From the NCBI GenBank assembly GCA_012838235.1, contig DUPQ01000065.1:1-64000 (forward strand): a stretch of 64,000 nt of DNA. Direction: 5' to 3'. The DNA is from Clostridiaceae bacterium (lineage in GTDB: Bacteria; Bacillota; Clostridia; DUPQ01). The translations under genes and the position numbers were made by a program. Shown here one piece after another: positions 1-64,000 of the stretch. The notes below the pieces were generated by a model. It saw nothing but the letters and a program-made list of their open reading frames with translations. It was not told the DNA's origin and ran no database searches. Position 1 is the first letter of the stretch. Every line of letters starts with the position of its first letter.

Positions 1-16
1 AAAGGAGTTTATCTTT

Positions 17-1798
17 ATGGGAAATAAGAGGAAAATAAGTTTTACTATCATCATAGCAGCAGTTGTAATCGTTATTGTAGCACTTCTATTCATTTTCCGC
101 GACAGTCTGTTTGGTAATATAGATCGTTTTGATGCAACTACTTTTAACAGCGATATCGTAATTAAAAGGTCGGATGCACAAGAACCGTTAAGTATGCCGT
201 ACAGATATTCAAAAGTGCTGATGGATAATAGGCTGGTATACAACGAAGAAATTGTAGGTATCAATATATCTTCCGTTAAGTATGGGGTAAGCGATACAGG
301 TTTAAGTTTATATAACTATAAAGATATTTTAAAAAACGGGGATAGCAAAGAAGCAAAGGCTGTAGTGGATTCAATAAAGTATTGTAAAGGTGTAACTACA
401 TTAAGTGGTATAATCTCCGATAAAGAAAAGAGTAAAATAACGATATATGAAGGATATACTGCAGATCTGATGATGGAGAGTTGGCATCACTATGTAATTA
501 TTCCTTCTGCATTAAGTGACTATATTAATGAGGAATTACCTGAAGATGAAAAGGTATTATTCATAATGAATCCCGGAACAAACGGACTGGCATATTTTAC
601 AATAATAGGTGAGTATGAAACAAAAAACAAGAGTGATACTTTGTATCTGTCCTATTGCGGATTAAGTACTGTGGTACTTGGCGGTCAAAAGGATATATCT
701 GACCATATTGATTGTATGGAAATTGATGTGAATGAGCAGGCCGACCTTACAGATTTCTCATATTTCTTAAGCAAATATTTTGCAGATGTCAATGTTCTTT
801 CTCAATATGAAAAAAGGATAAACAGTTTTAATGAGCCTTATTCATATATGTTTGTGAATACTGTAGACATCAAGGCAATTGATTTAACTGAAGAAGAGGG
901 TTTTGAAAAGAATATAATAAGAATATCCCGTATTGACGGGAAGGATAAACTGGAAATGTCGCATGTATATGCCGACGCCCTTGTAAATGACTACTATAAA
1001 TATTCACAGTATATAACCGATTTGAATATAAGTACGGGCAGAAAAGGAGTGGACCTATATAATCGCTCGGCATTTTCAGATATACCTTCCTATGACTTTA
1101 CTATAGAATTAGGCGGAGACTTAGGAAGCGAATTTGTTTATTGTATGAAAGAACAAGGCGAGAAATGGCCGTGTTTCCATCAGGCTGTAACCAGTATAAC
1201 TGAAATAGAGAGAATGAAAAAAGGCTGTGAAATAACATTTTATACCGACTATACGAATAAGGACCTTAAAGAGATAAGGAGAGACGATTTCAAGGAAAGC
1301 GGGTTGCACATGGAGGGCGGTATAAAAGGATATGCGATAATACCTGCAACAATTCATGAAGCTACTTGCAATCATCGCAGCATAGACTACCACGTGGTTT
1401 ACATGGTTGAGAGAGGCAAGGCTATAGATCCTTTGGATGCATTGAGAGTAGGATTTAAGGTAATAGGATATTATGAGTTGTCTGAAGGGACAAAAGAACA
1501 AGTGACAGATAATAAAAAAGTGCGTGAATATGACAAGGACGGTAATGAAGACGAGTATGATACGATATTCATAACATACACGGGACATAACGAGAAGTAT
1601 ATAAAGCAATCGGTCAAAAATGAGCACATTGAAGCCATAACCATAGAGACAAGAAGTGATGTTGAAATTACGGAGTTGATAAAGTATTTGAAAAAGTATT
1701 TTGCTCCTTCTGATGAAACGGCAGGTTATATCGGGTCAAAAAATGAGTTGGGCTTGGAGTATGAGTACTGTTTTACTGTTATGAATAGTATACAATAG
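17..1798 (+). CDS. Exported, membrane-anchored protein with an internally duplicated domain; function unknown
   Basis: 593 aa; AAAGGAG lies 9 nt before the ATG. One hydrophobic N-terminal segment (about residues 8-28) should anchor it, with the rest outside. The body has two related halves. Each opens with a strand like IVIKRSD or IIRISRIDGK, followed by a 'MPYRYSK' or 'MSHVYAD' segment. Each continues with FTIIGEYE or FKVIGYYE, a DT[IL][YF][LI][ST]Y strand, and an acidic 'IDCMEID..ADL..FSYFLSKYFA' type end. It is clearly paralogous to the proteins at 1952-2788 (one half only) and 21371-23227 (full length). The FTIIGEYE...DTIYLSY pattern resembles the extracytoplasmic domain of FtsX/MacB-type permeases, but no permease helices are present. 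That resemblance is inference; I do not recognise a named family. Confidence 0.85.
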   Translation: MGNKRKISFTIIIAAVVIVIVALLFIFRDSLFGNIDRFDATTFNSDIVIKRSDAQEPLSMPYRYSKVLMDNRLVYNEEIVGINISSVKYGVSDTGLSLYNYKDILKNGDSKEAKAVVDSIKYCKGVTTLSGIISDKEKSKITIYEGYTADLMMESWHHYVIIPSALSDYINEELPEDEKVLFIMNPGTNGLAYFTIIGEYETKNKSDTLYLSYCGLSTVVLGGQKDISDHIDCMEIDVNEQADLTDFSYFLSKYFADVNVLSQYEKRINSFNEPYSYMFVNTVDIKAIDLTEEEGFEKNIIRISRIDGKDKLEMSHVYADALVNDYYKYSQYITDLNISTGRKGVDLYNRSAFSDIPSYDFTIELGGDLGSEFVYCMKEQGEKWPCFHQAVTSITEIERMKKGCEITFYTDYTNKDLKEIRRDDFKESGLHMEGGIKGYAIIPATIHEATCNHRSIDYHVVYMVERGKAIDPLDALRVGFKVIGYYELSEGTKEQVTDNKKVREYDKDGNEDEYDTIFITYTGHNEKYIKQSVKNEHIEAITIETRSDVEITELIKYLKKYFAPSDETAGYIGSKNELGLEYEYCFTVMNSIQ

Positions 1799-1871
1799 TT
1801 CTTCAGTATGTTATATTTTAGTCTGCGACTTTTATCCGCAAAAATTTTTATTTGACAAAAGTTGCTTAATG
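1793..1871. repeat. Direct repeat, copy 1 of 2 (79 bp)
   Basis: It starts over the stop codon of the preceding gene (CAATAGTTCTTCAGTATG...) and ends GTTGCTTAATG. It matches 2957-3036 almost base for base; I see one substitution (TTAT/TTCT) and a 1-base length difference. The block contains TTGACA, but no -10 follows at the right distance here. Confidence 0.9.
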
Positions 1872-1951
1872 GTATCGGACAGGAAAAGATATTTTATTTA
1901 CAGTATCGACAGAAAAACCGTTAATATTATAAAAGGAAAGAGGTAATGATA

Positions 1952-2788
1952 ATGAAAAAAAGAAAAAAGAAAGTATGGATTTCTGTGATTGGCATCATTG
2001 TTATTTTAACAGCAACAGCTTTATTGGTGTCTTGTCAAAGTAAAGAAGATTATGGCAACCGCATAGTCATTAAGAGAATAGACGGAAAAGGTTCTCTAAG
2101 AATGCCACACATATATGTAAACAAAATTCTCTCGGACAAATCGCTTTTTTCAGAAGATATTGAAAAGTTTCTTGTTTCTTCCGTAAGAATCAGACTGGAC
2201 GAAAGAGACTTTTTTTACGGATATCCGTTTGGAGTTCTAGCGAAAACGGAAAACACTGAGGAAGAAAAAAAGATCATACGGGCTATTGAGTACTGTAAAG
2301 GCATAACGGATATTGATGTAATAACCAATGAAAAGAAAGACTGTGAAGTTACATTTTATGAAGGTTTTAATGCCGCTATGATGCAGGATAAAACGAGAGA
2401 CTGCGTGATTATGCCGTCCTCCGTAATCAAATTTATAAAGCCCGACCTTGCTCCTCAGGACAGAAGAATAATTGTAACCCGTGTTGAAGGATCATCCATT
2501 GGCACAAGTAATTTTACAATAATAGGAGAGTATACTGCAAAGGATAAATATGACACTATCTATGTATCATATTCCGGCTTGGCACGTATTTTTACATCAG
2601 CCGAAAGCGATGTATCGGAATTTGTGGATTCATTGGAAATTAAATTGTTTGAAGGGCGAGACGGCATTCAGCTGATGGAGTATTTAGACGAATATTTTGC
2701 CGATGCAAACGCTCTTGAGAAATATAAAGGTAAAACTGACAGGTATGGCAATCCGTATATTTTTAAGTACGAGCATTATCCGAAATAG
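1952..2788 (+). CDS. Lipoprotein, single-domain paralogue of the 17-1798 protein
   Basis: 278 aa from the second ATG (1952), which sits 8 nt after AAGAGG; the ATG at 1946 is too close to that site. Residues 1-28 form a lipoprotein signal: KKRKKK, a hydrophobic core and the lipobox LVSC with Cys28. The remaining 250 residues match one half of the neighbouring paralogue: NRIVIKRIDGK, MPHIYVNKIL, YCKGITD, FTIIGEY, DTIYVSYSGL, LDEYFADAN. It is probably a membrane-tethered extracytoplasmic protein. Function unknown; the shared fold could be a ligand-binding or permease-associated domain. Confidence 0.85.
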   Translation: MKKRKKKVWISVIGIIVILTATALLVSCQSKEDYGNRIVIKRIDGKGSLRMPHIYVNKILSDKSLFSEDIEKFLVSSVRIRLDERDFFYGYPFGVLAKTENTEEEKKIIRAIEYCKGITDIDVITNEKKDCEVTFYEGFNAAMMQDKTRDCVIMPSSVIKFIKPDLAPQDRRIIVTRVEGSSIGTSNFTIIGEYTAKDKYDTIYVSYSGLARIFTSAESDVSEFVDSLEIKLFEGRDGIQLMEYLDEYFADANALEKYKGKTDRYGNPYIFKYEHYPK

Positions 2789-2855
2789 TTTATATATAGC
2801 ACCGTTAGTTAGTGATTAACACGGTTTGTATAAAAATCTATATTAAATATACGAG

Positions 2856-2962
2856 CGGAGGTTAAGGTGTGGAAAACACGAAAAAACAGGCGTTACTATA
2901 ATCATCATAGTAGCGGTTGTGATTGTTGCGGCAGCTTTACTGTTACGAATAATATGCAATAG
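2856..2962 (+). pseudogene. Remnant of the same paralogue family
   Basis: A ribosome site (GGAGG) and GTG at 2869 begin a sequence like the other paralogue N-termini, but it hits TAA after ten codons. In a shifted frame the membrane-anchor codons continue (TIIIIVAVVIVAAALLL) and run directly into the family's 3' end, AATATGCAATAG. The roughly 550 codons between are gone. I read it as an internally deleted, frameshifted copy that kept only its two ends. Confidence 0.75.
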
Positions 2963-3036
2963 TTCTTCAGTATGTTCTATTTTAGTCTGCGACTTTTATC
3001 CGCAAAAATCTTTTATTTGACAAAAGTTGCTTAATG
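2957..3036. repeat. Direct repeat, copy 2 of 2 (80 bp)
   Basis: Near-identical to 1793-1871, again starting at the family's stop codon. In this copy the TTGACA at 3017-3022 is followed 16 bp later by TATAAT, so the repeat contributes the -35 of the T-box/valS promoter. Confidence 0.9.
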
Positions 3037-3044
3037 AATATAAT
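3017..3044 (+). promoter_or_regulatory. Promoter of the T-box/valS operon
   Basis: TTGACA at 3017-3022, a 16-bp spacer and TATAAT at 3039-3044 form a consensus sigma-A promoter. Transcription would start near 3051, just before the T-box leader. The -35 lies inside the duplicated block. Confidence 0.8.
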
Positions 3045-3050
3045 CAAATT

Positions 3051-3265
3051 AATGCTGTGAACTGAAGGAGTAGTTTGTAAAACCTCACAGAGAGAAAGCG
3101 GTAGCTGAAAAGCTTTTAGGCAATTTGCAGATGAAGGTCGTCGGGGAGCAAAACGTGATGCAAGCGTTAATTGCAATCGAGAGTCCCGTAAAAACGGGGA
3201 AATCAGGTGGTACCGCGGAAAGTATCCTTTCGTCCTGAAAAAATTTAAGGATGAGAGGATTTTTT
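3051..3265 (+). promoter_or_regulatory. T-box leader with terminator (probably tRNA-Val responsive)
   Basis: The T-box sequence AGGTGGTACCGCGG (3205-3218) and the upstream AGAGAGAAAGCGG element are diagnostic. The terminator pairs ATCCTTTCGTCCT (3224-3236) with AGGATGAGAGGAT (3248-3260), followed by TTTTT. The specifier is best placed at GTC 3137-3139 (a second GTC follows directly), which is a valine codon and fits valS downstream. Uncharged tRNA-Val should stabilise the antiterminator and let the operon be read. The terminator's right arm also carries the GAGAGG ribosome site of the first gene. Confidence 0.88.
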
Positions 3266-3508
3266 ATGAATACCTTTTTAACCGTCATTTCAATAACAGT
3301 GTGTGTCATAGGAGCAGCGGTGTCTTTCGGTGCCAAATTCCTGGTGAAAAAGAGTAATCTTGCAAAGAAGCAGGTTATAAAAGGGATTGACGATGAAAAG
3401 GTTGTAGAGTCATTGAAAGAGCAGAAAGCCGTAATGATAGTTAAGTTAATAGGAGCGGCTATATTCCTTCCGGGAATGATAGTGCTTTATATATTATTAA
3501 AGAGGTAG
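3266..3508 (+). CDS. Small two-helix membrane protein, first gene of the valS operon
   Basis: 80 aa from ATG 3266. GAGAGG lies 7 nt upstream, inside the T-box terminator; an in-frame ATG at 3251 lies within the hairpin and is less likely. Two hydrophobic stretches (about residues 1-22 and 58-77) flank a charged middle with many Lys and Glu. I do not recognise the family. It ends 7 nt before valS, so it shares the leader and should rise under valine or tRNA-Val limitation. Confidence 0.75.
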
Positions 3509-3515
3509 TAAAGAG

Positions 3516-6161
3516 ATGAAAATATTGGAAACAAAATACGATCCGAAAACAATAGAAGAAAGGTTATACACCTTTTGGGAGCAAAACGGGTATTTCAAGG
3601 CTAAGATAGATAAGAAAAAGAAGCCTTTTACCATAATGATGCCGCCTCCCAATATAACGGGGCAGCTGCATATGGGGCATGCCATAGACAATACCATACA
3701 GGACATAATAATCAGGATGAAGAGAATGCAGGGTTATTGTGCACTGTGGTTGCCCGGAACCGATCATGCCAGTATAGCAACCGAAGCTAAAATAGTGGAA
3801 AGCATGAGAGAAGAAGGAATAGACAAACATGACATAGGCAGGGAGGAATTCTTAAAGAGAGCCTGGGCATGGAAAGAGAAATACGGTACCAGAATAGTGG
3901 AACAGTTGAAGAAAATGGGTTCTTCCTGTGACTGGAGCCGTGAAAGATTTACCATGGATGAAGGTTTGTCAAAGGCTGTTGTAAAAGCTTTCATTAAACT
4001 CTATGAAAAAGGTCTCATATACCGCGGAGAGAAGATTATAAACTGGTGTCCGGTATGCGGAACCTCCATTTCCAATGCCGAAGTGGAGCATGAGGAAAAA
4101 GAAGGAGCATTGTGGTACATTAAGTATCCTATAGAGAATGAAAACGGATTTGTTACCGTAGCCACAACACGTCCCGAAACAATGCTGGGAGATACCGCCG
4201 TTGCGGTTAATCCCGATGATGAAAGATATAGCAAGATTATAGGAAAGTATGTAATCTTGCCTTTAATGAACAGAAGAATACCGGTTATAGCCGATGAATA
4301 TGTTGAAAAGGATTTCGGTACCGGTGTTGTTAAAATAACGCCCGCTCATGATCCTAACGACTTTGAAGTGGGATTAAGACATAATCTGCAGATAATTAAT
4401 GTCATGAATGACGATGCCACCATGAACGAAAATGCGGGTGCATATGAAGGACTGGACAGATATGAGGCAAGGAAGAGAATAGTAGAAGATTTGGAAAAGT
4501 CGGGACTCATAGATAAAATTCAGAAACATATGCACAACGTAGGCTCCTGTTACAGATGCGACTCCATTGTTGAGCCCAGAGTTTCCACGCAGTGGTTTGT
4601 TAAAATGGCACCGTTGGCAAAGCCGGCGGTGGATGTTGTAAATGAAGGTAAGACCGAGTTTGTGCCTTCCAGATTCTCCAAGATATATTTAAACTGGATG
4701 GAAGATTGCCATGACTGGTGTATATCCAGACAGCTCTGGTGGGGACACAGAATACCCGCTTATTACTGCGACGACTGCGAGAATATAACGGTTGCGGAAA
4801 GTATGCCGGAAAAATGCACCAAATGTAACGGTAAGAACATACATCAGGATGAAGATACGCTGGATACATGGTTCAGTTCCGCACTCTGGCCGTTTTCCAC
4901 TTTAGGTTGGCCGGATAATACCGAAGACTTGAAGTATTTCTATCCTACCGATGTTTTGGTAACCGGTTATGACATAATATTTTTCTGGGTTGCCAGAATG
5001 ATATTCTCCGGACTGGAATATATGGGAGAAACGCCTTTTTCCACGGTTCTCATTCACGGTCTTGTTCGTGATGAACTGGGCAGAAAAATGTCCAAATCCT
5101 TGGGTAACGGTGTGGATCCTCTGGAGATAATAGAGCAGTACGGTACCGATGCTTTGCGATTTTCTCTCATAACCGGAAACTCTCCCGGTAATGATTTACG
5201 CTTTTCCGAGACCAAGGTGGAAGCGGGAAGAAACTTTGCCAATAAGATATGGAATGCCACCCGATTCGTGCTTATGAATTTTGATGAACAGCCGGACTTT
5301 TCAGATATTGATGTTGCCAACTTTGAAAACCCCGAGAAATGGATATTGACAAGGTTGAACAATGTTATTTCCGAAGTTACCGAAAACATGGAAAAGTTCG
5401 AGTTGGGTATAGCATTACAGAAAATATATGAGTTTATGTGGGATGAGTTCTGTGACTGGTATATCGAGCTTGTAAAACCTAAACTGTATGACAAACAAAA
5501 CCAAAAGAGGAAGGAAGCCTTGTATGTACTCAACTACACTTTGGCAAATGCAATGAAACTTCTTCATCCTTTCATGCCTTTTATAACGGAGGAAATATAT
5601 CAGAGCCTTGCAGACAGCGACAAGTCGATTATGATATCAGACTGGCCTAAGGTAAATAAGAAGTACGATTATTCCGAATGTGCTACCGATATGGATATAA
5701 TAATGGATTCCATTAAGAGTATCAGGAATAAGCGGGCGGAACTGAATATCGATGCCAAAATGAAAGCCCACATATTCTTTGTATCCGATGACGGGCATAT
5801 ACGAAATACAATAAAGCAAGGTGAGCAGTATTTTATTAAACTTGCCAATGCCAAAGCGGTAGCGGTATTTGCAGATGAATCGAAAATACCTTCCGATGCC
5901 ATATCCGTAATACTACCCGGATTCAAGATATTCATGCCTTTTAAAGAGCTGGTAAATGTCGAAGAAGAAATAGCAAGGCTGGAAAAAGAGTATGAAAAGG
6001 CGATATCCGAGATGCAAAGAGCCAAAGGCAAACTGGAAAATGAGGCATTTGTATCCAAAGCCCCGAAGAATCTTGTGGATGCCGAGAAGGAGAAGTATCA
6101 GAAGTTCTCGGATTTATCAAAAGATATTAAGTTAAGTCTGGAGAACCTTAAATGCATGTAA
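3516..6161 (+). CDS. valS: Valyl-tRNA synthetase
   Basis: 881 aa, the usual length. This class I synthetase charges tRNA-Val with valine in the cytoplasm. The HIGH signature appears as HMGH at residues 52-55 after [11 protein letters not shown]. The KMSKS signature is near 525 ([11 protein letters not shown]). The editing domain contains the [12 protein letters not shown] motif near 215, the anticodon-binding domain follows, and a C-terminal coiled-coil arm rich in Glu and Lys starts near 815. CxxC pairs (WCPVCG; CDDC/CTKC) suggest zinc-binding inserts. The end overlaps the dipeptidase start by 10 nt, so the genes are probably coupled. Confidence 0.97.
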
Positions 6162-7102
6162 TTGATGCCCATTGCGACACACTGTATGCAATGTGTAAAG
6201 AGAAGACTCAACTACAATTTACCTATGACCTGGTAAAGAGTCTTAATATGCCTTATTTGCAGTTTTTTGCCATGTACAGTCCTCCTTCATTGTTGCTGCA
6301 GGAGGGCGGCTTTGATCAATCGGTAAAAATTCATCTGCAGATGCTGAAACTGTATGAAGAAATGACAAAGAAATATTCATATACCGAGGTTCTTTGTAAG
6401 AAAGATATTATTGCTTTTGAAAAAACAGATACTGACAGTTGCAATACTTTGTTTTCACTGCTGTCGGTTGAAGGTGTTTATCTTTCCAAAGGAGAGTTGT
6501 CATACATTGATTACCTGTACGATAACGGTGTCAGGTGCCTTTCTTTTACCTGGAATCATTCCAATGAGTTTGCCGAAGGGGTTAACGGAAATAAAGGGGA
6601 GGGACTTACCGTTTTAGGTAGGAAAGCGGTAAAAAAATGTAACAGCCTGGGTATTCTTATAGATGTATCGCATGCAAGCGATAAGACTTTTTACGATATT
6701 GCGGAATTATCCAAAAAGCCTTTTGTTGCTACTCATTCCAACAGCAGATTTATATGTGCTCACAGAAGAAACTTGGATGATGAAATGCTTAAAACAATAG
6801 CAAAAAGCGGCGGCTTGGCGGGAATAAACTACTTTTCCGATTTTTTGGTGGAAAAAGAGCAAAACAGAGAAGCAGGTGTAGATGATATAATAAGGCATAT
6901 AGAGCATATGGCTTCCTTAACGGGAACAAAGCATATAGGTTTAGGTTCGGACTTTGACGGAGTGGATAAAGCCGCAATAAGCGATGTTTCCGCAGTTGAG
7001 GAGATTATAAACACCCTTCTTAGGTTGAACTACAGCGAACAGGCAGTAAAGGATATCTGTGCGGGCAATATGATACGCATACTCAGGGAGGTATTAAAAT
7101 GA
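6152..7102 (+). CDS. Membrane-dipeptidase-like (peptidase family M19) metalloenzyme
   Basis: 316 aa. The M19 (renal dipeptidase) zinc motifs are visible: HCD in IDAHCDTL at the N-terminus, then DVSHAS, VATHSN and GLGSDFDG, with HRRNLDDE typical of the family. It has no signal peptide, so it is probably cytosolic and acts on dipeptides, perhaps including D-amino-acid peptides. It overlaps valS by 10 nt and mtnA by 4 nt (ATGA), so it belongs to the T-box operon. Substrate cannot be read from sequence. Confidence 0.9.
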
Positions 7103-8142
7103 ACAGTATTACGCCTATTGAATTTAAGGACAATTTACTTATTCTCATAGATCAGAGAAAACTTTTTGAAACGGAAGAATACTTTGTTTGTGATACGGTG
7201 GAATCGGTGCATTTTGCCATTAAAGATATGGTGGTAAGAGGAGCACCCGCAATCGGTGTTGCAGCCGGTTACGGAATGTATATAAAAGCACTTTCTCTTA
7301 AAGATACCGATATTAAATCATTCAAAAAAAGCATGAAGAAGACTGCCGACTATTTAGATACAGCAAGACCTACCGCCGTAAATCTTTTTTATGCCACAAA
7401 AAGGATGATGGATGTGGTGGATAATCTCTCAGGTACGGTTACTAAGCCGGATGAAATAATAACCGCTTTGTATAAAGAAGCGGTTGCCATACATAATGAA
7501 GATATTAAAGCCAATAAAGAGATAGGAAAGAATATGCTGTCGCTGCTTAAAAATGCAAAGAGTGTACTGACGGTTTGTAATGCGGGTATTTTAGCCACAA
7601 CGGCATACGGAACCGCAACGTCGGCTATGTATCTGGCTAAAGAGCAGGGAAGAGAGCTTTCAGTCTATGCATGTGAAACACGACCGAGACTGCAGGGAGC
7701 AAGGCTTACATCATATGAACTGAATAAAAACGGAGTGGATGTCACGGTTATAACCGACGGTATGGTGGCTCATCTTATGAGCAAGAAAATGGTGGATGCG
7801 TTTATTGCGGGATGCGACAGGGTTGCCGCAAACGGTGATACCGCCAATAAGATAGGAACAAAAGGCATTTCCATAATAGCAAAGAGATATAACATACCGG
7901 TATATATCGCCTGTCCCACTTCCACTATTGATATGAATGTTAAAGACGGTTCCGGGATAGTCATTGAAGAGAGGGACCCTTCGGAAGTGACCCATATCGG
8001 CGGTGTTCGCATTGTTCCTGAAGGTGTAAAGGTGTTCAATCCTTCTTTTGATGTTACGGACCATGAAGATATTACGGCTATTGTCACGGAAAAGGGGATA
8101 GCTTATCCGCCGTTTAGTGAAACATTGAAACTTCTGAAATGA
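7099..8142 (+). CDS. mtnA: S-methyl-5-thioribose-1-phosphate isomerase
   Basis: 347 aa, the family length. It matches the MtnA/eIF2B-alpha-like group: RGAPAIGVAAGYG, CNAGILATTAYGTATS with the catalytic Cys, ETRPRLQGARLTSYEL, and GCDRVAANGDTANKIGTKG with the catalytic Asp. It converts methylthioribose-1-phosphate to methylthioribulose-1-phosphate in methionine salvage. Related proteins act on 5-deoxyribose or ribose 1-phosphates, so another pentose is possible because no other mtn gene is in the window. It starts on the dipeptidase stop (ATGA). Confidence 0.93.
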   Translation: MNSITPIEFKDNLLILIDQRKLFETEEYFVCDTVESVHFAIKDMVVRGAPAIGVAAGYGMYIKALSLKDTDIKSFKKSMKKTADYLDTARPTAVNLFYATKRMMDVVDNLSGTVTKPDEIITALYKEAVAIHNEDIKANKEIGKNMLSLLKNAKSVLTVCNAGILATTAYGTATSAMYLAKEQGRELSVYACETRPRLQGARLTSYELNKNGVDVTVITDGMVAHLMSKKMVDAFIAGCDRVAANGDTANKIGTKGISIIAKRYNIPVYIACPTSTIDMNVKDGSGIVIEERDPSEVTHIGGVRIVPEGVKVFNPSFDVTDHEDITAIVTEKGIAYPPFSETLKLLK

Positions 8143-8265
8143 GCACAATTCATTTCATTATCAAAGTAGTTTTAATATTTAATAGGAAAGGCAAGTAAGT
8201 AAAACTTTCAGTAACTTTAAAGGATACATACTCAATAGACAGTATTGCAAGTATATACCTTATTG

Positions 8266-9027
8266 TCAGCCTTCCAATAAGACTTTAAGTTGCTTTGCCA
8301 TTTTATCGGGGTAGATGCTTGCCATACTTGCGTGTCCCATATTTTCAAATTGTATAAACAATGTATCGGGGAAATTGTTTTTCATATACTTTATATCCCA
8401 TGCTCGGGCTTTAGCCTCTTTATCGCCATACCAATATTGGATACATTCATTATGTGGCGGTATATCTTTCGGCATGGAATAGTTATTGCAGGATTCAAAG
8501 GTCCTCCATATTGTTCTATAGCTCACAAAATTAAGAACCTCAGCTATATATTGCAATTCTTCAGGACCATATTCATCTGTGGCAAAGGCTTTTTCAAGAA
8601 GTTTTAACCCTCCTATCTTACCTAAAGCAATCATCAAAAAATCCCTTACGGCAATAAGCCTTGTAATAATCTTGGGAAGTTGGTACGGGGTAATTGCACC
8701 GTCTAAAATAACGTTATTTATTCTAACCAAATTATCGGAAAGCATCTTAAGTGCTACAGAGCCGCCCATGGAACAACCGTATAGGACATCTATTGTCTCT
8801 ATTTTTTGTTCCTTAAGCCACTTTGATAAGTTGCCGGCTATTTGTTCTACACTTGTAAAATCCGTATCGGGATTTTCCCGGTCATATCCCGGTAATGCGG
8901 GAACTATAATATGATAATCATTTTCCAGTATAGGTATGACATATTCAAAATAGTCCCACATTACTAATGCAGGATGTATAAGCATTATAACTTTCTCTTT
9001 ATCAGTTCCGAACCTGTATATATTCAC
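8266..9027 (-). CDS. Alpha/beta-hydrolase fold protein
   Basis: 253 aa, GTG start with GGAGG 6 nt upstream. The nucleophile elbow is GCSMGG and the late His lies in ENMGHASM; an acid around QYWYGDKEAKA completes the likely triad. The oxyanion region is LIHPALVMWDYF, so this is the esterase/lipase-like branch without signal peptide. It faces mtnA convergently and is divergent from the ATPase at 9214. Substrate unknown. Confidence 0.85.
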   Translation of the reverse strand: MNIYRFGTDKEKVIMLIHPALVMWDYFEYVIPILENDYHIIVPALPGYDRENPDTDFTSVEQIAGNLSKWLKEQKIETIDVLYGCSMGGSVALKMLSDNLVRINNVILDGAITPYQLPKIITRLIAVRDFLMIALGKIGGLKLLEKAFATDEYGPEELQYIAEVLNFVSYRTIWRTFESCNNYSMPKDIPPHNECIQYWYGDKEAKARAWDIKYMKNNFPDTLFIQFENMGHASMASIYPDKMAKQLKVLLEG

Positions 9028-9138
9028 TAAAATCCTCCAAGAATAATACTTTTGATATTATATCACGCTTGTTCTATTTGTTCGGAGTAAAAAATATACT
9101 TATAATTAGAAATATGCATACATGCAGAAAAATACATG

Positions 9139-9166
9139 GAAAAATATGCATCGGTGCATATTTTTC
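9139..9166. repeat. Perfect 12-bp inverted repeat with TCGG loop
   Basis: GAAAAATATGCA, TCGG, then TGCATATTTTTC: 12 matched pairs around a 4-nt loop, between the divergent hydrolase and ATPase genes. Further ATGCAT/CATGC words lie nearby (9114-9125, 9208-9213). It could be an operator or a hairpin in the ATPase leader ending in a short T run. Confidence 0.8.
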
Positions 9167-9213
9167 TTGAAATCCGCATGTTTTTGCGAAATAATGAGGG
9201 CAGGAGGCATGCT

Positions 9214-10539
9214 ATGTTAAAAAGGAAAGCGACGGATTTCTTAAATAACTGGAAATCCGGAAAGAGAAAAAGTTTAATTATTACGGGTGCCAGACAGGTA
9301 GGGAAGACTTTCACCGTAAGAATGTTTGCAAAGGAAAAATATGAGACTTTTTATGAACTGAACTTTCTGGAGAATCCTGAGCTGAAAACTATTTTCTCCG
9401 GTTCATTGGAAGCGGACTTAATATTACAGCTGGTAAGAACATATTATGCGGATAAACCGTATGTTGAGGGTTCTACCCTCATTTTCTTAGACGAGGTTCA
9501 GGAATGCCCCGAAGCAATAACCGCCTTAAAGTTTTTGTCAAAAGATTCCCGTTTTGATGTTATTGCAAGCGGTGCCGCTTTAGGTATGGCTTTTAATCAG
9601 GTTACATCCTTTCCGGTAGGATATGTAGATTATCTGGATTTGACGGCTTTGGACTTTGAGGAATTTCTTTGGGCAAAGGGAATAGAGCCCGATATCATAG
9701 ATTCTCTTCGCAAGCATTATGTTGACAGAACCAAAGTACACGACGCTTTACATATTAAGTTTCTTTCCTTGCTGAACGAATACCTTATACTGGGCGGTAT
9801 GCCGGAAGTTCTGCAGGTTTATGCAGATACATTTGATTATGTGCAGGCAGATGCGGTACAAAGACGCTTGCATCGTGATTACATATCGGATATAGCGCGA
9901 TTTGCCGATCCGAACTCGAAAATTAAATCGGTTTCCTGCTATAAATCCATTCCGCAGCAGCTTTCCAAAGAGAATCGTAAATTTCAATACGGCATAGTGG
10001 AAAAAGGGGGAACAGCGAGGAAATTTGAAAGCAGTGTCGATTGGTTGGATAGTGCTCATTTTACGGTAACCGCCAATAATGTTTCCAAGATTGAGTATCC
10101 GCCGGAACATTTTGTAAAGGACAACAACTTCAAGTTGTATACAACCGATATCGGAATGTTGATTGCCATGTACGATGTCAGATTGAAAGCGGCTGTTTTA
10201 ATGGAAAGAGATATTGAAGAACAATCAGGTAATTTACTGCTAAGAACGGCAAAAGGCGGTCTGTATGAAGCTTTAGCGGCGGATTTTCTTTACAAAAAAG
10301 GATATGATAAGCTGTATTTCTACCGCAATGATTCCGGTACCGTTGAGATGGAATTTTTATTGCCTTCAAATGACGGCTTAATACCTTTGGAGATTAAGGC
10401 CGGGCGTAATGCTACACCGTCATTAAACAGAATTCTTGAGAGTGATGATGTTCCTTACGGTATAAAGTTTTCTTCACAGAATGTAGGGGTATCGGGAAAG
10501 AAAATAACGCTTCCTATTTACATGATGATGTTTATATAA
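9214..10539 (+). CDS. AAA_14/DUF4143-type ATPase
   Basis: 441 aa from ATG 9214, chosen because AGGAGG (9202-9207) lies 6 nt upstream; an ATG at 9136 would put the inverted repeat inside the gene. Walker A is TGARQVGKT near residue 25, Walker B is LIFLDEVQE, and the sensor region reads DVIASGAALG. The DUF4143 C-terminal half follows (LYTTDIGMLIAMY, GLYEALAADFLYKKG, then a nuclease-like core with E...LEIKAG). These proteins are common and scattered in bacteria and their role is unsettled. In many members the residue before Ala in 'SGAAL' is Ser (SGSLL); this variant is unusual. Confidence 0.9.
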   Translation: MLKRKATDFLNNWKSGKRKSLIITGARQVGKTFTVRMFAKEKYETFYELNFLENPELKTIFSGSLEADLILQLVRTYYADKPYVEGSTLIFLDEVQECPEAITALKFLSKDSRFDVIASGAALGMAFNQVTSFPVGYVDYLDLTALDFEEFLWAKGIEPDIIDSLRKHYVDRTKVHDALHIKFLSLLNEYLILGGMPEVLQVYADTFDYVQADAVQRRLHRDYISDIARFADPNSKIKSVSCYKSIPQQLSKENRKFQYGIVEKGGTARKFESSVDWLDSAHFTVTANNVSKIEYPPEHFVKDNNFKLYTTDIGMLIAMYDVRLKAAVLMERDIEEQSGNLLLRTAKGGLYEALAADFLYKKGYDKLYFYRNDSGTVEMEFLLPSNDGLIPLEIKAGRNATPSLNRILESDDVPYGIKFSSQNVGVSGKKITLPIYMMMFI

Positions 10540-10643
10540 CACAATATTTGTATGATTAGATTCTTTTATTGTACTTATCTGATATATATAAACGGATGTC
10601 TGAATATTAATTGAGAACTTTTTGTGAACTTTGCATTTTGATG

Positions 10644-10672
10644 TTGAAACCGTGAATGACCTCTGTTATAGT
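10644..10672 (+). promoter_or_regulatory. Promoter of the heparinase-like gene
   Basis: TTGAAA (10644-10649), 17-bp spacer, TATAGT (10667-10672). The predicted start near 10679 excludes upstream in-frame start codons and supports the ATG at 10736. Confidence 0.7.
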
Positions 10673-10735
10673 AGAGCCGTTGCGACTGTTAGAGGCAACT
10701 TTATGTCAGTAATATGGCATAAGGAGGAATATACC

Positions 10736-12571
10736 ATGGTAGGGTATGACTGGGAAAACATTAGCAGAGACTTTGATATCAATCGCGATATCTATAACTC
10801 TATTAAAGATAAAACAGACGAGTTTATTATTTCATACAATGACAATGCGGACTGGAAAGCCGGATGGGGACATGACTTCCATTGCGATTATTGTTCCGCC
10901 ACATTAGCTTTCAATATTCAAAGAAGCGAATCATATATTTGTCCGGTCTGCGGTAAGGAAAACAGAGGTGCCAGAAAAGATTGGGCATGGACTTACATGT
11001 ACAGAGGCACAAGTTGCACGTATGTGAAATATGCAGGTATACTTTACAATATCACAAAAAAACGCGGATATATTGAATATATCAGAACGGTAATGAATTT
11101 TCTTACGGACAATTATGAGAGATTTGAAGCTTTTGCTCCCAATTTACGATTTATAGGTAGATATTCCGGAACGGGATTGTCCGATGCTATTTATACCATG
11201 GAACTGCTGTACGGCATTGATGCCGCTCAGGACTACTTTACACAGGAAGAATTGGATAAATGGCATAAAGGATTTTTTACACCTCAAGCCGATATGTTTG
11301 ATTTGTTTGCCAATAAGATATACAACATACCTCTTTGGCAAAAAGTAAGTGAAGCCAATATAGGGGTATTCTTCAAAGATAAGGCCATTATAGACAGGGC
11401 TTTTTATTCCCGATTCGGAATACTGGATCAGTTAAGAAGAGGTGTAACCGAAGACGGCATGTGGTTTGAAACAAGTACCGGCTATCACTATTACGGACTG
11501 GGCGGTGTGACCGATCTTCTGTTGCTTTGTCAAAGAAACGAAGTATTTATGCCGGAACATGAGGAAATGATGGCTATAGCGGAGAAGCAATTTATGTTTC
11601 CTCTAAAGATTATGTTCATAAACGGACGTATTGCAAATCCTGCCGACAGCGGATTGGATATGGATATATTCAGATACTACTACATGTACGTTAAGGCATG
11701 TGCTCTTTTTGATAATCCCTACTTTAAGCAGGTGTTGGGGTATATAAAGTATAAGAGGGATGTTCCCAAGACTTTGGATGAGATTCTTTACGGAGTCAAA
11801 TATGAGAAATGTAAGCAATTACCCGATTTCGGCTCCAATAATTTTGAAGATTCATTCTGTGTAATGTTGAAAAATGATGTTACCGAACTGTATCTCAAGA
11901 CCGGTATTAAGAATATCTGTCATGCTCATCCCGATGTCATGACTATGGAACTGGCTTTTTACGGCGATCTGGTGTCCAAAGATATAGGTTCCGCAGGTTA
12001 CAGTTCACAGATATTCTATGAATGGCAACGTAAGACTATTGCACATAATACAGTTGTTGTCAATCGGACCGATCAGACCTATACTCCCGTAGGAGAGGGA
12101 ATATGGCCGGAGGGTATTATTGAATATTTTGACGATAATCATGTTATAGCCAAATCCAAAAATGTTTATGAGTGTGTGGACTACATTCGTGATATGAAGA
12201 TTGATGATAACAAGGTATATGATAAATTCGAGATAAAATCCTTTGAAGAACTGGAGTCAGACTATGTGTTCTACTGCAAAGGAAAATGTGTTATAGATTA
12301 TAATTACGAAGAAGTACAGTCGATAGGAGATAAAGAAGGATACCAGCATCTGTTTGATATTAAAAAGATTGACAACGAAAAACCTGTTACTGTTAAGTTT
12401 GATATGGAAGATAAAGTTGTCAATGTTACTGTGGAGCCGGAAGAAGGGTCGGTTGTGTATGTGGTAAACAGTTATGTCAACAATTTCAATGATAAAAGGC
12501 ATGGCATAATAGTCAGAAGAAAAGGAAAATCCGGGACATATAAAGTGACGTATGAGTGTGTTTTGAAATAG
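10736..12571 (+). CDS. Heparinase II/III-like polysaccharide-lyase family protein, cytoplasmic
   Basis: 611 aa from ATG 10736 (AAGGAGG 8 nt upstream). An N-terminal zinc-ribbon-like pair, CDYC...CPVC, follows GWGHDFH. An all-helical toroid domain follows, with ETSTGYHYYGLGG carrying the expected His/Tyr catalytic residues near 245-255. A beta-sandwich domain has HAHPDVMTMELAFYG, KDIGSAGYS and TIAHNTVVVNRTDQ, all hallmarks of the heparinase II/III C-terminal domain. There is no signal peptide, so it probably degrades imported uronate oligosaccharides. It has its own promoter and terminator and no sugar transporter beside it. Confidence 0.85.
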   Translation: MVGYDWENISRDFDINRDIYNSIKDKTDEFIISYNDNADWKAGWGHDFHCDYCSATLAFNIQRSESYICPVCGKENRGARKDWAWTYMYRGTSCTYVKYAGILYNITKKRGYIEYIRTVMNFLTDNYERFEAFAPNLRFIGRYSGTGLSDAIYTMELLYGIDAAQDYFTQEELDKWHKGFFTPQADMFDLFANKIYNIPLWQKVSEANIGVFFKDKAIIDRAFYSRFGILDQLRRGVTEDGMWFETSTGYHYYGLGGVTDLLLLCQRNEVFMPEHEEMMAIAEKQFMFPLKIMFINGRIANPADSGLDMDIFRYYYMYVKACALFDNPYFKQVLGYIKYKRDVPKTLDEILYGVKYEKCKQLPDFGSNNFEDSFCVMLKNDVTELYLKTGIKNICHAHPDVMTMELAFYGDLVSKDIGSAGYSSQIFYEWQRKTIAHNTVVVNRTDQTYTPVGEGIWPEGIIEYFDDNHVIAKSKNVYECVDYIRDMKIDDNKVYDKFEIKSFEELESDYVFYCKGKCVIDYNYEEVQSIGDKEGYQHLFDIKKIDNEKPVTVKFDMEDKVVNVTVEPEEGSVVYVVNSYVNNFNDKRHGIIVRRKGKSGTYKVTYECVLK

Positions 12572-12581
12572 TTTTAATTGA

Positions 12582-12610
12582 ATTACCCGGTGGAACCGGG
12601 TAATATTTTT
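12582..12610 (+). terminator. Intrinsic terminator after the heparinase-like gene
   Basis: ATTACCCGG and CCGGGTAAT arms around TGGAA, followed by ATTTTT. Confidence 0.85.
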
Positions 12611-12703
12611 CCGCAGCACAAAACATATGTTCGCTTTATCGCATAGTTAAAGCAAAAAATTAAGAAAATTAATATAGAAAGTTAAAAAAATCAATATTAT
12701 GTA

Positions 12704-12743
12704 TTGACATATTAAAAATACCTTTGTATCATTGGTATATAAT
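12704..12743 (+). promoter_or_regulatory. Promoter and possible operator of the DUF2089-DUF4097-ABC operon
   Basis: TTGACA at 12704-12709, then TATCAT 17 bp later (12727-12732); a second TATAAT sits at 12738-12743. ATACC (12719-12723)...GGTAT (12734-12738) forms a short inverted repeat straddling the -10, so a repressor could bind there. The operator reading is tentative. Confidence 0.6.
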
Positions 12744-12786
12744 CTTGAAGAAATAAGTGTCTAAACTATATTATGGAGTGAATAAC

Positions 12787-13146
12787 ATGAAAAACTATGT
12801 ACCGTCACAATGCCCGATATGCGAGGGCGAACTGATTATAACCGATATGCATTGTAAAAGTTGTAAGACGCATATAAGCGGCGAGTTCTATACCACTAAG
12901 CTTGCAAAACTGGATCCCGACCAGTTGGAATTTGTTGAAACTTTTATAAAATGCAGAGGCAGTATAAAAGAAATGGAAAAGGAATTGAAAATATCTTATC
13001 CCACCGTCAAATCACGTCTGGAGCTTATCGCAGAAACGATGGGATATAAGGATACGGAGCAGAAAGACGACACCAGAATGAAGGTACTGGACAGTATTGA
13101 AAAAGGTGAGATGACTGTTGAAGAAGCATTGAAAATACTTAAATAA
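12787..13146 (+). CDS. DUF2089-family zinc-ribbon/HTH protein, probable regulator
   Basis: 119 aa from ATG 12787 (GGAGTG 6 nt upstream). CPIC...CKSC near the N-terminus forms a zinc ribbon. It is followed by LDPDQLEFVETFIKCRGSIKEMEKELKISYPTVK, a helix-turn-helix like that of sigma-70 region 4. The tail (LDSIEKGEMTVEEALKILK) is a short two-helix motif, repeated in the N-terminus of the next protein. It is the first gene of an ABC-exporter operon and likely its transcriptional regulator. Confidence 0.85.
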   Translation: MKNYVPSQCPICEGELIITDMHCKSCKTHISGEFYTTKLAKLDPDQLEFVETFIKCRGSIKEMEKELKISYPTVKSRLELIAETMGYKDTEQKDDTRMKVLDSIEKGEMTVEEALKILK

Positions 13147-13158
13147 CGGGGGAATGTT

Positions 13159-14388
13159 ATGAGTAAATCCAAAGAGACTGAAAGGATATTGAAACTTCTG
13201 GAGGAAAAGAAGATTACTTCGGAAGAAGCAAAAAAGCTGTTGGATACTTTATCGGAAGAGTATGACAAGGAGAGTTCCGATAAAGATAATGCAAAATGGG
13301 ATAATTATAATGCACCTGATAATATATTCGAAAAATATGAAGGTATGGGAGAAGACATAAAAGACGCAATAGCGGAAAAGATGCGCGGAAAATATTCCGA
13401 TCTGGGAGAGGATATAAGGAAATCGGTGTTAGCGGGGATTTCCAACATTAAAAATAATATTCTGGAATCGCTATCTTCTGATATTGACAACGGCATCAAT
13501 TCCGACTGTTCTTCCGCAATGAAAAGGGAGTACGAGCTGGTTAACGGTGCAAATATAAAAATTAAGGGTGTAAACAGTTGTGTTAATATAAAACGAGGCA
13601 CAGGTGATAAGGTTATTCTTTCCGTATCGGTGTCACCGTTTGATTATGACGTCATAAAAGAGATATTGGAGATAGAATATTCAAAAGATTGTCTGGACAT
13701 TTCCGTAGAAGACAGCTATAGAGCGGGGGTTACGATTACACTTTTCCTTCCCGATATGGAGTATGGCGATATTGAAATCAATACAACTAACGGGTCCGTA
13801 AACATAACGGATGTTAAATGTACACGAATAATGCTGGCAAGTTCCAACGGTCAACTGACTGTAAAAAGATGTACGGGGAGTACTTTGAAAGTTGAGACAA
13901 GTAACGGGCAGGTGAGAACGGAAGGAAACAATTTTGATAACTCAGTTATTGTAAAGTCCACAAACGGATCTTTAATATCCAAGACCGATATCTCTAAAAT
14001 GATACACATGGAAACAACCAACGGGTCGGTCCGGTTGTACAGCAGTTATGCAAGGAGTTTTAAGGCGGAAACAACCAACGGTTCGCTGTTATTCGACAGA
14101 CTGCATCCTTATCAGGCGGAGAATGAGTTTTTAATTCGCGGGGAAACAACAAACGGTTCAACAACAGTTAATATTAACTACAATTTCGGAGCGGTGTTTG
14201 AATGCTCAGCCGGAAAACACGGTTCTATACGTCTGGGAAGTAATTTAAAAGCACAGTCGGTGGAAAGAAACATGCAGGGAAGGATTATTTATGCAAAAGG
14301 TGAAAGCCGTTATGCATATAAATCGGATATAATAGCAGCAGCGGAGATTAAAACCGACCATGGACAGATAAAAATGGATTTTGTGTGA
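13159..14388 (+). CDS. DUF4097-type beta-solenoid protein with SHOCT-like N-terminus
   Basis: 409 aa; GGGGG precedes the ATG. Residues 1-35 (ERILKLLEEKKITSEEAKKLLDTL) are a short helical motif like the previous protein's tail. A charged linker follows, then a DUF4097 (YvlB-like) repeat domain in which TTNGS or SSNGQ recurs about seven times, the pattern of a stacked beta-helix. No membrane helix or signal peptide is visible, so it appears cytoplasmic. In Firmicutes such proteins sit with envelope-stress regulators and exporters, which fits here. It overlaps the ABC gene's ribosome site. Confidence 0.85.
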   Translation: MSKSKETERILKLLEEKKITSEEAKKLLDTLSEEYDKESSDKDNAKWDNYNAPDNIFEKYEGMGEDIKDAIAEKMRGKYSDLGEDIRKSVLAGISNIKNNILESLSSDIDNGINSDCSSAMKREYELVNGANIKIKGVNSCVNIKRGTGDKVILSVSVSPFDYDVIKEILEIEYSKDCLDISVEDSYRAGVTITLFLPDMEYGDIEINTTNGSVNITDVKCTRIMLASSNGQLTVKRCTGSTLKVETSNGQVRTEGNNFDNSVIVKSTNGSLISKTDISKMIHMETTNGSVRLYSSYARSFKAETTNGSLLFDRLHPYQAENEFLIRGETTNGSTTVNINYNFGAVFECSAGKHGSIRLGSNLKAQSVERNMQGRIIYAKGESRYAYKSDIIAAAEIKTDHGQIKMDFV

Positions 14389-14396
14389 GGACAAAT

Positions 14397-16169
14397 ATGG
14401 CAAAAAAAGATAAAGAAACACCTGAAAAGAAAGAAAAGACCGATGTAAAATATGTTATCAAAACGATGGTAAAGTTATACAAAGAATCTGCGGAACATAA
14501 GAAATGGGCTTTTGGAAGATGGTTCGGCGGTGTAGTATCGGGAATATTGGCAGTCGTCATATTCTTTGTAACGGGATCGGTATTGGATGTAGCTTTGTCG
14601 GGCGATTATAACAGGCTTTATACTCTTATATATGCTTTATCTGCAATTTTTGTAATAAGATTCATTCTTCAGTTTGTTAATCCCTTGATAGCTTCACAGT
14701 ACGAGTTAAGAACACACAAAACTCTTGCCATGAATGTATATGACAAGATAGATAAGTTAGAGATGGGATATTATGAGAATGTACATTCAGCCGATACCAT
14801 AAGCACATTGGTAGACGATGTGGAAAAGATAAAGACATTCATGGGTAATACGGTAGCGGGATTTCTTTCCTACAATCCCGTATCCTTTATACTTTCCATG
14901 TTTTTTCTTGTCAGGATTAACTGGAAACTGACCGTATTTTCCTTAACCGTAATCCCTTTAATAATGTATCTAATTGATAAAGCCTCCAAGCCTTTAAGGG
15001 AAGTAAAGAATAAGATACAGGAATATACGGCCGTATTGAACTCATATATCCGGGATTTTGTTGAAGGTAACGATATATATAAATCATTTAACATGCACAA
15101 ATCTCATACGGCAAAGGTTCAGCAGTCTTGTCAGGATATAGCGGAGGAATCGTATAAAGACAGTTTTGTTATGACCAAGAACAGAGCGCTTACTGTCTTA
15201 ATGATGCTTATTCCGCAAGGTGTTTGCATGTTTGCATCAATGTTTTTTATTGCAAGAAACGAATTGACGATAGGGCAGTATGTAATATTCAGCAATCTGC
15301 TTTGGCCTCTCATACAAACCTTCAGAACTACCGGTATGGGATGGGCGGATATAGTAGGTTATACCGGTACTGCGGAAAGATATTTTAAATTTCTTGAAAC
15401 AAAAGAAGAACGAAGTGACGGTGAGGATTTCGGTACCCAAGACTCGGATATCATAGTGGAGTTCAAAAATGTCGGTTTCTCCTATCATGAAGACATACCT
15501 TTACTTAAGGATGTCAGTTTCAAATTGCATAAAAACTCCAGATTAGCATTGTGCGGAGTGAGCGGAAGCGGTAAAAGTACCATATTCAAGCTTATCTGCG
15601 GATATTATGAGAATTTTACAGGAGAAATATATGTTTTCGGTCATAGTATCAGGTCCTGGAACTTAAAAGCGTTGAGAAAATATATGACCGTTGTAACTCA
15701 GGATGTATACCTGTTTGATGATGACATTATCAATAACATAAAGATGGGTAATTTGGAAGCTACCGATGAAATGGTGGAAGATGCATCCAAAAAGGCATAT
15801 ATAGACAAACTGGTTAAAGATGTCGGAGAACGAGGAGCAAAAGTATCAGGCGGTCAGAAGCAGAGAATAGCGGTAGCCAGGGCTCTTCTTAAAGATGCAC
15901 CTTTGATAATGTTAGACGAACCTACAAGTGCCTTGGATACCAAATCCGAGTACTATGTGGAGAAATCCATAGAAAACTTAAAAAAAGGACGTTCGGTTTT
16001 AGTTATTGCTCATAGATTAACTACCATTATAGATTCCGATTGCATTATTCTTCTTGAAGACGGTACCGTTAAAGAACAGGGAACCCATGAGGAACTTATC
16101 AGGAAGAAAAAGCGATATGCGGAATTATACGAAAGACAGTTGGTAGAAGAGGAGGCACACAATGCTTAA
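14397..16169 (+). CDS. ABC exporter half-transporter (TMD-NBD), subunit 1
   Basis: 590 aa from ATG 14397, 6 nt after GAGG; an in-frame GTG at 14385 overlaps the previous stop and is less likely. Six membrane segments (about 40-310) precede the ATPase domain: Walker A CGVSGSGKST near 390, signature VSGGQKQR near 485, Walker B LIMLDEPTSALD near 505, H-loop VIAHRLTT. It overlaps the next ABC gene by 8 nt, so the two probably form a heterodimer. Substrate unknown; peptides, antibiotics or lipids are typical. Confidence 0.93.
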   Translation: MAKKDKETPEKKEKTDVKYVIKTMVKLYKESAEHKKWAFGRWFGGVVSGILAVVIFFVTGSVLDVALSGDYNRLYTLIYALSAIFVIRFILQFVNPLIASQYELRTHKTLAMNVYDKIDKLEMGYYENVHSADTISTLVDDVEKIKTFMGNTVAGFLSYNPVSFILSMFFLVRINWKLTVFSLTVIPLIMYLIDKASKPLREVKNKIQEYTAVLNSYIRDFVEGNDIYKSFNMHKSHTAKVQQSCQDIAEESYKDSFVMTKNRALTVLMMLIPQGVCMFASMFFIARNELTIGQYVIFSNLLWPLIQTFRTTGMGWADIVGYTGTAERYFKFLETKEERSDGEDFGTQDSDIIVEFKNVGFSYHEDIPLLKDVSFKLHKNSRLALCGVSGSGKSTIFKLICGYYENFTGEIYVFGHSIRSWNLKALRKYMTVVTQDVYLFDDDIINNIKMGNLEATDEMVEDASKKAYIDKLVKDVGERGAKVSGGQKQRIAVARALLKDAPLIMLDEPTSALDTKSEYYVEKSIENLKKGRSVLVIAHRLTTIIDSDCIILLEDGTVKEQGTHEELIRKKKRYAELYERQLVEEEAHNA

Positions 16170-17904
16170 GGATATGAAGTTCATTTTCCGTTTGATGGGG
16201 AAAAATAAAGGCAGATATTCTGTTTTGTTAGCGGCATGGAGTATAATAGGCAGTCTTGTGGATATGACCTTCTCTTATGCGCTTAAGCTGCTTACGGATT
16301 TCTTCGTGTATAAAGAAAAAGAAAATGTATTATTGCTTATACTGGTCTTTTCTGCAAGTATTGTCAGCAGCATACTCTTTTGTGTATTCTTCCATCTGCA
16401 CAATAAAGTAAAGGAAGATATATTGCGGGATATAAGGATGATGACATTCAAAGAGGTTCAGAAGCTACCTTCTTCCTACTTTAAGGCTACTCACAGCGGA
16501 GATCTTGTTTCCAGATTTAATGCCGATACCCAGAGTGTAATAACGGTATTTGTCGAATTCGAGCATATATTTGAGTCTGCCATTGTTCTATTAATGAGAA
16601 TACCTTTTGCGCTGCTGTTGGATTTACGGTTCGGAGCAATTCTCTTAGGCTTCTCCGTTTTTACCGGTGTTTTGAATGTTCTGTTTATTAAACCGTTAAG
16701 AGAAAAGCATAAAAATATTTTAAAAGACAAAGCGTCATTAAGTAAACAGGCTTCCGAAGTGGTTACCGGCTTTACGGTAGCAAGAATGTTTTCCTTGAGT
16801 ACTTTTCTTCGTTCACGTTTTGAAAAGAGTGTTCAGGACAGTTTTGACAGCGGATGGAAGGCGGCAAAAACCTATACTCTGCAAAGAGGGCTGAATACCA
16901 TCATATGGAACTTTTCGCACTATTTAAGCACTATATTAGGCGCTTTATTCATCATTAACGGTACTCTGGAAGCGGGAAATTATATGGCTATATCCACCAG
17001 TACCGGAATTGGCTGGTCGGTATCCATTCTTATAACTGCATTACCCAATTTACAAAAAGCTTTTGCAGGCTCCAACAGATTGAAAGAGTTGTATGATGAA
17101 CCTAAAGAGCCTGAATTATATGACATCGAAGGTACGGGTACCGATATGGGTATAGAGATGTCAAAAGTGGATTTTGCGTATGAGATTAGAGATAATGAAG
17201 AGAAAGAGGAAAATAACTTCCGCATATCCGGTTTAAGTCTGGATATTGAGCAGGGCAAGACACTGGCATTGGTAGGTGACAGCGGAGGCGGCAAGAGTAC
17301 TATTGCAAAACTTATCTTAGGTCTTTTTAAGATTGATGAAGGTAAGATGCAGATTAACGGTAAAGCCTATAAAGATTACACTTTAGAGCAGTTGAGAGAG
17401 AGCATAGGGTATGTTCCGCAGGACGCATATATCTTCAACGGTACCATAACCGAGAATATCAAATACGGTAAACCTGATGCTACTGAAGAAGAGATTGTTA
17501 ATGCGGCTATGCTGGCAAATGCTCATGACTTTATACTTGCTCAACCGAACGGATATGAAACTTATGTCGGAGAGAGGGGAATAAGGTTATCGGGCGGACA
17601 AAGGCAAAGGATTGCCATTGCAAGGGCTATAATTAAAAATCCTTCCATTTTACTTCTTGACGAAGCTACATCCTCTTTGGACAGCGAATCGGAAAAAATG
17701 ATTCAGGATGCGCTGGACAGACTTATCAAAACCAAAACATCACTTGTAATAGCGCATAGGCTTTCCACCATCATGAATGCCGACCGTATATGTTATATAA
17801 AAGACGGTTATGTAGCGGAACAGGGTACTCATGCGGAGCTGTTGGCTAAAAAAGGTCTGTATCACGAACTGTATTACAGAGAGTTTGCCAAAGAAACTAT
17901 TTAA
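16162..17904 (+). CDS. ABC exporter half-transporter (TMD-NBD), subunit 2
   Basis: 580 aa. Transmembrane domain about 1-310, then Walker A VGDSGGGKST, Q-loop GYVPQDAYIFNGTI, signature LSGGQRQR, Walker B ILLLDEATSSLD and H-loop VIAHRLST. All catalytic residues are intact in both subunits, so no degenerate ATP site is evident. Last gene of the DUF2089 operon; it ends overlapping the convergent M23-like gene by 8 nt. Confidence 0.93.
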   Translation: MLKDMKFIFRLMGKNKGRYSVLLAAWSIIGSLVDMTFSYALKLLTDFFVYKEKENVLLLILVFSASIVSSILFCVFFHLHNKVKEDILRDIRMMTFKEVQKLPSSYFKATHSGDLVSRFNADTQSVITVFVEFEHIFESAIVLLMRIPFALLLDLRFGAILLGFSVFTGVLNVLFIKPLREKHKNILKDKASLSKQASEVVTGFTVARMFSLSTFLRSRFEKSVQDSFDSGWKAAKTYTLQRGLNTIIWNFSHYLSTILGALFIINGTLEAGNYMAISTSTGIGWSVSILITALPNLQKAFAGSNRLKELYDEPKEPELYDIEGTGTDMGIEMSKVDFAYEIRDNEEKEENNFRISGLSLDIEQGKTLALVGDSGGGKSTIAKLILGLFKIDEGKMQINGKAYKDYTLEQLRESIGYVPQDAYIFNGTITENIKYGKPDATEEEIVNAAMLANAHDFILAQPNGYETYVGERGIRLSGGQRQRIAIARAIIKNPSILLLDEATSSLDSESEKMIQDALDRLIKTKTSLVIAHRLSTIMNADRICYIKDGYVAEQGTHAELLAKKGLYHELYYREFAKETI

Positions 17905-18898
17905 TTGTTAGAGATAAAGCAATTTTATCCGCCTGCTCCTTTGTAAGGGCAGGCGACGGATGTGCATAGTATGCGGGGTAGTATGCTACCGTATACGGTG
18001 CATCTTTGAATGTGGTATCGGTATTACTCTGATTATCCCTTGTTGCGGTTATATAGTACCTTACAATATCCTTACTTTTAGAACCTGTCATATCTTTTAT
18101 GTTGAATGAATACCTGAAGTCATTATCATGCTCTGCTATGTTAAAACTTTTCCAGGTGCTGTTATTTACCGAATAATGAAAAGTTATATATTTCAGGGAG
18201 AAACGTCCGTAACCGCCGTAATAATCAAGGTTTTCCGTATCGGACGATACATAAGCGGTGACGGAAAAGATATTGGTTTCATCATTGAAAAGAGGATAAC
18301 TGAACACATCCAAATCGGAGCCGTTGTTCCATCTTAAAACATCGGAAAAAAGATCATAGAGTTGATAATGTAATGTTCTGTCTTCATTCACTCTTCCTAT
18401 GTGAAGATGTGAATCATACCTGTTATATTCATCAATTGTGGCAATGGGAATGGAAGTATAGACATAATCGTTTTCATCCAAACCTTGGACGGGTATCACA
18501 TGAAGGTATTCTATATATACAGGCTCTTCATATCCTATATCCGATTTAACCACAATATGACCCAACTGTGCCGATGTGTCTTTTTTAATGTAAACTATTT
18601 CACCGTCATATATAGGGTATATGTATTCTCCCACATTAATTGTTAAATCGGTACCCTGATGAGGATTTGTACCCGATACATATCTCGGCTGGTTATTTTT
18701 GCTGGTGCAAAAAGGCCAGTATTCGATGCCCTGGGAGTTCTTGTACGGAGAGAGTGCCTGTATTGACAGGTTGTCGGCGGTTTTCTGTACAAACGCTCTG
18801 TCATAGTCGGAAGCCGATAAAACAGTAAGCAGGGGAAAGAGCAGTATAAGAAGGACTACGGTTATGTATTTAGTACGAAAGTAAGTATGTTTTCTCAT
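17897..18898 (-). CDS. Exported M23 (LytM)-type peptidase-like protein
   Basis: 333 aa from the ATG at 18898 (GGAGG 5 nt upstream). A signal peptide spans about residues 1-30. The M23 zinc-site pattern is present: HQGTDL near 80 (H-x3-D) and SHLHIG near 160 (H-x-H). It would cut peptidoglycan cross-bridges or act as a cell-wall-binding regulator. The C-terminal half is a beta-rich domain (FSVTAYVSSD...TFHYSVNNSTWKS) like fibronectin/Ig-type modules. It overlaps the upstream lipoprotein gene by 29 nt, so the two are co-translated. Confidence 0.82.
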   Translation of the reverse strand: MRKHTYFRTKYITVVLLILLFPLLTVLSASDYDRAFVQKTADNLSIQALSPYKNSQGIEYWPFCTSKNNQPRYVSGTNPHQGTDLTINVGEYIYPIYDGEIVYIKKDTSAQLGHIVVKSDIGYEEPVYIEYLHVIPVQGLDENDYVYTSIPIATIDEYNRYDSHLHIGRVNEDRTLHYQLYDLFSDVLRWNNGSDLDVFSYPLFNDETNIFSVTAYVSSDTENLDYYGGYGRFSLKYITFHYSVNNSTWKSFNIAEHDNDFRYSFNIKDMTGSKSKDIVRYYITATRDNQSNTDTTFKDAPYTVAYYPAYYAHPSPALTKEQADKIALSLTIK

Positions 18899-20012
18899 TA
18901 TCTCCTCCCTCATATCCGCTTACAAGAAACGTATTATCATCAATCCATTGAGTATACACCACTCTGAATGAGTCGCTTAATACAAAGGTTTTAAGTAATT
19001 TGTTTGTCTTTATATCAATAAAGGATAAAGTTACATTGTTGCGGTTGAGTAAAAGAACGGCTGCAATGTAATCGGTATCGGTTTTCATCGGCACAATCTT
19101 CAATGCCGATTTTTCTATCCCGAGAGATCCTTTTTCCACATTCAGTGATAATATGTTCAAAATCTCATATTTTTGATAGTAATCGGCAGTGTAAATATAG
19201 TAGGGATAGCAAAAATGACCGTTAGGAGATACCGAAACCGACACGGTCGCTTTTACCTTGGATGGTATCTCTATTCTGCACAACATGTCATTACAAGTGT
19301 AAAAAACAGTGGTATCGGATATGTATGCCCGGTTGTAATAAGCGTCCTTTGCCAGTAGGACATCTTCTTTGCTTTCAAAGTCATATAACCGGATATCATT
19401 TGTTTTTCCGTTGTTTCTTCTGTTGGTCAGATAAAGAAGAAAGCGTCCGTCTTCCGACAATACCGGCTTTGTACCCCAGTAAAGACCGTTAGCCCTGTTA
19501 TTCTCCAATGAGTATCTGTAAGTGGTAGTCTCATCCGATTCCGACAAAAGTATATCCATAACGGGAACGGACAAATCCACAAGATATATCTTGTGCTGGT
19601 TGCATAAAAGATATTGCTTTCCTTCAGTATCGGGTATTGCGATAAGAGGGCTGTTTAGTGTTTCATTCTCTCTTCCGTTATATACCGGATATTCCTGTCC
19701 ATTTACCTGTATTAAATACAATTTTACTTGATAGCCGTCCGATGCTTCTAATGTGATTGAACGGGTGTCATATATAGCCGGCAGGACCTGAACACCGTGC
19801 TGATACTGCATAAGCATGTCCAGTTGTACAAAATCCGTCTGTTCCGCAACTTCAGATTGGGTAGGCTTAGCGGTAGCGGAAGGTAAGACGGTTGTTGTAG
19901 GGTAGGGTGACGGACTGTTTTTATTGCAAGCGGAAAGCTGCAATACTATACATAAAGTTATCAATGTCGGCAATATATACCCTTTATTTTTTTTCTTATG
20001 TATCTTAACCAT
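18870..20012 (-). CDS. Lipoprotein with beta-propeller-like body
   Basis: 380 aa. The N-terminus is a lipoprotein signal (KKKNKG, hydrophobic core, LSAC near residue 29) followed by a Ser/Pro/Thr-rich linker. The body has repeated strands such as GRFLLYLTNRR, DIRLYDFESKEDVLLAKD and LLNRNNVTLSFIDIKTNKLLKTF, typical of WD40/TolB-like propellers. No function can be assigned. It is co-directional with the M23-like gene and probably works with it at the cell wall. No clear Shine-Dalgarno precedes the ATG. Confidence 0.75.
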   Translation of the reverse strand: MVKIHKKKNKGYILPTLITLCIVLQLSACNKNSPSPYPTTTVLPSATAKPTQSEVAEQTDFVQLDMLMQYQHGVQVLPAIYDTRSITLEASDGYQVKLYLIQVNGQEYPVYNGRENETLNSPLIAIPDTEGKQYLLCNQHKIYLVDLSVPVMDILLSESDETTTYRYSLENNRANGLYWGTKPVLSEDGRFLLYLTNRRNNGKTNDIRLYDFESKEDVLLAKDAYYNRAYISDTTVFYTCNDMLCRIEIPSKVKATVSVSVSPNGHFCYPYYIYTADYYQKYEILNILSLNVEKGSLGIEKSALKIVPMKTDTDYIAAVLLLNRNNVTLSFIDIKTNKLLKTFVLSDSFRVVYTQWIDDNTFLVSGYEGGDNEKTYLLSY

Positions 20013-20042
20013 GTGTATATTTTATCCGTAATAGTGTTAAAT

Positions 20043-20058
20043 AACAATAATAATTGTT
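20043..20058. promoter_or_regulatory. 16-bp inverted repeat in the divergent promoter region
   Basis: AACAAT-AATA-ATTGTT between the divergent lipoprotein and D,D-carboxypeptidase genes, touching the -35 of the latter. A regulator site is possible; this is AT-rich DNA and chance is not excluded. Confidence 0.4.
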
Positions 20059-20086
20059 GTTTGACAGTATACAGCAATGGTATAAT
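20057..20086 (+). promoter_or_regulatory. Promoter of the D,D-carboxypeptidase gene
   Basis: TATAAT at 20081-20086 with TTGTTT 18 bp upstream (20057-20062). A better -35, TTGACA at 20061-20066, is only 14 bp away. Confidence 0.55.
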
Positions 20087-20119
20087 CTATGTGTCACAAA
20101 AGATAAGGAGGGCAATGCC

Positions 20120-21334
20120 TTGAAAAAAAGAACAGTATCAATATTTGTTTTAATATCTCTTCTGCTTTTAATGCTTCCGGTACAGGCTTCAAAAGATTCC
20201 TATAGTAAGCATGAAGTTTCCGCTATATATTCAAAAGCTTCGTTGAACGATTTACAGGCGACAAGCGCTATTTTGCTGGAAGTCAATACCGGAAAGATTC
20301 TTTACTCGAAAGAGGAAAATAAACAGATACCCATTGCCAGTCTTACAAAGATTATGTCGGTTTATCTTGTTATGCAGGCCATTGCAAACAAGGAGATATC
20401 CTACGATACGGTTGTTAAAGCCTCCGCTAAGGCACACGGAGTGGAAGGTTCTTCGGTCTATCTCAATCTGGGTGAAGAATTCACTTTAGAGGAAATGCTG
20501 TACGCTATTGAAGTACGATCGGCTAATGATGCTACCGTTGCGGTTGCCGAGGCTGTTGCCGGCTCTCAGGGTGACTTTGTAAACAGAATGAATCAAAAGG
20601 CCGTAGAACTGGGTATGATGGATACCTATTACAGAGACTGCACGGGATTAACCGACGTGGGGCATTACAGTACCGTTAAGGATTTGTCTGTCATTTGCAG
20701 AGCGCTTGTAACGGAATATCCCGATATATTCAGGTTCAGTACCACACTGGAAAGGGATTTTCGCGACAAAGATCACAGAGATTATCAATATATGGTTAAC
20801 AGGAATAACCTTTTGAATTACTATGACGGAGCGACAGGATTGAAAACCGGCTTTACCACTGCTGCGGGATACTGTCTTGTGGGTACTGCCGAGAAGGGGG
20901 AACTCAGTCTTATTGCCATTGTTACGGGAGAGCCGGACAATAACCACAGGGTAGCGGAAACGGCTTTCCTTTTGGACTACGGATTTGCCAATTTTATGTT
21001 TACCGATACCCGAGACGATATGCAGACGGTAGGGTCCATTGAAGTCAGAAAAGGCATTGAAAAGACCGTGGAGACCTATGCTAAGGGAACTTTGAGGTTT
21101 TTATTGAAGAAAACCGAAATACCCGAGATATCCAAAGAGATAGTATACAATGCGGCTACTTTGGAAGCACCGGTGGAAAAAGATACCGAAATAGGTAAGG
21201 TGGTATACTCCCTTAACGGCGAAGTGTTGGGCGAAATACCGGTATACACTGCAGAGGATATGGAAAAAGCGGGTTTCTGGACATTGTTGTGGCGCTCTAT
21301 CCTTTCCTGGTTCGGAGTGGATTGGGAGAAATAG
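20120..21334 (+). CDS. D-alanyl-D-alanine carboxypeptidase (peptidase S11, DacF/PBP5-like)
   Basis: 404 aa from TTG 20120, 7 nt after GGAGGG and ahead of a Sec signal (KKRTVSIFVLISLLLLMLPVQA). The active-site triad motifs are intact: SLTK (S-x-x-K), SAN and KTG (LKTGFTTAAGYC). A beta-sandwich domain and a terminal amphipathic helix (FWTLLWRSILSWFG) follow, the usual membrane anchor of low-molecular-weight PBPs. It trims the terminal D-Ala from peptidoglycan stem peptides outside the membrane. Confidence 0.93.
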   Translation: MKKRTVSIFVLISLLLLMLPVQASKDSYSKHEVSAIYSKASLNDLQATSAILLEVNTGKILYSKEENKQIPIASLTKIMSVYLVMQAIANKEISYDTVVKASAKAHGVEGSSVYLNLGEEFTLEEMLYAIEVRSANDATVAVAEAVAGSQGDFVNRMNQKAVELGMMDTYYRDCTGLTDVGHYSTVKDLSVICRALVTEYPDIFRFSTTLERDFRDKDHRDYQYMVNRNNLLNYYDGATGLKTGFTTAAGYCLVGTAEKGELSLIAIVTGEPDNNHRVAETAFLLDYGFANFMFTDTRDDMQTVGSIEVRKGIEKTVETYAKGTLRFLLKKTEIPEISKEIVYNAATLEAPVEKDTEIGKVVYSLNGEVLGEIPVYTAEDMEKAGFWTLLWRSILSWFGVDWEK

Positions 21335-21370
21335 GGGATGCAATTTATTTTTTGATTGGTAATAAGTTGT

Positions 21371-23227
21371 ATGGAGAACAAAAAAAAGATAGGAAAAATC
21401 TTAGTTATTATTATAACAGTTGTGCTTGCTGTAGGTGCATTGCTGTATATTTTACGTGGCACTCTTTTAAACTTTATAGCTCCTTTCAATGTTACGACCT
21501 TTAATAGCGATATTGTAGTAAAAAGGTCGGACGGTAAAGAACCTCTAAACATGCCTTATAGGTATTCCAAGGCTATATTAGACAACAGACAGCTGTATAA
21601 AGAAGAGATTGTCGGTCTTAACATATCTACAATTAAGTACGACTTAAGTGATACGGGCATAAGTTTACGTAACTATGAAGATATTTTGCTAAATGCTGAT
21701 AGTAGCGAAGTTAAGGCTGCTATAGATTCAATAAAGTACTGCAAAGGTATAACCGCATTAAGCGGTATAATTTCCGATAAAGAGGGTAGTAAGATAGAGC
21801 TTTATGAAGGTTGCACCGCTGATTTGTTATTAAAGGATTATAAGCATTATGCTATTATTCCCTCGACTTTCGGAAAACATATTAACAAAGAACTTGCGGA
21901 TAAAGATAAGATGTTTTATCTATTAAATCCTGACAAAAACGGTTTAGCATATTTCACTATAATAGGAGAGTATGAAGTAAAGCAGGACAGAAAATCAAAT
22001 AGAGAGCCTGATACTATATATTTATCTTATGCGGGATTAAGTAATGTAGTTCGGGGAGAACAGGAAGATATATCTGCCCATATTGATTGCATGGAGATTG
22101 ATGTAAATGAGCAGGCGGACCTTGTAAAGTTCTCATATTTTCTTTCCGAATATTTTGCAGATATAAATGTAATTTCTCAATACGCAAAAAGGATAAACAG
22201 ATTTAATGAAGTTTATTCATATATGTTTGTAAATACGGTGGGTATAGAGCCTATCATTCTTGAAGAGGATACCGATTTTGAAAAGACGGTAATAACTATT
22301 TCCCGTATTGACGGGAAAGAAAACCTTGAAATGTCACATATATATGGTGATGCATTGATTAATGAGTATGACCAATATTCACAGTATATAACCGACATTA
22401 TTCTCAGTACCGGTAGAAAAGGCATTAACATAAACGACTATCCTCCGTACCGGGCTCCAAGATACGGTTTGAATTTCGGTGGCACTACTCATTTTTTCAG
22501 TGATAGTTTAGAATATTGCGAAGAACAGAACCGCCAATTCCCATACTACCACCAAGCAATTACCGGGTTAAGGGAAATAAAGGGTATGAAAGAAGGCACC
22601 GAGATAACGTTTTATACTAATTATACTGATAAAGATTTGGTAAAAGTAAGGGAAGAAGACATAAAATCTATGTCTCGTCGGAATAATGTTTACGTAAAAG
22701 GATATGCTATATTACCTGTGACACTACATGAATCTACTCGCAATTATCGCAGTATAGATTATCATGTGTTGTTCCTTTCGGAAGATAGAATGTTTAGAGA
22801 AAAGCCCGATGAATTATTGTATATGGGTTTCAAAGTAATAGGTTATTATGAATTGCCGGAAGACTTTGTACCGGAAGAGTATAAATATAGGCGGGAGGAT
22901 TATGAAAAGCAAGGAAAAGGAATCGTAAGTTCACTGGATAAGTACGGTAATGAAGTTAAAATAACTGATTATGAACCTGACGGGTATGACACTATATATT
23001 TTACATATGCAGGGTATAATGATAGGTATAAGCTGAAACAGTTTAAAAACGAATACATAGAGGCTATAACAATAGAGACAAAAAGTGATACCGATATTAC
23101 GCAACTGGTTAAATACTTGGAGCGATATTTTGTACCATCCGATAATACTGCAAAATATTCAAAGGAGAAAAATGTATTGGGTTTGGAGTATGAGTACTGT
23201 TACACGATAACAAATAAAGCAAATTAG
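21371..23227 (+). CDS. Exported two-domain protein, full-length paralogue of the 17-1798 protein
   Basis: 618 aa from ATG 21371, which aligns with the paralogue's start; the ribosome site is weak and an in-frame TTG at 21356 is an alternative. A membrane anchor (about 8-30) is followed by two related halves with the same marker strands: SDIVVKRSDGKEPLNMP, FTIIGEYE, DTIYLSYAGL, then ISRIDGKENLEMSH, FKVIGYYE, DTIYFTYAGY. Similarity to the first protein is strong throughout, with small insertions such as KQDRKSNREP. The gene lies 18 kb from its relatives, so the duplication has dispersed. Function unknown. Confidence 0.85.
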   Translation: MENKKKIGKILVIIITVVLAVGALLYILRGTLLNFIAPFNVTTFNSDIVVKRSDGKEPLNMPYRYSKAILDNRQLYKEEIVGLNISTIKYDLSDTGISLRNYEDILLNADSSEVKAAIDSIKYCKGITALSGIISDKEGSKIELYEGCTADLLLKDYKHYAIIPSTFGKHINKELADKDKMFYLLNPDKNGLAYFTIIGEYEVKQDRKSNREPDTIYLSYAGLSNVVRGEQEDISAHIDCMEIDVNEQADLVKFSYFLSEYFADINVISQYAKRINRFNEVYSYMFVNTVGIEPIILEEDTDFEKTVITISRIDGKENLEMSHIYGDALINEYDQYSQYITDIILSTGRKGININDYPPYRAPRYGLNFGGTTHFFSDSLEYCEEQNRQFPYYHQAITGLREIKGMKEGTEITFYTNYTDKDLVKVREEDIKSMSRRNNVYVKGYAILPVTLHESTRNYRSIDYHVLFLSEDRMFREKPDELLYMGFKVIGYYELPEDFVPEEYKYRREDYEKQGKGIVSSLDKYGNEVKITDYEPDGYDTIYFTYAGYNDRYKLKQFKNEYIEAITIETKSDTDITQLVKYLERYFVPSDNTAKYSKEKNVLGLEYEYCYTITNKAN

Positions 23228-23382
23228 CGAACAGTGCAAAGCCGATCTATATGTTCATCAAGCAAAGATTCTACTTAATTTCCAATATTCAAAAACGTAA
23301 TCTGTTTCCAAGCGATAGTTAAAACAGGTTAAGTATAGGCAGTTTAAGCTGTCTAAGCATAATATCAAAATAGGGATATATC
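23228..23382. other. Gene-free spacer
   Basis: Between the paralogue and the M50 gene I see only AT-rich sequence with a weak hairpin-like stretch (GGCAGTTTAAGCTGTC near 23338). No open frame or recognised RNA. Confidence 0.5.
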
Positions 23383-23411
23383 TTTACATATTAAATCTTA
23401 AAATGTATAAT
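23383..23411 (+). promoter_or_regulatory. Promoter of the M50-trpS-scpAB-rluB cluster
   Basis: TTTACA (23383-23388), 17-bp spacer, TATAAT (23406-23411), 27 bp before the first gene. Confidence 0.75.
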
Positions 23412-23437
23412 CGGTAAAAGGAAAAGGTGTTAATTAT

Positions 23438-24112
23438 ATGTGGCAAGGCCTTTTAAACACGTTAATAACCATGTTGTATATGATTCCGGTAATGCTTATA
23501 TCGCTTACCCTTCATGAGTGTGCGCACGGCCTTATGGCGTTAAAATTGGGAGATACCACCGCAAGAGATGCCGGTCGTTTAACATTGAATCCTTTGAAAC
23601 ACTTAGACCCTATGGGTGCGATAATGATGGTAATTGCCAGAGTGGGGTGGGCAAAACCCGTTCCGGTCAATCCCATGAATTTCAAAGACCCTAAAAACGG
23701 CATGGCGTTAGTGGGACTTGCCGGACCTCTCACAAATCTGCTGATATCTTTCGGAGCGGCTTTTCCGGTTGCTTTGATTGAACAGGCGGTGAATTTGCAC
23801 GGGGTGGAATTTACCGTTTTTTTAAGAATTACATATACTTTCTTTTATTTGCTTTTTCAGGCAAATGTTTTTCTTGCACTGTTTAACCTCATACCGGTTC
23901 CGCCGTTTGACGGATCGAGGATATTGTTCGGTATACTGCCCGACAAATACTATTTCAGTGTAATGAGATACGAAAGAATTGTGGGAATGATATTTTTAGT
24001 TGTTTTCTTTATATTCCGGTCACAGTTTGCGAATGTGTTGGATTTAATCGCTTCACCCATAACAAAAGCGTTTTTGTTTGTGGCAAATTGGTTTGTAGGA
24101 CTATTTTACTAG
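23438..24112 (+). CDS. Site-2-protease-like (M50) integral membrane metalloprotease
   Basis: 224 aa with four to five membrane helices. The zinc motif HECAH lies in the first helix (LTLHECAHGL, near residue 28). The second ligand region NLIPVPPFDGSRI is the family's NPxPxxDGG-like motif. This short form lacks PDZ domains. It would cleave proteins within the membrane; substrates are unknown. It directly precedes trpS and scpAB, a neighbourhood seen in many Clostridia. Confidence 0.92.
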   Translation: MWQGLLNTLITMLYMIPVMLISLTLHECAHGLMALKLGDTTARDAGRLTLNPLKHLDPMGAIMMVIARVGWAKPVPVNPMNFKDPKNGMALVGLAGPLTNLLISFGAAFPVALIEQAVNLHGVEFTVFLRITYTFFYLLFQANVFLALFNLIPVPPFDGSRILFGILPDKYYFSVMRYERIVGMIFLVVFFIFRSQFANVLDLIASPITKAFLFVANWFVGLFY

Positions 24113-24121
24113 GAGGTTTTT

Positions 24122-25111
24122 ATGAAAAAGAAGGTTGTATTAAGCGGAACAAGAAGTACGGGCTCACTGCATTTGGGAAACTATTTCGGAGCGGTGGAAA
24201 ACTGGCTCAATTTGCAGAATAAATATGACTGCTACTTTTTTATAGCTGACTGGCATTCGCTGACTACCGGTTATGAAGATACCGATAACTATATTGCCAA
24301 TATTAAGGAAGTTGTTATGGACTTATACGCATCGGGACTGGATTCCGATAAATGTAACATATTTTTACAATCGAAAAACCAGGACCATGCAGAACTGCAT
24401 CTGCTTTTATCCATGATTACACCGTTATCCTGGCTGGAGCGGTGTCCTACATACAAAGATCAGTTGAGTCAGCTTGCCGAGAAGGATATAAGGACGTACG
24501 GCTTTTTAGGTTATCCCTGTCTTATGGCTGCGGATATTCTCATTTACAGGGCGGAGGGTGTACCGGTAGGTGAAGACCAGCTTGCACATCTGGAAATAAC
24601 CAGAGAAATAGCACGAAGATTCAACTATATGTACGGTGAGGTATTCCCCGAACCTAAAGCTCTGCTTACAAAAGCAAAGGTGCTGCCGGGGCTGGACGGA
24701 AGAAAAATGAGTAAAAGTTATGATAATACCATACTGCTTAAAGAGGAAGATGATGTATTGAGAGCTAAAATCATGAGCATGGTTACCGATCCCGCACGTA
24801 TAAGAAAGACCGATCCCGGACATCCGGAAATATGTTCGGTATATGCCTTTCATAAGGTCTTCAATCAGGCGGAAGTTGCTTCCATCTGTGAGTCCTGTAA
24901 AAAAGGCGAGATAGGATGTGTTGCCTGCAAGAAGAACTTATACGGAAAGGTATCGGAGTTCTTACGCCCGATACAGGAAAGAAGAAGAGAGATTGCGGGG
25001 AAACCCAAGCTTATGAAAGAAATATTGGAAAAGGGCAATGCCAACGCTAAAATAAAGACGGATGAAACTATGACTATGGTAAGAAAGGCCATGAAGGTAA
25101 ATTGGGAGTAG
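24122..25111 (+). CDS. trpS: Tryptophanyl-tRNA synthetase
   Basis: 329 aa, normal length. The HIGH-like signature is LHLGN in TRSTGSLHLGNYFG, and the KMSKS signature is GRKMSKSYDN near 195. A C-terminal CESC...CVAC pair suggests a zinc or iron-sulfur site, as in some TrpRS enzymes. It charges tRNA-Trp. AGGAGG lies before the ATG. There is no T-box here, so regulation differs from valS. The last 10 nt overlap scpA. Confidence 0.96.
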   Translation: MKKKVVLSGTRSTGSLHLGNYFGAVENWLNLQNKYDCYFFIADWHSLTTGYEDTDNYIANIKEVVMDLYASGLDSDKCNIFLQSKNQDHAELHLLLSMITPLSWLERCPTYKDQLSQLAEKDIRTYGFLGYPCLMAADILIYRAEGVPVGEDQLAHLEITREIARRFNYMYGEVFPEPKALLTKAKVLPGLDGRKMSKSYDNTILLKEEDDVLRAKIMSMVTDPARIRKTDPGHPEICSVYAFHKVFNQAEVASICESCKKGEIGCVACKKNLYGKVSEFLRPIQERRREIAGKPKLMKEILEKGNANAKIKTDETMTMVRKAMKVNWE

Positions 25112-25869
25112 GATATCAGTTAAAACTGGAAAACTTTGAAGGACCGCTGGATCTTCTGTTACATCTTATCGATGAGAATAAGATGAGTATTTACGACATA
25201 AAAATAAGTATAATAACCGAACAGTATCTGGATTATCTTATGGCTATGCAACAGCTGGATATGGATATAGCAAGCGATTTTCTGGTTATTGCCGCCACAT
25301 TGTTGCATATAAAATCCAGATCCATGCTTCCTAAGGCAAAAGAAGATGAGGTTGACAGCGAGACCGATTTGATAAGACAGCTTATCGAGTATAAGAAGAT
25401 AAAGAAAGCGGGAGAGCGGTTCAGAGAATTACATGAAGAAGGGCAGAAGAGTTTGCATTCCTTTGCCTCCACGGAAGACTTCGGAGAATCGGAAAAAACC
25501 TATACACTTTGCAAAAGCATGCTGGTAATGATTTATCGGGAAACCATGCAAAGGCAGATTGATAAAAGAAATCTGAAAGCGGAGAATATAAAAGAGATTG
25601 TAAAAAAAGAGAAAATATCGCTCATAAAATCCATCAGGAAGATAATCGATGTGCTCTTTAAGGAAAAGAGGATAAGTTTTTTTACCCGATTTAAAGATAA
25701 CTCGGTATCCAATGCGCAACTGATAACGGATTTTCTCTCCATTTTAGTTTTGTCAACTCAGAAAAAAGCCACACTTAAACAAAAAAGACCTTTTGAAGAT
25801 ATAATCGTGGAAGGAACCGAAACATTAAGCTATCCGGATAATATACAGGAAATATACGATTGGGAGTAA
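25102..25869 (+). CDS. scpA: Segregation and condensation protein A
   Basis: 255 aa, TTG start overlapping the trpS stop, with AAGG just upstream. The kleisin N-terminal motif FEGPLDLLLHLIDE is typical. DFLVIAATLLHIKSRSMLP follows, and a C-terminal winged-helix region begins near 170. ScpA bridges the SMC heads and, with ScpB, forms the condensin that compacts and segregates chromosomes. scpB lies 3 nt downstream. Confidence 0.95.
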   Translation: MGVGYQLKLENFEGPLDLLLHLIDENKMSIYDIKISIITEQYLDYLMAMQQLDMDIASDFLVIAATLLHIKSRSMLPKAKEDEVDSETDLIRQLIEYKKIKKAGERFRELHEEGQKSLHSFASTEDFGESEKTYTLCKSMLVMIYRETMQRQIDKRNLKAENIKEIVKKEKISLIKSIRKIIDVLFKEKRISFFTRFKDNSVSNAQLITDFLSILVLSTQKKATLKQKRPFEDIIVEGTETLSYPDNIQEIYDWE

Positions 25870-25872
25870 GAT

Positions 25873-26436
25873 ATGGATAAAGAGTACATTATAAACCAGA
25901 TAACCGCAATGCTTTATGCTAACGGTGAGCCGGTGCCCTTAACCAAATTGGAACAGATACTGGAGACCGATAAAAAAGAGATAAAAAAGATAATTGATGA
26001 GCATATAACCTATTTAAAAGACATTAAGTCCGGCATTCTGATAAGACAGATAGAAGACTCTTACCAGATGTGCACCAACCCGATATATTTTCCCGCAGTC
26101 CGTCAGCTGTTTGAAAAGAAGAGGACCGATACATTGTCCAGAGCGGCATATGAGACTCTGGCAATAATCGCATATAACAAAGAAGCTACCAGAGCAAAGA
26201 TAGAAAGTATAAGAGGCAATTCCGACAGTCCGTTAAAGACATTACTGGAAAGAGGTCTGGTAATCGAAGCGGGAAGACTGGAAGCTCCGGGAAGACCGGT
26301 GTTATACAAGCCCGCAGAAGAGTTCTACAGAGCCTTTGATGTGTCTTCTTTGGATGATTTGATTCCGCTGGACAGTTTTGATGATGAAGAGGTGACGGAT
26401 ACAGAGGAAACCGAAGTAACCGAAGTATCGGAATAA
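25873..26436 (+). CDS. scpB: Segregation and condensation protein B
   Basis: 187 aa with two winged-helix domains: an N-terminal one ending near 80 (SGILIRQIEDSYQMCTNP) and a second with LSRAAYETLAIIAYNKEATRAKIESIRG and LLERGLVIEAGR. The tail is very acidic (about 160-187). It dimerises and binds ScpA within the SMC complex. Same operon as scpA and rluB, the standard order. Confidence 0.95.
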   Translation: MDKEYIINQITAMLYANGEPVPLTKLEQILETDKKEIKKIIDEHITYLKDIKSGILIRQIEDSYQMCTNPIYFPAVRQLFEKKRTDTLSRAAYETLAIIAYNKEATRAKIESIRGNSDSPLKTLLERGLVIEAGRLEAPGRPVLYKPAEEFYRAFDVSSLDDLIPLDSFDDEEVTDTEETEVTEVSE

Positions 26437-26453
26437 GAAAATCCGTGGAAAAA

Positions 26454-27167
26454 ATGCGTTTACAAAAATATATTGCTTTATGCGGTTATGCATCCAGAAG
26501 AGCGGCGGAAGAACTTATCTTCAACGGCTCGGTATCGGTAAACGGCAAGATTGTACGGGATATTGTAATGGTGGACGATTCCGATGAAGTAAGGGTTAAC
26601 GGAAAACTTTTAAAGACAGAAACAAAAAAACTGTATTTCGTATTCAATAAACCTAATATGGTTATAACCTCCATGTCAGATAAGTTCGGCAGGAAAACCG
26701 TTGCGGACTTTTTTAACAATATCGAGGAAAGAGTTTATCCCGTAGGAAGATTGGATTACGATTCCTCCGGTCTCCTATTCATGACCAATGACGGTGACTT
26801 TGCAAATTATCTGATGCATCCTAAAAATGAGGTAACAAAAACCTATGCCGTTTCGGCAAAGGGTAATATAACCGATGAGATAAAAGAAATGTTGGAAAAC
26901 GGGGTGGATATAGGGGGATATATAACAGGGAAAGCTGAAATAAATAATATAGTAAATTATAGTGACGGGAAATGCTCTGCGGAAATATCGATAAAAGAAG
27001 GTAAAAACCGTCAGGTAAGAAAAATGTTCGAAGCAGTCGGCATAAAGGTATATGCACTGCAAAGAATATCCGTAGGGGCTGTGCAATTGGGAGATCTTAA
27101 AAAGGGCAGATACAGGTCTCTTACGCAAAAAGAATTGCGTGATTTGGGATATGAAAGGCAGTTTTAG
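26454..27167 (+). CDS. rluB: 23S rRNA pseudouridine synthase, RluB/RsuA family
   Basis: 237 aa from ATG 26454 (MRLQKYIALCGYASRR, the family's usual start); an in-frame GTG at 26445 is an alternative. An N-terminal S4 RNA-binding domain (about 1-60) is followed by the catalytic motif VGRLDYDSSGLLFMTNDG, whose first Asp is the catalytic residue. The KEGKNRQVRKMF motif near the end fits RsuA/RluB. Specificity for 23S U2605 is inferred from the scpAB context. Confidence 0.92.
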   Translation: MRLQKYIALCGYASRRAAEELIFNGSVSVNGKIVRDIVMVDDSDEVRVNGKLLKTETKKLYFVFNKPNMVITSMSDKFGRKTVADFFNNIEERVYPVGRLDYDSSGLLFMTNDGDFANYLMHPKNEVTKTYAVSAKGNITDEIKEMLENGVDIGGYITGKAEINNIVNYSDGKCSAEISIKEGKNRQVRKMFEAVGIKVYALQRISVGAVQLGDLKKGRYRSLTQKELRDLGYERQF

Positions 27168-27249
27168 CCCGAGTTTTCCGTAATATTTCTATTGTTGTTT
27201 TTTTTGTACAGCAAACCGGCAATAAACTTAATAATTTACCAAAATTCGT

Positions 27250-27278
27250 TTGTACAGATCTGTTATAAATGATATAAT
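27250..27278 (+). promoter_or_regulatory. Promoter of the carboxyltransferase cluster
   Basis: TTGTAC (27250-27255), 17-bp spacer, TATAAT (27273-27278), 37 bp before the first gene. Confidence 0.75.
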
Positions 27279-27315
27279 CAACTGCAATGGCATATTATGA
27301 ATTAGAGGTAAATAA

Positions 27316-28854
27316 ATGAGCATGACAGAAAAAGTAGATGAATTAAGAAAAAGAAAGCAGCAAACATCTCTTGGAAGGGGTCAACAGCGGATTGAAGACG
27401 GTAAAGCCAAAGGAAAGAAGATGGCAGCCGACAGAATATCCAAGTTGCTGGATTCGGGTTCTTTCATAGAGACCGATGCTTTTACCCAATCAAGAAGTAC
27501 GGATTTCGACATGGCCTCAAAAAGAGCAGACGGTGACGGTGTGATATGCGGGTACGGTAAGATTAATAACCGACCCGTTTTTATTGCTTCACAGGACTAT
27601 TCGGTCTTACACGGCTCGGTAGGCGAGATGCATGCAAAGAAGATAGAAAGAACCATCGATTGCGCTATCAAGACGGGAGTACCTGTCATTTACTTGTTGG
27701 ATTCCGACGGTGCCAGAGTAGAAGAAGGTACCGATGTGCTTGCCGGCATCGGCGGAGTTTTAACAAAACAGTCCATGGCAAGCGGAGTGATTCCTCAAAT
27801 AAGTGTAGTACTGGGCAACTGCGCAGGTATTTCATCATTGTTTACGGCCATGAGTGATTTTGTTGTTATGGCGGACAAGATAAGCTGCATGTATATGAAC
27901 GGCCCCGAAGCTATCTTAGGTATTTCGGGAGTAAAAACAACCGACGAAGAGATAGGAAGTGCCGCTACACATGCAACATCAAGCGGTAATGCGCACATAC
28001 GTTGCGAGAATGAAGATGACTGTATAAATGCGGTTAAACTGCTTTTATCCTATCTTCCCGATAACAATCTTACCGAAGCTTTAAAACTTGAAGTATCGGA
28101 TGCTCCCGACAGAACTGCGGAAAATCTGTATGAGACGGTAGCCGATTCATATGATATGAGAGAGGTTATCACTTCGGTAACAGATACATCAACCTTTATG
28201 GAAATACAATCGGAGTTCGCTGCTTCCATGATAACGGGTTTTGCAAGAATGAACGGTCAATCGGTAGGTATTGTGGCAAACAATCCTGCGGTAAATGAAG
28301 GTCGTATCGATATGCATGCCGCCGATAAAGCTGCAAGGTTCGTAAGACTTTTAGATTGCTTTAATATTCCGATAATTACTTTTACACATACATCGGGCTA
28401 TGTTGCAGATGCATTGCAGGAAAAAGAAGGACTGATAAGGCATGCGGCAAAAATGGTATATGCATTCACGGAAGCCGATGTGCCTAAGATAAATATAATC
28501 ACGGGTAAGGCAATAGGCGGCGCTTACATAGCGATGAACAGCAAGGCTACAGGTTGCGATATTGTATTTGCTTATCCCACCGCAAGTGTTGCGGTAATGG
28601 ACAGCGAGGGAGCCGCCAATATAATTTACAACGAGCAGATAGCAAAAAGCGACAATCCCGTTGAGTTCAGAAAAGCAAAGATTAAAGAATATCATGAGCG
28701 ATTCGCATCACCTTACGAAGCCGCAAAAAGAGGATATGTGGATGATGTCATAAATCCGGCATTTACGCGTGCTTACGTAATAACTGCATTGGAAATGCTC
28801 AAATCAAAAAGAGAAAATCGTCCTAACAGAAAACATGGCAATATGCCGCTTTAA
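27316..28854 (+). CDS. Acyl-CoA carboxyltransferase subunit (12S / MmdA-like)
   Basis: 512 aa, the length of propionyl-CoA carboxylase beta or methylmalonyl-CoA decarboxylase alpha. Two crotonase-like halves are visible, with oxyanion-hole glycines in VIYLLDSDGARVEEG and GNCAGISSL, and in FTHTSGYVADALQEKEG and GKAIGGAYIAMNS. It would transfer CO2 between an acyl-CoA and the biotin carried by the next protein. Acyl-CoA preference (methylmalonyl or acetyl) cannot be fixed from sequence. First of three genes 12-19 nt apart. Confidence 0.9.
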   Translation: MSMTEKVDELRKRKQQTSLGRGQQRIEDGKAKGKKMAADRISKLLDSGSFIETDAFTQSRSTDFDMASKRADGDGVICGYGKINNRPVFIASQDYSVLHGSVGEMHAKKIERTIDCAIKTGVPVIYLLDSDGARVEEGTDVLAGIGGVLTKQSMASGVIPQISVVLGNCAGISSLFTAMSDFVVMADKISCMYMNGPEAILGISGVKTTDEEIGSAATHATSSGNAHIRCENEDDCINAVKLLLSYLPDNNLTEALKLEVSDAPDRTAENLYETVADSYDMREVITSVTDTSTFMEIQSEFAASMITGFARMNGQSVGIVANNPAVNEGRIDMHAADKAARFVRLLDCFNIPIITFTHTSGYVADALQEKEGLIRHAAKMVYAFTEADVPKINIITGKAIGGAYIAMNSKATGCDIVFAYPTASVAVMDSEGAANIIYNEQIAKSDNPVEFRKAKIKEYHERFASPYEAAKRGYVDDVINPAFTRAYVITALEMLKSKRENRPNRKHGNMPL

Positions 28855-28872
28855 TAAACGGAGGAAATATAT

Positions 28873-29274
28873 ATGAAAAAGTTCATAGCAAGAGTTAACG
28901 GAAAAGAATATGTAGTGGAATTGGAAGAAGTTACGGGAACACCTGCCGTTTCGGCACCTGTTGTTACCGTAGCGACGCCTGTTGCTGCACCTGTAGTTAA
29001 GGAAGAAGTAAAGCAGGAAGTTCCTGCTCCCAAAAAGACCGTATCTTCCGGTACGGCAGGCTCTGTCAGAATAGAGGCTCCCATGCCCGGTACTATTTTA
29101 AGCGTAAAGGTATCGGTAGGACAGGCTGTCAAGAAAGGTCAGGCTGTAGCCATACTGGAGGCAATGAAAATGGAGAACGATATAGTTGCCGCACAGGACG
29201 GTGTTATCGTATCGGTTAATGTATCCAACGGAGAGAGCGTGGAAACGGGACAGCTTTTAGTGTCCATGGATTAG
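28873..29274 (+). CDS. Biotin carboxyl carrier protein (1.3S-like)
   Basis: 133 aa. An N-terminal segment (about 1-22) is followed by an Ala/Pro/Val-rich linker (about 22-60) and a biotinyl domain (about 62-133) with EAMKMEND, whose Lys is the biotinylation site. It shuttles the carboxyl group between the two flanking subunits. The order and linker match decarboxylase gamma-type or transcarboxylase 1.3S subunits. Confidence 0.93.
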   Translation: MKKFIARVNGKEYVVELEEVTGTPAVSAPVVTVATPVAAPVVKEEVKQEVPAPKKTVSSGTAGSVRIEAPMPGTILSVKVSVGQAVKKGQAVAILEAMKMENDIVAAQDGVIVSVNVSNGESVETGQLLVSMD

Positions 29275-29286
29275 AAAGGGTTCAAG

Positions 29287-30681
29287 ATGAGAGTACAAAT
29301 CACTGAGACAATTTTGCGGGATGCGCATCAGTCGTTAATTGCGACAAGGATGAGCACTGAAGATATGAAAGATGCCTTACAGCTTCTGGATAAGATAGGG
29401 TATTTTTCATTGGAGTGTTGGGGTGGTGCCACTTTTGATTCCTGCGTCAGGTTTTTGAATGAAGATCCGTGGGAACGGTTGAGATTTATAAGGAAGAATG
29501 TTAAGAATACCAAACTGCAGATGCTTTTAAGAGGACAAAACCTTTTGGGCTACAAGCATTATGCGGATGATGTTGTGGAATATTTCGTTCAGAAGTCGGT
29601 TGCAAACGGTATTGATATTATAAGGATATTCGACGCATTGAACGATTCGAGAAATCTCGAGACAGCCATGAGAGCCTGCAAAAAAGAAGGCGGGCATGCA
29701 CAAGGAGCAATATGTTATACAATATCGCCTGTGCATACTTTCGAGCAGTATTTAAAAGATGCCAAATATCTTGTGGAAGCGGGTGCCGATTCCATATGTA
29801 TTAAAGATATGGCGGGACTGTTGCTTCCGTATACGGCTTATGATTTGGTTAAAGTATTAAAGGAACATGTCAAGCTTCCTATTCAGGTACATACCCACTA
29901 TACCGCCGGAACGGCATCCATGACATATATTAAAGCGGCCGAAGCGGGAGCGGATATCTTAGACTGTGCTTTATCGCCCTTTTCACAGGGTACCAGTCAG
30001 CCGCCTACCGAGAGTATTGTTGCGGCACTCAGAGGTACGCCATATGACACCGGTCTGGTTTTAGCGGATATTAATGAAATATCACAGATATTCAGAGCGG
30101 TACGTGAAAAATATATCAAATCAGGGTTGCTCAATCCCAAGGTTATGGGTGTGGACATCAACACTCTCATATATCAGGTTCCGGGCGGAATGCTTTCCAA
30201 TTTGGTTAATCAGATGAAAGAAGCGGGTAAAGAAGATCAGCTTCAGGATGTGCTTAAGGAGGTTCCGAGAGTAAGAGAAGATTTCGGATATCCTCCGCTT
30301 GTAACACCTACAAGCCAGATAGTGGGAACACAGTCGGTAATGAACGTCATTTCCGGCGAAAGATACAAGATGGTTCCCAAGGAATCGAAAGACCTTGTAG
30401 CGGGCAAATACGGAAAGACTCCCGTAGCAATTAAACAGGAAATAATAGATAAGATACTGAAAGGTGAAAAGCCCATTACTCACAGACCGGCTGATGACAT
30501 TGCTCCGGCTCTGGAAGAAACAAGGCGCGAGATGAAGGAATATTTAGAACAGGAGGAGGATGTGCTTACATACGCCATGTTCCCCAAAGTGGCAAAGGAT
30601 TTTTTCGAACACAGAAGGGCGGTAAAGTATAAACTGGACAAGGATCTTACCGACATGGAGGACAAGGTCCATCCCGTATAA
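29287..30681 (+). CDS. oadA: Oxaloacetate/pyruvate carboxyltransferase subunit (OadA/5S-like), without biotin domain
   Basis: 464 aa. It is a DRE-TIM carboxyltransferase: TILRDAHQSL at the N-terminus, WGGATFDSC, RIFDALND, CIKDMAGLL with the carbamylated-Lys region, and HTHYTAGTAS metal ligands. The PYC_OADA conserved domain extends to about 450. The biotin domain often fused to OadA is absent here; the separate carrier upstream takes its place. It would move CO2 between biotin and pyruvate/oxaloacetate. No OadB-type sodium-pump subunit lies nearby. Confidence 0.93.
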   Translation: MRVQITETILRDAHQSLIATRMSTEDMKDALQLLDKIGYFSLECWGGATFDSCVRFLNEDPWERLRFIRKNVKNTKLQMLLRGQNLLGYKHYADDVVEYFVQKSVANGIDIIRIFDALNDSRNLETAMRACKKEGGHAQGAICYTISPVHTFEQYLKDAKYLVEAGADSICIKDMAGLLLPYTAYDLVKVLKEHVKLPIQVHTHYTAGTASMTYIKAAEAGADILDCALSPFSQGTSQPPTESIVAALRGTPYDTGLVLADINEISQIFRAVREKYIKSGLLNPKVMGVDINTLIYQVPGGMLSNLVNQMKEAGKEDQLQDVLKEVPRVREDFGYPPLVTPTSQIVGTQSVMNVISGERYKMVPKESKDLVAGKYGKTPVAIKQEIIDKILKGEKPITHRPADDIAPALEETRREMKEYLEQEEDVLTYAMFPKVAKDFFEHRRAVKYKLDKDLTDMEDKVHPV

Positions 30682-30691
30682 AATGAATTGT

Positions 30692-30731
30692 AAACACCTT
30701 TAGGTTTCAAAAATACCTGAAGGTGTTTTTT
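30692..30731 (+). terminator. Intrinsic terminator of the carboxyltransferase cluster
   Basis: AACACCTTTAGGT pairs with ACCTGAAGGTGTT and is followed by a T run (30726-30731). Confidence 0.9.
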
Positions 30732-30815
30732 CACCCCCTGCGGGCCGGGAAAATGCAGGATTGGATATTTAATTATTCATAATAAGTGGTATATATAAAG
30801 AAAACAGGTGAAACG

Positions 30816-31676
30816 ATGAGTATTAAAGACAGATTGAGAAACACAAAAGGCTTCAGTAAAGGACAGAAAAAAATAGCGGAATATATTTTGGCCAATTTCG
30901 ACAAGGCTCCTTTCCTTACGGCAACCAAACTGGCTGCCGAAGCCGATACCTCGGAGTCCACGGTAGTGCGATTTGCCATTGAGTTGGGTTATGACGGATT
31001 TCCCGATATGCAAAGAGATATGAAGGAAGTTGCCCGACAGACTCTCACTTCGGCAGAGCGCCTTATCAGGATATCCGATACGGTGGATATGGATAATGTG
31101 CTTATGTCGGTAATGAAATCGGATATTATGTCCATAAGAGAAACAATGAATATGATAGATGTCGATGTATTCAATACCGTTGTGGATAAGCTTTCAGCCG
31201 CAAAGAGAATATATATTTTGGGTATCCGAAGCTCCTATTCCGTTGCATTGTACATGTCCATATATTTCCGTATGATTTTTGACAATGTGCATCTTGTGGG
31301 CTTACCGGGAGCGGCCGATGTTTTTGAAGAGATTATATCCGTAAACAATTCCGATGCATTTATCGGTATAACCTTTCCGCGTTACTCCAGAAGGACGGTT
31401 CACGCCATGGAAATAGCAAAAAACAACGGAGCATATACCGTTGCCTTAACCGATAGTATGGATGCTCCCATAACCGAGGTGGCACACAATGTACTTGTTG
31501 CAAGAAGCGGTCTTACCGGATTTGTCGATTCGCTTACCGCTCCGTTTTCCGTTGTCAATGCTCTGATAGCCGCCTGCGGCATAAAAAAAGATAAGGAGTT
31601 GTTGAAAAAGCTTCAGAATTTGGAACAAATATGGAAAGAACACTCTATCTATACGATGGAAAACAAGAAGAAATGA
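30816..31676 (+). CDS. MurR/RpiR-family transcriptional regulator
   Basis: 286 aa from ATG 30816, 4 nt after AGGTGA. An N-terminal HTH_6 domain (about 1-77: FSKGQKKIAEYIL...AEADTSESTVVRFAIELGYDGFPDMQ) precedes a SIS sugar-phosphate-binding domain (about 120-250: RIYILGIRSSYSVALYMS). Such proteins sense phosphorylated sugars such as N-acetylmuramate-6-phosphate. The target is unknown. The gene runs straight into the flavoprotein gene (ATGA overlap), so the two are co-transcribed. Confidence 0.92.
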   Translation: MSIKDRLRNTKGFSKGQKKIAEYILANFDKAPFLTATKLAAEADTSESTVVRFAIELGYDGFPDMQRDMKEVARQTLTSAERLIRISDTVDMDNVLMSVMKSDIMSIRETMNMIDVDVFNTVVDKLSAAKRIYILGIRSSYSVALYMSIYFRMIFDNVHLVGLPGAADVFEEIISVNNSDAFIGITFPRYSRRTVHAMEIAKNNGAYTVALTDSMDAPITEVAHNVLVARSGLTGFVDSLTAPFSVVNALIAACGIKKDKELLKKLQNLEQIWKEHSIYTMENKKK

Positions 31677-32923
31677 AAAAAAGTTATGATGTCATAGTTG
31701 TCGGTGCCGGTGCAGCCGGGATGATGGCCGCTATAACTGCCGCAGATAAAAACTTCAGTGTATTGGTAATAGAGCAAAAAAAACAGGAAGGCAGCAAGAT
31801 ACTTGTTACCGGTAAAGGCCGATGCAACATTACCAATGATACCGATAGTGCAGGTGTAATGAAAAATGTAATGTCCAACCGCACTTTTCTTTATTCCGCT
31901 CTTTTTACTTTTCCTCCGTCGGAGATTATCCGATATTTCAACAACATAGGTGTAGCCACCGTTACCGAAAGGGGAAGAAGGGTTTTTCCAAAGTCGGGTA
32001 AAGCGGCTGATGTACGCGATGCGCTTGTAAAACAGATGCGAAAGTCAAAAGTAAATGTACTTAAACGCAATAAAGTTACAAGTGCCATAAAAGGTAACGA
32101 CGGTTTTTACTATGTGAATGTATTGAATGATGATAATATGACCGATTGCTTCAGATGTGTAAACCTCATACTTGCAACGGGAGGAATGACCTATCGGTCC
32201 ACAGGAAGCGACGGCTCCGGTTACGAGCTGGCAAAAAAACTGGGACATACGGTTACCGAGCTTAAAGGTGCATTAACAGGTCTTTTGACAAAAGAAAAAT
32301 GGGTAGCCGAGACTATGGGACTTACATTGAGGAATGTGTCGCTTACGGTAAAAAAAGACGGTAAGGCATTATACAAAGAGCAAGGGGAGTTGCTGTTTAC
32401 GCATTTCGGTATATCCGGTCCGGTTGTACTTACAGCAAGCAGATATCTTTTGGATACCGATTACAGAAACACGGTAGCGGTTATCGATCTTAAGCCCGCT
32501 TTGGAGTATCAGACTCTTTATAAAAGGATTACTTCGGACATGGAAAAGAATGCGTCGAAAAAGTATGCAAACTCTTTAGATGCTCTGCTGCCCAAATCGC
32601 TCATTCCGGTGATTATAAAGTTATCGGGAATAGATCCCGATAAGGTATGTAACCAGATTTCAAGAGAAGAAAAAACTTCATTGGTAAAACTGCTTAAAAA
32701 CCTCACACTTACGGTAACATCGGGTATGGATATTGATGATGCCGTTGTCACAAAAGGCGGCATTTCGGTAAAAGAAATAAACCCTTCAACAATGGAATCT
32801 AAGATATCGCCACGCCTGTTTTTTGCGGGAGAAATAATAGACTGTGATGCACTTACAGGAGGATATAACCTGACAATAGCTTTTTCCACCGGTTATTTGG
32901 CAGGAAAAAGTGTATATTTATAA
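31673..32923 (+). CDS. HI0933/BaiN-family FAD-dependent oxidoreductase
   Basis: 416 aa from ATG 31673, which overlaps the regulator stop; an ATG at 31631 would overlap by 46 nt. The dinucleotide-binding motif VVGAGAAGMMAA is at the N-terminus, GKGRCNITND follows, then ILATGGMTYRSTGSDGSGY. The C-terminal GEIIDCDALTGGYNLTIAF is the family's closing FAD motif. Members are annotated as aminoacetone oxidase-like or bile-acid-reducing flavoproteins; the real substrate is unknown. The position before cmk recurs in Clostridia. Confidence 0.92.
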   Translation: MKKSYDVIVVGAGAAGMMAAITAADKNFSVLVIEQKKQEGSKILVTGKGRCNITNDTDSAGVMKNVMSNRTFLYSALFTFPPSEIIRYFNNIGVATVTERGRRVFPKSGKAADVRDALVKQMRKSKVNVLKRNKVTSAIKGNDGFYYVNVLNDDNMTDCFRCVNLILATGGMTYRSTGSDGSGYELAKKLGHTVTELKGALTGLLTKEKWVAETMGLTLRNVSLTVKKDGKALYKEQGELLFTHFGISGPVVLTASRYLLDTDYRNTVAVIDLKPALEYQTLYKRITSDMEKNASKKYANSLDALLPKSLIPVIIKLSGIDPDKVCNQISREEKTSLVKLLKNLTLTVTSGMDIDDAVVTKGGISVKEINPSTMESKISPRLFFAGEIIDCDALTGGYNLTIAFSTGYLAGKSVYL

Positions 32924-32930
32924 TCTTTTG

Positions 32931-32959
32931 TTGTAAAATGTGTTTTTAATATATATAAT
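32931..32959 (+). promoter_or_regulatory. Promoter before hutP-cmk-plsC-ispH/rpsA
   Basis: TTGTAA (32931-32936), 17-bp spacer, TATAAT (32954-32959), 23 bp before the hutP start. Confidence 0.7.
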
Positions 32960-32982
32960 TAACCGACAAAGGAAGACGATTG

Positions 32983-33402
32983 ATGGAAAATGAAACAATA
33001 GGCAGTAAAGATACTTCAAAAGCGGCAATCAGGCTATCGGTTTCTTCTACCAGAGAGGAAGAATATGCTTTGATTAAAGACTATGCCGAGCAAGGCATTA
33101 AATGTGTTGCTGTGGATTTCGGAGGCGACTTCATATCTTCCGTTTCCAAGATTATCGAACGGGCCGTAGTTGCTTCAAAAAGACAAAATGTAATACGTGA
33201 TGTTCACCATGAACAGGGTGCCGTGGTAGGTGCCACCCGCGAAGCCTTGGGACAGATTATGCCCAAAGCGATAGGTTGCAATATCGGGGGTAAGATAGGT
33301 ATTGCCAGATACAAGGAGCATATAACCGTTGCGGTATTTACCGGCATAGGTTTCTTAAATCTGGATGAAGTAGGAATAGGATTGGGGCACAGAAGTATAT
33401 GA
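32983..33402 (+). CDS. hutP: HutP-family RNA-binding protein
   Basis: 139 aa from ATG 32983. The pattern is HutP-like: SKIIERAVVASKRQNVI, VHHEQGAVVGATREAL, GGKIGIARYKEHITVAVF, and the closing GIGLGHRSI, whose His aligns with the histidine/metal-binding end of Bacillus HutP. In Bacillus HutP is a histidine- and Mg-dependent antiterminator of the hut operon. No hut genes are here; clostridial versions sit before cmk, so the RNA target is probably different. It overlaps cmk (ATGA). Confidence 0.85.
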   Translation: MENETIGSKDTSKAAIRLSVSSTREEEYALIKDYAEQGIKCVAVDFGGDFISSVSKIIERAVVASKRQNVIRDVHHEQGAVVGATREALGQIMPKAIGCNIGGKIGIARYKEHITVAVFTGIGFLNLDEVGIGLGHRSI

Positions 33403-34064
33403 AGTATAAATCCATAGCCATTGACGGTCCTGCGGGAAGCGGTAAGAGCCTGATGGCGAGAATGCTGTCGGAACAAAAAGGTTATACATATTTAGATACC
33501 GGAGCAATGTATCGTACTGTAGCGCTGAAAGCTATAAGAAGCGGTATAGATACTTTGGACGGTGAAAAAATCGCTGAACTGATTAAAAATATAAATTTTA
33601 AATTGGTTATAAAAGATAACAAACAATACAATTATCTGGATAACCGATGTGTTGACGGTCTTATACGTACCAATCAGGTAAGTAAAGGCGCATCGGATGT
33701 ATCCAAGTTTCCTCCCGTGAGACTGTTTTTGGTGGAGATGCAAAGACAGGTAGCCAAAGAGCATAATGTCGTAATGGAAGGCAGAGATATAGGCACTTAT
33801 GTGCTTCCCGATGCCGACTATAAGTTCTTCTTAACTGCAAGCAATGAGGTACGGGCAAAAAGACGTCTGTTGCAGATGCAACAGGAGGGGAAAACCGTAA
33901 CATATGAGGAAGTGCTGGCCGATATAATATACAGAGATAAGCAGGACTCGGAAAGAGATTTTGCACCGCTTAAAAAAGCTGATGATGCAATAGAAATAGA
34001 TACATCAAAAATGGGAATAGATGAGGTTTTTGCAACCTTGTCGGGGTACATCAATGGGAAATAA
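33399..34064 (+). CDS. cmk: Cytidylate kinase
   Basis: 221 aa. P-loop IDGPAGSGKSLMARML at the N-terminus, the CMP-binding signature YLDTGAMYRTVA, and EGRDIGTYVLPDADYKFFL. It phosphorylates CMP and dCMP. It starts on the hutP stop and overlaps plsC by 11 nt. Confidence 0.96.
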   Translation: MKYKSIAIDGPAGSGKSLMARMLSEQKGYTYLDTGAMYRTVALKAIRSGIDTLDGEKIAELIKNINFKLVIKDNKQYNYLDNRCVDGLIRTNQVSKGASDVSKFPPVRLFLVEMQRQVAKEHNVVMEGRDIGTYVLPDADYKFFLTASNEVRAKRRLLQMQQEGKTVTYEEVLADIIYRDKQDSERDFAPLKKADDAIEIDTSKMGIDEVFATLSGYINGK

Positions 34065-34653
34065 ATGTTTCAGAAAATTTTGTCGCGGAATAGTAAGAGG
34101 AATAGTTAAAATATTCTACCGTGTCGAGTATATCGGTGAAAAATATCCTGAAGAAGGGCCTTATGTAATATGCCCCAACCATCTGAGCATTCTGGATATA
34201 GTATTTGTCATTCTGCACTCCAAAAAGAGATGGGTTTACTTTATGGCTAAAAGCGAACTGTATAAACACAAGCTTTCCGCATGGTTTTTGGATAAGATGG
34301 GTGCCTTTCCCGTAAGAAGAGGGCAATGCGATGTAAGAAGCATAAAACGTGCAGTGACTTTGATACAGGAAGGTAAACTTGTATGCATATTTCCGCAAGG
34401 GACCAGACAGAAAGGCAATAAGATTCTGCCGCCCAGAAGAGGGGTTGCAATGCTGTCCGCTTTAACCGGGGCGGAAGTAATACCGGTGTTTATTGAAAGG
34501 AAAGCCAAGATACACAAGAAAACAAAAGTTTATGTAGGCAAACCCGTCAACACCGGTCTGGACAGGAACTCTTCCAAAGAAGAGATTGCAAAAAAGAGTG
34601 TGGAACTTATGGATATAGTCTACAACCTGCCGGAGGTATATAAAGATAAGTAA
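34054..34653 (+). CDS. plsC: 1-acyl-sn-glycerol-3-phosphate acyltransferase
   Basis: 199 aa from ATG 34054 (GGGGT 6 nt upstream), inside the cmk end. The acyltransferase HX4D motif is NHLSILD near 47. Block III is FPQGTRQKG (the glycerophosphate-binding Glu of FPEGTRS is Gln here) and block IV is VIPVFIE. It makes phosphatidic acid at the inner membrane face. The Gln in place of Glu is a mild departure from the consensus but occurs in some homologues. Confidence 0.93.
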   Translation: MGNKCFRKFCRGIVRGIVKIFYRVEYIGEKYPEEGPYVICPNHLSILDIVFVILHSKKRWVYFMAKSELYKHKLSAWFLDKMGAFPVRRGQCDVRSIKRAVTLIQEGKLVCIFPQGTRQKGNKILPPRRGVAMLSALTGAEVIPVFIERKAKIHKKTKVYVGKPVNTGLDRNSSKEEIAKKSVELMDIVYNLPEVYKDK

Positions 34654-36856
34654 GAGAGTTATTGTTGCAAAAAATGCCGGCTACTGTTTCGGAGTTTCCA
34701 ATGCCGTGAAGATTGCCGGCGAAATAACGGAGAAAGAACAGATAAAATATTCGTACGGGAATGTTATTCATAACCATCATGTTATAAAAGAACTGGCCGA
34801 TAAAGGACTCATAACGGTAGAGGACATATCACAGATACCGGACGGTGCCGGAGTTCTGGTACGGGCACACGGTGTACAAAAGTCGTTTTTTGAACAGGCT
34901 GAAGAGAAGAATTTAATAATTTACGATGCCACATGTCCTTACGTCAGGAATATTCAAAAAAGAGTGGCGGATATGTATAACGACGGCTACAAGATTATTA
35001 TTGTGGGCTCCGCTGTACATCCCGAGGTTATAGGGATAAACGGCTACTGCGACAATACCGCCGTAATAATCGAGCAACCGGAAGATGCGGAAAAATTATT
35101 ACCCGATCGGGAAAATAAATACTGTTTAGTTGCTCAGACAACATACATAAAAGAAAAATATGAAAAAACAGCACAAGAGCTTAAAAAAAAGTTTACATTG
35201 CTTGAGGTGTTTGATACAATATGCAGAGCTACGTCCGTACGTCAAAATGAGGCTGTAAAATTGGCTGCAAACGTAGATATAATGATAGTTGTCGGTGATC
35301 CCGATAGCTCCAATACGAGAAAACTGTATGAAGTGTGCAACAATACATGTGCACGGACATACCTGGTGACCGGTGCGGAGCAAGTGCGGGACATAGATAT
35401 AAAAAACAAAGAAACGGTTGGTATTACGGCGGGAGCAAGTACCCCTGACCGTATTATCAGGGAGGTAAAGGAAACAATGGAAGAAAATGCAAAGAAGGGA
35501 TCGGCGGATACTTTTGAGGAGATGCTGGAAAAATCCCTCGTAGTGTTAAGAAACGGACAGGTAGTAACCGGTAAGGTTATAAGTGTCGGTGAGAAGGAAG
35601 TGTATCTGGATATAGGCTTCAAGATTGACGGCACGATACCTGTGGAAGAATTCCCGACTGTAGACGGTCAGGTACAGGTGGCTGTAGGGGATAAAGTGGA
35701 AGCGATGGTAACGAGAGTCAGTGATAAAGACGGTATCGTTTATCTTTCCAAGAAGAGAATTGATGAAAAAAGAAGATATGAAAATATATATGAAGCATTT
35801 AAAACCGGTGAACCCGTAAAAGGTACCGTTAAAGAAACAACTTCGGGAGGGCTTATACTGGATATTAACGGTATGGATGCTTTCATGCCCATTTCACAGA
35901 TAAGTACGCAATTTCAGCGAAACCTGCAGAAGTTTGTCGGAAGAAAGCTTAAAGTAAGAGTTATTGAATGTGACCGCAGAAAAAGAAAGCTCATAGTATC
36001 CAGAAGGGTTCTTATTGAAGAGGAAAACGAAAGAATGGAGCGGGAAGTTTGGAGCAAACTTGCAGTGGGTGAAACGGTTACCGGAACGGTAAAAAGTTTT
36101 TCCAACTTCGGAGCATTTATCGATTTGGGCGGCATAGACGGTCTTGCCCATATATCGGAACTTTCCTGGGGAAAGATTAATCATCCGCAGGATGTACTGG
36201 AAATAGGGCAGGAAGTGGAAGTTATGATAAGAGATATCGATAAAGATAAAAGAAAAGTATCTCTTGTATACAGAAAAGAAGAGGATGATCCCTGGTATAA
36301 TGCGGAAGAGCGATTTGCACCCAATACAATAGTGACCGGTAAAGTGGTCAAGATTTTACCTTTCGGTGTATTTGTGGAAATAGCAAAGGATATCGATGCA
36401 CTTGTACACATTTCCCAGATTTCCAACAAACGTCTGAAGAGTGCTTCGGAAGTGCTTGAAGAGGGTCAGATGGTGGAAGTTGCAATTATCGATGTAGACC
36501 TGGAGAACAAGAAGATTAATGCCAGTATCAAAGCCGTTCAGCCTCTGGATCCTCTGCCTACAAAGGAAGATCTTGAAAGAGAACAGCTGAGAGAAGAAAG
36601 AAGACAGCAAAGCATAAAGGAACGTACCGAAAGATTCAACCGCAGGGTAGAAGAGGCGGAATCGGCACAAAAATCCGGAGAGCAAAGGCAATCAAGAAAA
36701 CAGCGTGAAGAGCTGCCCGTAAGTCATGAGGAAGTGTTAAGCAATAAGATAGGTTCGTTGCTTGCGGATTTCAAGTTTGAACCGGAAGAAGAGGATAAAC
36801 CTAAAGAAGAGGATAAACCTAAAGAAGAAGATAAACCTAAAGAAGAAGATAAATAA
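34646..36856 (+). CDS. ispH-rpsA: IspH - ribosomal protein S1 fusion, apparent ATA start
   Basis: About 736 aa. The IspH half (about 1-285) reduces HMBPP to IPP/DMAPP in the MEP pathway; its cluster Cys ligands are seen in AKNAGYCFGV, DATCPYV and DTICRATSVRQ, and VIHNHHV and RAHGV are the substrate motifs. The second half has four S1 RNA-binding repeats (about 295-645) and a Lys/Glu/Pro tail. No ATG, GTG or TTG lies in frame between the TAG at 34616 and the GTG at 34706, and that GTG would delete the first Cys. GGAGGT (34632-34637) sits 8 nt before ATA 34646, so I place the start there. It overlaps plsC by 8 nt. ATT 34661 is the alternative. Confidence 0.88.
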   Translation: MSKRVIVAKNAGYCFGVSNAVKIAGEITEKEQIKYSYGNVIHNHHVIKELADKGLITVEDISQIPDGAGVLVRAHGVQKSFFEQAEEKNLIIYDATCPYVRNIQKRVADMYNDGYKIIIVGSAVHPEVIGINGYCDNTAVIIEQPEDAEKLLPDRENKYCLVAQTTYIKEKYEKTAQELKKKFTLLEVFDTICRATSVRQNEAVKLAANVDIMIVVGDPDSSNTRKLYEVCNNTCARTYLVTGAEQVRDIDIKNKETVGITAGASTPDRIIREVKETMEENAKKGSADTFEEMLEKSLVVLRNGQVVTGKVISVGEKEVYLDIGFKIDGTIPVEEFPTVDGQVQVAVGDKVEAMVTRVSDKDGIVYLSKKRIDEKRRYENIYEAFKTGEPVKGTVKETTSGGLILDINGMDAFMPISQISTQFQRNLQKFVGRKLKVRVIECDRRKRKLIVSRRVLIEEENERMEREVWSKLAVGETVTGTVKSFSNFGAFIDLGGIDGLAHISELSWGKINHPQDVLEIGQEVEVMIRDIDKDKRKVSLVYRKEEDDPWYNAEERFAPNTIVTGKVVKILPFGVFVEIAKDIDALVHISQISNKRLKSASEVLEEGQMVEVAIIDVDLENKKINASIKAVQPLDPLPTKEDLEREQLREERRQQSIKERTERFNRRVEEAESAQKSGEQRQSRKQREELPVSHEEVLSNKIGSLLADFKFEPEEEDKPKEEDKPKEEDKPKEEDK
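36788..36853 (+). repeat. 18-bp tandem repeat coding KPKEED
   Basis: GAAGAGGATAAACCTAAA and close variants repeat 3.7 times in frame at the 3' end of ispH-rpsA, giving a highly charged tail. Copy number could vary by slippage. Confidence 0.9.
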
Positions 36857-36931
36857 ACGGTACGCGGTACTGTAATAACGGCAGTAATAATTAATTGATA
36901 GTTAACAAATTGATTAATAAACAAATAAATT

Positions 36932-36960
36932 AATGCAAAGGAGAAATCTTTTGCATTTTT
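36932..36960 (+). terminator. Intrinsic terminator after ispH-rpsA
   Basis: AATGCAAAGGA, loop GAAA, TCTTTTGCATT form an 11-bp stem followed by TTTATT. Confidence 0.85.
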
Positions 36961-36987
36961 ATTGTATAATTAACAGAGGGAGATATT

Positions 36988-37140
36988 ATGGAAACAATAG
37001 AACAGATGTCCAGAGAAAACCTGCTGATAGTTCTGAAATACAGGGAACAGCGCATAAAAGAGCTGGAGAAGGAAATACAGCTTTATCAGAGAATAATTAA
37101 GGAACTGATGGAGAAAAAAACCGATAATGAAAAAAAATGA
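36988..37140 (+). CDS. 50-aa coiled-coil protein upstream of murD
   Basis: AGAGGGAG lies 5 nt before the ATG. The 50-residue product is almost entirely charged helix (SRENLLIVLKYREQRIKELEK...YQRIIKELMEKK) with leucine/isoleucine heptads, so probably a coiled coil. It ends inside the first codons of murD (14-nt overlap), implying translational coupling. Family not recognised. TATAAT at 36965-36970 may be its -10, but I see no good -35. Confidence 0.7.
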   Translation: METIEQMSRENLLIVLKYREQRIKELEKEIQLYQRIIKELMEKKTDNEKK

Positions 37141-38530
37141 TTTCAAGAATCATAATGAGTATATTGAGTATCTGAAGACAATGAAAGTTGCCGTTGTGGG
37201 ATTGGGAATAGGCAATATCAATCTATTTAAGCATTTGGCAAAAAAAGGTGTCCATGTTACCGGTTTTGATAAAAATGACGATTTTACCGACTTAAGGAAG
37301 TATATAGAGGAATATCCCCATGCGTCTTTAATAACCGGACCGGATTATTTGGATAAACTGGCAGGATACGATGTTATATTCAAGACTCAATCCATGAAAA
37401 GAGATTTACCTCAGTTTCTGGATGCAATTAAGAGCGGGGCAACTCTTACATCGGAGATGTGGGAGTTTATAAAATACTGTAATGCCAAGATAATTGCCGT
37501 TACCGGAAGTTCCGGCAAGACCACTACCACTACATTGATAGGCGAGTTGTTGAAGCAACAGGGATATAAGGTATGGGTAGGAGGTAATATAGGCACACCG
37601 CTATTCCACAGACTGGACGATATAGACGTGAATGATTATGTCGTACTGGAATTGGCATCCTGTCAGTTGCAGATGTTTTGCAACAAGAGTCCGAATATTT
37701 CCGTTATTACAAACATTACACCTAACCATCTGGATTTTCATGACGATTACGATGAATATATTTACTGTAAAAGCATTATTTTTAAGTATCAGAAAAGTGA
37801 TGATATCATAATTCTAAATCAGGATAACGACATAACAAGACAATTGAGAGAATCGGTGCAGTCAAAAGCATATATGTTTTCCATGACTGAAAAGTATGAC
37901 AAAGAGAATTCGATAAACGGTGCATATCTTCATGATAATGCCATATATGTCAATATTGACAAAAACATAAAGAGGATGCTGGATGTTAATGATATAAAGA
38001 TTCCGGGAAGACATAATATAGAAAACTATATGGCTGCCATTCTTGCGACATATTCGCTTGTGGAACAAGCTACCGTAAAGCATGTGGCAACTACCTTTAA
38101 CGGAGTGGAGCACAGGGTGGAATATGTGAGGACAGTTAACGGAGTGCGTTTCTACAACGACTCCATAGGTACGACACCTTCGAGAACCGTGGCAAGCCTG
38201 CATTGTTTTGATAAGAAAGTCATTTTAATTGCCGGAGGTTACGACAAAAACATATCCTACGACATAATGGGACCGCTCATCAACGAAAAGGTTAAGGGGC
38301 TGGTTCTTATGGGACAAACCAAGGAAAAGATAAAACAGGCATACACTGATTATTCCTGCACAGCAACACTGTGTGAAGCGTCTACAATGGAAGAAGCTGT
38401 CCGCAAGGCATTTAACATGGCAAAAGAAGGTGATATAATTATACTGTCTCCCGCAAGTGCAGCTTTCGACATGTTTAAGAACTTTGAAGTTAAGGGTAAT
38501 ATATATAAGCAGATTGTAAATTCACTATAA
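37127..38530 (+). CDS. murD: UDP-N-acetylmuramoylalanine--D-glutamate ligase
   Basis: 467 aa. It adds D-Glu to UDP-MurNAc-L-Ala in the cytoplasm. The Mur-ligase ATP site is VTGSSGKTTTTTLIG near 125, with NITPNHLDFH and IKIPGRHNIENYMAA further on, and GVEHRVEYV and DSIGTTPSRTVAS in the C-terminal domain. The N-terminal Rossmann region (VVGLGIGNINLFKHLAKKG) fits MurD better than MurC. It overlaps the coiled-coil gene and is followed by glpK 16 nt later. Confidence 0.94.
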   Translation: MKKNDFKNHNEYIEYLKTMKVAVVGLGIGNINLFKHLAKKGVHVTGFDKNDDFTDLRKYIEEYPHASLITGPDYLDKLAGYDVIFKTQSMKRDLPQFLDAIKSGATLTSEMWEFIKYCNAKIIAVTGSSGKTTTTTLIGELLKQQGYKVWVGGNIGTPLFHRLDDIDVNDYVVLELASCQLQMFCNKSPNISVITNITPNHLDFHDDYDEYIYCKSIIFKYQKSDDIIILNQDNDITRQLRESVQSKAYMFSMTEKYDKENSINGAYLHDNAIYVNIDKNIKRMLDVNDIKIPGRHNIENYMAAILATYSLVEQATVKHVATTFNGVEHRVEYVRTVNGVRFYNDSIGTTPSRTVASLHCFDKKVILIAGGYDKNISYDIMGPLINEKVKGLVLMGQTKEKIKQAYTDYSCTATLCEASTMEEAVRKAFNMAKEGDIIILSPASAAFDMFKNFEVKGNIYKQIVNSL

Positions 38531-38546
38531 ATAAAGCAGGTGTGTC

Positions 38547-40019
38547 ATGAAAAAATACGTAATTGCATTGGATCAGGGAACAACCGGCAGCAGAGCTGTC
38601 GCTTTCGACCATGACGGTAAATGTGTCGGTTCGGTCAACAAAGAGTTTACTCAGTTCTTTCCGTCTCCGGGGTGGGTGGAGCATGACCCGTATGATATTT
38701 TACAAAGTCAGATGGGTGCGCTTTTCGAGCTTATAAAAAAATTAGCCGCCAAACCCGAACAGATTGCCGCTATAGGTATTACCAATCAGCGGGAAACGGT
38801 TGTGGTATGGGATAAAATGACGGGAAAACCCGTTTATAACGCAATAGTATGGCAGTGCAGAAGAACCGCAGGTATATGCGAACAGCTTAAAGCGGACGGA
38901 TATGCCGATTTGATTAAATCCAAAACAGGACTTGTACTGGACGCATATTTTTCCGGAACCAAGATTAAATGGATTCTGGAAAATGTCAAGGAAGCAAAAA
39001 ATAAGAACCTTCTTTGCGGTACCATAGATACCTGGCTCATATACAACCTGACAAAGGAAAAGAGCCATGTCACCGACATGTCCAATGCCTCCAGAACCAT
39101 GTTGTTTAACATCAACACGTTAAAATGGGATAAGCAACTTTTAGATATATTAGGTATAAAAAAAGAAATGCTTCCGAAAGTTGTACCTTCTTCCTGTGTT
39201 GTAGGTCATATGGAATTAGAAGGTATAAGTATCCCCATTGCAGGGATAGCGGGGGATCAGCAGGCGGCACTGTTCGGACAGGCATGCTTCGAGCCGGGTG
39301 AAGTCAAGAATACTTACGGAACGGGGTGCTTCATACTGATGAACACCGCGGAAAAGCCGGTATTTTCCGATAAAGGACTGATAACCACAATTGCATGGAA
39401 TTTAAATAATAAGACATATTATGCACTGGAAGGCAGCATATTCAACAGCGGTTCCGCCGTTCAATGGTTGCGCGACCAGCTGGGCCTTATAAAAACCGCA
39501 GCGGAGACCGAGGATATGGCTTTTGCGGTGGAAGATACCGATGACGTATATTTCGTCCCGGCATTTACCGGTCTGGGTACTCCGCATTGGGATATGTATG
39601 CAAGAGGAGTGCTTGTGGGTATAACAAGAGGCACAAACAAAAATCATATAGCAAGAGCGGTACTGGAATCCATGGCATATCAGACGGTGGATGTAATAGA
39701 CTGTATGCAACAATGCTCAAAGGTGCCGTTAAAGTGCCTGAAAGTAGACGGCGGAGCAAGTGCAAACAACTTTTTAATGCAGTTCCAGGCCGATATGCTT
39801 AACTGTGATGTGGTGAGACCTGTTATGCAGGAAACCACCTCTTTGGGAGCGGCTTTCCTTGCGGGACTTGCCGTAGGCTTCTGGAAGGATGTTGAAGAAC
39901 TGAAATGCATCATAAAGCAGGACAGAATATTTGTACCAAAAGAATTCTTTGACAGGGCATACAGAAAAATAAGATGGCATGAAGCCGTCAAAAGGTCAAA
40001 AAACTGGGCGATAGATTAG
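38547..40019 (+). CDS. glpK: Glycerol kinase
   Basis: 490 aa, standard length. N-terminal FGGY phosphate-binding motif [13 protein letters not shown], then [60 protein letters not shown] and [17 protein letters not shown]. It makes sn-glycerol-3-phosphate for lipid synthesis or catabolism. No glpF or glpD is adjacent. It ends 4 nt into the convergent SleB-like gene. Confidence 0.96.
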
Positions 40020-40888
40020 AAATAGAAATCGTGATTGCCTATGCTTTTGTAAAAATCACAGGTATCGGCAATCCAGAAACTCTTTGCCAATTTAGGATTA
40101 AAGAAGAATAAACACCACGACACATTGTTATAACCGTTCAATGCGTCTTTTGCCGCACGTATAGCTTCTTCCGAAGGGTCATTATAAATTGTGCCGGCAG
40201 CTACCGGTGTAAACTGAACACCTCCCGCCTTATCGAATATAACGCCGTATATCGTGTCGGGAAAACTGTCATGTCTTACACGATTGAGTACTACATTTGC
40301 TACCGCCACTTTTCCTTCATACGATTCATGTGCGGCTTCCGCATGCACTATTCTGGACAACCAATAAAGATCTTCATAAGTATAATTTGCATTGAAGTAA
40401 AAAGAATGCCTGGTAAGCAATATGGAATCGGACACTTCTTCATATAAGGTTTTTAAGCCTAATGCATCAGCCATAACCTTCAGTGAAGCATATATCTTGC
40501 CGTTGTATATAAAGTTCATTGCGGGAGATTGTATCTTGTGTCCGTTTTCCAGAAGGTAACATGTCCCGGAATAAATCTGATAGGTATTATTACCGTCGGT
40601 TACGGTTACGCTTTTCGTATCATTATCCCACTCATATTCATATCTGCCGAAAAAGTCGAAGAATTCCGTCACCGGCACTATCAGATAACCGCCTACTATC
40701 AGTTTGTCATTCTTAAACTGGATATTCTTGTAATCATATATCCCAGGTGAGTTGGTAACCCAATATTTAATACCCTGAGGAGATATCTCGGCACTTGCAT
40801 CAACATTGATTGATATTAGCGGTGAGAGCAGAATCATTATTGTCAGTATCGAAGTTATTATTCTTCTTAGTCTCAAATCTTTCATCAT
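40016..40888 (-). CDS. SleB-type cell-wall hydrolase with copper-amine-oxidase-N-like domain
   Basis: 290 aa. Signal peptide about 1-32. Residues about 40-160 resemble the copper-amine-oxidase-N/stalk domain of Clostridia ([32 protein letters not shown]...). The SleB domain follows ([27 protein letters not shown], with the catalytic Glu, then [12 protein letters not shown] and [19 protein letters not shown]). It would cleave cortex or wall peptidoglycan as a lytic transglycosylase. No Shine-Dalgarno precedes the ATG and a TAATAT lies only 6 nt upstream, so the true start may be a few codons later or the message nearly leaderless. Confidence 0.88.
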
Positions 40889-40939
40889 TTCGGTATATTA
40901 CACCAAAAAATACGGTAATGCAATAGCAAAACCGCAAAT

Positions 40940-40969
40940 TGTGAACAAATTGTGAACAAAATGTGAACA
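40940..40969 (-). promoter_or_regulatory. Three 11-bp-spaced GTTCACA repeats (PHO-box-like)
   Basis: On the minus strand TGTTCACA occurs three times at exactly 11-bp intervals (forward TGTGAACA at 40940, 40951 and 40962), upstream of the SleB-like gene. Tandem 11-bp GTTCAC or TTMACA repeats are the known form of PhoP sites in Gram-positive bacteria. Assignment to PhoP is inference. Confidence 0.6.
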
Positions 40970-41034
40970 GAGATAATAATTAGTTACATTTTTATATAAA
41001 TTTTAATAAAGAGCAATAGAGAGTGATAGTGTCA

Positions 41035-42165
41035 TCAGATATACTGAGTACGCCATTTTTCCCAGAATATATCTTTACCTCTGGAGGACATCATGGCGCC
41101 TATATCGGCTCTGTTTGCTCCTTTTGCAAGCATATCCTCAACAATTTCACAAGCCTGAATGAAACCCTCAACAACATTTTTGTTATGTTCTTTCAGTTCG
41201 GTAATACAGGAAAATACTCCGCTGGCTCCGTCACGTACAGAAGCGAATACGAAGTCCATGGCCAGTTCACGATCCAGTAAATCGTGATATATTGAACACA
41301 TTCTCCAAAGGAAGGGAACTAGGCAGTTGTTGTAAATAATTACAGGGTCCAGTTGCGGGGATACCGACGGATCATATCGTGTAATACCTAACGTTTCCAG
41401 ATTCTTCAAGTGTTTATACACCATGCCTTCCGAATGCAAAGAGCGTCGGTTAGCATTGACATCGGAATAGAAAATATCCATATAGGGAATAACAAATTCC
41501 TCCCACATATCCGCAGGAATAAGTGCAGCACAGTCATCGGACATATAGGGCGTATATTTGTAATCGACATTGTTAACCTGACAATAGAATTTCTTGAATT
41601 GGATTATACTTCTGATAAGTTTTCCCAGAAGAACCTTTAATTTTTCCGGCTCATCGTAAATATCGTAATACAGCTGCAAATCCAGCAGGGTATATGCCGT
41701 GGTTATCGGGCCCTGATATGCCATGCCGAAATTTACATTATCTATATTCATGGCTTTTTTCATATTATCCCTATACTCAAGATAAAACGGAACCATGCCG
41801 GTTACGGAAAAATCTATAGGTTTATCCAATATGCTTATCCATTCATCCAGCGACTTGTCGCTTCTTGCATAATTAACTTCTCCGTTACCGTCGGGAAAAG
41901 CCAGATCCACTCCCAGCATATTTATATGACCGTAAGATATGGGCGGGGTAGAGGGACTCAGCTTCTTTATTTTTTCATGCATAGGAAAAAACTCATTAAA
42001 CTTATCGAAGTTCTCTTTTGAATACAGTTTTACCGACGCTTTATAATTTGTAAACAAATCATGCAATGTGACACCGGCAAGTTCCGCCATTACATAATAA
42101 GACATGTTCACATGCCATGTGAACGGAGTTTTTTCTCTTAAAGTGGTGTAGTCCGGCTTAAACAT
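41035..42165 (-). CDS. Uroporphyrinogen-decarboxylase-superfamily protein (methyltransferase type)
   Basis: 376 aa; GGAG precedes the ATG. It has the UroD-like TIM-barrel pattern of MtaA/CmuA-type proteins: FPMHEKIKKL, GVDLAFPDGNGEVNYARSD, NFGMAYQGPITTAYTLLDLQLYYDIYDEPEKLKVLLGKL, and a YMSDDCAALIPADMWEEFVIPYMD segment. SLHSEGMVYKHL takes the place of the usual H-x-C zinc motif. No other haem or corrinoid gene is near, so a methyltransferase or uncharacterised role is more likely than haem synthesis. It is divergent from the c-di-GMP locus. Confidence 0.8.
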   Translation of the reverse strand: MFKPDYTTLREKTPFTWHVNMSYYVMAELAGVTLHDLFTNYKASVKLYSKENFDKFNEFFPMHEKIKKLSPSTPPISYGHINMLGVDLAFPDGNGEVNYARSDKSLDEWISILDKPIDFSVTGMVPFYLEYRDNMKKAMNIDNVNFGMAYQGPITTAYTLLDLQLYYDIYDEPEKLKVLLGKLIRSIIQFKKFYCQVNNVDYKYTPYMSDDCAALIPADMWEEFVIPYMDIFYSDVNANRRSLHSEGMVYKHLKNLETLGITRYDPSVSPQLDPVIIYNNCLVPFLWRMCSIYHDLLDRELAMDFVFASVRDGASGVFSCITELKEHNKNVVEGFIQACEIVEDMLAKGANRADIGAMMSSRGKDIFWEKWRTQYI

Positions 42166-42208
42166 ATATGGGCTCCTTCAACTTTTGTGCATTAATATTT
42201 CCTATCTT

Positions 42209-42236
42209 ATTATACATTAATATTATATAATTAAAA
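42209..42236 (-). promoter_or_regulatory. Probable promoter of the UroD-like gene
   Basis: On the minus strand TTTTAA (42236-42231), 16-bp spacer, TATAAT (42214-42209), 44 bp before the start codon. Confidence 0.5.
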
Positions 42237-42337
42237 CCGGAATGGGCTGATAAGATGAGAAAAGAGCAGAAAATAAGGCATAAATTCGCAAAAAAAAATT
42301 TTTTGAAAAATTTTACAAAAAAAATTAAAAAAAGGTG

Positions 42338-42366
42338 TTGACATAAATTAACTGCTGTGGTAAATT
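42338..42366 (+). promoter_or_regulatory. Promoter of the c-di-GMP riboswitch locus
   Basis: TTGACA (42338-42343), 17-bp spacer, TAAATT (42361-42366). Transcription should begin near 42373, at the 5' edge of the aptamer. The upstream 60 bp are runs of A and T with no other feature. Confidence 0.75.
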
Positions 42367-42370
42367 GTTA

Positions 42371-42456
42371 CCGTACAAAGGCAAAACTGTAGAAATGCAG
42401 TGACGCAAAACTATGGAGCTTCGTTGTTAGTTAGCAAGCCCGCCAAGTTGCTACAT
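42371..42456 (+). ncRNA. Cyclic-di-GMP-I (GEMM-I) riboswitch aptamer
   Basis: AAAGGCAAAAC is followed by a hairpin ACTGTA-GAAA-TGCAGT with the family's GAAA tetraloop, then the invariant linker GACGCAAA (42402-42409). A second stem-loop (CTATGGAGCTT...AAGCCCGCC) and a closing AAGTTGC complete the GEMM-I pattern. The 3' end (42450-42454) is shared with the left arm of the following terminator, so ligand binding would compete with termination; this suggests an ON switch, tentatively. Confidence 0.9.
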
Positions 42457-42487
42457 TGGACCAAACAGGTTCGGATGTAGCTTTTTT
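42450..42487 (+). terminator. Riboswitch expression-platform terminator
   Basis: GCTACATTGGACC (42450-42462) pairs, with one mismatch and a bulge, with GGTTCGGATGTAGC (42468-42481), followed by TTTTTT. It lies 73 bp before the first gene. Confidence 0.9.
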
Positions 42488-42559
42488 ATTAGGAAAATAA
42501 GAAAGCTGCAAACGGGAAAAATGTGAAATGTGACTTAATTGGATGAATGGGCGAGTGTA

Positions 42560-43303
42560 ATGGCTAACGTAAAACAAACTACAACTAAACAGAATCTCCG
42601 TAGTATGGAAATATACTATTTACCCGTACTCAACATACAACTCGGAATAACCCAAGCATATATCACCCAGTTAAGGATAAATGATCCTCAGATGGGTGTT
42701 ATTATTGATGAAGCATTTATGCCCGTAGCCGAAAGAACCGTTGTTACCGAAAAGATTACAACCTGGTTGTTGGACAACCTTTTCAATGATATTCAGAGAT
42801 TCAGAGGCAGAGGAGTTCAAGCCGACTGGTTCGGAGTATACATTCCCACCCGCGTATTGTTGAAGAAAGATTTCTTAACGGAATTATGTAAAAAAGTAGT
42901 TGAATACAATATCCAAAACAGTGATTTATGTATTTGTTTGTATAATAAAGTATTATATGAAGACCATATGGAAATTAAAAGCATACTTTCACAAGCCAAA
43001 TTAGAGGGTATTAAATCCCTTATGTTGGACTTCGGAGATGATTTCTGTCCCGTATCAAGAATATCCGATATAAAGACCGATTATGTTCACTTAAGTGAGA
43101 GTGTAACCGAATCGTTGATTTCTAACGATGAAATTAAAAGAAATACGGCATTGGGGCTGTATCATCTTTTACATTCTTTAAATATAGAAACTATCACATC
43201 TAATGTAAAAGATCGTGATGTATCCGGTAGTATTCCGGAAAGCTGCATATTATGCACAGGTAAATTTGCAGGCAATTACAGAAGGCCCAGGAGCGTAAGA
43301 TAA
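42560..43303 (+). CDS. Degenerate EAL-domain protein, probable c-di-GMP receptor or scaffold
   Basis: 247 aa from ATG 42560; the ribosome site is weak and TTG 42539 is an alternative. The whole chain follows an EAL domain: MEIYYLPVLNIQLGITQAYI matches the start of EAL folds, EAFMPVAERTVVTEKITTWLLDN matches the next helix, LDFGDDF replaces DDFGxGY, and LLHSLNIETITSNVKD replaces the AEGVET region. The EAL signature itself is AYI (about 33-35), and the ExE and AEGVE metal ligands are missing. It should be catalytically dead. As the first gene after a c-di-GMP riboswitch it may bind c-di-GMP or other subunits. Confidence 0.75.
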   Translation: MANVKQTTTKQNLRSMEIYYLPVLNIQLGITQAYITQLRINDPQMGVIIDEAFMPVAERTVVTEKITTWLLDNLFNDIQRFRGRGVQADWFGVYIPTRVLLKKDFLTELCKKVVEYNIQNSDLCICLYNKVLYEDHMEIKSILSQAKLEGIKSLMLDFGDDFCPVSRISDIKTDYVHLSESVTESLISNDEIKRNTALGLYHLLHSLNIETITSNVKDRDVSGSIPESCILCTGKFAGNYRRPRSVR

Positions 43304-44046
43304 TGAGAAAAGATTTATCAGTTGCTAAAACCGCATACAACGTTCGCAGGACATCACTCTGGTTCAGAGGTATGGTTATATCCCTGATAGCCTTAGTATT
43401 ACTCTTATCCGCAGCTTACCTTGTTTCGGCATTCTATGACAGATACAGCAGTTTTACGGTATCCACGGCATACAGCGGAAGCGGCAGCTCCGGAAAGGGA
43501 GGAAGCGATTCGAGAGGCAGTTCCTTGTTGAAATTAGCATTGTCCTTATGCGAAACTCCGGACTTTCTTACACCTACAACCAGGTTATATGCAGATGCCA
43601 TAGAGAACTGCACCAACATCTCAGGTCAATCCATACCCGAGAATGTTGATGCCATTAACGGACAGCATAACGGAGAGAATTATTTAGCATATACGTTCTA
43701 CCTTAAGAACGCAGGTATGGAAGCCGTCACATACGAATATGTAGTAAATATACTGAATGTTACAAAGAATGTGGATGAAGCGGTAAGAATCAGGGTTTAT
43801 GTAGACGGAACACCTACAACATATGCCAAGACCAAGACAGACGGAACCGGCCCTGAAAAGGATACTGTGGAGTTCTTAACCGAATCCATAGTTGCAAGAA
43901 ACAGACGTGCCTATTTTATGCCCGGTGACATTACAAGATTTACCGTTGTTATCTGGATTGAAGGCGATGATCCCGAATGTTTGGATGACATTATCGGCGG
44001 AAAGTTTAAAGTTACAATGGACATAGCCATTGTAGAAGGATCGTAA
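43303..44046 (+). CDS. Membrane-anchored or exported TasA/camelysin-like protein
   Basis: 247 aa, starting on the previous stop. A basic N-terminus precedes one long hydrophobic segment (about 23-45, SLIALVLLLSAAYLVSAFYD), then a Gly/Ser linker (SGSGSSGKGGSDSRGSS). The exported part is beta-rich: LAYTFYLKNAGMEAVTYEYVVNIL, VRIRVYVDGTPTTYAK, and VIWIEGDDPEC near the end. The WIEG[DQ]D..C motif is shared with the next protein. These features resemble SipW-dependent TasA/CalY-type proteins; the retained anchor suggests a base or initiator of a fibre. Confidence 0.7.
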   Translation: MRKDLSVAKTAYNVRRTSLWFRGMVISLIALVLLLSAAYLVSAFYDRYSSFTVSTAYSGSGSSGKGGSDSRGSSLLKLALSLCETPDFLTPTTRLYADAIENCTNISGQSIPENVDAINGQHNGENYLAYTFYLKNAGMEAVTYEYVVNILNVTKNVDEAVRIRVYVDGTPTTYAKTKTDGTGPEKDTVEFLTESIVARNRRAYFMPGDITRFTVVIWIEGDDPECLDDIIGGKFKVTMDIAIVEGS

Positions 44047-44106
44047 AAATAATGCTTTTCAAAAAGCTTATTTAATATTATAATAAAAAAAGGAGTTATT
44101 GAAGAA

Positions 44107-44955
44107 ATGAAACAAATCAAAACAAGACACAAACTGATCCCGGCCATCATAATGCTGTTGGTTGCTGCAATCACAATGAGCACAGCATCATATGCCTGGT
44201 TCACAATGAGCACAAAGGTAGACATACAGGGTATTCAACTTAATGTAATTGCACCGGCAAACATACTTATAAGAGAAACAAAGACATTAGCACCGTATAA
44301 TGAGTTTGTTAATGTAATTGAAACCACCCAAAATCCCACTAAAAAGCTAAAACCTGCTTCTTCCGTAGACGGTGTAGCTTTCTTCATACCGAACGATGAA
44401 ACAGCAGGTAATGTTTTAGCATCAGGAGCTCTACCGGAAACAGGAGAGATTAACACAACATCCATTCCGGTTACTAATGAGCAAGACGGCTATTTTGCCG
44501 AATACAAATTCCAGTTGGTTAATACCGGCGGTAGTGCTGTAAATATAGGTTTAAAAGACCTGCAAATTACAGCAGGCGGTGGAAATCAGCAAGACACAGA
44601 TATATTGCCTGCAGTCAGATTTGCTATATTGAGTGAAGGTGTTAATGTAATTACCGGAGTTGGTGAAGACAAGATATTTGCATCCAGTGATACTGCTACA
44701 GTATATGCTTTATCTGCTAGCGGTTCTTATTCAGGGTCATCACCTACTACAACAGAAGCACCCGCTCGTAACAAGTTTGATACAGGTGCACTGTTTACAC
44801 TTGCTGCTAACGGTGTCGCAAGTGCAGTAGCAGACCCGGATGGTATGAAGGATATAATTGTAAGAGTTTGGATTGAAGGACAGGATACTGCTTGTAAAAC
44901 AACAAGTGCAAATTCGACCTTTAAAATACAGTTTGCCTTATATATTATACCCTAA
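44107..44955 (+). CDS. Secreted TasA/camelysin-like protein, putative fibre subunit
   Basis: 282 aa; AAAGGAG precedes the ATG. The signal is TasA-like: KQIKTRHKLIPAIIMLLVAAITMSTASYAWFTMST, with an Ala-Ser-Tyr-Ala-Trp-Phe junction typical of SipW substrates. The mature part is beta-rich with YFAEYKFQLVNTGGSAVNIGL, a low-complexity Ser/Thr stretch (about 200-220) and VRVWIEGQDTACKT near the end. It probably forms the main extracellular fibre or matrix protein. Strong hairpins follow, as expected for a highly expressed subunit. Confidence 0.75.
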   Translation: MKQIKTRHKLIPAIIMLLVAAITMSTASYAWFTMSTKVDIQGIQLNVIAPANILIRETKTLAPYNEFVNVIETTQNPTKKLKPASSVDGVAFFIPNDETAGNVLASGALPETGEINTTSIPVTNEQDGYFAEYKFQLVNTGGSAVNIGLKDLQITAGGGNQQDTDILPAVRFAILSEGVNVITGVGEDKIFASSDTATVYALSASGSYSGSSPTTTEAPARNKFDTGALFTLAANGVASAVADPDGMKDIIVRVWIEGQDTACKTTSANSTFKIQFALYIIP

Positions 44956-44975
44956 CTCTTGATTTAACTGATTTA

Positions 44976-45009
44976 CCTGCCCGTAGCCTTTAAACGGGCT
45001 GCGGGCGGG
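44976..45009 (+). terminator. GC-rich hairpin after the putative fibre subunit
   Basis: CCTGCCCGTAGCC and GGGCTGCGGGCGGG arms around TTTAAAC. No T run follows, so it may protect the upstream 3' end or slow polymerase rather than terminate. Confidence 0.6.
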
Positions 45010-45064
45010 ATTGTATATCTAAATCGGTATAAACATTTCAGTTGATTGCGCTGATTTGTTTAAT

Positions 45065-45112
45065 GGAAAAGATCTTTCCTTTTGCTTGAAAGACCTTTTC
45101 TGTTAGATTTAG
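45065..45112 (+). terminator. Second hairpin, weak terminator or attenuator
   Basis: GGAAAAGATCTTTC and GAAAGACCTTTTC arms around CTTTTGCTT, followed by TGTTAGATTTAG. The imperfect T-rich tail suggests partial termination before the machinery genes. Confidence 0.65.
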
Positions 45113-45147
45113 ATGTGCTATTATATAGTTAAATGGGGAGGCGGATT

Positions 45148-45828
45148 ATGAAGAAATGGCTAAAAACGGTAGGGAATGTACTTTTATGGGTATTTATTAT
45201 ATTTGCTGTGTTCATGACAGTAATTGCATTTACCTCTACCAAGAATGAACTTGGGGTCTCTGTTATCTTAGGTAAGATGCCCATTACCATACTGACGGAG
45301 TCTATGGAGCCGACACTGAAGAAAGGTGACCTCATAATTAGCCATGAGTTGAAGCCGGAACAGAAGAGCTTATTAAAGGAAGACGATATCATCACATATG
45401 CCGTTGATTTGGACAAAGACGGCAAGATGGAACTTAACACTCACAGAATTGTTTCTGTAAGGAAAGGTGGGGATGGGTATATATACTATACCACCAAAGG
45501 TGATAATAACGTTATTGCCGATACCGATGAAGTACGTTATGACAACGTAATAGGTGTATATAACGGAAGAAGGGTTGGCGGTGTGGGAAGTGTATTGAAC
45601 TTTTTGCAGACACCGAACGGTTTCCTTATATGTGTAGTCATTCCTTTAGTACTGTTCTTACTTTATGAGATATATAACTTCATAAAAGTTATGTTGACAG
45701 TTAAGAACGAGAAGAAGAATAAACTGGATGAAGAAGAGATTAAGAGAAAAGCTATTGAAGAATATATTGCACAGCAGAATAAAGAACAGGAGAAGTCGGA
45801 GAGCGACGCTGATTCTGCACAATCCTGA
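45148..45828 (+). CDS. sipW: Signal peptidase I, ER/SipW type (copy 1)
   Basis: 226 aa from ATG 45148 (GGGGAGG 6 nt upstream). Membrane helix about 8-30; catalytic Ser52 in LTESMEPTLKKGD; His99 in NTHRIV replaces the Lys of ordinary bacterial enzymes; a late acidic block is YYTTKGDNNVIADT. A second helix lies near 155-180, then a charged cytoplasmic tail. Ser/His enzymes of this type process TasA-like precursors in Bacillus. It should cleave the two upstream proteins. Confidence 0.92.
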   Translation: MKKWLKTVGNVLLWVFIIFAVFMTVIAFTSTKNELGVSVILGKMPITILTESMEPTLKKGDLIISHELKPEQKSLLKEDDIITYAVDLDKDGKMELNTHRIVSVRKGGDGYIYYTTKGDNNVIADTDEVRYDNVIGVYNGRRVGGVGSVLNFLQTPNGFLICVVIPLVLFLLYEIYNFIKVMLTVKNEKKNKLDEEEIKRKAIEEYIAQQNKEQEKSESDADSAQS

Positions 45829-45858
45829 ATTAAACTTAAATAAAGGATAGATTTAAGC

Positions 45859-47466
45859 ATGGATGCGTTTTTAGGTTGGTTTTTTGAATTTATGAACTAC
45901 ATGCTACGGGGAGTGATACGCTTCTTTGTAGGCATATATGAAGGAATAGTACAGACATTTAATATTGTAAAGTACATCGAGATTTTCAGAAGCTATTATC
46001 AGCAATTTAAGTTTCTCGATTGGTTCTTTGCCATTTTAGCTATTATTTTGGTAATAGCGGTATGGCTGACTATAATACTGCTTATCATCCTCGGTATAAA
46101 GAGGATTATAAACATAAGGAAAAATACAGTCACACAGGAAAGTATCTTTGAAGAGATAACCGATCTTCACAGAGAAATATTGCGACTTAATGATGAAAAA
46201 GACAGGATTTTATCCTTAAAGATATCACAGGCGGGTATATCGGCTAAGGATCTGGCCAAGGAGTTAACCGACATTGCGGAGAAATCACGTGAAAAGGTCA
46301 GCCAGATGGATGAATTCGGTACGGCGACTACCGATTCTACAGGTGATATTTCCGTATCTTCCGATCAGCAGCCCGAAGTAATGATGGAGTCCAGGTTCTC
46401 GAAGCTTATTGAAGTGGATCAGAAATATACATATTATACTCCGCAAGAGTATACAACCGGATTCACTCTGGAACAGCTTTGTAATGATTTCCGTAACTTC
46501 GCATGCAGTAAGATGAAGTTGTATTACGAGTTGGAAATGATGCGTGTCCTGATTTCCTCTATGGCTTCCACAAAATTGATAGTACTGCAGGGTATATCCG
46601 GTACAGGTAAAACATCGTTACCGTACTGTTTCGGAAAATTTATTAAGAATGATGTCACGATGGCATCGGTTCAGCCTTCCTGGAGAGACAGAACCGAACT
46701 GTTCGGATATTTCAATGAGTTTACCAAGAAATTCAATGAAACCGAAGTGTTGAGAAGAATATATGAAGCCTCATACAACGATGACATCAATATGATTGTT
46801 TTGGACGAGATGAATATTGCACGTATAGAGTACTACTTTGCCGAAATGCTTTCGGTTTTGGAAATGCCCGATCCCGAGCAGTGGCAACTGGAGTTGGTAC
46901 CCAGTTCCTGGACATCCGACCCGAGAAATCTGGTAGGCGGTAAATTGCGGATACCGGAGAATATCTGGTATCTCGGAACGGCTAATAACGACGACTCTAC
47001 TTTCGCACTTTCCGATAAAGTGTATGACCGTGCATTTACAATTAACTTTGAATCCAAAGGACAACCTTTTGAAGCACCCGATACCGAAGCACGCCCTATT
47101 AGTTTTACTTATCTTGAGGAGCTTTACTCCGATGCATGGGAAAGATTTCCCGTATCCAAAGAAAACCTTGATAAGATTGCCAAACTGGATTTATATATTA
47201 TTCAGAAGTTCAGAATTGCTTTCGGTAACCGTATTTTGAAGCAGTTACTTGAGTTTGTTCCGGTATATGTGGCATGCGGCGGCAAAGAGATTGACGGTAT
47301 AGACTATGTTCTTTATACCAAAGTCTTAAGAAAATTCGAAAGCCTCAACCTGTCGTTGATAAGAGATGACTTGAAGGAGTTTGTTACATATCTGAACAGA
47401 AGTTTCGGAAGAAACAATATGAATGAATGTAAAAAATATCTGGAACTGCTTCAGAGGATGTATTAA
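45859..47466 (+). CDS. Membrane-anchored McrB/MoxR-like AAA+ ATPase
   Basis: 535 aa. Hydrophobic segments at about 15-30 and 55-85 anchor it. A coiled coil follows (about 95-150, EEITDLHREILRLNDEKDRIL), then a Ser/Thr linker. The AAA+ core has Walker A QGISGTGKTS (244-253), Walker B MIVLDEMN (312-319) and sensor-1 GTANNDDS, followed by KVYDRAF with the Arg finger candidate. The core is of the McrB/dynein-related class. Membrane anchoring is unusual for McrB relatives and suggests a role in envelope assembly rather than restriction. It pairs with the next gene. Confidence 0.85.
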   Translation: MDAFLGWFFEFMNYMLRGVIRFFVGIYEGIVQTFNIVKYIEIFRSYYQQFKFLDWFFAILAIILVIAVWLTIILLIILGIKRIINIRKNTVTQESIFEEITDLHREILRLNDEKDRILSLKISQAGISAKDLAKELTDIAEKSREKVSQMDEFGTATTDSTGDISVSSDQQPEVMMESRFSKLIEVDQKYTYYTPQEYTTGFTLEQLCNDFRNFACSKMKLYYELEMMRVLISSMASTKLIVLQGISGTGKTSLPYCFGKFIKNDVTMASVQPSWRDRTELFGYFNEFTKKFNETEVLRRIYEASYNDDINMIVLDEMNIARIEYYFAEMLSVLEMPDPEQWQLELVPSSWTSDPRNLVGGKLRIPENIWYLGTANNDDSTFALSDKVYDRAFTINFESKGQPFEAPDTEARPISFTYLEELYSDAWERFPVSKENLDKIAKLDLYIIQKFRIAFGNRILKQLLEFVPVYVACGGKEIDGIDYVLYTKVLRKFESLNLSLIRDDLKEFVTYLNRSFGRNNMNECKKYLELLQRMY

Positions 47467-47489
47467 TGATTTTGTAGGAGAGTATTATT

Positions 47490-48731
47490 ATGGCCAGACG
47501 CAAGAAAAAGTTAATACTTGACCAAGAGCAGAAAGATTCAATATACGAAGATACAAAAGATTTTATTTCATACATATATGAAGATTATGACTTCTATCAA
47601 TCGCTTGTACGTTTGTTGGACAGAGGTAAAAACCAGGCGGTTCTTTACAGAAAGGTACTTCAGAAGAATATTGATGAGATATGGGTAAAAAGGGTGGAAG
47701 ATGCTTTACCTTATCTGGATACCGCATTAAGGGCTGTGAGGAAGGATATAAAAGAGGTGGAGGAGATCAAACCCATAGCATTATCCAGAAACATAACCGT
47801 TAAGTCTTTGCGGCATCTTGCGACACATACCAATTTTATAGACAGAGTGGATGAAAAGGGCAATGTTATACCCAACAAGCTGCTGAATGTATATAAAGAT
47901 GAGGAAATACTTACATATGAGAATAAGTTTTTAAACACCCTCATATACAAGTTGGCTCTTTTTATAGATGTCAGATATGAAAAACTGAAAGAATACGGTG
48001 CGGATGAAGTATCCAATGTAATGTCCATGGATATTGAAACCAAGGTTGTGGATACCGAACTCAAAATGAGTATTCACATCGAGACAAAAGACGGAGCGGA
48101 TGAACAGGATAAAAAGGACAATGTAGATATTTACGAGGATGTGTCAAAGTCTTCTCTGTGGGCAAGGGTTTTGAGAATAAGGAAGATTATAAGGCAGTAT
48201 CAGGCTTCACCCTTTATAACTCAGATGGGAAAGGCATATATACGTCCTCCCGTAATGAGAACCAATGCAATTACCAAGAATGTGCATTTGAGAGAGTGTC
48301 TGGAGTTGTGGTTGTTTATTGAGAGTTACGAAAGCGCCGGATTTGATATAGAAAGCAGTTCGGTAACGGAAAAACCAAGCAAAGAACTTATGGAGAATCT
48401 CTACAGGCTGCTGGCTTTTCAGTATGTTATGTTCAGAAAAAATACATACGATCAGTTGGATGACATAATAAATAAGAGTACCGCAAAACTCAGATACAAT
48501 GCCCGGTTTAAACAATTGGATACTCAGGAGTTTACCGATCAGTATGAGTTTTTAACTCCCGGTGTCAAAAAAGTATATGTTGAGGAGCTGAGCAGAAAAG
48601 GCACCAGATTGACTAAAGAAGAAGTGAAGATCCGTAAGGCTATCGATAATGCGCTGAAATCGGAAAGACTATATGCAGCCGAAAGGAAAAAAGCCGCTCC
48701 CAAACAGCGCAGGAAAACAAAGCAAAAGTAG
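47490..48731 (+). CDS. DUF2357/McrC-like partner without nuclease domain
   Basis: 413 aa; GGAGAG precedes the ATG. The central part matches the DUF2357 pattern that accompanies McrB-like ATPases: NKLLNVYKDEEILTYENKFLNTLIYKLALFIDVRYEKLKEYG (ENxF signature), then LWARVLRIRKIIRQYQASPF. DUF2357 proteins usually end in a PD-(D/E)xK nuclease; here the end is a helical segment and a basic tail (KKAAPKQRRKTKQK), with no D...ExK core that I can see. It is likely an adaptor for the ATPase. Basic tail binding to nucleic acid or membrane is possible. Confidence 0.7.
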   Translation: MARRKKKLILDQEQKDSIYEDTKDFISYIYEDYDFYQSLVRLLDRGKNQAVLYRKVLQKNIDEIWVKRVEDALPYLDTALRAVRKDIKEVEEIKPIALSRNITVKSLRHLATHTNFIDRVDEKGNVIPNKLLNVYKDEEILTYENKFLNTLIYKLALFIDVRYEKLKEYGADEVSNVMSMDIETKVVDTELKMSIHIETKDGADEQDKKDNVDIYEDVSKSSLWARVLRIRKIIRQYQASPFITQMGKAYIRPPVMRTNAITKNVHLRECLELWLFIESYESAGFDIESSSVTEKPSKELMENLYRLLAFQYVMFRKNTYDQLDDIINKSTAKLRYNARFKQLDTQEFTDQYEFLTPGVKKVYVEELSRKGTRLTKEEVKIRKAIDNALKSERLYAAERKKAAPKQRRKTKQK

Positions 48732-48769
48732 TTTTTCATGTGCTTTCGGGTTTCGGTATATATACAAAT

Positions 48770-49450
48770 ATGAAAAAGCTTTTTAAAAGAAAAAATATAA
48801 GAACAATTTTCACGGTAGTATTTTCCGTTTTACTGGTTTTGTTGGTTCTTCTGGTGGGTAATATCATTTATTCACAGATAACTCATAAGGTTCCCGCTAT
48901 TTTCGGGTACAGTGTCATGAATATAATTGCCGGCAGTATGGAACCGGTTATACCTAAAAATACCTTCATATTGATAAAGCAGGTGGATCCCGAACAGTTG
49001 CAGGTGGGGGATGTAATTACGTTTTATTCTTCCGATCCGCTTATACAGGGACTTCCCAATACCCACAGAATTTTTGACATTGTTATGGAGAACGGTCAGA
49101 AGTTCTTTGTGACAAAAGGAGATGCCAATGCCATACCCGATTCCTACAATGTCGGTTTTGATGATGTTATAGGGGTTTATGTAAAGAATATTATTTCACT
49201 GGGTAAAATCGGTATGATTTTTCAGAATAAATCCGTTGTATTCCTGCTTCTTGTCGTACCGGCTGCAGTGCTGTTTATAATGGAAATTATCAATCTTACC
49301 AAAACCGCTGCCAAGGTAAAGCAGGAGGATATTGAATCGGCTTCAATTGAAGAAAAGTGTGATGATGTTGAAACATCCGATTCAAAGGAAACAGATTCGG
49401 AAGATATAAAATCAGAGGAAAAGGAGGAAAAGAGCGTTGAGTCAACCTAA
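48770..49450 (+). CDS. Signal peptidase I, ER/SipW type (copy 2)
   Basis: 226 aa from ATG 48770; the ribosome site is weak, and GTG 48740 is an alternative. Membrane helix about 13-35. Catalytic Ser56 lies in IAGSMEPVIPKN and His99 in LPNTHRIFDI. FVTKGDANAIPDS provides the acidic site. A second helix (about 165-185) and an acidic tail follow. It differs markedly from copy 1, so substrate specialisation is likely. It overlaps the next gene by 14 nt. Confidence 0.9.
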   Translation: MKKLFKRKNIRTIFTVVFSVLLVLLVLLVGNIIYSQITHKVPAIFGYSVMNIIAGSMEPVIPKNTFILIKQVDPEQLQVGDVITFYSSDPLIQGLPNTHRIFDIVMENGQKFFVTKGDANAIPDSYNVGFDDVIGVYVKNIISLGKIGMIFQNKSVVFLLLVVPAAVLFIMEIINLTKTAAKVKQEDIESASIEEKCDDVETSDSKETDSEDIKSEEKEEKSVEST

Positions 49451-50090
49451 GAATGCGGAAAATGTGATTGAAGAGAAAGACGAAGATATAATAGAAGAAA
49501 AAGACGTAGAGACCGAGCAAAAAGCCGATGCGGTTGAAGAACAGGATGTTAAGAAGAAAAAGAAAGGCTTAATAGAGAGATTTCTTGGTCCGAAAGAGCC
49601 CGATGTTAATGATGATTCCGATTATCAGAGTGTGCTCAGGAAAAACTTTTACGATTTTGACCAGATTAATAAAAAGCGGCAGATAACTTCATTGCGGATG
49701 GCTGTAATGGCTCTTACCCTTATTCTGATTGTCATACTAACCCTTTATATAGTACATCTGAGCGATTCGACGATTCTTCTGGATAAATTAATCGATTCGT
49801 CAAGTAAATATGTTTTGGATAATGTGATGTATGTGGATAATCCCATAAAATATACAGAAGTGGTTTCGGAACTTAATGTTATGAGGACTTTGATGAATCA
49901 TAACGGTGAACTGGGAAAAAGACAATATGCTATAAGCGAGTTGTATTATATAGCAATACAGCTTCCCGATTCTTTTGTTAAGTACAAAGCTGAAATATAT
50001 GATGCATTTAAAAACATTAATGAAGGGAAACAGGATGTGGGGTATAAGCTTATAGAGGAGCTTTTGGTTAAAATAGTAGAGGAAAGATAG
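49437..50090 (+). CDS. Single-pass membrane protein of unknown function
   Basis: 217 aa; TTG start, with AGGAGG 9 nt upstream inside the previous gene. The first 60 residues are strongly acidic and then basic (IIEEKDVETEQKADAVEE, KKKKKG). One membrane helix lies about 88-110 (MAVMALTLILIVILTLYIV), followed by about 105 helical residues outside (IDSSSKYVLDNVMYVDNPIKYTEVV...). No homologue recognised. It may link the cytoplasmic ATPase to exported subunits. Confidence 0.75.
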   Translation: MSQPKNAENVIEEKDEDIIEEKDVETEQKADAVEEQDVKKKKKGLIERFLGPKEPDVNDDSDYQSVLRKNFYDFDQINKKRQITSLRMAVMALTLILIVILTLYIVHLSDSTILLDKLIDSSSKYVLDNVMYVDNPIKYTEVVSELNVMRTLMNHNGELGKRQYAISELYYIAIQLPDSFVKYKAEIYDAFKNINEGKQDVGYKLIEELLVKIVEER

Positions 50091-50098
50091 GAAGTAAG

Positions 50099-52366
50099 TT
50101 GAGAAGAGGTGTAAGTTTTAAAAGTGCATACCTTGTCCCTTCAATGATAATTATCATGTTTCTTCTGCTGTTTGTAATGTTATTCCAGATGCGTTTTTCC
50201 ATAACGGAGTTTGTAATGGAACAGGCTGCAACCGATAATGAAACGATAGCAAAGGAGAAATCCGCTTTATTCGATTCATTACTGGTAAATATGTCATTGG
50301 AGACAAACGGAATATTGAATTATACAGACTTTACCTTTTACACTATAGAGAATGAATATGATGCCAGAGAGGCCATAAGCGACTATTTCCCCAACACTAA
50401 TTGCGTGAGATTCTTTTATTTCATGCGTGACGGCAGAGTATATGACCAGGATACAAGACTTTACAAAGATATAGAGGACAATCTTGCGCAATTGAAAGCC
50501 ACCGAGACGCTTTCTTTGAGTATGCCGTTTTATGACGAGGCTGCTAAAACCGAACTTATCATAATTTATTTACCCAATCCCGATTCCGGCAGTGTTCTTG
50601 CAGGTGTTGCCGCATACTACAAGGTATCGGAAATATATACCATAGGCGAGTTCTATGTTTCCGACACCGGCTCGCACTATATATTTGATAAAGACGGTAA
50701 TTCCGTATTCTTAAAAGATAAAGGAATAACGGTAGCATCACTGATGGAGAGCTATGAATTTCCGGAAACGGATATTAACAGAATTACGAATTTTATGCAG
50801 GAAAAAGGTATTGTAGATACCGTTATCAGTTCCTCGGACAGTGCCGTAATAAGTGTGTGCGGCGTTCGGAAGTTTGTGGACTGGTATGTTGTGTCTTTGC
50901 TGCCGTCAACGGTTATTTCCGATAAAACTTCGCATGTTATTGAACAAACACTGCTCATATCCGTCCTTATCCTTGCCGTCTTTATAATCTTCGTCATCAT
51001 ATTCCTTGCAGCGGATACCAGATCTTTAAGAAAAATGGAAAGGCTGCAGAATATCGATCCGGTTGCGGAATGTGCCAATCAGTATAAGTTTGAAATAGAT
51101 GCCGGTGAAATTTTAAGAGCAAACTCCTCTACCAAATATGCGATATTGTATATAAATATAATGAATTTCAAGAATATCAAACAGTTGTTATCAGTAAGCG
51201 AAGTTAATGCGATAGTCAGAAATCTTTCGGATATATTAAGAAAAACTATAGTAAGAAACTTAGAAACATACGGTCGCACTTCGGACGGCAGGATGGTAGT
51301 CCTTATGAGGTATAAGGATATTGAAGAGATACAGGATCGGTTTAATGAAATAGCGGAAGACTTCAAATCAACCGATCCGGTAAGCGGATACATGATGAGA
51401 CTCAATGCCGGTGCTTATTGTATTGACAGAAGCGGCAATTATCAGGTTTCGGAAATGATAGACAGAGCGGCTTTCGCTCAGAATTCCATAAAGGAAGATT
51501 CCAATATAAGTCTGGATTTCTATCACCAGAAGAGTCATGACGACCTTTTAAGAACCGTTGCGCTGGAAGGATTTATGGAAAAAGCTTTGAGTAATGACGA
51601 GTTCATTATTCATTATCAGCCCAAATTCGATCTTAATAATAACAGAATTTACGGGGCGGAGGCACTGGTGCGCTGGGTAAGACCTAATGAAGGAATAGTT
51701 CCGCCTTCTCAGTTTATTAACCTTTTTGAAAGAAGCGGATACATTTCACAGTTAGACAGATTTGTTTTTACCGAAGTGTGTAAATTCCAGAACAGAATGG
51801 TTAAAGAGGGCAGCAGGATTATACCCATATCGGTTAACGTATCCAGGGCAAGTGCGGAAAAAGAAGGATTTATCGAATATTATGTAAACACAAAAAATCA
51901 GTACGGTATAAAAGACGGTTTTTTGGAGCTGGAGTTTACTGAAAGTAAAGCACTGGAAGATAACGATTTGCTGAGTGACAGAATAAAAGAGCTGAAGAAG
52001 TACGGTTTTGCAATATCCATTGACGACTTCGGTGCGGGATATTCTTCGTTTAAGGCTTTACAGACTTTGGATTTCGATATAATAAAGCTGGACGCGGTAT
52101 TCCTGAAAACCAACCCCAACAATCCCAAGAAAAATGTCAATCTTCTCTCGGGTGTTATTGCACTGGCTAAGACTTTAGGGATGAAGGTAATAGCGGAAGG
52201 GGTGGAAACTCACCAGGAAGTTGCCTTACTGAGAGAACTGAAATGTGATGTTATTCAGGGATTTATATATGCCCGGCCCATGACCGGTACCGACTTTGTT
52301 GCATTCGTTAAAAACGCTCTCAGTACCAGAACGGAAAAAGACATGCTGACAGAGGATATTACCTGA
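50099..52366 (+). CDS. Membrane c-di-GMP phosphodiesterase: sensor, degenerate GGDEF, intact EAL
   Basis: 755 aa; TTG start after AGGAAG. Helix 1 about 12-32, an external sensor (about 35-280, Cache-like), helix 2 about 284-305. The GGDEF region (about 345-470) has SDGRM at 395-399 in place of the signature, so no cyclase activity is expected. The EAL domain (about 490-735) is complete: EAL 521-523, SVNVS near 580, Glu612 in LELEFTES, DD 642-643 in IDDFGAGYSS, Lys663, Glu700 and Glu703 in AEGVET, QGF 720-722. It should hydrolyse c-di-GMP and so oppose the riboswitch signal. Confidence 0.9.
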   Translation: MRRGVSFKSAYLVPSMIIIMFLLLFVMLFQMRFSITEFVMEQAATDNETIAKEKSALFDSLLVNMSLETNGILNYTDFTFYTIENEYDAREAISDYFPNTNCVRFFYFMRDGRVYDQDTRLYKDIEDNLAQLKATETLSLSMPFYDEAAKTELIIIYLPNPDSGSVLAGVAAYYKVSEIYTIGEFYVSDTGSHYIFDKDGNSVFLKDKGITVASLMESYEFPETDINRITNFMQEKGIVDTVISSSDSAVISVCGVRKFVDWYVVSLLPSTVISDKTSHVIEQTLLISVLILAVFIIFVIIFLAADTRSLRKMERLQNIDPVAECANQYKFEIDAGEILRANSSTKYAILYINIMNFKNIKQLLSVSEVNAIVRNLSDILRKTIVRNLETYGRTSDGRMVVLMRYKDIEEIQDRFNEIAEDFKSTDPVSGYMMRLNAGAYCIDRSGNYQVSEMIDRAAFAQNSIKEDSNISLDFYHQKSHDDLLRTVALEGFMEKALSNDEFIIHYQPKFDLNNNRIYGAEALVRWVRPNEGIVPPSQFINLFERSGYISQLDRFVFTEVCKFQNRMVKEGSRIIPISVNVSRASAEKEGFIEYYVNTKNQYGIKDGFLELEFTESKALEDNDLLSDRIKELKKYGFAISIDDFGAGYSSFKALQTLDFDIIKLDAVFLKTNPNNPKKNVNLLSGVIALAKTLGMKVIAEGVETHQEVALLRELKCDVIQGFIYARPMTGTDFVAFVKNALSTRTEKDMLTEDIT

Positions 52367-52367
52367 T

Positions 52368-52952
52368 ATGCCCAGAATAATAGCGGGAAGCAGGAAAAGT
52401 ATAATATTGGAAGCTCCGAAAGGGGAGAATGTTCGCCCGACATATGACAGGACAAAAGAAAATCTGTTTAATATTATATCTTCAAGATATCCTTTGGAAG
52501 GTGCATATGTCCTGGATATGTTTTCCGGAACGGGAAGCATAGGTCTGGAATGTCTGTCCAGAGGAGCAAAGTATGCGGTGTTTATAGACAAAGATGTTTC
52601 ACTGACAAGAAAGAATATTGAAAAATGCGATTTTTCCGATGTTTCCCGTACCGTAAGAGGCGATTGGGCGACCGGATTAAGAATATTAAAAGAGGAAAAT
52701 ATCAAGTTTACGCACATTTTTCTGGACCCTCCGTACCACTCGGGACTGCATGAAAGAATTATTGAAAACAGTGATTTGTATGATATAATGGGTGAAAACG
52801 GTGTTGTAATTGCAGAGTTGTCGGACAAGGCAAATGTTCCGGAAAATACCGCCGAACTTGTACTCAAAGACAAAAGAAAGTATGGAATCTGCGTATTCGC
52901 ATTTTATATTAAGGGGAGCCATGAAGATTTGGATATGTCCGGGGAGCTTTGA
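52368..52952 (+). CDS. rsmD: 16S rRNA (guanine-N2)-methyltransferase RsmD
   Basis: 194 aa. [11 protein letters not shown] start, [18 protein letters not shown]-binding [20 protein letters not shown] near 48-67, and catalytic motif LDPPY. It methylates G966 of 16S rRNA. It starts 1 nt after the phosphodiesterase stop but belongs functionally with coaD, the usual pair. It overlaps coaD by 32 nt. Confidence 0.94.
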
Positions 52953-53400
52953 TCCCGTTACCAAAGGACACATAGATATAATATCAAGAGCCGGTGTAAT
53001 GTGTGACAAACTGATTGTCGCAGTAGGCGAAAACAAATTCAAGAAAAGTGTATTTACGGCCGAAGAAAGAGTGGACTTCATAAGGCGTTCTTTAAACGGA
53101 TTGAAAAATGTGGAAGTGGAAAGTTTTCACGGTCTTTTAATTGATTATGCAAGAGAGAAAAAAGCTATATGCATAGTAAAGGGTTTACGTGCCGTATCGG
53201 ATTTCGAGTATGAAATGCAGATGGCTTTCCTGAATAAACGCATGGACGAGGAAATCGAGACGGTATTTCTGATGACCAATATCAATTATTCTTTCTTAAG
53301 TTCGTCTGCGGTCAAGGAGCTGGCTTTACACGGAGGTCCCATTGAAGGACTTATACCCGATGCTATAATAGATGATGTAAGGAAAAAATTCTTTAAATAA
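52921..53400 (+). CDS. coaD: Phosphopantetheine adenylyltransferase
   Basis: 159 aa from ATG 52921 (GGGGAG upstream), the family length and start ([20 protein letters not shown] with the nucleotidyltransferase TKGH motif). [17 protein letters not shown] and [17 protein letters not shown] follow. It makes dephospho-CoA from phosphopantetheine and ATP. Confidence 0.96.
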
Positions 53401-53416
53401 TGTGAGGGGTAACATA

Positions 53417-53803
53417 ATGGATAATACTATGAACGAATATGAGATAATCGAACAGATGGAAGACCTTGTAACAAGCGCAAAACAGACGGTTTTTTCCGAC
53501 AGAATATCCATAAGCAAAGATGAGATGCTGGACCTTATTTACTATCTTAAAAATGCTATAAAACAGCGGGATCAGGAAGAAGAGGCAAAGAACAAAGAGT
53601 TGCTTCGTATGATTTCCGAAGCCAAGAACAGGGAATCGGATGCCGATGACCAAAGCGTTGTCCTGGAGGATGCCAACAGAGAAGCAAACGAAATCAAGAG
53701 AGCCGCACTGAAATATGCCGATAATTTGCTTGCCTCGGTTCAGGAAAGTATTGAAAAAACCCTGAACATTATCGCCTCCAACAGAGAGGAACTGGATCAG
53801 TAG
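53417..53803 (+). CDS. Coiled-coil protein downstream of coaD, function unknown
   Basis: 128 aa from ATG 53417 (GAGGGG 7 nt upstream). Nearly all charged helix: IIEQMEDLVTSAKQ, ISKDEMLDLIYYLKNAI, then VLEDANREANEIKRAALKYADNLLASVQESIEKTL. The A-x-x-E/I-K pattern resembles DivIVA-like or V-type-ATPase-stalk-like coiled coils. Homologues in the rsmD-coaD neighbourhood are common in Clostridia; I know of no assigned role. Confidence 0.8.
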   Translation: MDNTMNEYEIIEQMEDLVTSAKQTVFSDRISISKDEMLDLIYYLKNAIKQRDQEEEAKNKELLRMISEAKNRESDADDQSVVLEDANREANEIKRAALKYADNLLASVQESIEKTLNIIASNREELDQ

Positions 53804-53930
53804 TTAAGCAGAATACGCACATTTGACGATATACAAATTATTCCGACATATACAATAAACAATATATTTTACAAACCTTTTTCTTTCCTGCTTTTTTAAG
53901 AAAACTGTTGGACAGCAAAGAAAAATGTGC

Positions 53931-53938
53931 TATTTTAA
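53931..53938 (+). promoter_or_regulatory. Possible -10 of the membrane-protein gene
   Basis: TATTTTAA with TTGGAC about 17 bp upstream (53908-53913). A moderate match, roughly 40 bp before the next start. Confidence 0.4.
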
Positions 53939-53975
53939 TGGTGTGAAAAGTAGAATTTGTTGAGGAAAAGGTGTC

Positions 53976-54578
53976 ATGAATAAAGCAATTGCCAAGGCCG
54001 GTTCAATAATAGTAACTTTAACTGTAATTCTTTTTGCAATCTTTATGTTTACTTCCGAATTTGCCAGTTATTTAGTTTGCATATTTCTTGCATTGGGATA
54101 TCTTATGATGATTGCGGGATACCATAATGAGAGCAGTGATGACAGGAAAGCAGCTGCAAATGTCGGACTGATATTCGGATGCATATATGCCGTTTTTATT
54201 ATTCTTGTGTACTTTGCACAGACAACAGCTGTCAGAACGGATTCTTTGAATGAACAGGCTATTATGATTCTTGATTATTCCAAAGGCGGATTGTTTTTCA
54301 GTTATGATTTGCTTGGTTACGGAATGATGGCATTGTCGACATTCTTTATCGGACTTAGTATTAAACCGAAGAATAAGACAGATAAATGGCTTAAGTATCT
54401 TATGATGATTCACGGAGTATTTTTCTTGCCGTGCTTGATTATGCCTATGACAGGAGTATTCGGTTCATTTATGGCGGATGATTCAAGCAGCATAGGCGGA
54501 ATTATTGCATTGGAGTTCTGGTGTGCATATTTCCTGCCGATAGGTATATTATCGTTTTTTCATTTCAAAAATGATTAA
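53976..54578 (+). CDS. Six-helix integral membrane protein of unknown function
   Basis: 200 aa; the ribosome site (AAAGGTG) is 4 nt before the ATG. Hydrophobic segments at about 8-28, 32-49, 60-82, 105-125, 138-158 and 170-193. No catalytic motif seen. It stands alone between two promoters, so it is probably a separate transcription unit. Confidence 0.75.
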   Translation: MNKAIAKAGSIIVTLTVILFAIFMFTSEFASYLVCIFLALGYLMMIAGYHNESSDDRKAAANVGLIFGCIYAVFIILVYFAQTTAVRTDSLNEQAIMILDYSKGGLFFSYDLLGYGMMALSTFFIGLSIKPKNKTDKWLKYLMMIHGVFFLPCLIMPMTGVFGSFMADDSSSIGGIIALEFWCAYFLPIGILSFFHFKND

Positions 54579-54674
54579 ATTAAAAATCTTGAATCTTGCT
54601 GTAAAGTGATGTTCTTCTTTAAGTGTTGATATAAGGTATTTAATTTGTTATGCAAAATTGATATAATCGGATGT

Positions 54675-56075
54675 ATGAATGATTTTTGCAATAAGTATCC
54701 ATCCGATAATATGCTTTTGTATAATGCCGATCAATATTGCCGTAAGATTGCATCAATTAATTACGGAAAAAATGCAAAATACTTTATAGAAACCTTGGGA
54801 TGTCAGATGAATGAAGCGGACAGCGAACAGCTTGCCGGGATGCTGACAGACATGGGCTACAGCCAAGCGGAGGACATTTCCTCTGCGGATATCATAGTTA
54901 TCAATACCTGCTGTGTCAGAGAGAATGCCGAGTTTAAGCTTTACGGCCATTTAGGAGAGTTGAAGATTCTGAAGCAACGGAATAAAGAATTGTTGATTGT
55001 ACTATGCGGGTGCATGATGCAACAAAGTCATGTGGTGGACAAGATTAAGAACAGCTATAAATATGTGGATATCCTATTCGGGACACATAACAGACAGGAA
55101 TTCCCCGAACTTCTTTTTGACAGTATTAGTGAAAAGAAAAAAATATATGAAATATGGGAAGAAAGCAGAGGTATTGCCGAAAATGTACCGGTAAAAAGAA
55201 GCAGTACAATTACGGCGTATGTTCCGGTAACGCACGGATGCAATAATTTCTGCTCTTACTGCATAGTACCTTATGTACGGGGAAGAGAGCACTCCAGGCA
55301 TCCCGAGATGATTAAAAAGGAAATAATTCAGCTTGCTTCCGAAGGTATAAAAGAAATAACGCTGTTGGGTCAGAACGTCAATTCATATTACTGCGGTATG
55401 GATTTTCCCGGTCTTTTGCACTATATATCCGATATTGAGGGAATAGAAAGAATAAGGTTTCTGTCCTGCCACCCGAAAGACCTTAGCGATGATTTGATAA
55501 AAGCCATGGTTGAAATACCCAAAATGTGTTCGCATATTCATCTACCCCTGCAATCGGGAAGCAACAAAGTTCTGCAACAGATGAACAGAAAGTATACTAA
55601 AGAGCAGTATCTTATGCTTATTGACAAGATAAGAGCATCAATAAAAGACATTGCGATAAGTACCGATATTATAGTGGGTTTTCCGGGAGAGACGGAAGAA
55701 GATTTCAATGAAACTCTGGAAGTATATGAAAAGGCGGGTTTTGATTTTGCATTTACCTTCATTTATTCAAAACGCACCGGTACCGCTGCGGCAAAACGAC
55801 CGGATCAGATACCCGAAGATATTAAAGACACCAGGTTTGCAAGGCTTGTAGCGCTTGTTAACGATATGACACTGGCAAGCAATATCAGGGATGAGAATAA
55901 GGTTTTACAGGTTCTTACGGGAGGGAAAAGCAGAACCGACCGATCGGTAATGACGGGCAGGACAAGCAGTAATAAAATAGTTAATTTTAAATGTGATAAC
56001 GATTTTACAGGTCATCTTGTTGATGTTAAAATTAAAAAAGGCCATACATGGTACCTGGAAGGAGAAAAAGTATGA
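54675..56075 (+). CDS. miaB: tRNA-2-methylthio-N6-dimethylallyladenosine synthase
   Basis: 466 aa from ATG 54675; an ATG at 54645 lies upstream of a TATAAT (54662-54667) and is less likely. The UPF0004 domain carries three cluster Cys: LGCQMNEADSEQ, NTCCVRENAE and LCGCMMQQ. The radical-SAM motif is CNNFCSYCIVPYVRGRE. LPLQSGSNKVLQQMNRKYT and IIVGFPGETEEDF follow, then a TRAM domain. It methylthiolates i6A37 in tRNA. First of miaB-ylbF-mutS-mutL-miaA; miaA makes its substrate. Confidence 0.95.
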   Translation: MNDFCNKYPSDNMLLYNADQYCRKIASINYGKNAKYFIETLGCQMNEADSEQLAGMLTDMGYSQAEDISSADIIVINTCCVRENAEFKLYGHLGELKILKQRNKELLIVLCGCMMQQSHVVDKIKNSYKYVDILFGTHNRQEFPELLFDSISEKKKIYEIWEESRGIAENVPVKRSSTITAYVPVTHGCNNFCSYCIVPYVRGREHSRHPEMIKKEIIQLASEGIKEITLLGQNVNSYYCGMDFPGLLHYISDIEGIERIRFLSCHPKDLSDDLIKAMVEIPKMCSHIHLPLQSGSNKVLQQMNRKYTKEQYLMLIDKIRASIKDIAISTDIIVGFPGETEEDFNETLEVYEKAGFDFAFTFIYSKRTGTAAAKRPDQIPEDIKDTRFARLVALVNDMTLASNIRDENKVLQVLTGGKSRTDRSVMTGRTSSNKIVNFKCDNDFTGHLVDVKIKKGHTWYLEGEKV

Positions 56076-56464
56076 TATTTGATAAAGTAGATGAATTAAG
56101 TGCATTGATTGAGGATACAAAACAGTATGACGACTATCTGGAAGCGGAAGTGGAGTTGGAGAATGACGGTCACGGTATAGATATGATAAATGCCTTCTAT
56201 GATTTGCAGCAGGAATATATAAAGACATACAATGAAGGCAGTTATGATGAGATATTGGCTATGGAGAATGTATTGGAAATGAGACATACCGAGCTTATGA
56301 ACTACACTACCACAGGCAATTACATAAGAGCAAAAGAAGCCCTTGATGAGCTTTTACAGCAGATAACCGACAGAATAATGAGTAATCTCGGATTGGATAC
56401 GGATTGCGATGATGACTGTGATTGTGATTGTGATGAATGTTCTTATGGAGGACATATTAACTAA
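56072..56464 (+). CDS. YlbF/YmcA-family protein with a Cys/Asp-rich tail
   Basis: 130 aa from ATG 56072, overlapping the miaB stop (ATGA), with AAGGAG upstream. The helical YlbF domain covers about 1-105 (EAEVELENDG...INAFYDLQQEYIKTYNEG). The tail reads DTDCDDDCDCDCDECSYGGH: five Cys among Asp residues and a final His, a likely metal or Fe-S site. In Bacillus, YlbF-YmcA-YaaT bind Fe-S clusters and act with RNase Y. The position between miaB and mutS recurs in Clostridia. Confidence 0.85.
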   Translation: MIFDKVDELSALIEDTKQYDDYLEAEVELENDGHGIDMINAFYDLQQEYIKTYNEGSYDEILAMENVLEMRHTELMNYTTTGNYIRAKEALDELLQQITDRIMSNLGLDTDCDDDCDCDCDECSYGGHIN

Positions 56465-59029
56465 ATGGAAAATCTCACACCTATGATGAAACAGTATATG
56501 AAGACAAAGGAGCAGTACAAAGACTGTATACTTATGTTTCGTCTGGGCGATTTTTATGAGATGTTTTTCGATGATGCCGTTACGGCATCCAAAGAGTTGG
56601 AGATAACGCTGACAGGAAGAAACTGCGGTCTGGATGAGAGAGCACCCATGTGCGGTGTACCTTATCACAGTGTAGACCCTTATATAGCCAAACTTATCAA
56701 AAAAGGATATAAAGTGGCTATATGCGAACAGCTGGAAGATCCCGCAACGGCAAAAGGTATAGTTAAGAGGGATGTCACAAGAATAATAACTCCCGGAACG
56801 GTGCACGAGAACACGCTACTGGACGAAAAAGAGAACAATTACATAATGTCGCTTTTTAAAAGGGGTGAGGTGTACTCATTGGCGGTATGCGATGTTTCCA
56901 CGGGGGAGTTGAACAGCTGCCAGATTATTTACGGAAATACGTTGGAAAAACTCATAAACGAGATTGTTAAATACAAACCTAAAGAGATAATATCCAATTT
57001 CGATACCGAGTTTATAAAGCAGTATATAAGTGTATATGTTTCCGATGTGGAACAGTCATTGTTCGACCGCTCTTTTCCCGATATAGCCATAAAGAGTAAG
57101 AGCAAGACCAATGACTTTGATATCTGGAGAAATGCCTGTGCGGCTCTTTATCAATATCTTAAGGAGACGGGAAAGTGTGATATTTCCCATATATCTTTTG
57201 TCAATGTCTATGAAGCCGAACAGTATATGTCTTTGGACTTAAACGCAAGAAACAATCTGGAATTAACCGAAAACCTCAAAGATAACAGAAGATACGGCAC
57301 GCTTTTATGGGTTTTAGATAAAACATCCACGGCGATGGGTGCCAGGCTTATTAAAAAATGGATTGAGCAGCCCTTGAATGATATAGATGATATTAATTTG
57401 CGTCTGGATTCGGTTGCGGAACTGAAAGATAAATACATAATGCGTCAGGAATTAATGGAGCTTTTAAAGAGTGTTTACGATATTGAAAGACTGGTTTCCA
57501 AGACGGTAATGGCAAATGCCAACGGCAAAGACCTCATATCCCTTAAAAACTCACTGTTTAAACTGCCTTATATAAAACAACTGTCGGTAAAGCTGGAAAG
57601 CGACTTATTGAGACATACGGACAGCAATCTGAATACCTTTTCCCATCTAGCCGACCTTATAGAACAAAGCATCAACGAAGAGTGTCCCGTAGTATTGCGT
57701 GAGGGCAACCTTATAAAATCCGGTTTTGATAAAGGGGTGGACGAATTGAGAAAAGCCTCTCACGGCGGTAAAAACTGGATAATAGAGTTTGAAGAAAAGG
57801 AAAAAGAGAGAACCGGTATTAAAAAGTTAAGAGTTTCATATAACAAGGTTTTCGGCTACTATATCGAAGTTACCAACAGTTTTTTGGATCAGGTACCAAC
57901 TGACTATGTGAGGAAACAGACTTTGGTAAACAGTGAGAGATTTATCACACAGGAACTGAAAGATATGGAGGAATCCATATTGGGAGCGGAAGAGAAGCTC
58001 ATAAGACTGGAATATGAGATATTCTGTAAAATAAGGGATATCATTGCTTCCGATGCCGAAAAGCTCTTAAAAACGGCTTACAGCCTGTCTGTACTCGATG
58101 TGTTGTGTTCTTTGAGTGAAGCAGCCGACAGATTTACATATAACAGACCTGAAATGACAAAAGATTGCGTTATAGATATTAAAGAGGGCAGACATCCGGT
58201 TGTGGAAAGAATGCCTACCTGTCCCGAGTTCGTTCCGAATGATTTATACATAAATGATACCACGGACAAGACTTTAATTATAACCGGACCCAATATGTCG
58301 GGTAAATCCACATATATGCGTCAGGCAGCCCTCATAACAATAATGGCACACATAGGTTCCTTTGTGCCGGCACAGTCGGCGACAATAGGTATAACCGATA
58401 AGATATTCACCAGGATAGGTGCAACCGACGATCTTGCGGGCGGCAAGAGTACATTTATGATGGAGATGAGCGAGCTGGCATATATCTTGGAAAATGCAAC
58501 CGATAAATCATTGCTGATATTGGATGAAATAGGCAGGGGAACCAGCACATTTGACGGATTATCCATTGCCTGGGCGGTAATTGAATACTTAAATGAAACA
58601 AGGGCGTTAAGAACACTGTTTTCCACTCATTATCATGAACTGACAGTACTGGAAGATAAGTTATCGGGTGTAAGAAACTATTTCATATCTGCAATTAAAA
58701 AGGATAAAGATATAGTGTTCTTACGTAAGGTTAAAAGAGGAGCGGCCAAGGAAAGTTACGGTATAGAAGTGGCCCGTTTGGCGGGTATTCCCGAGCAACT
58801 TGTGGTGCGAGCGGGGGAATTCCTTACCGAACTGGAAAAGAGCGAGAATAAACGAACAAGGATAAGAAATAAAGAGACATATATGGAAGGTCAGGTTGGA
58901 ATATTGGAGTTTAATAAGCGGGATGACAATTATAAAGAAATAAAAGACATACTGGAAAACTGCGATATTCAGAAGATGACACCGTTGGAAGCATTGAACA
59001 AATTGTATGAATTAAAGAGTAAGGTATAA
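56465..59029 (+). CDS. mutS: DNA mismatch repair protein MutS
   Basis: 854 aa. The mismatch-binding N-terminus has the FRLGDFYEMF motif near 23. Walker A is TGPNMSGKSTYMRQ near 605, and LLILDEIGRGTSTFDG and THYHELT complete the ATPase. It recognises base mismatches as a dimer. It begins directly after ylbF and is followed by mutL 1 nt later. Confidence 0.97.
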   Translation: MENLTPMMKQYMKTKEQYKDCILMFRLGDFYEMFFDDAVTASKELEITLTGRNCGLDERAPMCGVPYHSVDPYIAKLIKKGYKVAICEQLEDPATAKGIVKRDVTRIITPGTVHENTLLDEKENNYIMSLFKRGEVYSLAVCDVSTGELNSCQIIYGNTLEKLINEIVKYKPKEIISNFDTEFIKQYISVYVSDVEQSLFDRSFPDIAIKSKSKTNDFDIWRNACAALYQYLKETGKCDISHISFVNVYEAEQYMSLDLNARNNLELTENLKDNRRYGTLLWVLDKTSTAMGARLIKKWIEQPLNDIDDINLRLDSVAELKDKYIMRQELMELLKSVYDIERLVSKTVMANANGKDLISLKNSLFKLPYIKQLSVKLESDLLRHTDSNLNTFSHLADLIEQSINEECPVVLREGNLIKSGFDKGVDELRKASHGGKNWIIEFEEKEKERTGIKKLRVSYNKVFGYYIEVTNSFLDQVPTDYVRKQTLVNSERFITQELKDMEESILGAEEKLIRLEYEIFCKIRDIIASDAEKLLKTAYSLSVLDVLCSLSEAADRFTYNRPEMTKDCVIDIKEGRHPVVERMPTCPEFVPNDLYINDTTDKTLIITGPNMSGKSTYMRQAALITIMAHIGSFVPAQSATIGITDKIFTRIGATDDLAGGKSTFMMEMSELAYILENATDKSLLILDEIGRGTSTFDGLSIAWAVIEYLNETRALRTLFSTHYHELTVLEDKLSGVRNYFISAIKKDKDIVFLRKVKRGAAKESYGIEVARLAGIPEQLVVRAGEFLTELEKSENKRTRIRNKETYMEGQVGILEFNKRDDNYKEIKDILENCDIQKMTPLEALNKLYELKSKV

Positions 59030-59030
59030 A

Positions 59031-60833
59031 ATGAGCGGAAAAATAATTATACTTGATGAGTTTACATCCAATCAGATTGCAGCCGGAGAAGTGGTGGAAA
59101 GACCCGCTTCGGTTCTTAAAGAACTCATTGAAAACTCCATAGATGCAGGTGCCGATAAAATAGAGATTGAGATTAAAAGGGGCGGTATAGGATACATTAA
59201 AGTATCGGATAACGGTAAAGGAATTGAGCCGGAAGACATTCCGATGGTATTTGAAAGGCACGGGACCAGCAAAATCCGTCAAATTTCCGATTTGACGACC
59301 ATCTCCACAATGGGTTTCAGGGGAGAGGCGCTACCCAGTATAGCATCGGTATCTCAAGTTACACTGACTACTAAAACCCAGGATAACGAATATACAACAA
59401 AGGCGGTATATGAAGCATTACAGCAAAAAAGCATTGTAAAAGCCGCCAGAGCTGCCGGTACAACCGTGGAAGTGAGAAATCTGTTCTACAATACACCGGC
59501 AAGATACAAGTTCCTAAAAGGGAACACCCAGGAAGCACGTTATTGCACCGATATTGTGCTAAGACTGGCATTGGCAAACGAACATGTCGCTTTTACCATG
59601 ATATCCGATAACAGGGAAGTGCTCAGAACAACCGGTGATAAAGATCTTTTAAACACCATATATTCCGTATACGGAAGAGATATAGCAAAAGATCTCATAA
59701 AGGTTGATGCCAAGTCCGATACATTCAGTGTAGCAGGGTATATAGGTAAACCGTTCGCGTCCAGAGGTAACAGACAACATCAGAGTTTAATTATCAACAA
59801 CAGATATGTAAAATATCCGGAACTGAACGCCGCAATTGAAAGAGCATATCAGACTCATGTGATGAAAGGCAGATTCCCGTTCTATGTGTTAAAACTCAAT
59901 GTTCCCGCTCACAATCTGGATATCAATGTACATCCTGCCAAAACCGAAGTCAAAATATCCAATATATCCGATATATTCGGAAAACTTAACTTCATAATAA
60001 AAGAGGCTTTGGATAAAGAACAACAGGCATTTACACCTGCAACGGTAAAACCTTCATATACAAAACCGGAGATAAAGAAAGAAGACGGCAACCTGATAAA
60101 AGATTTTACGGAACAGCTGGCAAAATTAAGAGAAGAAACACCGCCGGTGACACCAAAAACACATATAATCAATGAACAGATAACCGTCTATAAAGAACAG
60201 CCTGTTGTAAATACAAGTGATATTAAGCAGGAATTTACTGATTCCGTTGCAGATAAAATATATTATGATGAACCGTATAAAATAATAGGGCAGGTGTTCA
60301 ATACCTTTATAATAGTGGAAAAAACCGACTATATTTACATAATTGACCAGCATGCGGCACATGAAAAGATGTTTTTCGAGTCGCTTAAGGCGGATTATGA
60401 TAAACAATCCGTTATATCACAACAGTTAATGGTTCCGACAGAGGTTGTAATGACAAGTGTTGAGATGAGTTTTCTGGAGCAGAATTCGGAATTGATTAAA
60501 AGAATGGGATTTGATTACTCTCAATTCGGTAAAAACTCAATATTAATAAGGGAAATTCCCTCAACAATAAACGAGTGTGATATAAAAGATGCTTTCGCAA
60601 CCATGCTGGATGACATGCAGAGTGAAAAAAAGGATAAGGTAAATACCGCAATATATTCTTTAGCCTGCAAAGCTGCGGTAAAGGCAAACAGAAAACTGGA
60701 TGAAAAGCAGATGCGGTATTTATATGAAAATTTAATGAAACTGGACAATCCTTTCACATGTCCGCACGGAAGACCTACAATAGTTAAAATGACACGATAT
60801 GATTTTGATAAACTGTTCAAAAGGATTGTGTAA
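59031..60833 (+). CDS. mutL: DNA mismatch repair protein MutL
   Basis: 600 aa. GHKL ATPase motifs are ELIENSIDAGA, VSDNGKGIEPED and RHGTSKI...MGFRGEALPSIASV. The C-terminal domain has QHAAHEKMFFE, the DQHAx2E endonuclease metal motif (preceded by ID), and a closing CPHGRPT. It is therefore the nicking type found in organisms lacking MutH. It overlaps miaA by 1 nt. Confidence 0.97.
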   Translation: MSGKIIILDEFTSNQIAAGEVVERPASVLKELIENSIDAGADKIEIEIKRGGIGYIKVSDNGKGIEPEDIPMVFERHGTSKIRQISDLTTISTMGFRGEALPSIASVSQVTLTTKTQDNEYTTKAVYEALQQKSIVKAARAAGTTVEVRNLFYNTPARYKFLKGNTQEARYCTDIVLRLALANEHVAFTMISDNREVLRTTGDKDLLNTIYSVYGRDIAKDLIKVDAKSDTFSVAGYIGKPFASRGNRQHQSLIINNRYVKYPELNAAIERAYQTHVMKGRFPFYVLKLNVPAHNLDINVHPAKTEVKISNISDIFGKLNFIIKEALDKEQQAFTPATVKPSYTKPEIKKEDGNLIKDFTEQLAKLREETPPVTPKTHIINEQITVYKEQPVVNTSDIKQEFTDSVADKIYYDEPYKIIGQVFNTFIIVEKTDYIYIIDQHAAHEKMFFESLKADYDKQSVISQQLMVPTEVVMTSVEMSFLEQNSELIKRMGFDYSQFGKNSILIREIPSTINECDIKDAFATMLDDMQSEKKDKVNTAIYSLACKAAVKANRKLDEKQMRYLYENLMKLDNPFTCPHGRPTIVKMTRYDFDKLFKRIV

Positions 60834-61894
60834 TGAAAAAAGTCATTATCATAACCGGGCCTACGGCATCGGGTAAATCAAAAGCAGCATTATCTCTTGC
60901 GAAGAAAATAGACGGCGAAATAATATCGGCCGATTCTATGCAGGTTTATAAGAGAATGGATATCGGCACCGCTAAACCGACAAAAAATGAATTAGATGAA
61001 GTAAAGCATCACATGATAGATATATGTAATATAGATCAGGATTATTCGGTTGCACAATATAAAGAGCAGGCAACAGACAGCATTAACGACATTATATATA
61101 GAAAGAAGACCCCTATAATAACCGGGGGAACGGGACTTTATCTGGATTCTTTGATATATAACATTGATTTTAAGCAAGAGCGGCAAAGCAACAGAGAGTA
61201 TTATGAGCAATATCTCAAGAATAACGGCAAAGATAGTCTATATAACTTACTATTACAAAGAGATCCCGATGCCGCATTATCGACACATCCGAATAATACA
61301 AAAAGAGTAATAAGGTATTTAGATATACTCAGCGGTTTTGAAGGAACTTTGGAAGAGTATAAAAAAGCTGCTATAGGTAAAAATACTGACTTTGATTTCC
61401 ATATATACCTATTACATATGCAAAGAGAGCAACTGTACAGGAGGATTGAGAAACGGGTGGATGAAATGCTTGATGCAGGGTTGGTTGAGGAAGTAAAAGG
61501 TATTCTGAATGACGGCTATTCTACAGATTGCAACGCATTAACGGCGATAGGGTACAAAGAAACAGCGGAATATTTAAGAGGTTTTTGCACTTATGATGAG
61601 ATGGTTAATATACTTAAGAAAAACACCAGAAATTACGCAAAAAGACAGATAACGTGGTTTAAAAGATATGAAGAAGCAAGGATAATCAATATTAGAGATT
61701 ATATAGATGCCGATGATATAGCGGAATTTATAAGAGAGGATGTAATGAGAACAATGTTAAAAGAAGAAAAAAACGAAAAAGTTTCTCCGGTTGCGAAAAT
61801 AACGGGTATATTGGAAGGCAAAGTGGAGCCTAATGTAGATAAAGAAGATATAAAGAATGAGAGATTATCAGAAAGATACGTTAAAAAATCCTGA
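60833..61894 (+). CDS. miaA: tRNA dimethylallyltransferase
   Basis: 353 aa. P-loop TGPTASGKSKAALSLA, SADSMQVYKRMDIGTAKPT and GGTGLYLDSLIY, plus an RRIEKRVDEML segment and the closing AKRQITWFKRY. It adds the dimethylallyl group to A37 of tRNAs reading UNN codons, the substrate of MiaB. The last about 45 residues (KEEKNEKVSPVAKITGILEGK...) extend past the usual end. It overlaps lexA convergently by 14 nt. Confidence 0.96.
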   Translation: MKKVIIITGPTASGKSKAALSLAKKIDGEIISADSMQVYKRMDIGTAKPTKNELDEVKHHMIDICNIDQDYSVAQYKEQATDSINDIIYRKKTPIITGGTGLYLDSLIYNIDFKQERQSNREYYEQYLKNNGKDSLYNLLLQRDPDAALSTHPNNTKRVIRYLDILSGFEGTLEEYKKAAIGKNTDFDFHIYLLHMQREQLYRRIEKRVDEMLDAGLVEEVKGILNDGYSTDCNALTAIGYKETAEYLRGFCTYDEMVNILKKNTRNYAKRQITWFKRYEEARIINIRDYIDADDIAEFIREDVMRTMLKEEKNEKVSPVAKITGILEGKVEPNVDKEDIKNERLSERYVKKS

Positions 61895-62483
61895 AAACCC
61901 CGAATACCTTACCTAAAATCTGTAAATCATTGTATACATAAATAGGTTCATAGTTGTCATTTTCCGGTTGCAGACGTACTCTGTCGCGTTCTCTGTAGAA
62001 TGTCTTTACCGTAGTTTCATTATCTATAAGTGCAACTATAATATCCTTGTCATATGCAACTTCCTGTTTTTTTACCAAAACCAGGTCATTATCATGAATA
62101 CCGGCATTAACCATGCTGTCGCCTTTGACTTTCAGCATGAATGTTATGCCGCTTTTAAGATATGCTTCGGGAACGGGGAAGTACTCTACTATATTTTCCA
62201 CTGCAAGAATGGGTGTTCCGGCTGCGACATCTCCTATTACCGGAACTTCCACTACCGGTACGGCATCCTGTTTGGAAAGTGTCAGAGAACGGGAAATCGA
62301 GTCATTTTTCTCAATGTAACCCAAACGTCTCAATTTATTTATATACGAATGTGCGGTAGATGTAGACGGGATATTCAAGTCTCTGCATATATCCCTTACC
62401 GAAGGGGCATAACCTTTCTCACGAATGTAATCCCGGATATATTCGTAGGTCTGTTCCTCTCTGATTGACAGATAATCTTTCAT
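61881..62483 (-). CDS. lexA: SOS repressor LexA
   Basis: 200 aa. The winged helix recognises DNA (SVRDICRDLNIPSTSTAHSYINKLRRLGYI). The self-cleavage site Ala-Gly lies in DVAAGTPIL near 93, the catalytic Ser in KGDSMVNAGI and the Lys in VALIDNETTVKTFYRE. GGAGGT lies before the start. It represses DNA-damage genes, probably including itself. Confidence 0.96.
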   Translation of the reverse strand: MKDYLSIREEQTYEYIRDYIREKGYAPSVRDICRDLNIPSTSTAHSYINKLRRLGYIEKNDSISRSLTLSKQDAVPVVEVPVIGDVAAGTPILAVENIVEYFPVPEAYLKSGITFMLKVKGDSMVNAGIHDNDLVLVKKQEVAYDKDIIVALIDNETTVKTFYRERDRVRLQPENDNYEPIYVYNDLQILGKVFGVFRIF

Positions 62484-62513
62484 TTATTTATACCTCCGCT
62501 GCTTTACAGGTAG

Positions 62514-62543
62514 ATTATAGCATGGATAGGGAGCGGATGTAAA
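62514..62543 (-). promoter_or_regulatory. lexA promoter
   Basis: On the minus strand TTTACA (62543-62538), 18-bp spacer, TATAAT (62519-62514). Confidence 0.75.
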
Positions 62544-62552
62544 CAAATGTTT
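62541..62552. promoter_or_regulatory. Candidate LexA operator
   Basis: AAACAAATGTTT, a palindrome with the AAC-N4-GTT core of Firmicute SOS boxes, overlapping the lexA -35. Autoregulation is the natural reading. Confidence 0.65.
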
Positions 62553-62601
62553 GAGTTGCGGATATATATAAGATTTGATAGATATGACGTGATGAATAAT
62601 T

Positions 62602-62642
62602 ATTGCAAAAGTGTCAAGTAAAACACTGCAAAAGTGTCAAGT
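62602..62642. repeat. Two direct copies of TGCAAAAGTGTCAAGT
   Basis: The 16-bp word starts at 62602 and again at 62627, 25 bp apart, between lexA and the LRR gene. Tandem motifs like this can mark ends of some insertion sequences, but no transposase is present. Confidence 0.75.
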
Positions 62643-62648
62643 GAGATA

Positions 62649-64000
62649 CTAATCTGCATAATTAGTTTTCTTTAGATTGTTGTAATCTTTGAGTTTTTGT
62701 TCATCGAGATACAGATGGCGTATTCTTTTTAAACTCAATAAAGGTGTTACATCATCAAATTGATTATTACATAAATCTAAAACTTCAAGATTTGTTAAAT
62801 TCTCTAAGAATTTCAAATCTTTTACTCCGGTATTATTCAATGTAAGCAAAGTCAAATCCGTTAACTGCCCTATCGGACTAAAATCTTCTATAGGGTTATT
62901 ATCTAAACCTAACCAGTTTAGTGTTTTTAATTGTAGAAGAGGGCTTATATCCCTTATATTTGCATATCTTACAGTAAAATGCTTTAGATTAGGGCAATTT
63001 ACTATCGGACTTATATCACTTATTTTTGTTAAGGAAACAATTTCCAGCGAAGTTAAATTCTCAAAGTATTTCAAGTCTTCCAACGAAGTGATTCTTGTTA
63101 TTCTGTCGTTCTCAACACCTCCACAGGGACCGTCTTCGTTTATTGTCAGAATGTAAGGAGTTTCTTCGATATCATTATGGTTAAAAAAACTGGGATATAT
63201 CAATATACTTTCCACTTTAAGCATATTCTCATGTGTAAATTCCCATCCTTTCTCGCGAAATCCCGATTTCAAAATTCTTTCAAACAGAGCGTCTGCAAAC
63301 AGCGGGCGTAATATATATCTGTATTGGTTGTTCTTTGCATATTCATGAGCATAGGAGTTTTCGTAAACCAATAAGGTAATGTCGGAATATGCATCAAACA
63401 TTCTTTCCTCAATATATTTAACGGATAGAGGAATGTATACATAACCGGGTTTTTCCAAAATAGTAAAATCTTTTTTGTTTATACTTTCTATTCCTTCTCT
63501 AACATATATGGTAGACAGACTTTTAAGACTTTCGCAGCCCATAAACACATCATCTGCAACGTATTTAATGTTTTTAGGTAAGACTATGGAATTTGCTGTA
63601 CCGTATTGATAATCTCTCTGCTCATTATCATATCCGTTTATGCGAATTTCATACAAAGAACTACCGGCGAATGCCTGCTCACAAATGGTATGAATATTGT
63701 CATGAAGTAGTATTCTTAACAGGCCCTTGCAGTTGTAGAATGTTTTTTTATGTATTGTGTCTACACCCGTGGGAATTATGAAGTCATCACCTATGCTTGT
63801 TCCCTCATAGGCGCTTTCCCCGATGTAATTAACTTGTTCAATGGGATAAACACTTTTCAATGCTAAACAGTCCTTGAAACAGTAATCGGGTATTATTGTT
63901 ATGCCTTCATGCAGTTTAATAGCCCAAATATCATTTCTATCCGTGAATGCACAAGCAGACAGGTATTTGACGGTTTTGGGTATCTCAACATTTATTTCCG
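62649..64000 (-). CDS. Leucine-rich-repeat protein (BspA-like plus internalin-like), 5' end outside window
   Basis: At least 449 residues; the frame stays open to the window edge, so the start and any signal peptide are not seen. The first part has BspA-type LRR_5 repeats (ITIIPDYCFKDCLALKSV, IPTGVDTIHKKTFYNCKGLLRI, VADDVFMGCESLKSL). After a linker, the C-terminal part has 22-residue internalin-type repeats (LEIVSLTKISDISPIVNCPNLKHF, LGLDNNPIEDFSPIGQLTDL, LDLCNNQFDDVTPLLSLKRI). Such proteins mediate surface adhesion or protein binding. No sorting signal follows the repeats. Confidence 0.85.
   Translation of the reverse strand, partial: EINVEIPKTVKYLSACAFTDRNDIWAIKLHEGITIIPDYCFKDCLALKSVYPIEQVNYIGESAYEGTSIGDDFIIPTGVDTIHKKTFYNCKGLLRILLHDNIHTICEQAFAGSSLYEIRINGYDNEQRDYQYGTANSIVLPKNIKYVADDVFMGCESLKSLSTIYVREGIESINKKDFTILEKPGYVYIPLSVKYIEERMFDAYSDITLLVYENSYAHEYAKNNQYRYILRPLFADALFERILKSGFREKGWEFTHENMLKVESILIYPSFFNHNDIEETPYILTINEDGPCGGVENDRITRITSLEDLKYFENLTSLEIVSLTKISDISPIVNCPNLKHFTVRYANIRDISPLLQLKTLNWLGLDNNPIEDFSPIGQLTDLTLLTLNNTGVKDLKFLENLTNLEVLDLCNNQFDDVTPLLSLKRIRHLYLDEQKLKDYNNLKKTNYAD

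Follow-up and report, generated by a model that had tools for sequence, protein, structure and literature searches.

The 64-kb window (the whole stretch of DNA that was analysed) derives from a gut- and digester-type Firmicute and contains a c-di-GMP-I aptamer and terminator followed by nine ORFs, all on the same strand, with intergenic gaps of -14 to +177 bp. The series encodes a dead EAL protein (EAL0), B1, B2, the signal peptidase SipA, a McrB-like AAA+ NTPase, a DUF2357 partner, the second peptidase SipB, a single-pass protein and an intact EAL phosphodiesterase (Table 1). Probable starts differ from the ORF starts for EAL0, SipA and SipB. Transcription may continue past the phosphodiesterase gene, because rsmD starts 1 bp after its stop codon.

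Table 1. Features of the locus, with positions in the window.
Feature	Position	Strand	Remarks
Sigma-70-type promoter, extended -10	42338..42366	+	TTGACA, 17 nt spacer, TGgTAAATT; consensus match only
c-di-GMP-I (GEMM-I) riboswitch aptamer	42370..42455	+	Rfam RF01051, 63.2 bits (gathering score 35)
Intrinsic terminator	42450..42487	+	Hairpin 42450-42481, GCTACATT...GATGTAGC-T6
EAL0, catalytically dead EAL protein	42539..43303	+	PF00563, E 9e-25; likely start 42560
B1, membrane-anchored beta-sandwich protein	43303..44046	+	1-nt overlap with EAL0; membrane segment 17-46
B2, putative fibre subunit	44107..44955	+	Signal peptide ending ASYAWF; membrane segment 8-32
Strong hairpin without U-tract, between B2 and machine genes	44976..45009	+	14 bp, 10 GC, -29 kcal/mol
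SipA, ER-type (SipW-like) signal peptidase	45133..45828	+	TIGR02228, 85.4 bits; likely start 45148
Membrane-anchored McrB-like AAA+ NTPase	45859..47466	+	TM-like segment 48-87; NxD motif NNDDST
DUF2357 (McrC-NTD)-type partner without nuclease	47490..48731	+	Assigned through family members
SipB, second ER-type signal peptidase	48740..49450	+	TIGR02228, 92.8 bits; likely start 48770
Single-pass membrane protein	49437..50090	+	TM-like segment 82-116; conserved C-terminal half
Membrane c-di-GMP phosphodiesterase	50099..52366	+	Sensor region, degenerate GGDEF, intact EAL (E 2.5e-67)

The preliminary description of this DNA had listed nine same-strand genes behind a promoter, a GEMM-I aptamer and a terminator, all of which were confirmed in the window. 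Its assignments also held for a dead 5' and an intact 3' EAL protein (catalytic residues), two exported beta-rich proteins (TasA-class fold matches and N-terminal membrane segments of B1 and B2), two ER-type signal peptidases (both above the TIGR02228 cut-off) and a membrane McrB-like ATPase with a DUF2357 partner and a single-pass protein (motifs, TM-like segments and PF09823 matches in the family). Lack of conserved gene order had been named beforehand as one refuting condition, and the claim survives, the order being kept in about 80 loci across Clostridia and in two Bacilli/Mollicutes bins. A profile search of 399 genomes of the phylum (E ≤ 1e-40) returned no relative besides the window's own among the candidates scored, and it says nothing on prevalence because the genomes were evenly drawn and only part of the candidates was scored. 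One relative (G003) seemed to carry the ATPase twice, but a true duplication was rejected, the copies being fragments from two separate contigs in a MAG whose contamination is 6%.

Surface proteins and signal peptidases

B1 is the most conserved extracellular component. Its AF2 model had a mean pLDDT of 85, and the top PDB fold match was the archaeal bundling pilus 7ueg, with TasA (8aur) at rank 7. The archaeal bundling pilus is TasA-related. The model of B2 was moderately confident (pLDDT 74) and, searched against 350,542 PDB chains, returned the TasA fibre 8aur at rank 1 (E 1.5e-4). As modelled, both proteins appear to adopt the jelly-roll fold of TasA-class fibre subunits, with matches of low TM-score (0.24-0.36). 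B1 and B2 are homologous in their C-terminal parts (profile E 1e-9 to 1e-12). Searches with the B2 sequence gave no match in Pfam, NCBIfam or PDB, and the profile of the TasA/camelysin family PF12389 gave none either, the best family member reaching E 0.34. A B2 homologue was found in 12 of 12 searched genomes with the ATPase, whereas none of 7 members of the class or family that lack the ATPase had one.

Both peptidases exceeded the cut-off of the ER/archaeal-type signal peptidase model TIGR02228 (51.85 bits), and the Ser, His and Asp motifs of this type were read from their sequences. In SipA these are SMEP, HR and KGD, and the protein matched SEC11A at E 2e-5. SipA and SipB scored below the cut-off of the Bacillus SipW equivalog NF046067 (113 and 93 bits versus 190). 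The earlier terms "TasA-like" and "SipW-type" are upheld at the level of fold and motif and not as sequence-family membership.

The AAA+ NTPase and its partners

The Walker A motif GISGTGKT and the motif NNDDST followed by F or Y were present in all 78 ATPase relatives, and the Walker B motif LDEMN in nearly all; NNDDST conforms to NxD, not NxxD. A TM-like segment was found in 77 of 77 ATPases, followed by a leucine-rich helix. McrB was matched only at profile level (PDB, E 3e-7).

The DUF2357 partner from the window had no direct Pfam match; PF09823 (DUF2357) was matched by 11 of 15 members of its family (best 5.9e-10). No nuclease family was matched in the 15 members scanned, and there was no nuclease among the conserved operon genes. 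The DUF2357 protein is fused to a signal peptidase, the second one, in 17 of 69 relatives. Residues 395-600 of longer members are 58% D/E/K/R/Q and match coiled-coil proteins; the window's partner has a short tail only. When the family was compared by hhalign with two DUF2357 proteins of the defence type, no match resulted, the two-sequence target profile being weak. Of 52 loci, at least 30 had a homologue of the single-pass protein. The conserved order, the fold matches, the lack of a recognisable nuclease and the peptidase fusions place the McrBC-like pair with fibre biogenesis and not with restriction of DNA.

Riboswitch, hairpin and c-di-GMP circuit

A shuffle control for promoter-like sites was overall not significant. 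The window's genome has three c-di-GMP-I aptamers including that of the locus, and a second one precedes another SipW-type peptidase and AWF-protein cluster. The 5' arm of the terminator (42450-42457) overlaps the 3' end of the aptamer, an arrangement also present in 12 of 16 related aptamers. With this overlap, aptamer and terminator would be mutually exclusive, predicting a switch that is ON at high c-di-GMP.

In the EAL0 family the catalytic residues E, N, K and the first D have been lost, as has the loop E; the active site of the 3' EAL protein is complete, with every catalytic residue present. An operon-head riboswitch was found in 12 relatives besides the window (within this tally L112 is cut by the contig and L053 has the switch just before SipA). 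It was confined to the clade whose loci carry the phosphodiesterase, which includes the window's locus, and was absent from 32 of 32 phosphodiesterase-less loci with enough flank. Loci of Ruminococcus, Eubacterium and other Lachnospiraceae encode the same machine with neither riboswitch nor phosphodiesterase. The Ruminococcus genomes searched had 23-42 GGDEF matches each, yet no riboswitch at the loci checked. A Fisher test of riboswitch against phosphodiesterase gave p 3e-7, which was not accepted as evidence that the two were coupled repeatedly; the phosphodiesterase distribution on the tree requires a single change, and the association is without independent replication because both elements belong to one clade. 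Dependence of the locus on c-di-GMP everywhere was also rejected, since one relative (G023, 100% complete) keeps the locus and has no GGDEF protein. The c-di-GMP input with likely negative feedback first proposed for the locus is thus supported for the window's clade only.

Discussion

The results suggest, with a probability of roughly 0.6, that these genes specify a machine which is gated by c-di-GMP and builds a surface fibre of the TasA-like, donor-strand type. High c-di-GMP would stabilise the aptamer, making its 3' strand unavailable to the terminator and allowing read-through; it is in this direction that we infer the switch to act. Exported B2 would be cut by SipA and/or SipB at the AWF-type signal and polymerise on B1, which would serve as the anchored base. 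The membrane-tethered AAA+ ring would be activated by the DUF2357 protein, which is presumed to bind the peptidase also outside the species with fusions, and NTP hydrolysis by the ring, a presumed activity, would control or drive subunit hand-over at the peptidase and export site. Dead EAL0 may act in the cytosol as an adaptor, probably for the tail of B1 or for the AAA+ ring. The hairpin after B2 would raise fibre-subunit mRNA above machine mRNA, and the terminal phosphodiesterase would lower c-di-GMP and close a negative feedback loop. The preliminary description had likewise proposed a surface-fibre assembly locus, and a reading of fibre assembly with c-di-GMP input is supported by the conserved order, the folds, the DUF2357-peptidase fusions and the confinement of the riboswitch to the phosphodiesterase-bearing clade. 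The fuller proposal is tentative, its chances lying slightly below even: a domesticated, nuclease-less McrBC-type motor tethered to membrane and peptidase would energise assembly of the fibre, riboswitch-ON in one clade and damped by the phosphodiesterase.

Whether the ATPase acts as a motor, a role that we infer, bears on an alternative considered unlikely, in which the locus serves regulated SipW-type secretion and the AAA+/DUF2357 pair is a peptidase regulator (a MoxR-like switch or chaperone). The position of the pair, flanked by both peptidases, and the fusion to the second agree with such a role. A motor is moreover not generally needed for such fibres, because the second SipW-type cluster of the window's genome (which has no ATPase/DUF2357 pair), B. 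subtilis TasA (PMC9674648) and C. perfringens BsaA (PMC7395162) manage without one. However, a regulator explains the NTPase motifs kept in 78 of 78 relatives, the membrane anchor and the single-pass protein no better than a motor, and the two are hard to tell apart from sequence. It is quite improbable that the riboswitch governs the upstream fibre genes only, with the machine genes from 45133 forming a separate transcript. The 177-bp gap between B2 and SipA, its strong hairpin and the retention of the machine in riboswitch-free loci favour separation, but the hairpin has no U-tract, B2 is followed by a similar gap with a hairpin in 9 of 9 loci examined (0 of 900 shuffles were equally strong), and the riboswitch co-occurs with the terminal phosphodiesterase.

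McrB/DUF2357 pairs are typically defence genes, and an anti-phage, type IV restriction-like function would have the pair defend the cell, with the surface proteins influencing how phages adsorb or detecting infection at the envelope. The ATPase matches the PADLOC candidate-defence profile PDC-M26A at 1e-37, and distant relatives in the same class have a DUF2357 plus PD-(D/E)XK protein as their partner. Bell et al. (eLife 2024, PMC11090510), who named ATPase-DUF2357-peptidase systems CoCoPALM in two sentences, placed them beside restriction systems. Defence is nevertheless the least probable of the explanations considered, given the nuclease-free DUF2357 members (15 of 15 scanned) and operons, the c-di-GMP-I control and signal-peptidase fusion that suit surface biogenesis, and the synteny with fibre proteins maintained in many genera.

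CoCoPALM is characterised by NxD replacing NxxD, usually then D or E, and by an NTPase fused to an FtsB-like transmembrane and coiled-coil region (PMC11090510). The locus shares the NxD-motif McrB with a membrane segment and a putative coiled coil at the N-terminus, the DUF2357 partner with coiled coils and the signal-peptidase neighbours, and by motif, partner and peptidases would probably belong to CoCoPALM; the NxxD motif of McrBC restriction systems is absent, and their PD-(D/E)xK nuclease was not recognised in the 15 DUF2357 members scanned. The published text, which leaves details to a later paper, does not speak of EAL proteins, a riboswitch, fibre subunits, a phosphodiesterase or a fusion to the peptidase. 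The earlier statement that no description was known is only partly true, because the ATPase/DUF2357/signal-peptidase core already bears the name CoCoPALM. New beyond CoCoPALM are the substrates, the dead EAL, the DUF2357-peptidase fusion, the nuclease loss, the conserved hairpin and the one-clade riboswitch and phosphodiesterase.

The tapA-sipW-tasA operon of B. subtilis (PMC9674648) shares a SipW-type peptidase adjoining a beta-sandwich fibre subunit of the 8aur fold and an accessory anchored subunit, but has no AAA+, DUF2357 or EAL proteins and no riboswitch; unlike TasA, the window's fibre proteins lie outside the TasA/camelysin sequence family. C. perfringens sipW-bsaABC (PMC7395162) also yields a clostridial SipW-dependent extracellular polymer with readthrough past the subunit gene, under two-component and temperature control and without the ATPase pair. 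E. coli McrBC shares the AAA+ core and DUF2357 activator and differs in its NxxD motif, nuclease domain, cytosolic location and DNA substrate. S. aureus PcdA (PMC10602043) is a McrB-family protein shifted from immunity to a cell-envelope job, with a degenerate NTPase, EVE domains and no McrC partner.

If true, the proposal would show another restriction motor relocated from immunity to the cell envelope, the second clear example, and the automatic labelling of genes of this kind as phage defence would need correcting. In the current picture TasA-class fibres self-assemble after SipW cleavage, and a dedicated AAA+ partner would revise it. Together with the dead EAL, the riboswitch and the phosphodiesterase at the end of the gene series make up a compact, testable c-di-GMP circuit. 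The locus would stand for a new kind of machine for building surface fibres in gut and digester Firmicutes, affecting many fibre-digesting gut bacteria such as Ruminococcus albus, R. flavefaciens and Eubacterium ruminantium.

Architecture of the locus

A c-di-GMP-I riboswitch, one of three in the 2.25-Mb draft genome, its terminator and nine same-strand genes spaced at -14 to +177 bp make up the locus, a layout given in the preliminary description and borne out by Rfam, ORF and family searches. In gene order, the family searches returned EAL, none, none, signal peptidase, weak AAA, none, signal peptidase, none and GGDEF-EAL; operon genes lacking a match were assigned through relatives. At window 52368, 1 bp beyond the stop of the terminal phosphodiesterase, come rsmD and coaD; in relative L020, too, they lie directly after the phosphodiesterase. 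The operon transcript may read on into these housekeeping genes.

Coordinates of RNA and regulatory features in the window, in loci of relatives and elsewhere in the same genome
Feature	Location	Remark
c-di-GMP-I aptamer	window 42370-42455	Rfam match
Promoter-like site	window, directly 5' of the aptamer	
Terminator	window, directly 3' of the aptamer	5' arm starts within the aptamer's 3' end
Hairpin	window 44976-45009	
Hairpin	L037 2766-2796	
Hairpin	L040 9074-9107	
Hairpin	L044 8903-8930	
Hairpin	L091 8327-8357	
Tandem c-di-GMP-I aptamers	L040 6536-6721	before the same operon; terminator-like sequence after each
Tandem c-di-GMP-I aptamers	L044 5416-5613	before the same operon; terminator-like sequence after each
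Second c-di-GMP-I riboswitch of the genome	L028 7577-7659, contig C51	directly 5' of an AWF-type protein
Third c-di-GMP-I riboswitch of the genome	L027 4095-4184, contig C86, minus strand	72.6 bits
T-box leader	window 3048-3240	117.5 bits; no relation to the fibre locus

Conservation in relatives

A search for the McrB-like ATPase with a five-row alignment over 84,980 species genomes produced over 557 candidates, the best 80 of which (52-84% identity, at most 10 kb of flank each) were analysed. These are almost all Clostridia (Oscillospiraceae/Ruminococcus, Lachnospiraceae and Eubacterium), the others being one Bacilli bin and one Acholeplasmatales bin. Iterated profiles revealed a common order in nearly all loci: dead EAL protein, B1 (an anchored beta-sandwich protein), in part of them B2 (the putative fibre subunit), peptidase, ATPase, DUF2357 protein, peptidase, single-pass protein and, again in part, phosphodiesterase. 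The locus had been proposed as a unit whose order should recur in relatives, an expectation that holds since the order is the same in nearly all of these best 80 loci. Where enough flank was available, the EAL gene was present in 44 of 53 loci, B1 in 42/53, the upstream peptidase in 48/53, DUF2357 in 50/52, the single-pass protein in 30/52 and the phosphodiesterase in 16/52, counts that are conservative, some genes being missed by the naive ORF caller in favour of antisense ORFs and others through limits on distance.

The ATPase and its DUF2357 partner

Since the Walker A (GISGTGKT) and NNDDST motifs of the ATPase are invariant (78/78), with Walker B (LDEMN) almost so, the sequences indicate strong constraint on the NTPase. 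All 77 full-length members contain a TM-like segment inside the first 120 residues, and the profile matched McrB in the PDB (E 3e-7). The DUF2357 partner matched PF09823 in 11 of 15 diverse members at a cut-off of E 0.1 (best 5.9e-10), and a nuclease family was matched in none of the 15; by contrast, one remote pair from the same class has DUF2357 and PDDEXK_7.

In 17 of 69 loci the DUF2357 protein runs on, through a charged coiled-coil-like stretch, into the SipW-like signal peptidase, the whole forming one polypeptide; this distribution requires at least three changes on the tree of the ATPase. Gene fusions are classical evidence of physical partnership, and this fusion is the strongest single argument that the ATPase/DUF2357 pair would serve export and fibre biogenesis. 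The ATPase may act as a motor or regulator at the peptidase.

Putative fibre proteins and the downstream hairpin

Relatives of B2 share the N-terminus KKLIPAxxMLLVSAxMLxTATYAWFTMN, which reads as a SipW-style signal. An AWF-type protein lies within 10 kb, at recurring positions, in 25 of 38 loci with at least 7 kb of flank on both sides; isolates without one nearby encode B2 homologues elsewhere in the genome, some of them 20-36 kb off on the same contig. Homologues of B2 were present in 12 of 12 searched genomes with the ATPase and, at 1e-4, in none of seven ATPase-free members of the class or family.

No match to B2 was returned by sequence-family searches. When AlphaFold models of B1 and B2 (mean pLDDT 85 and 74) were compared with 350,542 PDB chains, the top match of B2 was the TasA fibre 8aur (E 1.5e-4) and that of B1 the Pyrobaculum bundling pilus 7ueg (2.2e-4), with 8aur seventh. 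TasA fibres form via donor-strand exchange (PMC9674648). The TM-scores were low, as may be expected for a modelled monomer against strand-exchanged fibre subunits, and for this reason the models are claimed to suggest resemblance to TasA-type subunits in fold, not family membership. B1 and B2 are homologous to each other in their C-terminal halves.

Nine switch-type loci were examined: the window, L037 as its close relative, and seven more. Each of them has 190-370 bp between the fibre gene and the first peptidase, and this gap holds a long hairpin rich in GC. The hairpin has an uninterrupted stem of 11-19 pairs, with energies of -22 to -39 kcal/mol, and no U-tract, its sequence varies from lineage to lineage, and 0 of 900 dinucleotide shuffles attained the observed stem score. 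Acting as a protector of the mRNA 3' end or as a partial block, it would yield more subunit than machine.

The c-di-GMP components

Nearly all of the 54 first-gene EAL proteins have lost the catalytic glutamate and asparagine, the first aspartate, the lysine and the loop glutamate, residues that the 16 operon-terminal EAL domains retain essentially in full. Because genome G023 keeps the whole machine and encodes no GGDEF protein, a scaffold role for the dead EAL is more likely than one as an obligatory receptor of c-di-GMP. The divergent relatives L024 (G023) and L023 (G085) have expanded AWF-type protein sets and large ORFs in the operon, and their EAL protein bears an HD_5 domain.

A covariance model derived from 14 aptamers located switches in 12 relatives and the window, at the operon head except in L112 (contig-cut) and L053 (just before the first peptidase gene). 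Among 44 loci with both flanks, nine had switch and phosphodiesterase, three the phosphodiesterase alone, 32 neither and none the switch alone; in the three, very long ORFs occupy much of the searched upstream stretch. Since the phosphodiesterase loci fall on one side of a single branch of the ATPase tree (SH-aLRT 87), their distribution is read as one historical gain or loss, and the weight of the pairing comes from how long diverged loci have kept it rather than from repeated events. The riboswitch circuit proposed in the preliminary description is clade-specific.

In 12 of 16 aptamers the 3' strand or end is also used by the 5' arm of the terminator, so that the two structures would compete. 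The simplest prediction is transcriptional read-through when c-di-GMP is bound, which with the terminal phosphodiesterase would give negative feedback.

In the same genome, the second riboswitch precedes one AWF-type protein, a peptidase of the SipW type, another two AWF-type proteins and an ORF of 2408+ aa, a cluster without the ATPase/DUF2357 pair. The short contig of the third also carries a recombinase-like ORF and a pemK RNA, and no clear gene is downstream of this switch.

Relation to known systems

The locus agrees with CoCoPALM (Bell et al. 2024, PMC11090510), the published ATPase/DUF2357/signal-peptidase systems, in the features that could be compared, among them the NxD motif and the associated signal peptidases. 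Among open-access papers and a minority of preprints, none was found that links CoCoPALM with an EAL protein, a c-di-GMP riboswitch or a TasA-like subunit. BsaA of C. perfringens is a SipW-dependent clostridial polymer but lacks an ATPase/DUF2357-type motor (PMC7395162), and PcdA is a precedent for recruitment of an McrB protein to the envelope (PMC10602043). The core of the proposed interpretation is supported; the claim of an undescribed combination holds only in part, the ATPase/peptidase core being already named, if barely described. The new parts of the locus point to its function and to simple tests.
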